From Methylophilaceae bacterium (GTDB taxonomy: Bacteria; Pseudomonadota; Gammaproteobacteria; Burkholderiales; Methylophilaceae): a stretch of 40,185 bases of DNA. The stretch is taken from the NCBI GenBank assembly GCA_947451235.1, contig CANFZA010000012.1, positions 1 through 40,185 of the forward strand, read 5' to 3'. The translations under genes were made by a program, and so were the position numbers. The stretch's first letter is position 1. Each line of letters opens with the position of its first letter. This document shows, piece after piece, positions 1 through 40,185 of the stretch. The notes beneath the pieces are model-generated. The model saw nothing but the letters and a program-made list of their open reading frames with translations, ran no database searches and had not been told where the DNA came from.

Positions 1-191
1 ATCATCAAAAAAGCATGTGCATCGGTCTGCGGTATCGTCCATATAATTGCTGGGTATAAACCGCCATAGCGACCAGTTAGATCTGCTAACCACCATGCCA
101 TGGTTAATATAGACTGGACACCACCTCCCAAAAAGAACATGCGGTGTGGCGCTGATGAAAACTTATGAAAATTTTTTTGTAAATTAATCAT
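1..191 (-). CDS. nnrS: NnrS family membrane protein (N-terminal part, truncated by window edge)
   Basis: The reverse strand opens at an ATG at 191 and reads without a stop to the window edge, giving about 63 residues. The N-terminus has the NnrS signature of a short cytoplasmic lead with S-A-P-H-R, then F-F-L-G-G-G, then a hydrophobic helix containing A-W-W-L. NnrS is a polytopic haem- and copper-containing inner-membrane protein that relieves nitric oxide stress and is classically under NsrR or Nnr control. An AGGA lies about 12 bases before the ATG. It follows the upstream NnrS-related gene by 25 bases and is evidently the third gene of a DUF59/membrane protein/nnrS operon. The rest of the protein is outside the window, so the transmembrane count cannot be checked. 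Confidence 0.8.
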   Translation of the reverse strand, partial: MINLQKNFHKFSSAPHRMFFLGGGVQSILTMAWWLADLTGRYGGLYPAIIWTIPQTDAHAFLM

Positions 192-216
192 GTAGTTACG
201 ATTCCTAGTTCATACA

Positions 217-1332
217 TCATTTTATATTCTGACTTAATCGTTTGCCATTAATAACTGCGCTTATGGTGCTGAGCACAAATAACAATAGTGCAATGGCATT
301 TAGCGCGCCACCAAGGCTTCGCCCTTGCTGGTTTTGTAGTAAGTCTCCTGCAAGCCGTATTATTAAAGAAGCATGTAAGGCAATGAGTGGCAGATAAAAG
401 GTGGCGTGATAGGGAATTTTAACTTTTGCAATAGCTGGAAAAATAATGGGCGCGTGGCCAAATATCATGGAAAACACGAAGCCTATCAATATGCTATGTA
501 GAAAAGCGTCATAAGTTGAAGCGGGTATAAGTTGCTGTGCGCTTAGACCAACTATTGCGCCGATGAATAGCCAAATGTAGCCTGATACCATGCAAACAGC
601 AATAAACCTCGTTAGGCCTTTTTGTTTAAGTGTTTGGCGTGCCACATCGTGGCGTAATAACCAGATTGCTAAAGTTAGCAATGCCGCTGAAAGTATTTGT
701 ACATTTGGTAATTTCGATAGGGTGGTTAAAATTGCGCCAGTTATAAACAGGGTAATGATTGCTATAAATGTAACTTTACTATTTGAAGAGGGCGGTAAAA
801 ATCTAGATAGTTCTAGCCTTTCGCCTGCTATGGTTAACACTAGAAAACCTATCCACCATGGAACAATTTGCATGATGGATAATCCGCCCAACCAAAGTAA
901 ATTGCCAAGTAACCACGATAAGCTGCCAAGCAATAACGTAAAGGTGAATAGCGCCTGTTGACGCATGTAAATATGCATGGTGGCCATTAGTAGAATGCCG
1001 CTAGCGATTGCCATTAAAATAGCGCCGATAATCAATGGAAAACCGGCGATAAGACTTAAGCCACCCAACGCGGCAGAGAAAGGTCCGGCATAAGCCCAGC
1101 GCTGCGTAATTGCAACCGCGCGTTCTAAAGAAATCACTGTGCCTAAAAATCCACACACCATAATTGGGCCGTGTAGTCCTGCTAAATCTGCAATGATTTT
1201 GATGTTTGTAAAGGGCAATGAAAACCCCCAGCCTAAGCGTAACAAACCAACATTCACACCAATAGCCAAGCTGATGAATGCCGCTATTAGCATGGGTATA
1301 CGAAAGGGTACTGAGAGATTTTGTTTTTTCAT
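217..1332 (-). CDS. Polytopic membrane protein, NnrS-related, of the NO-response operon
   Basis: About 371 residues, almost entirely hydrophobic, with roughly 10-12 predicted membrane segments. Conserved-looking histidines lie in membrane segments: one in A-G-L-H-G-P near residue 55, and two in a C-terminal stretch of the type H-S-I-L-I-G-F ... G-H-A-P-I-I-F-P-A. These resemble the haem/copper-ligand histidines of NnrS and haem-copper oxidase-like membrane proteins, so a metal- or haem-binding role in NO handling is inferred. I chose the ATG at 1332 (M-K-K-Q-N-L) over an in-frame TTG five codons upstream. The gene lies 22 bases downstream of the DUF59 gene and 25 upstream of nnrS, so one transcript is likely. 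No biochemical function is established from sequence alone. Confidence 0.7.
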   Translation of the reverse strand: MKKQNLSVPFRIPMLIAAFISLAIGVNVGLLRLGWGFSLPFTNIKIIADLAGLHGPIMVCGFLGTVISLERAVAITQRWAYAGPFSAALGGLSLIAGFPLIIGAILMAIASGILLMATMHIYMRQQALFTFTLLLGSLSWLLGNLLWLGGLSIMQIVPWWIGFLVLTIAGERLELSRFLPPSSNSKVTFIAIITLFITGAILTTLSKLPNVQILSAALLTLAIWLLRHDVARQTLKQKGLTRFIAVCMVSGYIWLFIGAIVGLSAQQLIPASTYDAFLHSILIGFVFSMIFGHAPIIFPAIAKVKIPYHATFYLPLIALHASLIIRLAGDLLQNQQGRSLGGALNAIALLLFVLSTISAVINGKRLSQNIK

Positions 1333-1354
1333 TGGTGTTAGGAGCAACCTGTTA

Positions 1355-1681
1355 TTACGCCCAACCCAATCGTTGCTTTGCTTCTGCAGATATCATGCTG
1401 GGCTCCCAAGGCGGTTCCCAGACTAAGTTAATATCTAAGCTAATTTCTGGCGGAAGCCTTTGGTTTAAGGTTGCCTCTATATCATCTAGCAACATTTCTC
1501 CCATTGGACATGCTGGCGTAGTCATGGTGAGATCAACCTTTGCAGTATTGTCTTCAACTTTAATGCCGTACACTAAGCCTAAATCCACAATGTTCTCACC
1601 TACCTCAGGATCAATCACTTGGTATAACGCTTCTAGAACATTTTGTTCTATTAACGTAAGTGAATCAGCGTGTTTTTTCAT
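1355..1681 (-). CDS. MIP18/DUF59 family metal-sulfur cluster assembly protein
   Basis: 108 residues with the MIP18 (DUF59) fold. It has I-D-P-E-V-G-x-N-I-V-D-L-G-L-V-Y near residues 23-38 and the T-T-P-A-C-P-M-G motif around residues 54-61, whose cysteine is the conserved reactive or cluster-transfer residue of SufT/PaaD-like proteins. Family members assist maturation of Fe-S proteins. It is the first gene of a minus-strand operon with two NnrS-type membrane proteins and diverges from nsrR, with an NsrR operator in between. A role in repairing or rebuilding Fe-S clusters damaged by nitric oxide follows from that context. A GAAAG precedes the ATG by about 8 bases. Confidence 0.85.
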   Translation of the reverse strand: MKKHADSLTLIEQNVLEALYQVIDPEVGENIVDLGLVYGIKVEDNTAKVDLTMTTPACPMGEMLLDDIEATLNQRLPPEISLDINLVWEPPWEPSMISAEAKQRLGWA

Positions 1682-1718
1682 GATAATCTTTCATCAAAAT
1701 TTCGCATGGACATCTTTT

Positions 1719-1741
1719 AAGATATATGTAAAATACATGTT
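1719..1741. promoter_or_regulatory. Candidate NsrR operator
   Basis: A 23-bp imperfect palindrome with left half AAGATATATGT, one central base, and right half AAATACATGTT. The right half read in reverse is AACATGTATTT, and 8 of 11 positions are symmetric. It closely follows the known NsrR consensus of two AAGATGYATTT-like 11-mers separated by one base. It sits between nsrR and the DUF59/nnrS operon, 38-60 bases before the DUF59 start, so it could repress both directions and release on NO exposure. Confidence 0.75.
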
Positions 1742-1807
1742 TAAAAATATAACATAACTTTTTTGTATAAGCAATATTATTAATATACCTTTAGATGGAT
1801 GGTCGTT

Positions 1808-2266
1808 ATGCAACTTACTACTTTTTCAGATTACTCCATGCGTGTCATGATGTATTTAGGACTTCAGCACGGCAAGTTAAGTACTATTTCAGAAATCGCT
1901 AAATCTTATAACATCTCAGAAAACCATCTTACAAAGGTGGTGCATCATTTAGCCCAATGTGGCTATATCGAAACACTTAGAGGCAAAGGTGGCGGTTTGC
2001 GATTAGTGTTAGATCCTAGCACCATTAATATCGGCGCTGTTTTAAGGGCTTCGGAAGGTGATTCAGGATTACTGCCATGCCTAACTAAAGAAGGCGAATG
2101 CTGTATTCAGTTGTCTTGTAAATTGATGAGTATATTGAATGAAGCACAAGCGGCATTATTTTCGGTGCTAGATAAGTATACCTTGGCAGATTTGTTAGTA
2201 CAGGAAGAGCCACTTACACGAATACTTTTTCGTAGTAAGCTAATAGAATCTAAAGCTGAAATTTAA
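1808..2266 (+). CDS. nsrR: Nitric-oxide-sensing Rrf2 family repressor NsrR
   Basis: An Rrf2-family winged-helix regulator of 152 residues. It starts M-Q-L-T-T-F-S-D-Y-S as in characterised NsrR proteins, so I chose the ATG at 1808 rather than the one three codons earlier. The recognition helix region contains S-E-N-H-L-T-K-V-V, followed by the wing R-G-K-G-G-G-L-R-L. Cysteines at 91, 98, 99 and 104 match the Fe-S ligand region of NsrR (three cysteines in E. coli NsrR). The C-terminus Y-T-L-A-D-L is also typical. NsrR represses NO-detoxification genes until its Fe-S cluster is nitrosylated. It diverges from the DUF59-nnrS operon over a matching operator and probably autoregulates. Confidence 0.88.
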   Translation: MQLTTFSDYSMRVMMYLGLQHGKLSTISEIAKSYNISENHLTKVVHHLAQCGYIETLRGKGGGLRLVLDPSTINIGAVLRASEGDSGLLPCLTKEGECCIQLSCKLMSILNEAQAALFSVLDKYTLADLLVQEEPLTRILFRSKLIESKAEI

Positions 2267-2634
2267 TTTATTTTTAGCGCATATACGTAGGTAAACATAT
2301 CGCTAAACTTAGCGATCATGAGTAAGTAAGCTTGTCTTGGCGTGCTATCTTACGCTTAAAGTCCGAGGCATAAAGTCATTCCAAATCAGTAATTTGGTGT
2401 ACACTCAAACTGATTAGATATCCAGCAGGTAAGGCTAGATATGCAAAAGAGATCGCTTCCTAGTTGTATATGTTTAGTGACTATATTAGGTTTTAATCAA
2501 ACCTAATATAGTCATCTTGATATTTAGGGGGGCTCTATAGTAAAAATCATTCACAATTAGTGCGCTAGACCGGTTTACAAGAGCAGTCTATTTGTACTTC
2601 GCTAAAAACTCTTATTTGACAATGTATGTAATTG
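2267..2634. other. Gene-free leader region with several inverted repeats
   Basis: No ORF of note. It contains an 8-bp perfect dyad ATCGCTAA-AC-TTAGCGAT at 2299-2316, about 30 bases after the nsrR stop. It also contains a small dyad CCAAAT/ATTTGG near 2380-2396 that competes with AATCAGT/ACTGATT pairing over the same bases, and the 16-bp perfect hairpin listed separately. A TTGACA hexamer at 2616-2621 has no good -10 at 17 bases before the first start codon. The region could be the 5' leader of the transporter-kinase gene, but no known riboswitch class is recognised. Confidence 0.4.
2478..2514. terminator. Perfect 16-bp AT-rich stem-loop
   Basis: The left arm TGACTATATTAGGTTT (2478-2493) is exactly complementary to the right arm (2499-2514), with a 5-base loop TAATC. 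There is no run of T after either arm, so it is not a canonical intrinsic terminator. It lies 212 bases after nsrR and 120 bases before the transporter-kinase fusion. It may end nsrR transcription, stabilise an RNA end, or be a regulatory hairpin. The structure is certain; the function is not. Confidence 0.45.
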
Positions 2635-5600
2635 ATGAAAATAAATATTATTAACAAAGCCGAAGCAATGTCACCTGCACACCCACGTACTGTGGGTTGG
2701 TTTGGAACTACTTCAGTGGCTATGGGCGGTATCAACCAAAGTCTATTTTTGCTTGGTGCACTTTTTGTCGGTCAAGGGGCCATTCCTGGTCAAGGTAGCG
2801 CAGCAGTAGTGTTATTGGGTGTTGGTCTACTTTTAAGTTGGATGGCCACACCAGGTTGGGTCGAATTAATTTTAATGTACCCGAATAGAGTGGGCGGCAT
2901 TGCTGCAACCTGCGCTGAAGCATTCCGCCCATATAGTCCGGTACTCGCTAATCTCACCGGCGTTTGTTATTGGTGGGGCTGGGTACCTACTTGCGGGCTA
3001 ACGGCCTTACTTGCATCTTCTGCTCTTAATCAATGGTATTTACCTTCCATTCCGGTACCTTTGCTTGCAACCAGCATCGTGCTATTTTTTACTTTTATCA
3101 ATCTGTGCGGCGTTAAGTGGGTCATGCGGTTAGCTATGCCAATCGCCTCGCTATCTGCAATACTGGCGTTTGCTTCTGCTACGATTCCTGTTTTTAGTGG
3201 CAGTGTAGATTGGCAACAAGCTTTCACATTTCATCTTAATGTGCCGTTTGAAGGTCACTTTGGTCAGTTAACCAGCATCATGGCTGGTTTGTATTTGATC
3301 GGCTTTGCCGCGCCTGCTTTTGAACAAGCGGCATGCCACGTGGGTGAGACCATTAACCCAAATAAAAATGTACCACGTGCGATGTTTGTCAGTGCGGCGC
3401 TCGCCTCACTCTATTTTATTGTGTTGCCTATAGTTTGGCTTGGAGCGCTAGGGCCTGAGCCGCTAGGTAGAGAGCTTGCGCTTGAGCTTGGACCAACTTT
3501 TGCACCATTGTTAGGTGGCGCAGCAAAGGCCGCTGCCATCTGGTTTATGATGTTCAATATGCTACATGGCACAATCGCACCATTAGCAGGTGCCTCTCGT
3601 ACTTTGGCTCAGTTGTCTGAAGATGGTTTACTACCAGAGTCACTTGCCAAGCGGTCTAGCACCGATGCGCCCTGGGTCGCCACATTGCTCACGGCTGCTA
3701 TGTCTATCATATTCTTATACATTGGCGATCCAATCTGGCTGATAGCGGCAGCTAATCTTACTTATTTAATTGGCATTGCTATGCCTAGCGTAGCCGTATG
3801 GCTTTTGCGACGTAATGAACCATATAAAACAAGGCCTTACCGTGCGCCGCGCGGAACAATCATGCTAGGTGTCTTGGCGGCCTTCATTTGGCTTTTGACC
3901 GTAGTGCTTGGTTTTCAACAGTTTGGGCTACCCACAGTATTGGTTGGCATTGTGTTCGCTTATTCAGGCGCAGCATTATATGCTTGGCGAAAATTTTCTG
4001 ATCGTCGAAAAATGGGGTTGCCTGGCATTGCCAAGACTTTGCACTTAAAACTGACTGGCGCAATGTTGTTGGTGTTAGCCCTTGATTCTGCTGGCTATTT
4101 GCTCGCAGTTGACCAAGTCTCGTTAAAAAATCCTGCATTGATCGCGATGCTGCAAGACATCTTTGTGGCTGTTGCGTTGCTGACGATTGCGGTAGGCCTA
4201 ATATTACCCGGCATGATTGCCCACTCAGCTGTCCAAGTTTCTAACGCGGCAGAAAAGTTAGTAGCAGGCACGCTTGCTGATTTTACTCGCGCCATGCAAG
4301 CCTTGGCTGCTGGAGATCTTGATGCGGCAAAGGCGAGGCTAGAATTTATTCCAGTGAAAGTGTATTCACATGATGAAGTAGGGGATATGGCGCACAATTT
4401 CAACCGACTTCAGGAAGAAATTGGCCGTGCGGCAGGGGGGTTAGATGGTGCCCGTGAAGGCTTGTTGCAGTCACGCACATCATTAACTGAAACCAATGTC
4501 AGTCTTAAAATTGCTTTAAATGTGGCTGCTAATGCATTGAAAGAACTGGAAAGTCAAAAATATGCTCTGGATGAACACTCCATTGTGGGCGTTACTGACA
4601 TCGAAGGCCGCATTACTTACGCTAATGATAGATTTTGTGCAATTTCAAAATACTCACGCGAAGAATTGCTAGGGCAAGATCATCGTATTTTAAATTCCAA
4701 ACATCACACAAAAGAATTCTTTTCAGATTTATGGAATACTATTTCCAGCGGCTTAGTTTGGCGTGGAGAGGTTAAGAATCGCGCTAAAGATGGCACTTTT
4801 TATTGGGTAAGTAGTACCGTGGTGCCGTTTCTAAACGCTAATGGTAACCCCATTCAATATATTGCAATTCGTACCGACATTACTGATAGAAAACTCGCTG
4901 AATTAAAATTAGCTGAACAAAGCCAACAATTACAATCGGTATTCGATTTAAGTCCAGATGGTTTAATTTTGACAGATCAGCATGCTAACGTGGTCTTGGT
5001 TAATCCTGCGTTGTGTCAAATCGCTGGGCTTAGGTCTGATGAGGTTTTGTTTAATTCAGTTGACGTGGTTTGGCATAAATTAGCGCAACTTACTGAAAAT
5101 CCTACAATTAAACTGCTGGGAGATGAACAGCTATTTAGACTAGAACTGCAACGACCACGTAAACGCGTTTTAAAGTGCCAAATTATTAACGTTCATGATA
5201 AAGAAAATTTAAGCGCGCTTAAATTATACTTTTTTAGAGACATTACCCGTGACGATGAAGTTGATCAAATGAAGAGCCAATTTGTTGCCACAGCAGCGCA
5301 TGAGTTGCGAACGCCGCTTACAAGTGTGTTGGGTTATTCTGAGCTACTCATGAACGATATGATCCCACAACAAATGCGAGGCGGCGCTTTTGAAATCATT
5401 ATCGATAAAACCAAGTTGTTGATTAATATTATTAATGAGATGCTTGATTTAGAGCGTATGGAATCACGCAATGGCTTAGATTTTAATATCACTACTTTTA
5501 TGGCCGATTTTCTGGTTGAAACCACCGTTATAACTTATCCAACACCCCCTAATCGCAATCCAATCATTGTGGACGTCATGGCAAACGTATGCGTGAATGT

Positions 5601-5958
5601 AGATGAGGATAAATTCAAATCTGTACTTACAAATGTGTTGGATAACGCTTACAAATACTCGACAACAGGTGATGTTAAGCTAGAAATTATTAAAGAAGAT
5701 GTAAATGGCATTATGAGCGTCGGTTTTCGTGTGCATGATTCAGGCATAGGTATGAGTGATGAGCATAGACTTTTGGTTTTTGATAGATTTTGGCGTGCCG
5801 ATGAATCCGGCAATATTCCTGGAACGGGTTTGGGTCTTGCGATAGTTAAAGAAGTCATGCGAGTTTTAGGTGGTAGTGTTGTTATTACTAGTACATTAGG
5901 TTTAGGATCAATTGTAACTTTATGGCTTCCTCTTGCACATGAGTATGGTGCGCAATAG
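2635..5958 (+). CDS. APC-family amino-acid transporter fused to HAMP-PAS-PAS sensor histidine kinase
   Basis: 1,107 residues. Residues about 20-445 form an APC-superfamily permease of about 12 membrane helices. Family signatures include F-E-Q-A-A-C-H-V-G-E-T-I-N-P-N and S-R-T-L-A-Q-L-S-E-D-G-L-L-P. Two further helices (about 470-535) lead into a HAMP-like linker (540-600) and short coiled coil, then PAS/PAC 1 (about 645-755) and PAS 2 (765-870). A HisKA domain follows with the phospho-acceptor His889 in A-A-H-E-L-R-T-P. The HATPase domain has its N box at Asn1004, G1 D-S-G-I-G at 1035-1039 and G2 G-T-G-L-G-L at 1063-1068. All catalytic boxes are intact. CbrA is a known precedent for a transporter-kinase fusion but uses an SSS-family symporter. 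Amino-acid or amine sensing through the permease is inferred. There is no adjacent response regulator, so it is an orphan kinase. The start could also be Met at 2668 (M-S-P-A-H-P). Confidence 0.88.
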   Translation: MKINIINKAEAMSPAHPRTVGWFGTTSVAMGGINQSLFLLGALFVGQGAIPGQGSAAVVLLGVGLLLSWMATPGWVELILMYPNRVGGIAATCAEAFRPYSPVLANLTGVCYWWGWVPTCGLTALLASSALNQWYLPSIPVPLLATSIVLFFTFINLCGVKWVMRLAMPIASLSAILAFASATIPVFSGSVDWQQAFTFHLNVPFEGHFGQLTSIMAGLYLIGFAAPAFEQAACHVGETINPNKNVPRAMFVSAALASLYFIVLPIVWLGALGPEPLGRELALELGPTFAPLLGGAAKAAAIWFMMFNMLHGTIAPLAGASRTLAQLSEDGLLPESLAKRSSTDAPWVATLLTAAMSIIFLYIGDPIWLIAAANLTYLIGIAMPSVAVWLLRRNEPYKTRPYRAPRGTIMLGVLAAFIWLLTVVLGFQQFGLPTVLVGIVFAYSGAALYAWRKFSDRRKMGLPGIAKTLHLKLTGAMLLVLALDSAGYLLAVDQVSLKNPALIAMLQDIFVAVALLTIAVGLILPGMIAHSAVQVSNAAEKLVAGTLADFTRAMQALAAGDLDAAKARLEFIPVKVYSHDEVGDMAHNFNRLQEEIGRAAGGLDGAREGLLQSRTSLTETNVSLKIALNVAANALKELESQKYALDEHSIVGVTDIEGRITYANDRFCAISKYSREELLGQDHRILNSKHHTKEFFSDLWNTISSGLVWRGEVKNRAKDGTFYWVSSTVVPFLNANGNPIQYIAIRTDITDRKLAELKLAEQSQQLQSVFDLSPDGLILTDQHANVVLVNPALCQIAGLRSDEVLFNSVDVVWHKLAQLTENPTIKLLGDEQLFRLELQRPRKRVLKCQIINVHDKENLSALKLYFFRDITRDDEVDQMKSQFVATAAHELRTPLTSVLGYSELLMNDMIPQQMRGGAFEIIIDKTKLLINIINEMLDLERMESRNGLDFNITTFMADFLVETTVITYPTPPNRNPIIVDVMANVCVNVDEDKFKSVLTNVLDNAYKYSTTGDVKLEIIKEDVNGIMSVGFRVHDSGIGMSDEHRLLVFDRFWRADESGNIPGTGLGLAIVKEVMRVLGGSVVITSTLGLGSIVTLWLPLAHEYGAQ

Positions 5959-6069
5959 TTTAATCTTTAGCATTTCTTTCTAGGTGTTATTTCTTGGTAA
6001 TTTTATTGTTTAAGTCAGACGGATATTGCATGTAAATACTTCTTGTAGTTATATTAAGCTTATCAATGC

Positions 6070-6101
6070 AAATAAAGCCGTGTGCAAGCTCGGCTTTATT
6101 T
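6070..6101 (+). terminator. Rho-independent terminator of the transporter-kinase gene
   Basis: AAATAAAGCCG and CGGCTTTATTT form an 11-bp stem around a 10-base loop, followed by GTTTTATATT. It lies 112 bases after the kinase stop. The symmetric A/T flanks could let it work in both directions. Confidence 0.8.
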
Positions 6102-6337
6102 GTTTTATATTACTTCGTATAATTTATATTATGTAAAATTAATAGTTAATTAAAAGCGGTAAGTCAATTTTTGGCAAATGTTCAAACCCTAGAGTTGGCA
6201 CTCGGTAGCCAGAAATTGTCGAAATGCCTGTGAGAGTTGCCTTACAAGTGCGATTAAAGTGTAAGTTCCAGTGGCTGTCTCCTTCCTCACGAATGAAAAC
6301 GAAAAAAAACTTGGATGTTAGCTTTTGTTAAAATAAT

Positions 6338-6605
6338 GCGAGTGAAAATGAAGTGAAAGTCACGTCATTAACAAGCTTAAAACAAGTTTCAGATAAAACA
6401 TTTGAACTTTGGATGCTCACCCCAGCCAAATAAATAACAGTTACAGTCGGATTTTTTTCTAAAAAAGAAGCAGTCATAAATATGTTAGCGAAAAACATCG
6501 GCTATATTGTTGAAAATTGCCTTAGCTGCTAGCGTCGAACCGCTTGGTGGTTAACCAGCATGCAAGCCTACAGGCGCCGCGTTTTTCCAAGGTAAGTTAA
6601 AATAA
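6338..6605 (+). pseudogene. Decayed RskA-type anti-sigma factor (C-terminal domain remnant)
   Basis: Reading the plus strand with frame changes recovers the RskA C-terminal domain. One frame (6338 on) gives V-K-V-T-S-L then K-T-F-E-L-W-M-L-T-P-A-K, the Y-E-L-W motif of anti-sigma-K factors, then a stop, then more of the domain. A second frame gives A-L-A-A-S-V-E-P-L-G-G, a stop, then K-P-T-G-A-A-F-F-Q-G-K-L, matching the family ending S-V-E-P-x-G-G-S-P-T-G-x-P-T-G and Q-G-K-L. At least two in-frame stops and a frameshift destroy the gene. Weaker N-terminal traces (L-A-L-G-S, a V-R-L-K followed by Q-W) may extend back to about 6180. The gene heads a lipid-modification cluster of the type usually governed by an ECF sigma/anti-sigma pair, but no intact sigma gene is present here. 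Confidence 0.65.
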
Positions 6606-6634
6606 ATATAAATATTTAATAAAAAAGGTTAGTC

Positions 6635-7693
6635 ATGCAATTAACAAGTTTAGCCATTAATTTGGCAGAAAAAGGCCTGGTGCCAGATAGCTTAATCCGT
6701 AAAGGGATTCGTGATTTATCGCAGGCTCGCTTGAATGAGATTTCCGCTAATAATTGCGAAATTGGCGCGAAAATTGAGACTGACTTTATCGCTAGCATGA
6801 ATAAATCGCCTATCGCATTAGTGCCAGAATTAGCCAATGCGCAACACTATGAAGTGCCGGCTAAGTTCTTTCAACTTTGCTTAGGCCAACATCGTAAATA
6901 TAGTAGTTGTTTTTGGCTACCAGACACCAAAAATCTAGATGATGCTGAAGCGAATGCCTTACAACTGAGCTGTGATCACGCTGATTTAAAAGATGGACAA
7001 CAGATTTTAGAACTAGGTTGTGGTTGGGGTTCTTTGACTTTATGGATGGCCGCGCATTACCCTAACAGCCAAATTACTGCTGTTTCAAACTCAAATTCAC
7101 AAAGAGAATATATTAATAGTGCCGCTAAAGAGCGTAATTTAAGCAATATTAATGTGATTACCTGCGACATGAATAATTTTGATGCGAGCGCCCTACCATC
7201 TCAGCCAAAATTTGACCGTGTTGTGTCGGTTGAAATGTTTGAACACATGCGTAATCATCAATTGTTATATGGAAAAGTGCACGATTGGTTAGTGCCAGGC
7301 GGTAAATTCTTCATGCACATTTTCGTACATCGTTCAACGCCTTATGCGTTTGAAGTGCAAGGTGATGACGATTGGATGAGTCAGTTTTTCTTTTCAGGCG
7401 GCATGATGCCCAGCGATGACTTACCATTACGTTTTCAGCAAAAACTGAAACTGACGCAGCGTTGGCGCTGGGATGGCACGCATTACGAAAAAACTGCTAA
7501 TGCGTGGCTAGTAAATATGGACCGAGAAGAAGCGGCAATTACTGAGATTTTAGCCGCCACTTACGGCGCCGGTGAGGTGACTAAATGGCGTAACCGCTGG
7601 CGCATTTTCTATATGGCTTGTGCTGAATTATTTGGCTATAAAAATGGTCAGGAGTGGTGGGTAACGCATTATCAATTTGAACGGCCTCTTTAG
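6635..7693 (+). CDS. CFA-family SAM-dependent methyltransferase (first paralogue)
   Basis: 352 residues of the cyclopropane-fatty-acid synthase superfamily. SAM motif I is L-E-L-G-C-G-W-G-S-L-T-L-W near residues 126-138, followed by V-S-V-E-M-F-E-H-M, the acidic motif of this superfamily. It lacks the longer N-terminal domain of classical Cfa and resembles the coclaurine-N-methyltransferase-like branch. The substrate is probably an unsaturated phospholipid acyl chain, by analogy with methyltransferases in ECF-regulated lipid clusters, but this is inference. AAAAGG ends about 6 bases before the ATG. It is the first intact gene of the plus-strand cluster and lies directly after the anti-sigma remnant. 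Confidence 0.8.
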   Translation: MQLTSLAINLAEKGLVPDSLIRKGIRDLSQARLNEISANNCEIGAKIETDFIASMNKSPIALVPELANAQHYEVPAKFFQLCLGQHRKYSSCFWLPDTKNLDDAEANALQLSCDHADLKDGQQILELGCGWGSLTLWMAAHYPNSQITAVSNSNSQREYINSAAKERNLSNINVITCDMNNFDASALPSQPKFDRVVSVEMFEHMRNHQLLYGKVHDWLVPGGKFFMHIFVHRSTPYAFEVQGDDDWMSQFFFSGGMMPSDDLPLRFQQKLKLTQRWRWDGTHYEKTANAWLVNMDREEAAITEILAATYGAGEVTKWRNRWRIFYMACAELFGYKNGQEWWVTHYQFERPL

Positions 7694-7772
7694 GCAACTT
7701 GCTTGTTTAGTTTATAAACATAATTTCAATTTCAAGTTTAAACTCAACATTAAATTAAAGCCCAGTTCATTG

Positions 7773-8300
7773 ATGATACTCAATTTCATATTATTCCAAG
7801 TCGCATGGTTTGCTTGCGTCGCAGGCGCAGCTGCAGGCAAGCCTTTTTTAGGTGTTGTAGTCACTTTTTTTGTGTTGCTTTGGCATTTATACCAAGCAAA
7901 GCAATGCAAAATAGAACTGAAATTGATATTGTCAGTCTTAATTACTGGTGCGATTTTTGATCAAATGATGTTGTCATTTCATTTTATTGAATATACACAT
8001 CATGGCTGGGGTAATTCAGTAGTGCCAGTTTGGATTCTTGCACTTTGGCTTGGGTTTGCGACAACACTTAATGTGAGTTTAGCTTGGATGCAGGGTAAAA
8101 CTATTGTCGCTGTTTTGTTTGGCGCTGTAGGTGGCCCGCTCGCTTATTTAGGTGCGCAAAAATTAGGAGCCGTGGTGTTGCCTAGCTTCACTAGTTATAT
8201 TGTACTTTCTATTGGTTGGGCAGTTTTAACGCCTTGTTTCCTTATTATTGCGCGTCACTTTAATGGCTATCAGAATAGCTCTCAGGAAAGTAAACCATGA
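7773..8300 (+). CDS. DUF2878 family membrane protein
   Basis: About 175 residues from the ATG at 7773, with five to six hydrophobic helices. It starts L-N-F-I-L-F-Q-V-A-W-F-A-C-V, the usual opening of DUF2878 proteins. An in-frame ATG at 7677 would add 32 polar residues and overlap the methyltransferase, so I prefer the shorter form. The family has no assigned biochemical activity but recurs beside CFA-type methyltransferases, DUF1295 and DUF1365 genes. Its stop overlaps the next start in an ATGA, so the two are translationally coupled. Confidence 0.75.
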   Translation: MILNFILFQVAWFACVAGAAAGKPFLGVVVTFFVLLWHLYQAKQCKIELKLILSVLITGAIFDQMMLSFHFIEYTHHGWGNSVVPVWILALWLGFATTLNVSLAWMQGKTIVAVLFGAVGGPLAYLGAQKLGAVVLPSFTSYIVLSIGWAVLTPCFLIIARHFNGYQNSSQESKP

Positions 8301-9067
8301 TAGATTGGCAAATTTTTACTTCTGGTTTAATGGCTATTGCCGTATTTGCCTTGTTTGGCTGGCTTATTAGTCTAGTTCGCAATAATGTAACGCATGTAGA
8401 TAGTATGTGGAGCTTGTTTTTAGCCATTGGCGCTTATGCATATTTCTTTAATTTCCATGATACCTCCCCAAGATCAAGCTTAATTTTAACTTTAGTCAGC
8501 ATTTGGGCCATTAGATTATGTGTTTATTTAACCTGGCGTAACTGGAACCCACATGAAGATCATCGCTATGCGGCTATACGAAAAAATAATCAGCCCAACT
8601 TTTGGTTAAGCAGCATTTATATTGTTTTTGGCCTGCAAGCGGTATTGGCTTGGATTATCTCCGCACCATTATTTGGCGCAATGGTGTCTAAGCAAGCCAT
8701 TAATTTTATTGATGTTATTGGGATTTTATTGTTTACTTTTGGTTTTTTGTGGGAAACCTTAGCAGACATGCAGTTAGCCAAATTTAAAGCGCAGTTATCC
8801 AATAAAGGAAAAGTGTTAAATACCGGCTTGTGGCGCTTCAGCCGCCACCCAAACTATTTTGGCGAATGCTGTGTTTGGTGGGGATTTTACTTAATTGCTT
8901 TTGCTGGTGGCGCTTGGTGGACCATTATTTCTCCTATTTTAATGACATTACTTTTGTTGAAAATAAGCGGCGTAGCTTTATTAGAAAAAGACATTGCTGA
9001 ACGCAGACCTACTTATGCCGATTACATCAAAAATACTAATGCTTTTGTACCTGGTCCACCTAAATAA
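8297..9067 (+). CDS. DUF1295 family (steroid 5-alpha-reductase-like) membrane enzyme
   Basis: 256 residues with about six membrane helices. The C-terminal motif L-W-R-F-S-R-H-P-N-Y-F-G-E (about residues 178-190) is the diagnostic NADPH/SAM-site motif of the steroid 5-alpha-reductase/ICMT superfamily. The acidic/tyrosine tail R-P-T-Y-A-D-Y is also present. It probably reduces or modifies an isoprenoid or acyl chain at the membrane, but the substrate is unknown. Its start overlaps the DUF2878 stop by four bases. Confidence 0.85.
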   Translation: MIDWQIFTSGLMAIAVFALFGWLISLVRNNVTHVDSMWSLFLAIGAYAYFFNFHDTSPRSSLILTLVSIWAIRLCVYLTWRNWNPHEDHRYAAIRKNNQPNFWLSSIYIVFGLQAVLAWIISAPLFGAMVSKQAINFIDVIGILLFTFGFLWETLADMQLAKFKAQLSNKGKVLNTGLWRFSRHPNYFGECCVWWGFYLIAFAGGAWWTIISPILMTLLLLKISGVALLEKDIAERRPTYADYIKNTNAFVPGPPK

Positions 9068-9133
9068 CATCCCAAATAAACATCTATACCGACTTTAATC
9101 ACGTATGTATGTGAATTGGAGGAATATGAAAAC

Positions 9134-9766
9134 ATGAAAGCTATACAAACGGCAGTTTTAGTCACCTTAATATCGAGTACACCGCTTGCACTTGCGAAAG
9201 ACTGGGACTTTGATGTTTATTTAGACAACGCAAAGATTGGTCGGCATCAGTTTAATTTAAGTGATGCAAATGTATTAACCAGTACCGCAAAATTTAACGT
9301 TAAGGTTTTGTTTATTAACGCTTATCAGTATGATCACAAAGCCGTAGAAACCTGGCAAGATGGTTGTTTAAATAGCCTTGAGGCACGCACCACTGAAAAC
9401 AAGATTGTTACTGATGTGAGTGGAAATTTAGTTGAGCCCAATTTTTTGGTGGGTAATGGTAAGGCCAGTTACAAGTTGCCCGCGTGCAGTATGACGTTTG
9501 CGTACTGGAACCCTAAAATATTGAGCCAAGATAAATTGTTGAATCCACAAAATGCGGAATGGCTATCAACTAAAGTGTCAAAACTTAATAACCAAACCAT
9601 AGCGGTTAAGGGTAGGAATATTGAGACCAGCCACTACAAGCTAGACGGTGCATTAGACGGGAAAAATAAGCTGAAAATTGAGCTGTGGTACAACGCCAAT
9701 AATGACTGGGTTGCGCTGAAATCAATCACACCTGAAGGCTATACCATTAATTACAAATTACGTTAG
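9134..9766 (+). CDS. Periplasmic DUF6134-type protein
   Basis: 210 residues from the ATG at 9134. GGAGG at 9118-9122 makes this start convincing over an in-frame TTG at 9116. A signal peptide with cleavage after A-L-A is predicted near residue 21. The mature protein begins D-W-D-F-D-V-Y-L-D and is beta-rich, with Y-Q-Y-D-H-K-A-V-E-T-W and two cysteines that could pair. This matches my recollection of the DUF6134 family found in oxidative-stress lipid clusters. Ligand and activity are unknown. The lipocalin gene follows 11 bases later, so the two probably work together in the envelope. Confidence 0.65.
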   Translation: MKAIQTAVLVTLISSTPLALAKDWDFDVYLDNAKIGRHQFNLSDANVLTSTAKFNVKVLFINAYQYDHKAVETWQDGCLNSLEARTTENKIVTDVSGNLVEPNFLVGNGKASYKLPACSMTFAYWNPKILSQDKLLNPQNAEWLSTKVSKLNNQTIAVKGRNIETSHYKLDGALDGKNKLKIELWYNANNDWVALKSITPEGYTINYKLR

Positions 9767-9777
9767 GTCACACCACT

Positions 9778-10332
9778 ATGCCACTTAAATTACTTAAAAG
9801 ATTATTCCTTATGACCATACTCGCTAGCATTTTATCTGCTTGCTCAACCACAAATTTACCGTCTATTGCCACGGTGCCTCAAGTGAATTTACCAAAATTC
9901 ATGGGCAGTTGGTATGTGATTGCTGCTATTCCGACCGCTATTGAAACCGAATCTTTCAACGCTGTAGAAACTTATAGTTTAGACAAAGATGGCTCTATTG
10001 CCACGACCTTTACTTATAACAAAGGTAGTTTGGATGGTAAATTAAAAACTTATCAACCACGTGGATTTGTCATGCCGAATAGTGGAAATGCTTTATGGGG
10101 CATGCAATTTATTTGGCCTATTAAAGCTGAGTACCGCATTGTTTATCTTAACGAAGATTACAGCCAAACTGTCATCGCTCGTAATGCCAGAGATTATGTT
10201 TGGATTATGGCGCGTACACCCACTATTAGTGATGCTGAATATAACAATTTAACGCAATTCGTTAAAGAAATTGGCTATGATATTAGTCAGTTACGCAAAG
10301 TACCGCACAACCACATTGATAATAAACCGTAA
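9778..10332 (+). CDS. blc: Outer-membrane lipocalin (Blc-like lipoprotein)
   Basis: 184 residues. The N-terminus is a lipoprotein signal ending in the lipobox L-S-A-C with Cys22 as the lipidated residue. Position +2 is Ser, which predicts sorting to the outer membrane. The lipocalin motif is M-G-S-W-Y-V-I-A near residues 41-48, and the second conserved block is Y-R-I-V-Y-L-N-E-D-Y-S. Bacterial lipocalins bind fatty acids or lysophospholipids and are linked to membrane stress. The position between the DUF6134 gene and a desaturase fits transport or storage of modified lipids. Confidence 0.85.
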   Translation: MPLKLLKRLFLMTILASILSACSTTNLPSIATVPQVNLPKFMGSWYVIAAIPTAIETESFNAVETYSLDKDGSIATTFTYNKGSLDGKLKTYQPRGFVMPNSGNALWGMQFIWPIKAEYRIVYLNEDYSQTVIARNARDYVWIMARTPTISDAEYNNLTQFVKEIGYDISQLRKVPHNHIDNKP

Positions 10333-10392
10333 TAATTGAGCCCAATAATCGATAGAATCTAACGCAATATTTACGGTAAATTTATACATATT

Positions 10393-11331
10393 ATGTTAAA
10401 AAAACTGATTAAATGGTTTGATAATAGCAAGGTTGAAATCGACAGCAGCCCTGAAACTGCCAGCGTTAACTGGCATCAAATCGATTGGGTGCGGGTCATT
10501 CCATTCGTGCTATTACATCTAGCCTGCCTTGGTGTTATTTGGGTTGGTATTAGCTGGTTTGCGGTTATTTTTGCAAGTTTGCTTTATTTAGTCAGAATGT
10601 TTGCCATCACTGGTTTTTATCATCGCTATTTTTCCCATAAAACTTACCGTACTTCAAGGTTATTCCAGTTTGTATTAGCCGTGTTCGGCGCTTCTGCGGT
10701 ACAACGCGGCCCACTTTGGTGGGCTTCTCACCACAGACATCATCACGTAAATTCTGATGAAGCTGACGATTCCCATTCACCAATACAACACGGTTTTTTA
10801 TGGAGTCATTTAGGCTGGTTCTTATCGGATAAAAACTTTTCTACCCGTACAGAACGCGTGAAAGAGTTGGCTAAATTCGTCGAGCTTAGAGTGCTAGACC
10901 GTTTTGACATTATTGTGCCGATTTTGTTGGCTTTTGGTATTTATTTGTTTGGCCTTTGGTTGGAAATTGAGGTTCCAAGCTTAGGCACTAATGGTTTGCA
11001 ATTACTGGTATGGGGGTTTTTCATCTCTACTGTGGTTCTTTATCACGCAACTTTTACTGTTAATTCGCTAGCGCATGTTTGGGGTAATCGCCGCTATGCC
11101 ACAACTGACCACAGCCGAAATAATGTATGGATTGCCTTACTCACTTTAGGTGAAGGTTGGCATAACAACCACCATCATTACCCGGGTTCTGCGAGCCAAG
11201 GTTTTTATTGGTGGGAAGTCGATTTCACCTATTACGGCTTAAAATTACTCTCAGCCTGCGGCTTGATATGGGATTTGCGTACTGTTCCTACCAGTATTCG
11301 TGAATCTAGAAAAATCGTAAACATTAAATAG
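10393..11331 (+). CDS. Membrane fatty acyl desaturase (delta-9 type)
   Basis: 312 residues with the three histidine boxes of the di-iron acyl-CoA/acyl-lipid desaturase family: H-R-Y-F-S-H near residue 77, H-H-R-H-H-H near 115, and H-N-N-H-H-H near 258. Hydrophobic helix pairs lie between boxes 1 and 2 and between 2 and 3. It would introduce a double bond that could serve as substrate for the neighbouring CFA-type methyltransferases. The gap to the lipocalin is 60 bases with no obvious terminator. I leave out a gene symbol because substrate type cannot be told. Confidence 0.88.
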   Translation: MLKKLIKWFDNSKVEIDSSPETASVNWHQIDWVRVIPFVLLHLACLGVIWVGISWFAVIFASLLYLVRMFAITGFYHRYFSHKTYRTSRLFQFVLAVFGASAVQRGPLWWASHHRHHHVNSDEADDSHSPIQHGFLWSHLGWFLSDKNFSTRTERVKELAKFVELRVLDRFDIIVPILLAFGIYLFGLWLEIEVPSLGTNGLQLLVWGFFISTVVLYHATFTVNSLAHVWGNRRYATTDHSRNNVWIALLTLGEGWHNNHHHYPGSASQGFYWWEVDFTYYGLKLLSACGLIWDLRTVPTSIRESRKIVNIK

Positions 11332-11392
11332 AATTTACTAGCTAGAATTCATTTAATAGAATACAAAAAATAATTATAAATAAGGTCGCACA

Positions 11393-12658
11393 TTGAAAAT
11401 AGCCATTATAGGAAGTGGTATTGCCGGCAATACCATTGCTTACCACCTTCAAAAACAACACGACATTACGGTTTTTGAAGCTGGAAACTACATAGGCGGG
11501 CATACGCACACGCACAGCATTGTTCACGAAGGTAACGATTACAACGTAGATACTGGTTTTATTGTATTTAACGACCGCACCTACCCTAACTTCATCGCAC
11601 TGCTAGAAGCGCTTAATGTGCCTTGGCAGCCTAGCGAAATGAGCTTTAGCGTGCGCACCGAATCTGCTGATAATAAAGGCATAGATTTAGAATACAACGG
11701 CACCAGCTTAAACACCCTCTTCGCCCAGCGTAGCAATTTATTTAAGCCATCTTTCCATCAGATGATTCGTGATATTTTGCGCTTTAATAAACAATCGCTA
11801 GAACTATTGGCCGATGGCGCAGAAATTAAATTAGGCGATTACCTACGCCAAGGCCGCTATAGCCAGCAATTTATTGATTACTACATTATTCCTATGGGTT
11901 CTGCCATTTGGTCAACTGAAGCAAGGACTATGCTGGACTTCCCAGCTCGCTTTTTTGTGCGATTCTTTCATCATCACGGCATGCTTACGGTGAATGATAG
12001 ACCTGAATGGCGCACAATTACAGGTGGTTCTAACGCTTATGTAGGCGCTTTAACTGAATCTTTTAAACATAAAATAAGATTAAATACACCTGTAGAAAGC
12101 GTGCGTAGACTAAAAACCTCAGTGCGGGTGAAGCCCTTACACGGCGAAGAAGAAAAATTTGATTATGTCTTCTTTGCCTGTCACAGTGATCAAGCGCTAA
12201 AAATATTAACTGATAAAACGCCCGCAGAACAACAGATATTAGGCGCTATTCCCTACCAAGAAAATGCCGTTTATTTACACCACGATGTTTCATTAATGCC
12301 TAAGCGAAAGTTAGCCTGGGCGGCTTGGAATTATCATGTCACTGAGATGCCAACTGAACATGTGGCGGTTACATACAATATGAATATTTTGCAAAACTTG
12401 CAAAGTAAAGAGCCATTGCTAGTCACGCTTAATCATACCAAGCTGATTAACCCAGCAAAAGTGATTAAGCGCCTTAAGTATATGCATCCTATTTACACGC
12501 TGGAAGGCGCTGCGGCACAAGCGCGGCATGCCGAAATTAGCGGGCAAAATCGCACCGCTTATGCTGGGGCGTACTGGCGTAATGGCTTTCATGAAGATGG
12601 CGTAGTTAGCGCTTTGGCCGCTCTTAAGCATTTTGAGGCTTCTGAGCATTTTGAGTAA
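11393..12658 (+). CDS. FAD-dependent amine-oxidase-like oxidoreductase
   Basis: 421 residues. The N-terminal dinucleotide-binding motif is I-G-S-G-I-A-G-N, followed by V-F-E-A-G-N-Y-I-G-G-H-T, the G-G motif of the amine oxidase/phytoene desaturase superfamily. The start is a TTG at 11393 with TAAGG about 8 bases before it. No ATG is available before the nucleotide-binding strand. Close relatives sit beside DUF1365 and CFA genes. In Rhodobacter-type furan fatty acid synthesis a similar flavoprotein desaturates methylated acyl chains, so the same role is possible here. The last codons repeat H-F-E, and the same AGCATTTTGAG nucleotide motif is duplicated at the end. Confidence 0.85.
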   Translation: MKIAIIGSGIAGNTIAYHLQKQHDITVFEAGNYIGGHTHTHSIVHEGNDYNVDTGFIVFNDRTYPNFIALLEALNVPWQPSEMSFSVRTESADNKGIDLEYNGTSLNTLFAQRSNLFKPSFHQMIRDILRFNKQSLELLADGAEIKLGDYLRQGRYSQQFIDYYIIPMGSAIWSTEARTMLDFPARFFVRFFHHHGMLTVNDRPEWRTITGGSNAYVGALTESFKHKIRLNTPVESVRRLKTSVRVKPLHGEEEKFDYVFFACHSDQALKILTDKTPAEQQILGAIPYQENAVYLHHDVSLMPKRKLAWAAWNYHVTEMPTEHVAVTYNMNILQNLQSKEPLLVTLNHTKLINPAKVIKRLKYMHPIYTLEGAAAQARHAEISGQNRTAYAGAYWRNGFHEDGVVSALAALKHFEASEHFE

Positions 12659-12707
12659 GCCCAAGATTTTGAGTACGCCTAACTCTTTGATAGATTTGGC
12701 TTAATTA

Positions 12708-13496
12708 ATGACTAATAGCGCCATTTATAAGGGCTGGGTAAATCATCAGCGTACTAAACCGCATCCGCATGGATTCAAATACAAGGTATTTATGATGTAT
12801 CTGGATTTAGATGAGCTAGCGGGTATTTTTAATGGGTTCAAATATTGGTCTAGTGAAACAAAAAATCTAGCATGGTTTAATTTTGCCCGGTTTAATCGTG
12901 CCGATTATTACGGCGACCCGAAAAAACCACTTAAAGAGGAAATTAGCCGTTTAGTGCAACAAAAAACTGGTCATGCGCCCAGAGGGAAAATTTGCTTGCT
13001 AACCAATATGCGTTATTTTGGCCACTGCTTCAACCCTGTGAGCTTTTATTATTGTTTTGAAGCCGATGGTACTAGTTTGCAAGCCATTGTAAGCCATATT
13101 ACGAACACGCCTTGGGGTGAGAAATTTGCTTATGTTCACGATTTTAACGCAGAAAAAATAACTAAAAATACCTCAAACGGAGCACTTCATGTGTTTAAAT
13201 TTAATAAAAACTTTCATGTGTCGCCGTTTATGCCTATGGATATTAACTATGATTGGGCTTTTAAAGTGGATGAAATCAGCAGCCCAAATCAATTATTCAT
13301 ACACATGAAAAACTTACAAAAAGGCCAGCCAATATTTACCGCAACGATGGCTTTAGAGCGCTATGAAATTAGTGAAAAAGCTTTAAATAGATTGCTAATA
13401 TCACATCCATTGATGACATTAAAAGTGGTCGCTGCCATTTATTGGAATGCACTTCTACTATGGCTAAAACGTATTCCGTTTCACACACATGAATAA
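12708..13496 (+). CDS. DUF1365 family protein
   Basis: 262 residues. The family hallmark R-Y-F-G-H-C-F-N-P-V-S-F-Y-Y-C-F is near residues 102-117, and the N-terminal Y-K-G-W-V-N-H-Q-R opening is typical. Function is unknown, but DUF1365 is nearly always next to the FAD amine-oxidase-like gene and a CFA synthase. This supports one lipid-modification pathway. The 49-base gap to the flavoprotein gene has no terminator. Confidence 0.88.
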   Translation: MTNSAIYKGWVNHQRTKPHPHGFKYKVFMMYLDLDELAGIFNGFKYWSSETKNLAWFNFARFNRADYYGDPKKPLKEEISRLVQQKTGHAPRGKICLLTNMRYFGHCFNPVSFYYCFEADGTSLQAIVSHITNTPWGEKFAYVHDFNAEKITKNTSNGALHVFKFNKNFHVSPFMPMDINYDWAFKVDEISSPNQLFIHMKNLQKGQPIFTATMALERYEISEKALNRLLISHPLMTLKVVAAIYWNALLLWLKRIPFHTHE

Positions 13497-13536
13497 ATAC
13501 ATCAATAAATACATCAACAAAATAAGTAACTTATTT
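13492..13536. repeat. Tandem 12-bp repeat followed by a small dyad
   Basis: AATAAATACATC is repeated exactly at 13492-13503 and 13504-13515, starting within the DUF1365 stop region. It is followed by the dyad AAATAAG-TAA-CTTATTT at 13520-13536. The rest of the 180-base gap before cfa is AT-rich with no clear promoter. Confidence 0.5.
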
Positions 13537-13676
13537 GAACCAAACTATTCGCTGAAGCGTCATTGTTATTGATAAAACTAAAAACAACTTCAAACTGTAT
13601 TATTTACATGCAATTTATGTAGGATTTTTGAACAAAAGTTGAATCTAAAAAACTAATCTTTGCGTATATATAAGCT

Positions 13677-14996
13677 ATGACTACAAAATCGATACCAGTA
13701 CCAGACCAATTAACCACCCAACTTAAGCAAAAAAGCCGATCTAAATGGGTGGCCAGTTACGCTAAAGCGCAAATTCTAAAACGTTTAAAACATCTTAAAG
13801 TTGGGCGTTTAACAATACTAGATGGCGATGAACGCTATGATTTTGGAAGCACATTCCCAATCAATCAAGATTCAATCAAAACAACCATTACGGTAAATGA
13901 CCCGCGTTTTTATGGCGAAATTGCCTTCGGCGGTAGCATAGGCGCAGGTGAAGCGTATATGCTGGGCTATTGGAGTGCAGATAATCTAACTGAAGTGATT
14001 CGCTTAATGTGCCTGAATCAATCGGTGATGGATGCCTTAGAAGGTGGCTATGAGTGGCTGACAAAGCCACTGATGAAAACCTTACACTGGTTGAATAGCA
14101 ACACCGCTGAAGGTAGCAGAAAAAATATTGCCGCGCATTACGACCTTGGTAATGACATGTTTTCGCTTTTTTTAGACACGACAATGATGTACTCAAGTGC
14201 TATTTTTGCCAGTGAAACCAGTACATTACTAGATGCCTCTAATCTCAAACTTAAAACTATTTGCGATAAATTAGACTTAAAAGCTACCGACCATGTCGTT
14301 GAAATTGGGACTGGCTGGGGCGGTTTTGCCATTTATGCCGCCATTCATTATGGTTGCAAAATAACCACAACTACTATATCTAAGCAACAATATGAATTAG
14401 CAAAAAGCCGAGTGCAATCGGCAGGCTTAGAAGATCAAATTACTTTACTGCTAGAAGATTATCGCGATTTAACCGGTACGTTTGATAAATTAGTCTCAAT
14501 TGAAATGGTAGAAGCGGTTGGCCATCAATACTATGACACCTATTTCGCCAAAGTAGGTGCGCTATTAAAACCTAATGGCCTAGCCCTGATACAAGCAATT
14601 ACTATTGCTGACCAACGCTACGAAAGCGCTAAATCATCGGTAGACTTTATTCAGCGCTATATATTCCCGGGCTCTTGCATTCCGTCTGTCACTGCCATGA
14701 CCAGCAGCATTACAAAAGTGAGTGATTTAAGGCTAACAGATTTAGAAGATATTGGCCCTCACTACGCGACGACCTTAAGAGTATGGCGTGAGAATTTCTT
14801 TGAAAATGTAGCGGGAATTCGCCAACTTGGTTACTCAGAAGAATTCATCAAAATGTGGGAATTCTACCTGTGCTACTGCGAAGGTGGCTTTGAAGAAAGA
14901 GCGCTAGGCGACGTGCATCTTTTACTGGCTAAACCAGAAAATAGAAGAGCTGCGTTTAAGCCAACAGCTCCACATGCAATAACAATATGTGGCTAG
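13677..14996 (+). CDS. cfa: Cyclopropane-fatty-acyl-phospholipid synthase
   Basis: 439 residues, the usual length for Cfa. An N-terminal domain (about 1-130) includes the conserved F-Y-G-E-I-A-F-G-G-S-I-G-A-G-E-A-Y-M block. The catalytic domain has N-I-A-A-H-Y-D-L-G-N-D-M-F near 143 and SAM motif I V-E-I-G-T-G-W-G-G-F-A near 200. It also has the conserved S-I-E-M-V-E-A-V-G-H and a C-terminal C-Y-C-E-G-G-F motif containing the bicarbonate-binding region glutamate and conserved cysteine. It transfers a methylene from SAM to cis double bonds of membrane lipids. It ends the lipid cluster, and its TAG overlaps the stop of the convergent doxX gene. Confidence 0.92.
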   Translation: MTTKSIPVPDQLTTQLKQKSRSKWVASYAKAQILKRLKHLKVGRLTILDGDERYDFGSTFPINQDSIKTTITVNDPRFYGEIAFGGSIGAGEAYMLGYWSADNLTEVIRLMCLNQSVMDALEGGYEWLTKPLMKTLHWLNSNTAEGSRKNIAAHYDLGNDMFSLFLDTTMMYSSAIFASETSTLLDASNLKLKTICDKLDLKATDHVVEIGTGWGGFAIYAAIHYGCKITTTTISKQQYELAKSRVQSAGLEDQITLLLEDYRDLTGTFDKLVSIEMVEAVGHQYYDTYFAKVGALLKPNGLALIQAITIADQRYESAKSSVDFIQRYIFPGSCIPSVTAMTSSITKVSDLRLTDLEDIGPHYATTLRVWRENFFENVAGIRQLGYSEEFIKMWEFYLCYCEGGFEERALGDVHLLLAKPENRRAAFKPTAPHAITICG

Positions 14997-15511
14997 TTGT
15001 AGCGCTTGTTGATCAGGTAATCCATACTTAACTTTCCTGCCCCACCAAATAGCAAAGGTAATAACATCATTAGGTAAATCACTGGTAATTTGTAATTACC
15101 AAATCCGTCGCCATTTTCATCCACAATACGGTAACCTTTAATTAGCTCGCTTAATGTTGACCAATTCGCAGGCCAATGAACCGAGGCAATGGCAACGATC
15201 GTTAATATGATGAGCGATATTGAAAAAAATCGTGTGGCCAGTCCAAACGCTAAGGCAAAAGCACCGGTTATTTCAAAAAAAGTAGCCATTCCCCAACTAA
15301 TATCTGGCGGTAGCAAATTAAAGGGAAAAGGAAATGCGATATCGACAAACCAATTAGTACCGTGAAGTTTTTCAAAGCCTGCTTCACCAAACTCCCAAGC
15401 TAACAGTACGCGCAAGAATAATGGAGGAATGCTATCTGAGAAAAAATTAAGACTTTCGATTATTTTTTTATATAGATTCAGACCTGCTGTGGCAAAAGAA
15501 CAAATGTGCAT
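14993..15511 (-). CDS. DoxX family membrane protein
   Basis: 172 residues with four to five hydrophobic helices. It shows the DoxX pattern of L-R-V-L-L-A-W-E-F-G near the first helix and F-F-E-I-T-G-A-F-A-L-A-F-G-L-A-T-R near the third. DoxX proteins are inner-membrane proteins linked to thiol or redox stress and, in betaproteobacteria, often to ECF-controlled stress clusters. The stop codons of doxX and the convergent cfa overlap by four bases. The upstream gap to msrQ holds a 28-bp palindrome, so it may have its own regulated promoter. Confidence 0.82.
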   Translation of the reverse strand: MHICSFATAGLNLYKKIIESLNFFSDSIPPLFLRVLLAWEFGEAGFEKLHGTNWFVDIAFPFPFNLLPPDISWGMATFFEITGAFALAFGLATRFFSISLIILTIVAIASVHWPANWSTLSELIKGYRIVDENGDGFGNYKLPVIYLMMLLPLLFGGAGKLSMDYLINKRYN

Positions 15512-15606
15512 TTTAAAATCCCTGTTAAAAAATCAATGTTAGGGTTAATGAATTCAAGAGCGTTGTAAAAAGCCTTGAGCTACATTTGTTGGTCGTTTGG
15601 TTGAGA

Positions 15607-15634
15607 AAATACTTACAAAAATTTGTAAGTATTT
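15607..15634. promoter_or_regulatory. Perfect 28-bp palindrome between msrQ and doxX
   Basis: AAATACTTACAAA and its exact complement TTTGTAAGTATTT are separated by two bases. It lies 18 bases downstream of the msrQ stop and about 96 bases upstream of the doxX start. It could be a dimer operator (TetR- or MarR-type operators have this shape) for doxX, or an AT-rich terminator for the msrPQ transcript. The short spacer favours protein binding over a hairpin. Confidence 0.5.
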
Positions 15635-15652
15635 CGATTGAGTTAGTATTGT

Positions 15653-16321
15653 TTAAGTGTTTTTTACTAAAGTTTTAGCTAGCGGCGGCTTAGTTGACGG
15701 CGCTATAGAATGCTTGCTACGTTTTTTATAGTAAATTCTAATGCCTAACAAAACAGCTAACACACAGGCGTAAAGCAAAGGCTCGCGTATGTCTTTTTTA
15801 ACTAGCCACCAAAAATGCACCACACCTAAAATTGCGATTAAATAGACCAGTTGATGTAGCGTTTTCCAGCGCTGACGCAGTAATTTCATCATGGCATTGT
15901 TTGAGGTGATCGCTAAAGGTACGGTTAAAACAAACGCAGCAAAACCTACTAAAATGCGAGGGTGCTTGCTAATGTCTTTGGTGATTTCTAGCCAATCAAA
16001 AGAAAAATCTAACCACACATAGCTTGTGATGTGTAGGCAGGCATAAAAAAACATGAACAAACCTAACATCCTGCGTAATTGTATTTGCCAAACGCGGCCG
16101 GTGAGCAGCCTTATTGGCGTTAGGCATAGCGTTGCCATTAGTATAAATAAAGCCCAAAAACCGGTAGATCTCTCTATAAATTCTATGGGGTTTGCTGATA
16201 GGTTTTCTTGCAAGCCTAAGTAAAATAAGCGTAGAAAGGGAATTAAGCAGGCCAAAAACACGCAAACTTTAATCCATAAAATTTGTTTTTTGCTGGGTGT
16301 GGCTATTGAAAATTTTGACAT
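15653..16321 (-). CDS. msrQ: Protein-methionine-sulfoxide reductase haem-binding subunit MsrQ
   Basis: 222 residues with six predicted helices, matching MsrQ/YedZ. Landmarks are E-F-I-E-R-S-T-G-F-W-A, L-R-R-M-L-G-L-F-M-F-F-Y-A-C-L-H and W-K-T-L-H-Q-L-V-Y-L, which carry the haem-ligand histidines. MsrQ passes electrons from the quinone pool or flavin reductase to periplasmic MsrP to reduce oxidised methionines. It follows msrP by 11 bases in the same operon. Confidence 0.92.
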   Translation of the reverse strand: MSKFSIATPSKKQILWIKVCVFLACLIPFLRLFYLGLQENLSANPIEFIERSTGFWALFILMATLCLTPIRLLTGRVWQIQLRRMLGLFMFFYACLHITSYVWLDFSFDWLEITKDISKHPRILVGFAAFVLTVPLAITSNNAMMKLLRQRWKTLHQLVYLIAILGVVHFWWLVKKDIREPLLYACVLAVLLGIRIYYKKRSKHSIAPSTKPPLAKTLVKNT

Positions 16322-16332
16322 TTCATAGCCAC

Positions 16333-17364
16333 TTAGAAGTTTTTATGTAAATCTAAGCCTGCGTACATCTGCCCTACTTGTTCGGTATAGCCGTTGAACA
16401 TTTGTGTTTTAATGCGACCTCCAAACAAGCCGGCGCCTATGCGTTTTTCTGATGCTTGTGTCCAGCGAGGATGATCTACCTGAGGATTAACGTTTGCATA
16501 AAAACCGTATTCGCTAGGTCCTGCTTTCATCCAGCTGGTTAATGGCATTTTTTCAGTGAAACGAATTTTAACAATGGCTTTTGCCCCTTTAAAGCCGTAT
16601 TTCCAAGGGGTAACCAAGCGCATAGGTGCACCATTTTGATTCGGCAATTGCTCCCCATAAAGGCCAACAGCCATAATCGAAAGTGGGTTCATCGCTTCAT
16701 CCATGCGCAAGCCTTCTCTATAAGGCCAATCAAGCACTTGAATATTTTGGCCTGGCATTTGCTGCGTATCCGCTAAAGAAATAAATTCTACATATTTAGC
16801 GTTGGCATTCGGCTCCGCCCATTTAATCAGCTGCGCTAAAGGTAAGCCTATCCAAGGAATCACCATAGACCAGCCTTCAACGCAGCGCATGCGATAAATA
16901 CGCTCTTCTAGCGGCGCTAGTTTGTAAATATCTTCAATACTAATGGTTTTATTCTTTTTAACTTCGCCTTCAATACTTACAGTCCAAGGCTGAGGTTTAA
17001 ACAGTTTTGAATTAATTGCTGGCTCACTTTTATCTGTGCCGAATTCGTAATAATTATTGTAAGTAGTAATGTCATCATAAGCGCTAAGTTTTTCGCCTGC
17101 GCCATAACTGGTTTTAGCATAGCCCACAATTTTTTGATGTGGCCCGTATGGCTTGATAATTGTAGAACCGTTGGAACGCACGGCTAACTTACCGGTACTT
17201 TCTGCGGCCGTTAAAGTAGCCGCATTTAATGACTGACTAATAAGCCCTGTGGCGCCAGCAATTAAGCCTAAACCAGCCTGTTGAATGAAGTCGCGACGGT
17301 TATTGAATACTTCTTTAGGCGTAATTTCTGAAGGAATAATGTCTGATTTAGTTTGAATAATCAT
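16333..17364 (-). CDS. msrP: Protein-methionine-sulfoxide reductase catalytic subunit MsrP (molybdopterin, Tat-exported)
   Basis: About 343 residues from the ATG at 17364. A TTG four codons upstream is in frame but less likely. A twin-arginine signal is visible (N-N-R-R-D-F-I-Q-Q-A-G), followed by the oxidoreductase molybdopterin domain. The molybdenum-ligand cysteine lies in M-R-C-V-E-G-W-S, and the W-K-Y-G-F-K-G-A-K motif is conserved. MsrP repairs methionine sulfoxide in periplasmic proteins after oxidative or chlorine stress. It is upstream of msrQ and near lipid-protection and DoxX genes, consistent with an envelope oxidative-stress region. Confidence 0.93.
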   Translation of the reverse strand: MIIQTKSDIIPSEITPKEVFNNRRDFIQQAGLGLIAGATGLISQSLNAATLTAAESTGKLAVRSNGSTIIKPYGPHQKIVGYAKTSYGAGEKLSAYDDITTYNNYYEFGTDKSEPAINSKLFKPQPWTVSIEGEVKKNKTISIEDIYKLAPLEERIYRMRCVEGWSMVIPWIGLPLAQLIKWAEPNANAKYVEFISLADTQQMPGQNIQVLDWPYREGLRMDEAMNPLSIMAVGLYGEQLPNQNGAPMRLVTPWKYGFKGAKAIVKIRFTEKMPLTSWMKAGPSEYGFYANVNPQVDHPRWTQASEKRIGAGLFGGRIKTQMFNGYTEQVGQMYAGLDLHKNF

Positions 17365-17389
17365 GGCGTTTCTCAAATAATAAGGAGTG

Positions 17390-17452
17390 GTGTCACGTTG
17401 CTTTCAACACTTAGTCGTGACACATCTTGCGTCCTTACAACTTAATGGCATT
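17390..17452 (-). promoter_or_regulatory. Leader of msrP with 8-bp inverted repeat and ECF-like promoter candidate
   Basis: Inverted repeat GTGTCACG (17390-17397) / CGTGACAC (17416-17423) with an 18-base loop lies just before msrP. On the minus strand, TGTAAG and CGACTA are separated by 16 bases and overlap the repeat. These resemble the GTAAC / CGAA-type promoters of ECF sigma factors that drive msr and DoxX genes in some proteobacteria. This is a motif reading only. Confidence 0.35.
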
Positions 17453-17492
17453 TAATTTTAAAAAAGTAGCGCCATGAATAGACATTTGCTAC

Positions 17493-18395
17493 TTACAATA
17501 AGTTTTTAGTCTCTTGATCAATTTCTTCATCTAATAATTTGTCATTGGTGTTTTTGGCGATCATTTTTGCATTTGCAATTAATGCTTTAGCTGCTGGAAT
17601 ATCACCGGTTGCTACTTTAACCTTAGCTAAAATATAGCTACCTTGCGCCTCAAAGTAAGCGCCGCCCTGCTCTTTTGCAAATTTAATGATTTTATTCAGT
17701 ACATTTTCTGCGCTCGCATATTTCTTCTCGATAGCATAGTAGCGGCCTAGCTCAATGCTGGAATGCGCGTATTGATCTAAATCGCCAGATTTTTCATTCA
17801 TCAAATAAGCCTTAACTTGATACTCAAGCGCCAAATCATTTTGCTTAAGATTGTGATAAGTTAGCGCGATTTTTTCATAACTCTCAGCCCGCTCGTTGTC
17901 ATTTGCGGATAGTTTGCTAGCAATTGCATAGGCAAGTAAAGCCTGGGCTAATTCATTTTTGTCTACAAACACATCGCCAATGCCATTATGTGCAATTCGC
18001 TCAAAAAATACGTTATTGGCAAGTTTTGCATTCGCGATAGTTTGTTCATAGCTTTTACTTGCATCATCATATTGCTTGAGTGCTTTGTAGGAATTTCCAG
18101 TTAATAACGTAGCAATGGTTTTATTGATGGCACTGCTTGAATTTACATCGGCTGACTTAAAGGAGGTTAAGGCCTTAGAAAAATTACCTGTGGCAAAAAA
18201 AGTGCGGCCTTGACAAAGGAGCGCGTCGTTATCATTTTTGTCTAGGCTTAGCGCTTTACTTGCTTGTGCTAGCGCGGTAGGGGCATCACCTTTATCATAA
18301 GCCTGTTTGCACGCCTGGCTTTCAGGCGTTACTGCATAAACATTGTTAAAAAACAAAGTAATAACGAGTGTACTTAAAGTTACTTGTAATTTCAT
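17493..18395 (-). CDS. Periplasmic tetratricopeptide-repeat protein
   Basis: 300 residues with a Sec signal peptide ending V-Y-A near residue 22. Six or so TPR units follow, for example A-Q-A-S-K-A-L-S-L-D-K-N-D-N-D-A-L-L and N-L-K-Q-N-D-L-A-L-E-Y-Q-V-K-A-Y. TPR arrays mediate protein contacts, and no catalytic domain is seen. It lies upstream of msrP but is separated by 128 bases holding the msrP leader, so it is probably its own transcript. The exact partner is unknown. Confidence 0.7.
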   Translation of the reverse strand: MKLQVTLSTLVITLFFNNVYAVTPESQACKQAYDKGDAPTALAQASKALSLDKNDNDALLCQGRTFFATGNFSKALTSFKSADVNSSSAINKTIATLLTGNSYKALKQYDDASKSYEQTIANAKLANNVFFERIAHNGIGDVFVDKNELAQALLAYAIASKLSANDNERAESYEKIALTYHNLKQNDLALEYQVKAYLMNEKSGDLDQYAHSSIELGRYYAIEKKYASAENVLNKIIKFAKEQGGAYFEAQGSYILAKVKVATGDIPAAKALIANAKMIAKNTNDKLLDEEIDQETKNLL

Positions 18396-18436
18396 TTCAA
18401 TTCTCTTTCTAACAATTTTGTTAAGTTTCTATAGTA

Positions 18437-18469
18437 AAAGGCGTTGTAAAGGCGTTGTAAAGGTGTTGT
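18437..18469. repeat. Three tandem 11-bp repeats
   Basis: AAAGGCGTTGT occurs twice exactly (18437-18447, 18448-18458) and once with one change, AAAGGTGTTGT (18459-18469). The array lies 42-74 bases upstream of the TPR-protein start, in promoter position. A related GCGTTGTAAAAAGC lies upstream of doxX near 15560-15573. Confidence 0.7.
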
Positions 18470-18495
18470 AAAAAGCTTAGTTAATCGGTGTGTTT

Positions 18496-18525
18496 TATCT
18501 GTATCTATATCTATATCTATATCTA
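18496..18525. repeat. Hexanucleotide microsatellite (TATCTA)n
   Basis: TATCTG followed by four exact TATCTA units, between cysQ and the TPR-protein promoter region. It is a length-variable type of repeat that could alter spacing at the promoter. Confidence 0.75.
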
Positions 18526-18543
18526 TGGCTTAAGTGTTATCAA

Positions 18544-19371
18544 TTACAAATAGTTTGCCCAATTAATTTCCCCAGCACTTTTAGCAAAAAAGTAAGGATT
18601 GAGTAAAGAGCGTTTACTGTTATAGCGCAACGTTAATCCAGCCTCGTCAACAATATCACCTCCCGCTTCACTTAAAACACAATGCGCGGCAGCGGTATCC
18701 CACTCAGAAGTTGGCCCTAATCTTGGATAAACATCGGCCACACCCTCTGCCACCAAACATATTTTCAGAGAGCTACCCATGCTAATAAGTTCAGGCTTTA
18801 CTCCTAATTGATGCTCAATATTTCGCATAAATATTTGCATTTTTTCATCGGTATGCGAGCGACTGCCCGCAATTACTGGCTGTTTAAGATCTAATAACTT
18901 GGTATGAATTTTTACAGCTTCGTTGCCAGCAATCTGCTTATAAGCGCCATGAGTCGTGCTGGCAAAATATAAAACATCGGTCACTGGCGCATACACCACG
19001 CCCAATACTGACTGTTGACCATCAATTAAGGCAATGTTTACGGTAAATTCACCGTTACGTTTTACAAATTCACGTGTGCCATCTAAGGGGTCTATTAGCC
19101 AATATTGCGACCATTCCTTGCGTATGTCGTAATCTAAGGCGACTGATTCTTCAGATAAAATTGGAATGTTTGGTGTGAGCTTGGTTAAAGCATTCACAAT
19201 CACATGGTGCGCGGCTAAGTCTGCCTGCGTGAGAGGCGAATTATCGTCTTTCTTTTCAACATCAAAATCTGTTGAGTAAACTTGCATAATGGCAGCACCA
19301 GCCGCTTTGGCAATCTCAATCACTTGATTTACGTATTGATTATAGTTTTGATGGCAGTCTTGATTATCCAT
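18544..19371 (-). CDS. cysQ: 3'(2'),5'-bisphosphate nucleotidase CysQ
   Basis: 275 residues of the inositol monophosphatase superfamily. The metal site motifs are I-L-S-E-E-S near residue 70 and W-L-I-D-P-L-D-G-T-R-E-F near residue 92, with W-D-T-A-A-A-H near residue 224 as the third conserved block. The D-P-L-D-G-T-R/K-E-F form is typical of CysQ rather than inositol phosphatase. It hydrolyses PAP/PAPS from sulfate assimilation. It lies 39 bases downstream of ligA. Confidence 0.88.
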   Translation of the reverse strand: MDNQDCHQNYNQYVNQVIEIAKAAGAAIMQVYSTDFDVEKKDDNSPLTQADLAAHHVIVNALTKLTPNIPILSEESVALDYDIRKEWSQYWLIDPLDGTREFVKRNGEFTVNIALIDGQQSVLGVVYAPVTDVLYFASTTHGAYKQIAGNEAVKIHTKLLDLKQPVIAGSRSHTDEKMQIFMRNIEHQLGVKPELISMGSSLKICLVAEGVADVYPRLGPTSEWDTAAAHCVLSEAGGDIVDEAGLTLRYNSKRSLLNPYFFAKSAGEINWANYL

Positions 19372-19410
19372 ATAAATTTTCTTATAGCTCTACTTATAAT
19401 TTTTCGTATA

Positions 19411-21453
<2,043 letters not shown>

Positions 21454-23166
21454 CTAAGAAAATAATCTAAGTGCGCTGTCTGACCCAGGAATAATGCCGC
21501 GCACTGACATAGTGGCGTGTATGACTTTTAATTGATGGCGGATTTTTTCAATTTGTGTGTCGGTGAGCACTTTATTATTATCATCGACCAATACAGCATT
21601 AAGACTAGATTCCATTTGTTTTGCCGCTAGAACCATTTGTGTAAAGGCTTCTGAGCTCGACTTAACATGGGGAACATCAAGCTGAAAAGTAACACCCTTC
21701 ACCACTGAGTTTCTCAGCATTTCTGGGCTAAATGGATGATTATCACGATTAAACATCATAAATGAGAATGGTGTTTTTTCATGACTTTCAGATGGATTTT
21801 CAAGTGTAATAAAATACTTGAAAGTCCCATCAGAATCTAGCGTAAAACCTTGCGCTTCTGCCAAGCCACGTAGTTTTGTGCCAGTAAAAGCGCCGTTTTC
21901 ACCATGTATCAAATGAAAACCAATGGTTTTATCAACTTCTATGCAAAAGGTATCAAGTGCAGTGGCGGTTGCAAGCGCATCATCGGTACTTTGCCACTCA
22001 ACGTGAGCGTTAATATCAAGCCCAAATGTTTCAACCGCTAATTGAAAGCGATTGAGCACATTGCGTGATACAGCGCCACCACGGTCTGCTAGCTGTAAGC
22101 TACAAGTAACCCTAGATATTTTTTGATCTGCATTAATCTTATGCGAAATTTCTTTAATTAACGCCCATTGTGAGCTTCCATCTGGATCAGTAACAAGCGC
22201 ATGTACGAAAATAGGTTTATCGAAATCGTCGAATAAGCCTAATAAAGAATTATTTAAGGTGCTAACTGCCGTTTCTGTAGCCAAATATAAAACAGCTGTT
22301 AAATCCATTTGAGTATGCAACATGGCTGGCAAGCTTAACTCTAGAATATCAGCACTCGCTTGAGGCTGAGTATTGTTGGGCGCTGTATCAGGCAAGCTAA
22401 TATCAGCCGAGTCTATATTTGCCGCACTTATATTTGTCGCATTTGCATTACTATCGATAGAACTAAGTGCGTCTGTTGTTTGTGCTGTTGCAGATGCTAT
22501 TGGATTGGAGTTTAGATTTAAAGCTTGTAAGTTAGATGCAGACTCTGCCAAAACTTGAACTACAGGCTCATTTTCATTGGCGCTGGCAGTTTTGTTGGTT
22601 TGGCTAAATGCTTCGTTAAATATCGCTTTAATATCGACATGATTAGCCGGTTTAAGCTCACCAGCAGGTTCTAGTTGATTGTCTGAATCTGGCTTACGTA
22701 GTGATAAATCGTTATATATTTCATTAGTACGCTGTGAAAATTCAGCATCAATTGCAACACTTTCACTCTGCCTATCGGCTTCATCATCATGCTGTGTGAG
22801 CTTAACAAAACGCTCAGAATGCTCTTGTTTAGGTGCGTTATTTTGTGAAATATCCGCTTCCTGTAGATCTATTTCATCATGAAAAGTATGTTTAGGCTGT
22901 TCGTTATTAAAAGTAAAGTGATCCATATTAGAATCATTTATTGAGGCGTATTCGCTAGCGGCATCAAATTCAGGGGTGTCCAGTTTAGAAGTGTCCAGCT
23001 TAGACACATCTATTTTTGGGTCGTCAAGTAAGGCATCGCTTTCTAAATTAGAAAAACTTCGTTCTATTTGCTGATGAAAACGTCGCTCCTGCCACCAATT
23101 GACAATAATTACGGCCACTATAATTAGTGCACCAATTACTATTAACATTATTTGCAAATCACTCAT
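21454..23166 (-). CDS. zipA: Cell division protein ZipA homologue
   Basis: 570 residues. The N-terminal membrane helix (about 5-24) is followed by the basic W-W-Q-E-R-R-F. A very long acidic, Ser/Asn/Ala-rich linker spans about 30-280 and contains short repeats such as K-L-D-T-S-K-L-D-T. The C-terminal FtsZ-binding domain includes M-M-F-N-R-D-N-H-P-F and F-Q-L-D-V-P-H. The protein is much longer than E. coli ZipA (328 aa). It tethers FtsZ to the membrane. It lies between smc and ligA. Confidence 0.85.
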   Translation of the reverse strand: MSDLQIMLIVIGALIIVAVIIVNWWQERRFHQQIERSFSNLESDALLDDPKIDVSKLDTSKLDTPEFDAASEYASINDSNMDHFTFNNEQPKHTFHDEIDLQEADISQNNAPKQEHSERFVKLTQHDDEADRQSESVAIDAEFSQRTNEIYNDLSLRKPDSDNQLEPAGELKPANHVDIKAIFNEAFSQTNKTASANENEPVVQVLAESASNLQALNLNSNPIASATAQTTDALSSIDSNANATNISAANIDSADISLPDTAPNNTQPQASADILELSLPAMLHTQMDLTAVLYLATETAVSTLNNSLLGLFDDFDKPIFVHALVTDPDGSSQWALIKEISHKINADQKISRVTCSLQLADRGGAVSRNVLNRFQLAVETFGLDINAHVEWQSTDDALATATALDTFCIEVDKTIGFHLIHGENGAFTGTKLRGLAEAQGFTLDSDGTFKYFITLENPSESHEKTPFSFMMFNRDNHPFSPEMLRNSVVKGVTFQLDVPHVKSSSEAFTQMVLAAKQMESSLNAVLVDDNNKVLTDTQIEKIRHQLKVIHATMSVRGIIPGSDSALRLFS

Positions 23167-23236
23167 TACGCTAAACTTTCAACCATAATTTTCACTCATT
23201 TTTCTTAATCAGTAGATGACTTTTAAGCGCTAACTT

Positions 23237-26200
23237 TTAAGTACTAACTAGCTGTTCTTCAAACATTTTAACTGCGGCTTCCATATCCACATCTACAATA
23301 CGCGAAACGCCAGACTCCTGCATAGTAACACCTATCAATTGCTGAGCCATTTCCATTGTAATTTTATTATGACTTACGTATAAAAACTGCGTTTTTTCAG
23401 ACATTTTTTTTACCATTGCGCAAAAACGTTCGGTATTGCTGTCATCTAAAGGCGCGTCAACCTCATCCATTAAGCAAAATGGCGCTGGGTTTAACCTAAA
23501 CAAAGCAAAAACTAAGGCGAGCGCAGTTAATGCTTTTTCACCGCCTGAGAGCAAGTGAATCGTACTGTTCTTTTTACCTGGCGGTTGCGCAAACACTTGC
23601 ATGCCTGTATCTAAAATCTCTTCACCCAACAGTTCCAAGCGTGCTTGGCCGCCACCAAATAGCGTCATGAATAACTCGCTAAAGTGCCGGTTGGCTTCAT
23701 CAAAAGTCGCTTGTAAGCGCCCTCTCGTTTCTCTATCTATCTTGCGAATCGCATCTTCTAGCGTTCCGCTAGCATCGGTTAAATCTCGACATTGGCTATC
23801 TAAATAGTTTTTTCGCGTTTGTTCGGTTTCTAACTCTTGAATGGCAGCTAAATTAACTGCGCCTAAGTCTTCTATCTCCTGCGTGAGTCGATTTCTTTTT
23901 CTTTCTAAATCAATCACCTTTAATTTGCTGTCTGTGCCATTAAGTTTTATCGCATCAATCTCTTCGGCAAGCGCAGATTCATTCAGATTAGCCGCAATTA
24001 ACTCAGATTGGCATTGCTCAAAATACAAACGTGACTCTTGCTCAGTCAATCTGCTGGCTTCTAATTTATCTCGTAAGGGATGCAGTTGCTGTTCATTCTG
24101 CATGCGTGTGCGCTCAAATTGTTGTAACGCAGTTTCGCACTCACTCATATTATTCCGCGCATTAATCAGTAGCTGTTCTTGCTGTTGTTTGCGATTAAGC
24201 GCGGCTTCTAAGTTTGCCTTCAAGGCTTCCATTTTAGTAGCGGCCAACGTAGTTTGTAGTTCACTGCTACGTAGTTTAAGGCTGTTACTTTCTTCGAGTA
24301 AATTATTAATTTTATTATTTAATTCATTGATATTATTTGATTTTAATTTTTTATTGAAGATTTTTTCTTGATACGCATGCTCTAATGCTTGTAATTTATT
24401 TCTAGACTCATTAAAGCTTAATTCAATTTCGTTCTTATGGCATTCAAGGCTTATTTTTTCATTTTTCAAATACAACACACTTTGACTTACTTCATTAATT
24501 AGCTGCTTTTTGATAGTAGCATCAGCGTTTAACTTTAATAATTTATCCTCAGCTAATGCACTATCGGCCTGCAATGCTTTTTGCCGTTGTATGGCATTTA
24601 ATTGCTGTTGCATCAGTTGTTGCAACGCTAAGTTCAGCTGGTGCGCATGTTGTGTTGCCAATTTTAAGTGTGTTGCGTGCGCTTGTTGCTCAGCACGTAA
24701 GGTTTGCAGGCTTTGTTCTAAATTAGCGACCTGCTCTGCCGCTACCAGCAAATTCTGCTGTAAATCCGGCAACTGTTGTTGTAATTGCTCTAATTGCGCC
24801 TGTCTTTCTAAAACGCCATGCATTAATGATTGCGTACTAAAAAAAGTCACGCTGTGCCTAGTATAAATATCACCATGTTTATTGACCAAACATTCACCAT
24901 CGCCAAGTTTCTGGCTAATCGTAGCAATATCTGCATTATCTTCAGCGATATAAGCACCTGCCAGCCAATCTTGCAGCACAGCTTGATAGCTGAGATCAAC
25001 TTTCTCAATTAACGAATACATCGAGGTTTGTAGCGTATTTTTAGTTGGTATTTCTACCTGAGTAGCTGCGGATTTAATCGCCAAGCTTAGAGCCGCAGGT
25101 GGCCTACTTTTTTGCATCAACGCACCATGCGTGATGGCATTAAGCCTAACGCCTAATATCGCTTCCATGGCGGTTTCCCAGCCTTGTTTTATGCTAATCG
25201 CCTGCCAGATTCTGGCGTTATTATCTAAACCAGCATTTTTTAACCAATCACTCAATGCAGCTTCGTTGCTACCTTTAAGCAAAGATTGCTGAATTTTAGC
25301 TAAAGAATTAATCTCAGCCTCTAGGATATTCAGTTCACGTTGTTTAGCCTGATGCGAATCTCGGCTATCTTTTAGGGCTAAATTAAGTGAGAGTTCGTTT
25401 TTTTGAAAATTAGCCGTGGATTTCTCCAAAGCCACAACCGCAGCCTCAGCAACAATTAACTGCTCTTTCTTGTCTGATAATATCTCATCTGGCGATATCT
25501 GAATGCTAGCGATGCTCTGCTTAAATCGCTGTAACTGGTTTTCTGTTTCGGCAACAGTGCTTAGAATATGGTTAAGGTTCGCTTGCTCTAAACGTAAGTG
25601 CTGTTCCGCGTTTGCTAGCGCAGTTTGGCTAGCATTAAAGGTAACGAGTGTATCTGCAAGTTGTTGTGACTTTATAGGTAGCGCCTCGCGAGCGGTATGC
25701 ATCAGCAATTCCGTTGCGGAAAAATCATCATCAGCGCCTTGGAGTTCGGACTGCGCAAACTTTAAAGCACTTTGAGCTTGCGTATATTGCCCAGCGTTTT
25801 TTTCAAGCTGCGTACTTAGCTGCTGTAACTGAAGCTTCAATCGCTCTCTAGCATCAGCCGTATTTTTAACTTGGTTTTCAAGATTTGAAACTTCAGAATT
25901 AATCTCATAATAACCAGCCTGGGCTTGGTTGGTTGTTTCTACCGCATTGAAATTCAACTGCCTTGCGGTTTCTAGTTCACTTTCACAGCGACGCAAACTC
26001 GCCATTTGCGCTTCCAATTCATTGACTAATTTATCTACGTTAAGCTGCGCTTTCTCCCAAAGTGCGCTGGCGTCACGTTTTTTTAACAGCCAAACTTGGC
26101 CTTTGGTAATGTTTAAAGCCGCCTGCAAGCGATGATATTGTTCAGCCACAACTGCCTGAGATTGCAAGCGGGCGATGAGTTTATCCAGCTCACGGAGAAT

Positions 26201-26788
26201 ATCTTCTACGCGAACTAAATTTTCACGGGTATCGCGCAGGCGAGTTTCGGTTTCACGCCGCCGCTCTTTATATTTACTGATGCCAGCCGCTTCTTCAAGA
26301 AATACACGCAACTCTTCAGGTTTAGCTTCAACAATACGATTAATCGTATTTTGACCAATAATGGCGTAAGCGCGACCGCCCAAGCCGGTGCCTAGAAATA
26401 GATCTGCAACATCACGCCTACGCACTACGGTGTTGTTAATGTAATAAGTAGAGCCTTTATCTCGCTCAATAATGCGCTTAACTGAAATTTCAGCATATTG
26501 TGACCATTCGCCCGCCGCCCCACCCAAGCTATTATCAAACACCAGCTCAACACTGGCGCGCGAGATAGGCTTGCGATTGCCTGAGCCGTTAAAAATAACG
26601 GCGTCCATGCTATCGCCACGCATTTCCTTAGCTGAAGATTCACCCAGCACCCAGCGCACAGATTCCATTACGTTGGACTTGCCGCAACCATTTGGCCCAA
26701 CCACACCCACACGCTGACCATGGATATGTAGCGTTGTTGGATCAACAAACGATTTAAAGCCAGCAAGTTTTAAGTGTGTGAGGCGCAA
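23237..26788 (-). CDS. smc: Chromosome segregation protein SMC
   Basis: 1,183 residues with the classic layout. The head has L-A-G-F-K-S-F-V-D and Walker A G-P-N-G-C-G-K-S-N (about 32-40). Long coiled coils of about 170-500 and 650-1000 flank a hinge around 510-640. The C-terminal head carries L-L-S-G-G-E-K-A-L-T-A-L-A-L and Walker B F-C-L-M-D-E-V-D-A-P-L-D. It compacts and segregates chromosomes. The start is a TTG (M-R-L-T-H-L-K-L-A-G-F-K-S-F), the only codon giving the conserved N-terminus. It diverges from queF, with zipA downstream. Confidence 0.96.
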   Translation of the reverse strand: MRLTHLKLAGFKSFVDPTTLHIHGQRVGVVGPNGCGKSNVMESVRWVLGESSAKEMRGDSMDAVIFNGSGNRKPISRASVELVFDNSLGGAAGEWSQYAEISVKRIIERDKGSTYYINNTVVRRRDVADLFLGTGLGGRAYAIIGQNTINRIVEAKPEELRVFLEEAAGISKYKERRRETETRLRDTRENLVRVEDILRELDKLIARLQSQAVVAEQYHRLQAALNITKGQVWLLKKRDASALWEKAQLNVDKLVNELEAQMASLRRCESELETARQLNFNAVETTNQAQAGYYEINSEVSNLENQVKNTADARERLKLQLQQLSTQLEKNAGQYTQAQSALKFAQSELQGADDDFSATELLMHTAREALPIKSQQLADTLVTFNASQTALANAEQHLRLEQANLNHILSTVAETENQLQRFKQSIASIQISPDEILSDKKEQLIVAEAAVVALEKSTANFQKNELSLNLALKDSRDSHQAKQRELNILEAEINSLAKIQQSLLKGSNEAALSDWLKNAGLDNNARIWQAISIKQGWETAMEAILGVRLNAITHGALMQKSRPPAALSLAIKSAATQVEIPTKNTLQTSMYSLIEKVDLSYQAVLQDWLAGAYIAEDNADIATISQKLGDGECLVNKHGDIYTRHSVTFFSTQSLMHGVLERQAQLEQLQQQLPDLQQNLLVAAEQVANLEQSLQTLRAEQQAHATHLKLATQHAHQLNLALQQLMQQQLNAIQRQKALQADSALAEDKLLKLNADATIKKQLINEVSQSVLYLKNEKISLECHKNEIELSFNESRNKLQALEHAYQEKIFNKKLKSNNINELNNKINNLLEESNSLKLRSSELQTTLAATKMEALKANLEAALNRKQQQEQLLINARNNMSECETALQQFERTRMQNEQQLHPLRDKLEASRLTEQESRLYFEQCQSELIAANLNESALAEEIDAIKLNGTDSKLKVIDLERKRNRLTQEIEDLGAVNLAAIQELETEQTRKNYLDSQCRDLTDASGTLEDAIRKIDRETRGRLQATFDEANRHFSELFMTLFGGGQARLELLGEEILDTGMQVFAQPPGKKNSTIHLLSGGEKALTALALVFALFRLNPAPFCLMDEVDAPLDDSNTERFCAMVKKMSEKTQFLYVSHNKITMEMAQQLIGVTMQESGVSRIVDVDMEAAVKMFEEQLVST

Positions 26789-26892
26789 ATAGAGGTTCTT
26801 AGTGAATGTTGGGTGATCTTATAAAAGTCTTAATAAATCAGGTTTTTTTATAGGTTTTAATATAAATTCATTCAATTTTACAGCACTAGATT

Positions 26893-26898
26893 TATAAT
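26893..26898 (+). promoter_or_regulatory. Candidate -10 element of queF
   Basis: TATAAT lies 32 bases before the queF start. The hexamer 16 bases upstream (TTCAAT) is only a weak -35. Confidence 0.35.
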
Positions 26899-26929
26899 AG
26901 TCCAAATAATTTTATATGAATGACACTAT

Positions 26930-27406
26930 ATGAGCGACACCATGTCCAGCACCAATTTGCACGAGAACGTAACCTTATTAGGCGACTTAAATGCTCAACC
27001 ATCTAAAGCGCTAGAAACGTTTCCTAACCCAAATCCAAATCGTGATTTTCATATTCACATGGAGATTCCGGAATTTACCTGCCTGTGCCCAAAAACAGGT
27101 CAACCTGATTTTGCAGTCATCTATTTAGATTACATTCCGAACCAGCAATGTGTGGAACTAAAAAGCCTAAAACTCTACATTGTTTCATTTAGAAACGAAG
27201 GCTGCTTCCATGAAGCCGTCACAAATCGTATATTAGATGACTTAGTGGCCGTAACAGATCCGAAATTTATGCGCGTGACGGCTAAATTTTTCGTTAGAGG
27301 CGGCGTATTTACCAATGTGGTTGCAGAGCATCGTAAAGATGGTTGGCAGCCTTTGCCACGCGTAGATTTAACGCAGTTCAATGCTGAGTCTAATATCAGA
27401 GGCTAA
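26930..27406 (+). CDS. queF: NADPH-dependent 7-cyano-7-deazaguanine reductase QueF
   Basis: 158 residues of the short (YkvM-type) QueF. The catalytic Cys53 and Asp60 lie in [12 protein letters not shown]. The QueF motif E-L-K-S-L-K-L-Y follows, and then E-G-C-F-H-E with the conserved Glu and His. It reduces preQ0 to preQ1 in queuosine synthesis for tRNA modification. The ATG at 26930 is taken; a second in-frame ATG lies at 26942. It diverges from smc across 141 bases. Confidence 0.94.
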
Positions 27407-27485
27407 TACTTTTTTATCGGCACTATTTTTAGACAACAAGCCTACGCGCTAGAGTAGGCAACATATTGATTTAAAAAGATACAAA

Positions 27486-27517
27486 GCGCATTAACGCTTA
27501 AACGCACGTTAATGCGC
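27486..27517. terminator. 11-bp perfect inverted repeat downstream of queF
   Basis: GCGCATTAACG and CGTTAATGCGC flank a 10-base loop, about 80 bases after queF. A smaller dyad GCCTAC/GTAGGC is at 27440-27459. The T-run after the stem is weak (ATTTGATAT), so termination is probable rather than certain. Confidence 0.45.
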
Positions 27518-27571
27518 ATTTGATATCAAATAATATTTACTAAATATTAAAGCATATTCTGTGAAAAGTGA

Positions 27572-27600
27572 TTGACAATACCCCGCCCTCTCTCTATTAT
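27572..27600 (+). promoter_or_regulatory. Strong sigma-70 promoter for the tRNA pair
   Basis: TTGACA (27572-27577), a 17-base spacer, and TATTAT (27595-27600). The GC-rich discriminator GGCGCC immediately after the -10 is the hallmark of stable-RNA promoters under stringent control. The tRNA-Ala starts 49 bases after the -10. Confidence 0.85.
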
Positions 27601-27648
27601 GGCGCCTCGCTGACGAGACATTGTTTAGTTAACGAAATATGTAGGTTC

Positions 27649-27724
<76 letters not shown>

Positions 27725-27822
27725 AAACAGTATTATTTATTAAAAATAATGCTTAGCGTTTAAAGTGTTTTGTAGTATAATTTTGCACTTGTTGTTGCAG
27801 TAGATTTAAATGTAATTCTTAG

Positions 27823-27898
27823 GTCCCCATCGTCTAGAGGCCTAGGACACCTCCCTTTCACGGAGGCGACCCGGGTTCGAATCCCGGTGGGGACGCCA
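27823..27898 (+). tRNA. tRNA-Glu (anticodon TTC)
   Basis: 76 bases including an encoded CCA. The acceptor GTCCCCA pairs with TGGGGAC. The anticodon stem CCTCC/GGAGG surrounds loop CTTTCAC. The T arm contains GGTTCGAATCC. It follows tRNA-Ala by 98 bases, probably on the same transcript. Confidence 0.95.
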
Positions 27899-28262
27899 AT
27901 TAACTCTAGTTAGTTGGTATCAAAATTCAAAAAATATGTTTCATAACATTAAATTTATATTTTAATAGAAATTTAGCGTTGAACATCAGCAGTTATCTTC
28001 TTTAGATTTAATCAAGAATCAATTTCAAAAAATAAATTAAAGTTGTTTTAATTCTAACTTTAGAATATTTATTTAATTCAAAAATCATTAATCTGAAAAA
28101 ATCTGATATCGATAGCAAATTCCACTTGGCACGAATATTTTTTATGCTGATTGAAAATCAGCATCATTCAGATGGCGGCTTATGTTTTATATTGCCCACT
28201 ATTGCAATGGTCGGCAAAATAGCCCCTTTTTCCCTAAATAAATTATGCCGGCAACTGAGTCT
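27899..28262. other. Gene-free convergent interval with two dyads
   Basis: AT-rich, no credible ORF. It holds a perfect hairpin ATGCTGATT-GAA-AATCAGCAT (28144-28164). It also holds a 26-base near-palindrome centred on ATTG|CAAT (28192-28217) with 11 of 13 pairs matched. Neither is followed by a strong T-run on either strand. They lie between the end of tRNA-Glu and the end of the convergent parC. No integrase or tRNA 3'-end duplication was seen. Confidence 0.5.
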
Positions 28263-30551
28263 CTATAGCAAACTTCGCTGTCTTGGCTGAGTATTTTTAT
28301 TAGCAATCAATAAACTACCCTTTTTAGCCCTTTTCTGCACAAATTTCGCCAAATCATCACCGCTAATGGTTTTAGTTTTACCTTTAATGGTGATGTTTGC
28401 TGATAAACCATCACATAATTCAACGCCTAGCAGTGAGTATTTTTCAGGAATATCCATCATGCGTACGCCTCTGCCACCGTTTGGATATTCGTTAATTTCG
28501 CTAATTAAAAATACTAGCAATTTTTGTTCAGACGACGTAAGCGCAATATGCGTGCTGACGTCTAATTTAACTGGTGGATTAATACTGGCGCCCTCTTCCG
28601 GTTTCATAAAGGCTTTGCCGGCTTTAGGTCTGGCGATTAAGCCTTTTAATGGCGCGATAAAGCCGTAGCTGTTTGATGTGGTAAACAAGTATTTATCTTC
28701 ATCTTTGCCTGAAAGCGCATGTAGCAATTTAGCGCCGTTTTGAAGCTCTATAATCGAGCTGACCGGAATGCCGTCACCTTTACCGCCAGGGACGCTGGAG
28801 GCATCAAATGAATAGCAGCGGCCGTTTGAATCCATTAAGATTATCGGCAATATCGTGCGAGTTTCTAGCACAGCAAATTCGCCATCACCAGCTTTCCAAG
28901 CGATAGATTCACGATCTACGCCGTGGCCTTGTCTGGCTCTAATCCAGCCGTTTTTAGATAATATAATCGTGACCGCTTCATCGACCACAAACGCTTTTTG
29001 GCCGCCCTGCGCCCGTTCAACTGGCTCGATTAAGGTGCGTCTGTCATCGCCATATTTTTCAGCATCTTGCTTGATTTCTTTGGCGGTAAGTTTGCGTAAT
29101 TTTGTCTCGCTGCCTAAAATTGCCTCGAGTTTGCCAGCTTCTTCACGCAGTTCTTTTAGTTCGCGCTCTATTTTAAAGCCTTCTAATCGGGCTAATTGGC
29201 GTAATCTAATTTCCAGAATATCTTCAGCCTGAATGTCGCTCAAGTTAAACGCGGCAATTAAATCGGCTTTAGGGTCATCTGAATTGCGTATCACTTTGAT
29301 AATTTCATCAATATGCAAAAATGCGATCAAGCGGCCATCTAAAATATGAATGCGCCGATTGATTTTATCCAAATCAAACTGGCTGCGTCGCTTGACCACA
29401 TTCAGCCTGAATTCTATCCATTCTTTCAGGATTTTTACCAAGCCTTTTTGCGCAGGACGGCCATCGGTGCCTATCATCACCATATTCACCGGGCATGATA
29501 CTTCCATGCTGGTGTGTACCAGTAAAAACGCCATCAATTCTTCGCTAGGAATCTTGCTGGTTTTAGGCTCAAGAATTAAGCGTACATCTTTTTTACCTTC
29601 GCTTTTGACAGAATCCAGCATGCTTAACACTGACTGTTTAACCAATAACTGATCTTGGTCTATGGTTTTTTTGTCTTTTTTAGGCTTGGGATTAGAAATC
29701 GCTTCAATTTCTGCCATCACCGTTTCAACTGAAACGCCATGCGGTAATTCGTTGATAATAATGCGCCACTGACCACGCGCCATCGGTTCAACTACCCATC
29801 TGGCGCGTAAACGTAGCGAACCGCGACCAGTTTCGTAAGTGGTATGAATATCTGATGTTTGTGAAATTAACTGGCCGCCACCCGGAAAATCCGGCCCTGG
29901 CACATGCACCATTAATTCTTGTGTAGTGCAATCTGGGTTATCCATCACATGCAATACTGCATTGGCAATTTCACGCATATTATGCGGAATCATTTCGGTT
30001 GCCATGCCCACAGCAATACCGGAAGCGCCGTTTAACAGCATCATCGGCAATCTGGCTGGCAACATCACTGGCTCTTGAAAAGCGCCATCGTAATTGCTTT
30101 GAAAATCTACCGTACCGCGATCAATTTCTGAGAGCAATAAATCGGCAATCGGCGATAAACGCATTTCGGTATAACGCATGGCCGCCGCGCCATCGCCATC
30201 GCGCGAGCCAAAATTGCCTTGGCCATCGATTAATGGATAACGTAGCGTAAAATCTTGCGCCAAACGCACCGCCGCTTCATACGCTGAACTGTCGCCATGC
30301 GGATGATACATGCCCAACACGTTGCCGACCACACGGGCAGATTTAACCGGCTTAACGCCAGCCACTAAACCCATTTCTTTCATAGCGTATAAAATACGGC
30401 GTTGCACAGGTTTTTGACCATCTTCAACTGAAGGTAGCGCACGACCTTTTACCACTGAAACCGCGTAGGCTAAATAAGCTTCTTCTGCGTATTCGCCAAT
30501 GGCAACCGCGCCATTTTCGTTATTTTCATCCAACATATTCAAAGGTTCCAT
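28263..30551 (-). CDS. parC: DNA topoisomerase IV subunit A
   Basis: 762 residues, ParC length. The winged-helix and tower region is followed by the catalytic Tyr127 in A-A-M-R-Y-T-E. The quinolone-region sequence [10 protein letters not shown] precedes it. The C-terminal domain is shorter than in GyrA and lacks a recognisable GyrA box, supporting ParC. It decatenates daughter chromosomes together with ParE. The gene starts 2 bases after the parE stop, so the two are co-translated. Confidence 0.93.
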
Positions 30552-30553
30552 GA

Positions 30554-32539
30554 TTAAACATCCGCCTCAACATCGTTACCACGGCGTTCTATCCATTCTT
30601 TTCTGGCGGCAGATTCATTTTTAGCCATCAGCATATCAAACATTTTATGCGCCACAGTTGCCTCGCCTTCTGGCATGCGCACTTGCACTAATCTGCGCGT
30701 ATCTGGGCATAAGGTCGTTTCCCACAATTGGTCTGGGTTCATTTCACCAAGGCCTTTAAAGCGCTGAATGCCGACTTTATCTTCCGCAACGCCTTCACGT
30801 TTGAGTTTTTCTAGCGTAGATATTTTTTCCGCATCGTCAGACACGTAGATTTTTCTGGCGGGTTTGTTTTTGCCTTGAGCCGGCACGTCAATTCTATAAA
30901 GTGGCGGCTGTGAAATATACACATGGCCGCGCTCGATTAATTTGGGCGCGTGGCGCAAAAATAGCGTGAGTAATAACACTTGAATATGCGAGCCATCGAC
31001 ATCAGCATCAGACAAAATGCAAAGTTTGCCGTAGCGCAGGCCAGAAAAATCAGGATTATCATTTATGGTGTGCGGTTCTATGCCTAGCGCCACAAAAATA
31101 TCATGCACTTCTGAATTGCCAAAAATGCGTCCGGCGTCTACTTCCCAAGTGTTGAGTACTTTGCCGCGTAGTGGCAATAATGATTGAAATTCGTTATTTC
31201 TGCCCATTTTCGCGCTACCCCCAGCAGAATCGCCTTCTACCAGAAACAACTCAGCGGCCATGGTGCCAGCCGCTTCGCAATCTGTGAGCTTAGACGGCAT
31301 CATATTGACGCCTGAAGATTTGCGCTTCTCAATTTTTTGGGTGGATTTATTTCTAGCGGCTGCCGAGCGATTGACCAAATCAGAGATACGTTTAGCGTGC
31401 TCCACATTTTGGCTCAACCAAGTTTCCATGATGGGTTTCACCGATGAAGCGACCATTTTCATGGCATCACGATTGGTCAGTTTTTCTTTAGTTTGACCTT
31501 GAAACTGCGGATCTAATACCTTGGCCGCAAGCACGTAGCACACGTTATTCCACACATCTTCAGAGGAAACTTTAACGCCGCGTTGCATCATGCTGTGATG
31601 CTCCATGAACGATTTAACCGATTCAAATACGCCATTTCGTAAGCCCGCTTCATGCGTGCCGCCAGACAATGTTGGAATTAAATTAACGTAAGATTCACCG
31701 CGCGCGCCGCTTGCGCCAAAAGACAAAGCCCACAAAGCGCCCTCGCCTTTTGAAATGCCGTCATTATTTTCATTGTGGTAAAACTCGCCAAAAATGATGG
31801 GGATTTGCGCTTCGTCATTCTCAACTTCGCGCTCGCCTATCATTTCTTCTAAATATTGCGGCAGGCCACCTTCGTAAGTCCATGAGCGTTCATCAAAGCC
31901 GTCTGCGCCTTCAACCGAAAGAGTCACACTAATGCCACGTAACAGCACGGCTTTAGATTTAATCAGGTGCTCAAGCTGTGGCAACGACACTCTAGGCGCG
32001 TCAAAATATTTAGGATCAGGCCAGCATTTCACTGTGGTGCCGGTATCTTTTTTCAGGCATTTGCCAATTTCTTTAAGCGGCTCTATGCAATCGCCATTGG
32101 CAAAAATCAGCCCGTGTATTTTGCCATCACGCTTAACCTGAACTTCTAAGCGCGTAGAAAGCGCGTTGGTGACAGAAACGCCCACGCCATGCAGGCCGCC
32201 AGAGAATCTATAAGAGCTATTTTCGTCTTCTTTATCGAATTTTCCGCCCGCGTGTAACTGTACAAAAACCAGCTCAACGGCTGGCTGTGTTTCACCGGTG
32301 GGAATTTCGACAGGAATGCCGCGGCCATTGTCAGAAACTTCAACCGAACCATCTTTAAAAATGGTCACGGCAATATTAGTGGCGTGACCGCCTAGCGCTT
32401 CATCGGCGGCGTTATCAATGACTTCTTGCACAATATGCGTAGGTGAATCGGTGCGGGTATACATGCCGGGCCTAGCGCGTACCGGTTCTAATCCACGTAA
32501 TACCCTGACTGAGTCAGCACCGTATTCTTTTTCTGCCAT
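30554..32539 (-). CDS. parE: DNA topoisomerase IV subunit B
   Basis: 661 residues. The GHKL ATPase domain has E-V-I-D-N-A-A-D-E near residue 40 and D-N-G-R-G-I-P near 70. Then come the transducer region and the TOPRIM motif [13 protein letters not shown] with the distal D-A-D-V-D-G-S-H-I. The C-terminal block [15 protein letters not shown] is present. The length and partner gene argue for ParE rather than GyrB. Confidence 0.94.
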
Positions 32540-32608
32540 TTTTATGCCTTATTTTTTAAACTTGTCACACACCACCGAACTGCATACTTCAAGCTTCACA
32601 CTTTAGTA

Positions 32609-32866
32609 TTACTCAGCAACGACCATTTCCATTTCCGTGTCGTATTCTTCAACCATATCGATAATTTTATCGGCAAACGCATCATCGTAATCGTAAGTCC
32701 ACTCAGAGTTTTCAGCATTTTCGCTGGTAATGACTGGTGTGAAAGTCATATCTAAAAACTGACCATCGCCAGTATCAATCACTGTGAAGCCATCTAAATG
32801 CTCAACTAATTCCCAATTGTCTGGTACTTCCATGCCTAGCGTGATGGTGACTTGTAGCTTTTTCAT
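32609..32866 (-). CDS. Small acidic protein of unknown function
   Basis: 85 residues and strongly acidic, especially at the C-terminus (E-E-Y-D-T-E-M-E-M). No signal peptide, membrane helix or recognised domain is seen. It begins M-K-K-L-Q-V-T-I-T-L-G-M. TAGGAAAAATT lies before the ATG and gives a plausible ribosome site. It lies 69 bases upstream of parE on the same strand. I cannot assign a function. Confidence 0.6.
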   Translation of the reverse strand: MKKLQVTITLGMEVPDNWELVEHLDGFTVIDTGDGQFLDMTFTPVITSENAENSEWTYDYDDAFADKIIDMVEEYDTEMEMVVAE

Positions 32867-33058
32867 GATAATTTTTCCTAATTTTTATCGGTTAAATAAT
32901 GCTTGGTTTGCAGTATAACTCATTGAGGTGAAGCAACCGACGACAGCGTTAAGTGACACCGACATAAATGCTACTTACTAGCGCTTTATTCAACTTAATC
33001 ATGATTACCTAACGATTATTTATATTATGATAGCAACTCAAAAATATCAACCGGAGCC

Positions 33059-33238
33059 ATGAAAATGACACAAGAAAATGAAGTAGTAAATTCCACCCCA
33101 ACCTGTGGCTGTGGCCGTAGTTTGCACAAACCTTATTGTGATGGCAGCCATGGTCGTTCTGAAGAGCAATATGCAGAATGGAAACGCCAAACAGCCTTAG
33201 AAAATGAAAAGGCCGATGCGGACAAAAATAACACTTAA
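33059..33238 (+). CDS. CDGSH iron-sulfur domain protein (59 aa)
   Basis: A 59-residue ORF with GGAG five bases before the ATG. It has the complete CDGSH motif C-G-C-G-R-S-L-H-K-P-Y-C-D-G-S-H, giving the 3Cys-1His ligands Cys16, Cys18, Cys27 and His31 of a 2Fe-2S cluster. Bacterial members are small redox or cluster-transfer proteins. The C-terminal half is a charged helix. It diverges from the 85-aa gene. A 9-bp inverted repeat GTGGCTAGT/ACTAGCCAC at 33264-33303 lies just after it. Confidence 0.88.
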   Translation: MKMTQENEVVNSTPTCGCGRSLHKPYCDGSHGRSEEQYAEWKRQTALENEKADADKNNT

Positions 33239-33263
33239 CTGTAAAGTTTTGTGTGCTTGGTAT

Positions 33264-33303
33264 GTGGCTAGTAATTTGCCAGTTAACACGATTAACTAGC
33301 CAC
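33264..33303. terminator. Inverted repeat after the CDGSH gene
   Basis: GTGGCTAGT (33264-33272) and ACTAGCCAC (33295-33303) are exact complements with a 22-base loop. It starts 26 bases after the stop. No T-run follows, so it may be an RNA-stabilising stem rather than an intrinsic terminator. Confidence 0.4.
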
Positions 33304-33454
33304 TACAGGGAATTAAAAGCCTATTAAAATCCAAGTAAACTATTATGCAAACTTGGTTGCAAACTAACGATGCGTATTAAAAGTCTGAGAATTAAAATCC
33401 TAAGAATTAAATCCTTATTTCAGTATAATCCACGCTTTTTTCGAGCATCCTGCC

Positions 33455-34354
33455 ATGTGGTTTAAAAACATCATCATTTATCGCCTATCAGCAGATAGCG
33501 CAATTACCGCCGATAAGCTCAATGAAAAATTAGCGCTTAAACCCTTGCTAGCCTGTAGTGGCCTAGATAAGCAAAGCCGAGGCTGGGTAGCTTGCCACGG
33601 CGAAAAAATAGTACACGGTGCGAATCAGCAAATTTTATTTGCACTAGGTGTAGAACAAAAATTACTACCTGCTACTATTATTAACCGCTTTACAAAAGAA
33701 CGCGTAGCAGACATAGAGGCGCAGCAAGGCTACAAAGTGGGTCGCAAAGAACTTAAAGAAATTAAAGAAGCGATGACTGAAGAGTTGCTACCAAGAGCAT
33801 TTGCGCTACAACGAAAAACCTTTGCTTGGATAGATCCCGTGCGCGGATACTTGGTGATTGATGCCGCTTCATCTGCTAAAACAGAAGAGCTGCTATTGTT
33901 ACTTAACAAAACGGTAGACGACCTGCAATATAAACCACTACACACGAATACTTCACCCGTTGCCGCCATGACAGACTGGCTTGCTGGCAATAATGCGCCG
34001 ACTGGTTTCACCATAGATCGTGAACTTGAACTACGTGCGACGGGTGAAAGCAAAGCCACTATTCGTTATGCCAACCATGCTTTAGAAGGTGAAGAGATTT
34101 TGGCGCACATTGCCGCGGGCAAGCGTGTTACCCGCTTGGGCCTGACTTGGAACGATAGAATTTCCTTTGTGCTAACGGAGCAAATGCAAATTAAACGCCT
34201 TGAGTTCTTAGACATTATCAAGCAAGAATCTACCACCATTGCAGAAGATGCCGACGAGCTGTTTGAACTAGATTTCACATTAATGACTGGGGAGTTAGCT
34301 AGAATGCTGGCTGATTTAACTGAGGCACTAGGTGGTGAAGTGGTTATTGCTTAA
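33455..34354 (+). CDS. rdgC: Recombination-associated protein RdgC
   Basis: 299 residues, the family's length. It starts M-W-F-K-N-I-I-I-Y-R-L as in E. coli RdgC, and G-R-K-E-L-K-E-I-K-E near residue 96 is conserved. RdgC forms a ring around DNA and limits RecA activity. A TATAAT at 33424-33429 gives a -10, without a clear -35. Its stop overlaps the stop of the convergent hybrid kinase gene by four bases. Confidence 0.95.
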   Translation: MWFKNIIIYRLSADSAITADKLNEKLALKPLLACSGLDKQSRGWVACHGEKIVHGANQQILFALGVEQKLLPATIINRFTKERVADIEAQQGYKVGRKELKEIKEAMTEELLPRAFALQRKTFAWIDPVRGYLVIDAASSAKTEELLLLLNKTVDDLQYKPLHTNTSPVAAMTDWLAGNNAPTGFTIDRELELRATGESKATIRYANHALEGEEILAHIAAGKRVTRLGLTWNDRISFVLTEQMQIKRLEFLDIIKQESTTIAEDADELFELDFTLMTGELARMLADLTEALGGEVVIA

Positions 34355-36867
34355 TAGCGACTAGTTGTTTCGAAAGCAACGTTAAGCGTATCCACCAGCT
34401 CACCCACTTTCACTGGTTTGGTAATATAGCGAAAGAAGCCCGCTTTTAGGCCTTTTTCAATATCCATCGGCATCGCATTGGCACTCAGTGCGATGACTGG
34501 AATATGCGCTGTGGTAGCATCTGCGCGTAAGATATTTAATGCCTGTAAGCCATTAATACCGGGTAGATTAATATCCATCAGAATCACATCAGGCAATGCT
34601 GTTCTGGCAATCTCAACGCCACTCAGGCCATTCACTGCAGTTAACAGTTTAATATCCGGATAACGCGCGATAATGGTTTGTACCAGTTTCATGTTGGCAG
34701 GATTATCTTCCACATAAAGCAAGGTTTTTAAAGCACCTTCACGAGACGCTGGTTGCTTAGAAATAGCCTGAATCTGTTTGTTTTTCAGCACCTTGCGCGG
34801 TTCAGCCACTGCCATCAGTTCAAACCAAAAGATACTACCCACGCCAACGATGCTTTCTACGCCCATCGTACCGCCCATTAATTCAACTAAGCGTTTAGCC
34901 ACCACCAGCCCAATACCGGTGCCTTCTTCGCCGCCCGCTTCTTGTCCTAGCCGATTAAACGGCTGAAACAGTTGGGCCAATTGCTCTGCAGATAAACCCG
35001 CACCGGTATCTTTAAACGATACACGAATGCGTCCAGTGGTTCTTTCGGTAAATTTAATATCGACTGTGCCTTTGATGGAGTTATATTTAATCGCATTGGA
35101 TAACAGATTAATCATAATCTGCTTCACTCTAGTTCGATCAGCCGACACGAAGGTTGGCATATCGTATTCAGGAAAATTAATGGTAATACCGCGTAACAAC
35201 GCTTGTGGTTCTATCATGCCTTGGCATTCAAGCATAATGCTGGAGATGGAAATAGGCTCTAACTGCAGAGGTACTTGCCTAGATTCAATTTTAGCCAAAT
35301 CAAGAATTTCATTAATCAAGGTCAATAAATGCCAACCAGCCTGAAGGATCTGCGCGATACTTTCCTCTTGAAGTGGTGTTGGCGGCAGTGCATCGGTTTC
35401 CATTAACTGCGCAAAGCCTAAAATAGCATTTAATGGCGAGCGCAATTCGTGACTCATGCTAGACAAGAAGTCAGACTTTGCTAAATTGGCTTCATCTGCC
35501 ACAAATCTGGCGTTCTCCAACTCAACGTTTTTCTCCTGCAATACCTGATCAAGTCTTTTATATTCACTAATATCGGTATGGGCGATGACTGCCCCACTAA
35601 TCACGCCTTGCCCTAGAGGCAATACGCTCATGGTGTACCAGCGTTGTTGGGTTTTGGTGTGGCAGGGATATTCCATGCTAAAGCTGGAGAGGTTGCCGTC
35701 AAGAACAGAGCGGATGCCGCTATACGCATTTGATTCAGAGGGAAATGTACTATTAACAGCGTTACAAAAGGCCAGATAATTTAACCCAACTTTATTGCTT
35801 TCTAGCGGTTCGTTGCGATTGCTGTTGTTAGACGAAAATCGCTGCCATGGCACATTAACTTCCCTGATGATACCCTCTTGATCAATCACAGCAATTTCAG
35901 CGGCTAGAGAGTTAAGAATTGCTTTTTTAAATACTGCATTATCTCTCAAGACTTCCTCATCTTTTTTACGTGCGGTATTATCTGTACCAATTAGTAAATA
36001 GCCGATGATATTTTCGTGATCATCACGTAGTGCTGTGACTGAAACTACGGCAGGAAAACGGCTACCATCTTTTCGAATATAAGTGAGTTCGTAAATATCC
36101 TCAATGCCGCGTGAGGCTTTAAACACCAAAGCATCAAAGCCGGGGTCAATTTGCGTGGCTAACTCCACCGTTAAAGCTTCTGCACGCGCTACAACTTCGT
36201 TAGAGTCAGAAATATCCGCTGGTGTGATTTTATTCATCACCTCGGTGGCTGTATAACCCAACATGCGCTCTGCGCCGACATTAAATATTTGGATGACGCC
36301 TTTGGCATCGGTGGCAATAATTGAGAAGTTAGCGCTACTGAAAATTGCGCTTTGTAATGCGCCTGCTTTAAGTAACGCTTCTTCGGCCTTTTTACGTGCA
36401 GTATTATCGGTACCGATTAACAAATAGCCAATAATGCTTTCGTCTTCATCGCGTAACGCTGTTACAGATACGACTGCAGGAAAACGGCTACCATCTTTAC
36501 GAATGTAGGTTAGCTCGTAAATGTCTTCAATACCACGTGACGATTTAAACACCAAGGCATCAAACCCCGGCTCAATCTGCGTACCTAGCTCAAGGGTTAA
36601 GGCTTCAGAGCGGGCCACAACTTCATTTGAATCTGAAATGTCTGCCGGCGTTATCTTGTTCACTAACTCTTCGGCGGTGTAGCCAAGCATGTGCTCTGCG
36701 CCAACATTAAATATTTGAATCACACCTTTAGCATCGGTTGCAATAATTGAAAAGTTGGCACTATTGAAAATAGCACGCTGTAAAGGGTCGGACCTAATTA
36801 ATGTTTGTAGGCGCTTATTTTCATCATTAATGTTAATTACGGATAATTTATTACTGGTATCAGGCAT
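34351..36867 (-). CDS. Cytosolic hybrid histidine kinase (PAS-PAS-PAS-HisKA-HATPase-REC)
   Basis: 838 residues with no membrane helix. PAS 1 (about 28-160) and PAS 2 (about 170-302) are near-identical, offset by 142 residues. A third, different PAS (about 312-440) and a coiled coil follow. HisKA has His473 in S-M-S-H-E-L-R-S-P. The HATPase has N-L-L-S-N-A-I-K-Y, D-T-G-A-G-L and G-T-G-I-G-L. The C-terminal receiver has the acidic E-D-N pair region, Asp765 in L-M-D-I-N-L-P-G and the T-K-P-V lysine. The signal is probably a cytosolic ligand or redox state. The gene is adjacent to three more signalling genes. Its final stop overlaps rdgC. Confidence 0.93.
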   Translation of the reverse strand: MPDTSNKLSVININDENKRLQTLIRSDPLQRAIFNSANFSIIATDAKGVIQIFNVGAEHMLGYTAEELVNKITPADISDSNEVVARSEALTLELGTQIEPGFDALVFKSSRGIEDIYELTYIRKDGSRFPAVVSVTALRDEDESIIGYLLIGTDNTARKKAEEALLKAGALQSAIFSSANFSIIATDAKGVIQIFNVGAERMLGYTATEVMNKITPADISDSNEVVARAEALTVELATQIDPGFDALVFKASRGIEDIYELTYIRKDGSRFPAVVSVTALRDDHENIIGYLLIGTDNTARKKDEEVLRDNAVFKKAILNSLAAEIAVIDQEGIIREVNVPWQRFSSNNSNRNEPLESNKVGLNYLAFCNAVNSTFPSESNAYSGIRSVLDGNLSSFSMEYPCHTKTQQRWYTMSVLPLGQGVISGAVIAHTDISEYKRLDQVLQEKNVELENARFVADEANLAKSDFLSSMSHELRSPLNAILGFAQLMETDALPPTPLQEESIAQILQAGWHLLTLINEILDLAKIESRQVPLQLEPISISSIMLECQGMIEPQALLRGITINFPEYDMPTFVSADRTRVKQIMINLLSNAIKYNSIKGTVDIKFTERTTGRIRVSFKDTGAGLSAEQLAQLFQPFNRLGQEAGGEEGTGIGLVVAKRLVELMGGTMGVESIVGVGSIFWFELMAVAEPRKVLKNKQIQAISKQPASREGALKTLLYVEDNPANMKLVQTIIARYPDIKLLTAVNGLSGVEIARTALPDVILMDINLPGINGLQALNILRADATTAHIPVIALSANAMPMDIEKGLKAGFFRYITKPVKVGELVDTLNVAFETTSRY

Positions 36868-37026
36868 TTGTGTGCTCTTTCAAGTCTTGGCAGATTCAAT
36901 GATTAACTGCGAATAATTGGTTTTATTCGTAACCGTTTTAGCTAATTAACTTAAGTTTTAAAATAAGTATTCGTAGCTTTTAGTTTGCTAAGCTGTGCTT
37001 TGGTTATTTTTATAAAATAGAAATGA

Positions 37027-37629
37027 CTACTTATATTTTTTTCTTAGCGCTAACAATCCCACATAGTTTTCTAAATGCATGAGTGAAATCGGTTTTTCAA
37101 ACACCTCTATATTTAGATTCGTGCCTACATAATCTATTAATAGACTAGCTGGCATTGAGGTGAATGCAGCAATCTCAATGCTGTTAAATTCTTGGTTATT
37201 TTTCATGTATTTAATCAAGCCAATACAATCAACATCCTCTTTTTCCACATCTACAATAAGTAAATCGGGCTTATTCCTACTTAAGCTGACAATCCCATCA
37301 AATGCATTTGGCATTAGCTCTACTTTTACTTTATTTAAAGCCCATGAAAAGTAGTTTTGTATCAAATTAAATGGCGTTACTTGGTCTTTTATATAAAGAA
37401 TATTGAATTCAGCATTACTAATAAATCGTTGCATTTCAATTGAAATTTGTCGTTTTTCTATAATTTGATTCACCGAACTCAGGCTTATTTTTCTATGCCC
37501 ACCTGGAGTTTTCCATGCTTTTAAAACGCCAGACTCAACCCATAACTGCACTGTTCTTTGTGATACGCCCAGCATTTCTGAGGCTTCTCGTGTAGAGCAA
37601 ATGTTGCTTAAAGCGTCATGCTTCTTCAT
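37027..37629 (-). CDS. MerR/excisionase-type HTH regulator with partly degenerate receiver domain
   Basis: 200 residues from the ATG at 37629, which follows AGGAAAATA; an upstream start at 37665 is less likely. Residues about 10-60 are a MerR-like HTH (S-T-R-E-A-S-E-M-L-G-V-S-Q-R-T-V-Q-L-W, then T-P-G-G-H-R-K-I). Residues about 78-195 look like a receiver fold. It keeps the Asp (L-L-I-V-D-V), a Thr (A-F-T-S) and the Lys (E-K-P-I), but the first acidic pair is changed to K-D. It may act as a phosphorylation-linked or phosphorylation-independent transcription factor for the neighbouring hybrid kinase or c-di-GMP genes. Confidence 0.75.
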   Translation of the reverse strand: MKKHDALSNICSTREASEMLGVSQRTVQLWVESGVLKAWKTPGGHRKISLSSVNQIIEKRQISIEMQRFISNAEFNILYIKDQVTPFNLIQNYFSWALNKVKVELMPNAFDGIVSLSRNKPDLLIVDVEKEDVDCIGLIKYMKNNQEFNSIEIAAFTSMPASLLIDYVGTNLNIEVFEKPISLMHLENYVGLLALRKKYK

Positions 37630-37934
37630 TATTTTCCTTATACCTGTGATTTTTTCTAATTGCATTCTTTTTTCTCACAATCATTCTTTTACTAGACATT
37701 AAATGCATTATATGCGAAATATAAACAATAAGTGAAATAAATGTAATATTGTCAATAATATCTAATTTTTTATGATATTATGCAAATATCGAAAGTAATG
37801 AAATATTCAGAAATAATATTGGCATAAATGTTAGTAGTTAGTAAGTGTTGTTTATTGGGGTTGCTGGAATTTTGGTCGCTAAAACTGCATTCATTAAATT
37901 TAGCCATATTCATCAAAATGCTTGAAGGATAGTA

Positions 37935-38342
37935 ATGATAAAAAAAATATTAGTGATTGATGATCATTCGGATGTCAGGTTATTGATAAAGCTTGCACTG
38001 AAATTTGATAACTATGAAATACATGAAGCTTTTGATGCGCAACTGGGCTTAAAAATGGTACATGCCGTTAAGCCAGATTTGATATTGCTGGATGTGAATA
38101 TGCCTTTAAGAATGGAAGTCTCGACGAAGGGCGTTTTGAATGGTCTTGATCTTTGCCGTTGGCTTAAATCTGATGCTGAACTTTCAAAAATACCCGTCAT
38201 ATTCTTGTCATCCGAAGCTTATCCTGAAGATATTAAAGCCGGGATGGATGTTGGTGCTGATGAATATATAACTAAGCCGTTTAGCTTAATTAATTTAATT
38301 GAAGTTATAGCAAAGACACTATCTAAAAGGGCGATGGCATGA
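37935..38342 (+). CDS. Single-domain response regulator
   Basis: 135 residues, one CheY-like receiver. It has Asp9-Asp10, phospho-acceptor Asp53 in L-L-D-V-N-M-P, Ser/Thr in F-L-S-S-E and Lys in I-T-K-P-F. About 9 extra residues follow the phosphorylation loop (V-S-T-K-G-V-L-N-G) compared with typical receivers. AAGGA is 5 bases upstream. A -35/-10 candidate TTGTCA-16-TATGAT lies in the gap near 37750. The end overlaps the HD-GYP gene in ATGA, so the two form an operon. Confidence 0.9.
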   Translation: MIKKILVIDDHSDVRLLIKLALKFDNYEIHEAFDAQLGLKMVHAVKPDLILLDVNMPLRMEVSTKGVLNGLDLCRWLKSDAELSKIPVIFLSSEAYPEDIKAGMDVGADEYITKPFSLINLIEVIAKTLSKRAMA

Positions 38343-39157
38343 CGCAATCAATTACTAATAGCGTATTAAAACTCACACCGGAATTTGGCTTTAGTGACCA
38401 CAGTATGGCATTCAATCAGATGCTTAAAATCACAGAAGACATTCAAAGTGAGCGTGTTGGACGATCTGAAGCTTTATTAGCCGCTAATAAAGCCCATCAT
38501 GAAGTTTTAATACGTCTTGCTTTAGCAGCTGAATACCGAGATAACGATACTGGATCGCACATTATTAGGCTTGGGTATATGGCCGAAAAATTAAGTGCTT
38601 TGCTTGGCGAGTCTGAGGTTTTTTGTTTCTTGATTCGGCTTGCTGCACCTATGCACGACGTTGGGAAAATAGGTGTTCCAGACTCTCTGCTTAATGCTGC
38701 TGGCGAGAGTAATGCAGAAGATATACCTATGCTACAAGCACATGCTGAAATTGGTTATAAGATTTTAGCCAACTCTAATATCGCCTTATTTCAACTAGCG
38801 GCAACCATTGCACTTAACCACCATGAAAAGTTTAATGGTTCAGGTTACCCCAATAAATTGTTTGGTAAAAACATCCCACTTGCTGGCCGAATTGTCTCAA
38901 TTATTGATTGCTTTGATGCTTTAACTATGGATAGAAGTGATCGTAAAGCCTTCTCTGACAATGTAGCGGTTGAAATGATGCTAGACAAAAGGGGAAGTTA
39001 TTTTGATTCCGAAATACTGGATGTGTTTGTTGAGCACATTGACGAGTTTATTAATCTGCGAAATAAAATCAATTCGATAAAAATTGAATATGGCCAGTTA
39101 ATGAACTTCTCATTACATGAACTTATGCAGCCAACACCTTTGCAAACAAAAGTTTAA
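38339..39157 (+). CDS. HD-GYP c-di-GMP phosphodiesterase
   Basis: 272 residues. The HD pair is His106-Asp107 in M-H-D-V-G-K-I-G-V-P-D. The second motif H-H-E-K-F-N-G-S-G-Y-P (161-171) keeps the GYP triad, so hydrolysis of c-di-GMP is expected. It is split from the response regulator whose gene overlaps it; in many RpfG-like proteins the two domains are fused. It would be controlled in trans by phosphorylation of that regulator. The adhesin gene starts 26 bases later. Confidence 0.92.
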   Translation: MTQSITNSVLKLTPEFGFSDHSMAFNQMLKITEDIQSERVGRSEALLAANKAHHEVLIRLALAAEYRDNDTGSHIIRLGYMAEKLSALLGESEVFCFLIRLAAPMHDVGKIGVPDSLLNAAGESNAEDIPMLQAHAEIGYKILANSNIALFQLAATIALNHHEKFNGSGYPNKLFGKNIPLAGRIVSIIDCFDALTMDRSDRKAFSDNVAVEMMLDKRGSYFDSEILDVFVEHIDEFINLRNKINSIKIEYGQLMNFSLHELMQPTPLQTKV

Positions 39158-39183
39158 TTTAAATTAATTTATAGAGAAACCCA

Positions 39184-40185
39184 ATGAAAAGCCACGCATC
39201 GTTAAACAGAATCTACCGCCTAGTTTGGAGCCAAGTGCTTAATAGTTGGGTAGCTGTTGCTGAAACCTGCCGTGGTTTTGGCAAGGGCGGTAGCCGCAAA
39301 GCGATAGCTGCTGTGGCGATTGCCGCTTTACCGTTTGGGGCAGCGCAGGCCGACCCAACCGCAGGGCAGGTGACTTCTGGCAGTGCCACAATTACACATA
39401 GCGCCAACCTGACAACGATTAACCAAGCCACCCAAAACGCCTCGTTAAGCTGGCAAACCTTCAACATTGGTGCCAATCAAACGGTTAACTTTGTGCAACC
39501 TAACAGCACCGCCATTGCCGTAAACCGCATTTACGATACCAACGGCAGTCAGATTATGGGCAACATCAACGCCAACGGTAAGGTATTTTTAATCAACCCT
39601 AACGGCATTTTATTTGGACAGGGCGCACAAATTAACGTCGGTGGTTTAATCGCTTCAACGCTAAATATGAGCGACGAAAGTTTGAACAGCGCTGCGCGTA
39701 GTTTTAGCGGTGCTGGTACTGGCAGCATCATCAACCAGGGCAACATCAACACGCCAGAAGGTGGTTATGTGGCTTTATTAGGCAACACAGTAAGCAATCA
39801 AGGCACGATTAATAGCCCACTAGGCACCGTTGCTTTAGGCGCAGGCAGTGCCGCCACTTTAACTTTCGACAACAATAGCTTGGTGCAGCTACAAATTGAC
39901 CAAAGCACGCTGAACAACCTAGCCGAAAACAAACAATTGATTAAAGCCGATGGCGGCATAGTGCTAATGAGCGCCGGTGCTAAAGATTCATTATTAGCCA
40001 GCGTAGTGAATAACAGCGGTGTGATAGAAGCACAAACCGCACAAAACAAAAGCGGAAAAATTATCTTGATGGGCGGTATGGTTGCCGGCACAACCAATTT
40101 AAACGGCACTTTAGATGCCAGCGCCCCAAATGGTGGCAATGGTGGGTTTATTGAAACCTCAGCCGCGCATGTGAAAATTGCTGAC
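39184..40185 (+). CDS. Two-partner-secretion filamentous hemagglutinin-type adhesin (TpsA), N-terminal part, truncated by window edge
   Basis: 334 codons with no stop, continuing past the right edge. The N-terminus is an extended signal peptide region (M-K-S-H-A-S-L-N-R-I-Y-R-L-V-W-S), followed by a hydrophobic core and A-Q-A cleavage. The TPS domain follows with N-P-N-G-I-L-F-G, I-N-x-N-G and many N-x-G-x-I beta-helix repeats. TpsA proteins are secreted through a TpsB partner, which is not in the window. They act in attachment or contact-dependent interactions. The position directly after an HD-GYP gene suggests c-di-GMP-linked expression. Confidence 0.92.
   Translation, partial: MKSHASLNRIYRLVWSQVLNSWVAVAETCRGFGKGGSRKAIAAVAIAALPFGAAQADPTAGQVTSGSATITHSANLTTINQATQNASLSWQTFNIGANQTVNFVQPNSTAIAVNRIYDTNGSQIMGNINANGKVFLINPNGILFGQGAQINVGGLIASTLNMSDESLNSAARSFSGAGTGSIINQGNINTPEGGYVALLGNTVSNQGTINSPLGTVALGAGSAATLTFDNNSLVQLQIDQSTLNNLAENKQLIKADGGIVLMSAGAKDSLLASVVNNSGVIEAQTAQNKSGKIILMGGMVAGTTNLNGTLDASAPNGGNGGFIETSAAHVKIAD

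Follow-up and report, generated by a model that had tools for sequence, protein, structure and literature searches.

The window, by which we mean the whole 40,185-nucleotide stretch of Methylophilaceae DNA analyzed here, carries a gene in which a permease of the APC superfamily runs into a histidine kinase (Table 1). The reading frame is unbroken from a TTG at 2632 or an ATG at 2635 to the stop at 5958, and Met12 is a possible true start because homology of the fused protein to its relatives begins near residue 16. An earlier note on this DNA had described an APC permease and a HAMP-PAS-PAS histidine kinase in one frame and had proposed a domain search, which we ran and which bears the description out. 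AA_permease_2 (PF13520) matches residues 21-427 (E 2e-32) with 113 bits against a curated cut-off of 27, placing this part in the APC superfamily, and HisKA, HATPase_c and every other Pfam domain of the frame likewise score above their curated cut-offs. The His, N, G1 and G2 boxes reported in the kinase part are all located in the sequence (H-box HELRTP, 889-894; N-box, 1000-1005; G1 DSGIGM, 1035-1040; G2 GTGLGL, 1063-1068), together with an F-box (1049-1053). With HisKA and HATPase_c they mark it by sequence as a HisKA-type histidine kinase, and loss of kinase motifs is ruled out.

Table 1. Features of the fused gene and of its candidate partners in the window (amino acids counted from the ATG at 2635 for the fused gene).
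Feature	Position	Strand	Basis
Whole fused gene, APC-TM13/14-HAMP-PAS-PAS-HisKA-HATPase, 1107 aa	2635..5958	+	ORF, Pfam
APC permease fold, 12 TM helices, aa 21-459	2695..4011	+	Pfam; AF2; Foldseek
TM1 break GGINQSLF, aa 31-38; helix broken at residue 34 in AF2 model	2725..2748	+	
TM3 aromatic motif CYWWGWVP, aa 111-118	2965..2988	+	
TM6 break GFAAPAFE, aa 223-230; helix broken at residue 226 in AF2 model	3301..3324	+	
TM8-loop motif GASRTLAQLSEDGLLP, aa 319-334; contains DGxLP as DGLLP	3589..3636	+	
Two extra TM helices (TM13, aa 469-493; TM14, aa 500-558)	4039..4308	+	AF2; invariant residues in alignment
HAMP domain, aa 547-596	4273..4422	+	Pfam
Second HAMP helix extending into long signaling helix, aa 581-637	4375..4545	+	AF2 model
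PAS domain 1 (PAS_9), aa 650-751	4582..4887	+	Pfam
PAS domain 2 (PAS_8), matched part, aa 765-804	4927..5046	+	Pfam
HisKA dimerization domain, aa 879-944; predicted phospho-acceptor His889	5269..5466	+	Pfam, motif
HATPase_c catalytic domain, aa 990-1101; N/G1/F/G2 boxes	5602..5937	+	Pfam, motif
CheY-like receiver, 135 aa (candidate partner)	37935..38342	+	
HD-GYP protein, 272 aa (candidate downstream effector)	38339..39157	+	

The AF2 fold model (pLDDT 91.3, pTM 0.87) is of a single chain, dimer and coupling lying outside it. Foldseek matches the permease fold to BasC, AdiC and LAT1 with TM-scores, by target, of 0.69-0.80 (E 5e-13 for BasC), and TM1 and TM6 are both broken, as in a LeuT-type fold. 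The two extra helices connect the 12-TM permease fold to HAMP, and TM14 forms one continuous helix with the first HAMP helix. The earlier description of an intact permease with a D-G-x-L-P motif thus stands for the fold and the motif, but not for TM1: amino-acid APCs carry a Gly-Ser-Gly-type motif in TM1 as carboxylate site, whereas the corresponding stretch here is GGINQSLF, of which N34 and Q35 are kept in at least 90% of 75 relatives.

Conservation was read from an alignment of the sensor in 75 of 84 rows, leaving out duplicates (L007=L042, L010=L065, L011=L068, L012=L094), the partial sequences L043, L046, L075 and L115, and L112 with its long N-terminus. In this alignment 81 positions are invariant, and the TM3 residues Y112, W113, W114, G115, W116 and P118 do not vary. 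Positions conserved to at least 97% are concentrated in TM3 (17/33), TM6 (14/26) and TM10 (10/28) and are few in TM4 (1/17), TM5 (2/29), TM7 (3/31) and TM9 (1/17); TM1 is merely average (6/23), and the extra helices TM13 and TM14 are also well conserved. Such a peak is what would be expected if these helices served ligand binding.

Separate transporter and kinase genes in close relatives would point to a sequencing join, as the earlier note observed when it called for a survey of the architecture across genomes; we found no such pair among the loci examined. In 73 of the best 80 related loci (from 86 relatives), the APC-2TM-HAMP module and a signaling output lie in a single open frame, with 52-84% identity in the module; two of these 73 frames (L040, L050) have their start at the edge of a contig, before the module is reached. 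None of the remaining seven is cleanly unfused. L043, L075 and L114 run past the ends of their contigs. L046, L101 and L115 had been considered as unfused, short or split cases, and this was rejected, as signaling or module sequence goes on in another frame of the same DNA. L113 is cut in mid-permease, after which the DNA enters a receiver-like stretch (by eye) in another frame, and its status is undecided. Although the host assembly consists of 174 contigs, an erroneous joining of two genes during sequencing or assembly has next to no probability given these 73 open fusions in other genomes; some belong to strains not marked as MAGs (L052, L071, L090, L091, L095), and a Paraburkholderia sp. 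PREW-6R plasmid carries another. The fused gene is not a join artifact. Among the carriers not marked as MAGs are Glaciimonas immobilis, Paraburkholderia kururiensis, Roseiarcus fermentans, Actinoplanes palleronii and Verrucomicrobia IMCC26134. The genome surveys rest on the 3-5 best candidates of each genome, and the first of them on the matches listed. The Verrucomicrobiota sample includes the seed genomes G150 and G152; with these set aside, it gives 1 hit in 385.

The outputs behind the module are kinases, hybrid kinases or c-di-GMP enzymes, as assigned for 63 of 84 rows by local HMMs built on 20 Pfam-scanned rows (the window was Pfam-scanned separately). On a sensor tree of 76 of the 84 rows (duplicates dropped; LG+G4 instead of a mixture model), these three classes require at least 16 changes. 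Monophyly of the c-di-GMP fusions is rejected (p-AU 1e-47), although there may have been a single gain of this output with later losses. The sensor is much better conserved than the output: the closest relative, L042, is 85% identical to the window protein over the sensor but 31% over the kinase. An APC-derived module followed by changing signaling enzymes suggests a transporter fold turned into a reusable sensor, and the proposal of a sensor or transceptor role for the permease part gains from the conserved fusion and from the same module preceding kinases and c-di-GMP enzymes. A common ligand class is suggested by core motifs that do not change from one relative to the next. We consider it rather likely that one strongly conserved receptor module of APC origin has been passed between histidine kinases, hybrid/Hpt phosphorelay kinases and enzymes that make or break down c-di-GMP. 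It would span seven bacterial phyla going by record titles, three of which are represented by cultured strains, and would be a general sensory domain comparable to MASE or 7TMR with one shared ligand class.

The kinase half has a close counterpart in its own genome, being 67% identical over residues 752-936 to a Cache kinase on host contig C104. REC and HD-GYP genes belong to the same gene run as that kinase. The CheY-like receiver in the window is 54% identical to the C104 receiver, whose gene run includes a kinase with a closely similar DHp domain, and the HD-GYP protein in the window, whose gene overlaps that of the receiver, is 65% identical to its C104 counterpart. This makes the REC/HD-GYP pair a candidate partner of the fused kinase, against which it counts that the receiver lies 32 kb away and that the genome holds other receivers; seven places in the host genome match an HD-GYP protein. 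The earlier statement that no response regulator is adjacent and that the output is unknown is therefore right as to adjacency, but the window does offer a candidate output. In a neighbor survey covering 75 of 77 loci, a receiver domain occurs in 24 of 85 close same-strand neighbor genes. Three clusters recur in at least four loci, namely a REC-HD-GYP protein and, as judged by eye, a receiver protein and one of GAF type; no metabolic gene recurred beside the fused gene in at least four of the surveyed loci, the recurrent neighbors being signaling genes.

The transporter family nearest to the module is the TMAO permease (NF053774, Methylocella silvestris type), with 130 bits against 73 for the next family and 25% identity in a profile alignment over 456 columns. 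The two share C-x-W-x-x-W-x-P in TM3 and FE-x-A-x-C in TM6, but the permease is unfused in the members examined, and the module falls far below the NCBIfam cut-off of 690 bits, whereas true TMAO permeases, encoded in the host and by three plasmids, reach 829-846. In the host, one of them (846 bits, contig C81) lies between two trimethylamine-dehydrogenase-like genes, and both sensor carriers found in the host genus have the permease, which could be chance because 15 of 52 genus genomes have it. The methylated-amine ligand suggested earlier is thus plausible locally. As a general rule it is not supported, since the permease occurs in only 3 of 50 other carriers and was not found in 47, many of which are MAGs and may be incomplete; co-occurrence does not support TMAO as general ligand of the module. 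Methylotrophy is also not known in the groups to which many carriers belong by record title, and core motifs identical throughout the relatives speak against a special ligand in some of them. A sensor of TMA, TMAO or DMA specific to methylotrophs is therefore, in our estimate, unlikely.

Other readings of the permease part differ in what they ask of the fold. The module could be a true transceptor, still importing its substrate and letting the kinase follow the transport cycle, a mechanism proposed for CbrA. The retained 12-TM fold, both helix breaks and the most strongly conserved core helices agree with this, as does the SLC5 domain of CbrA, described as a functional histidine transporter within a signaling protein (PMC13022988). 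On the other hand, the transporter-kinase Ks-Amt5 is reported to have lost transport (PMC5764959), and the recurrent neighbors are signaling rather than metabolic genes. We regard continued transport as possible though less likely than not. A classical sensor of alpha-amino acids would suit the APC superfamily and the top structural matches, which are the amino-acid transporters BasC, LAT1 and AdiC, but N34/Q35 at the place of the carboxylate site makes it a somewhat doubtful choice, even with GerAB as an APC-type L-alanine receptor subunit (PMC8617281, in part). Least probable of these, and quite improbable in our judgment, is a permease part that senses no solute and serves instead as a docking site for another transporter or as a gauge of membrane state or proton-motive force. 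The DctA-DcuS complex, mentioned in PMC11109136, is a case of a transporter acting as a sensor's partner, and the extra helices are also conserved, yet the contrast between TM3, TM6 and TM10 and the variable helices points elsewhere.

The reading that we favor, and hold to be moderately likely, is an APC-derived receptor module, possibly still a transporter, that signals through TM14-HAMP in response to a small extracellular ligand, with a swapped-in kinase and a CheY-like/HD-GYP output. The first ~615 residues would form a discrete sensory module derived from a transporter of the APC superfamily. Its small extracellular ligand, probably an amine or another solute lacking a free alpha-amino-acid carboxylate, would bind a pocket made up of the TM1 and TM6 breaks and the aromatic TM3. 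Motion of the pocket could then travel through TM13-TM14, the latter being one helix with HAMP, and thereby switch a presumably dimeric PAS-PAS-HisKA kinase. In the Methylotenera-like host, a resident family of PAS-HisKA kinases appears to have supplied the kinase half by a swap. This half would most likely phosphorylate the CheY-like receiver, which would act together with the HD-GYP protein as c-di-GMP phosphodiesterase.

Among the open-access titles and abstract openings listed, none announces a fusion of an APC permease with a histidine kinase or with a GGDEF protein; the subscription literature lies mostly outside these, and a prior mention is possible. Few transporter folds are wired directly into bacterial signaling, and with this family the APC superfamily, a large transporter group, becomes one of them; one receptor with different output enzymes amounts to a series of domain swaps made by nature. 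The ligand and the choice between transporter and receptor are directly testable, since the fused gene occurs in strains not marked as MAGs.

Several known systems resemble the window protein in part. CbrA, put forward earlier as precedent, unites a secondary transporter and a PAS histidine kinase in a single chain (PMC13022988), as do the SLC5-STAC kinases in general (CbrA, CrbS, RpuS), and is a fair functional analogue. The CbrA type combines SSS/SLC5 with a STAC coupler, whereas the window protein has APC, two extra TM helices and HAMP: the CbrA-defining SSF (SLC5) domain was not found in the window ORF at E 0.001 among the 10 Pfam families listed, AA_permease_2 appearing instead, and STAC gave no match in the same scan, whose library may lack a STAC model, HAMP occupying that place. 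Ks-Amt5 is likewise a transporter recruited as sensor and fused to a HisKA kinase, but has a trimeric Amt fold, reportedly without HAMP, PAS or STAC (PMC5764959), while the window protein has HAMP and PAS; no ammonium-transporter domain was found in the window ORF at E 0.001 among the same 10 families. GerAB and yeast Ssy1 show the APC transporter fold serving as receptor, but as subunits of complexes for which the available parts of the sources give no kinase or cyclase fusion (PMC8617281; PMC12958826). In the S-component-fold 5TMR histidine kinases, a transporter-like membrane domain of a fold different from the APC module acts as sensor of kinases and chemotactic receptors (PMC11109136, in part). 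The same 2024 paper terms this the first transceptor case in prokaryotes, leaving out CbrA because of its STAC domain (PMC11109136). The APC-fusion family described here is another prokaryotic transceptor candidate, with sequence-level kinship to real transporters.

The permease and the HAMP-PAS-PAS kinase described in the earlier note lie in one open frame, with every Pfam domain over its cut-off, and the kinase half contains all of the H, N, G1, F and G2 boxes, the F box adding to the four already claimed. Other possible starts are a TTG at 2632 and Met12. The same note had named separate transporter and kinase genes in relatives as the sign of a join error, and this was checked in a scan with one genome per species (best 80 of 86 related loci kept). 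The match extends through HAMP in 77 of these 80 loci, with 52-84% module identity to the window, and 73 of the 77 carry the module (APC fold, two extra transmembrane helices and HAMP) and a signalling output in a single open frame. The remaining seven loci comprise three that run to contig ends (L043, L075, L114), three in which the frame breaks and module or signalling sequence resumes in another frame (L046, L101, L115), and L113, an ambiguous case. With 73 open-frame fusions elsewhere the artefact reading is rejected. On the 3' side of the fused gene, a gene run (6635-11331) includes a cyclopropane-fatty-acid-synthase-like gene (CMAS match) and, by eye, membrane proteins and lipocalin-like and desaturase-like genes, apparently unrelated to the fused gene.

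Features of the fused gene and of the receiver/HD-GYP pair in the window
Feature	Position	Strand	Remarks
Fused gene	2635-5958	+	single open frame, 1107 codons before stop
AA_permease_2	residues 21-427 of fused protein		Pfam, over cut-off
HAMP	residues 547-596 of fused protein		Pfam, over cut-off
PAS domains (2)	residues 650-751 and 765-804 of fused protein		Pfam, over cut-off
HisKA	residues 879-944 of fused protein		Pfam, over cut-off
HATPase_c	residues 990-1101 of fused protein		Pfam, over cut-off
CheY-like receiver gene	37935-38342	+	overlaps HD-GYP gene; 54% identity to C104 receiver
HD-GYP gene	38339-39157	+	overlaps receiver gene; 65% identity to C104 HD-GYP

An AlphaFold2 model of residues 1-638 (input alignment of 75 sequences; mean pLDDT 91.3, pTM 0.87) shows helix breaks in TM1 at 34 and TM6 at 226, and two extra helices (469-493 and 500-558). 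The second of these is continuous from the membrane into HAMP and is followed by a long helix (581-637). Its Foldseek neighbours are the APC transporters BasC, LAT1 and AdiC; among 50 matches listed, APC-family matches had 14-20% identity and TM-scores by target of 0.68-0.80.

The module is rare. Counting the host, it was found in 5/187 genomes of the host's family, 3/369 of its class and, among the matches listed, 7/150 of a further set; a Verrucomicrobiota sample gave 3/387, two of the three being seeds. By record title, the carriers are Verrucomicrobia, Proteobacteria, Actinobacteria, Omnitrophota, Myxococcales, Herpetosiphonaceae (Chloroflexi) and Dormiibacterota; the majority are MAGs, and those without that label are Glaciimonas immobilis, Paraburkholderia kururiensis, Roseiarcus fermentans, Actinoplanes palleronii and Verrucomicrobia IMCC26134. 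One of 148 plasmid records matched at ≥60% identity, and a Paraburkholderia plasmid carries a copy in a 1188-residue hybrid-kinase-like protein (outputs by eye). Two copies occur in the MAG AM_bin-1889 (L051 and L064, with HisKA_2 and HisKA outputs) and in genome G055 (contigs C40 and C73, frames of 1032 and 1159 aa).

Across 75 module sequences 81 positions are invariant, including Y112-W116 and P118 in TM3, F224, A226-A228 and E230 in TM6, and G487, Y488, D508, F510 and L524-G526 in the coupling helices; N34 and Q35 of TM1 are at least 90% conserved. TM3 and TM6 are the most conserved helices, followed by TM10, TM13, TM2, TM14, TM8 and TM1, while TM4, TM5, TM7 and TM9 are poorly conserved. 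Among NCBIfam transporter models the TMAO permease scores best (130 bits; the runner-up has 73), far below its cut-off of 690 bits. In a profile alignment with four true members (456 columns, 25% identity), CYWWGWVP lines up with CNWFAWSP and FEQAACHVGE with FETAVCYTRE. The Gly-Ser-Gly motif of TM1, canonical in amino-acid APCs, is absent from both groups, which suggests that the ligand is amine-like and lacks an alpha-carboxylate. The methylated-amine ligand proposed earlier suits the host, since its own TMAO permease (L134 on contig C81, 846 bits) sits between two Oxidored_FMN proteins (Pfam) that resemble trimethylamine/dimethylamine dehydrogenases; globin-like and EamA-like transporter genes also lie between them (by eye). 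The proposal finds little support beyond this host: a TMAO permease was found in just 3/50 other carriers (50 of 80 loci queried), as against 15/52 genomes of the host's genus, so that the ligand common to all carriers is probably something wider. Lake-, peat- or soil-like sample names in many carrier titles (Umea, Kiruna, Alinen, palsa, bog) hint at a humic-water or soil solute.

The two halves of the window protein have different nearest relatives. Among the best 80 of 86 relatives, the closest sensor is L042 of Methylotenera sp. U-2020 (85% identity, residues 16-614), whose contig also occurs in genome G028 from the host's genus; the C-terminal halves share just 31% identity over 227 residues, and no PAS domain was found in L042. 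The best kinase-half match among fused relatives is at 31%. The kinase half is nearer to a Cache-PAS-HisKA kinase on the host's own contig C104 (67% over 752-936), a C117 protein of the same genome with receiver, PAS and HisKA domains (52% over 655-936; PAS and HisKA by eye), both stopping at contig ends, and a kinase in G048 of the host's genus (48% over 752-1098). The sensor has thus been fused onto a resident family of kinases. Both the window and L042 sensors fall within an 18-row tree set that is 14/18 Verrucomicrobia by record title; horizontal transfer, in one direction or the other, is likely.

Output domains were assigned by Pfam for 20 representative C-termini and by local HMMs for the others. 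Pfam gave HisKA, PAS- and GAF-HisKA, HisKA_2 and HisKA_3 kinases, hybrids with one or two receivers or receiver plus Hpt, HATPase alone with no recognised DHp, and GGDEF-EAL, PAS-GGDEF-EAL and GGDEF-HD-GYP proteins. The 76 tree rows comprise 32 hybrid kinases, 27 kinases and 17 c-di-GMP proteins, and a sensor-only tree (residues up to 532) requires at least 16 changes among these classes. Four changes of the c-di-GMP label are forced by starred branches of the sensor tree alone. A single clade of the 17 c-di-GMP proteins was rejected (lnL difference 233, p-AU 1e-47). Output has thus changed repeatedly, gain and loss not being told apart by these tests; swaps are not rampant, since the labels remain clustered (0/200 shuffles as low). 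Five of six HisKA_2-type fusions (L044, L047, L050, L051, L069) are followed, with a 4-23 base overlap, by a conserved protein of ~650-680 aa with an N-terminal receiver (by eye), likely a fixed partner. Outputs with a HATPase and no recognised DHp (L008 and L056 by Pfam, L072 and L079 by local HMMs) are possibly an undescribed kinase DHp type.

No receiver adjoins the fused gene in the window, as the earlier note had observed. Receivers do accompany its relatives: the same-strand gene run that holds the C104 kinase also encodes a CheY-like receiver and an HD-GYP protein, the neighbour of the C117 protein is a receiver protein that by eye has GGDEF-EAL-like parts as well, a receiver and a REC-HD-GYP protein come after L042, and a REC-HD-GYP protein lies upstream of the related locus L068. 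The DHp sequence from His889 to +17 is identical in the window and C104 kinases. The partner is probably one of these receivers or the in-window one, with c-di-GMP turnover as the likely output. No same-strand kinase adjoins the in-window pair; its C104 paralogues lie before two kinases on the same strand. This pair is a tentative, somewhat doubtful choice: the host genome has seven HD-GYP-matching places and several other receivers. Between the fused gene and this pair are a PAS-rich hybrid histidine kinase (34351-36867, minus strand; HATPase and receiver by local HMM) and an HTH protein whose C-terminus weakly resembles a receiver (37027-37665, minus strand; E 0.0007). Beyond the pair, the 5' part of a long filamentous-haemagglutinin-type secreted-like protein (39184-40185, plus strand, by eye) ends at the window edge.

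A literature search of titles and abstract openings found no APC-kinase or APC-GGDEF fusion among the matches listed, and a word search of the main text of a c-di-GMP sensing review (PMC8846402) did not find "permease". Among published systems, CbrA (SLC5-STAC-PAS-kinase) combines histidine uptake with signalling (PMC13022988); the window protein has an APC part instead of SLC5, and its HAMP domain lies where CbrA has STAC. The sensor of Ks-Amt5 is an ammonium transporter that has lost transport (PMC5764959). GerAB, an L-alanine receptor subunit, is of the APC type (PMC8617281), and an S-component study describes transporter-like 5TMR kinases, termed there the first prokaryotic transceptor case (PMC11109136). 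Because of these systems and the outcome of the literature search, the fused gene belongs with the transporter-derived sensor kinases as a new variant, apart from the CbrA type.
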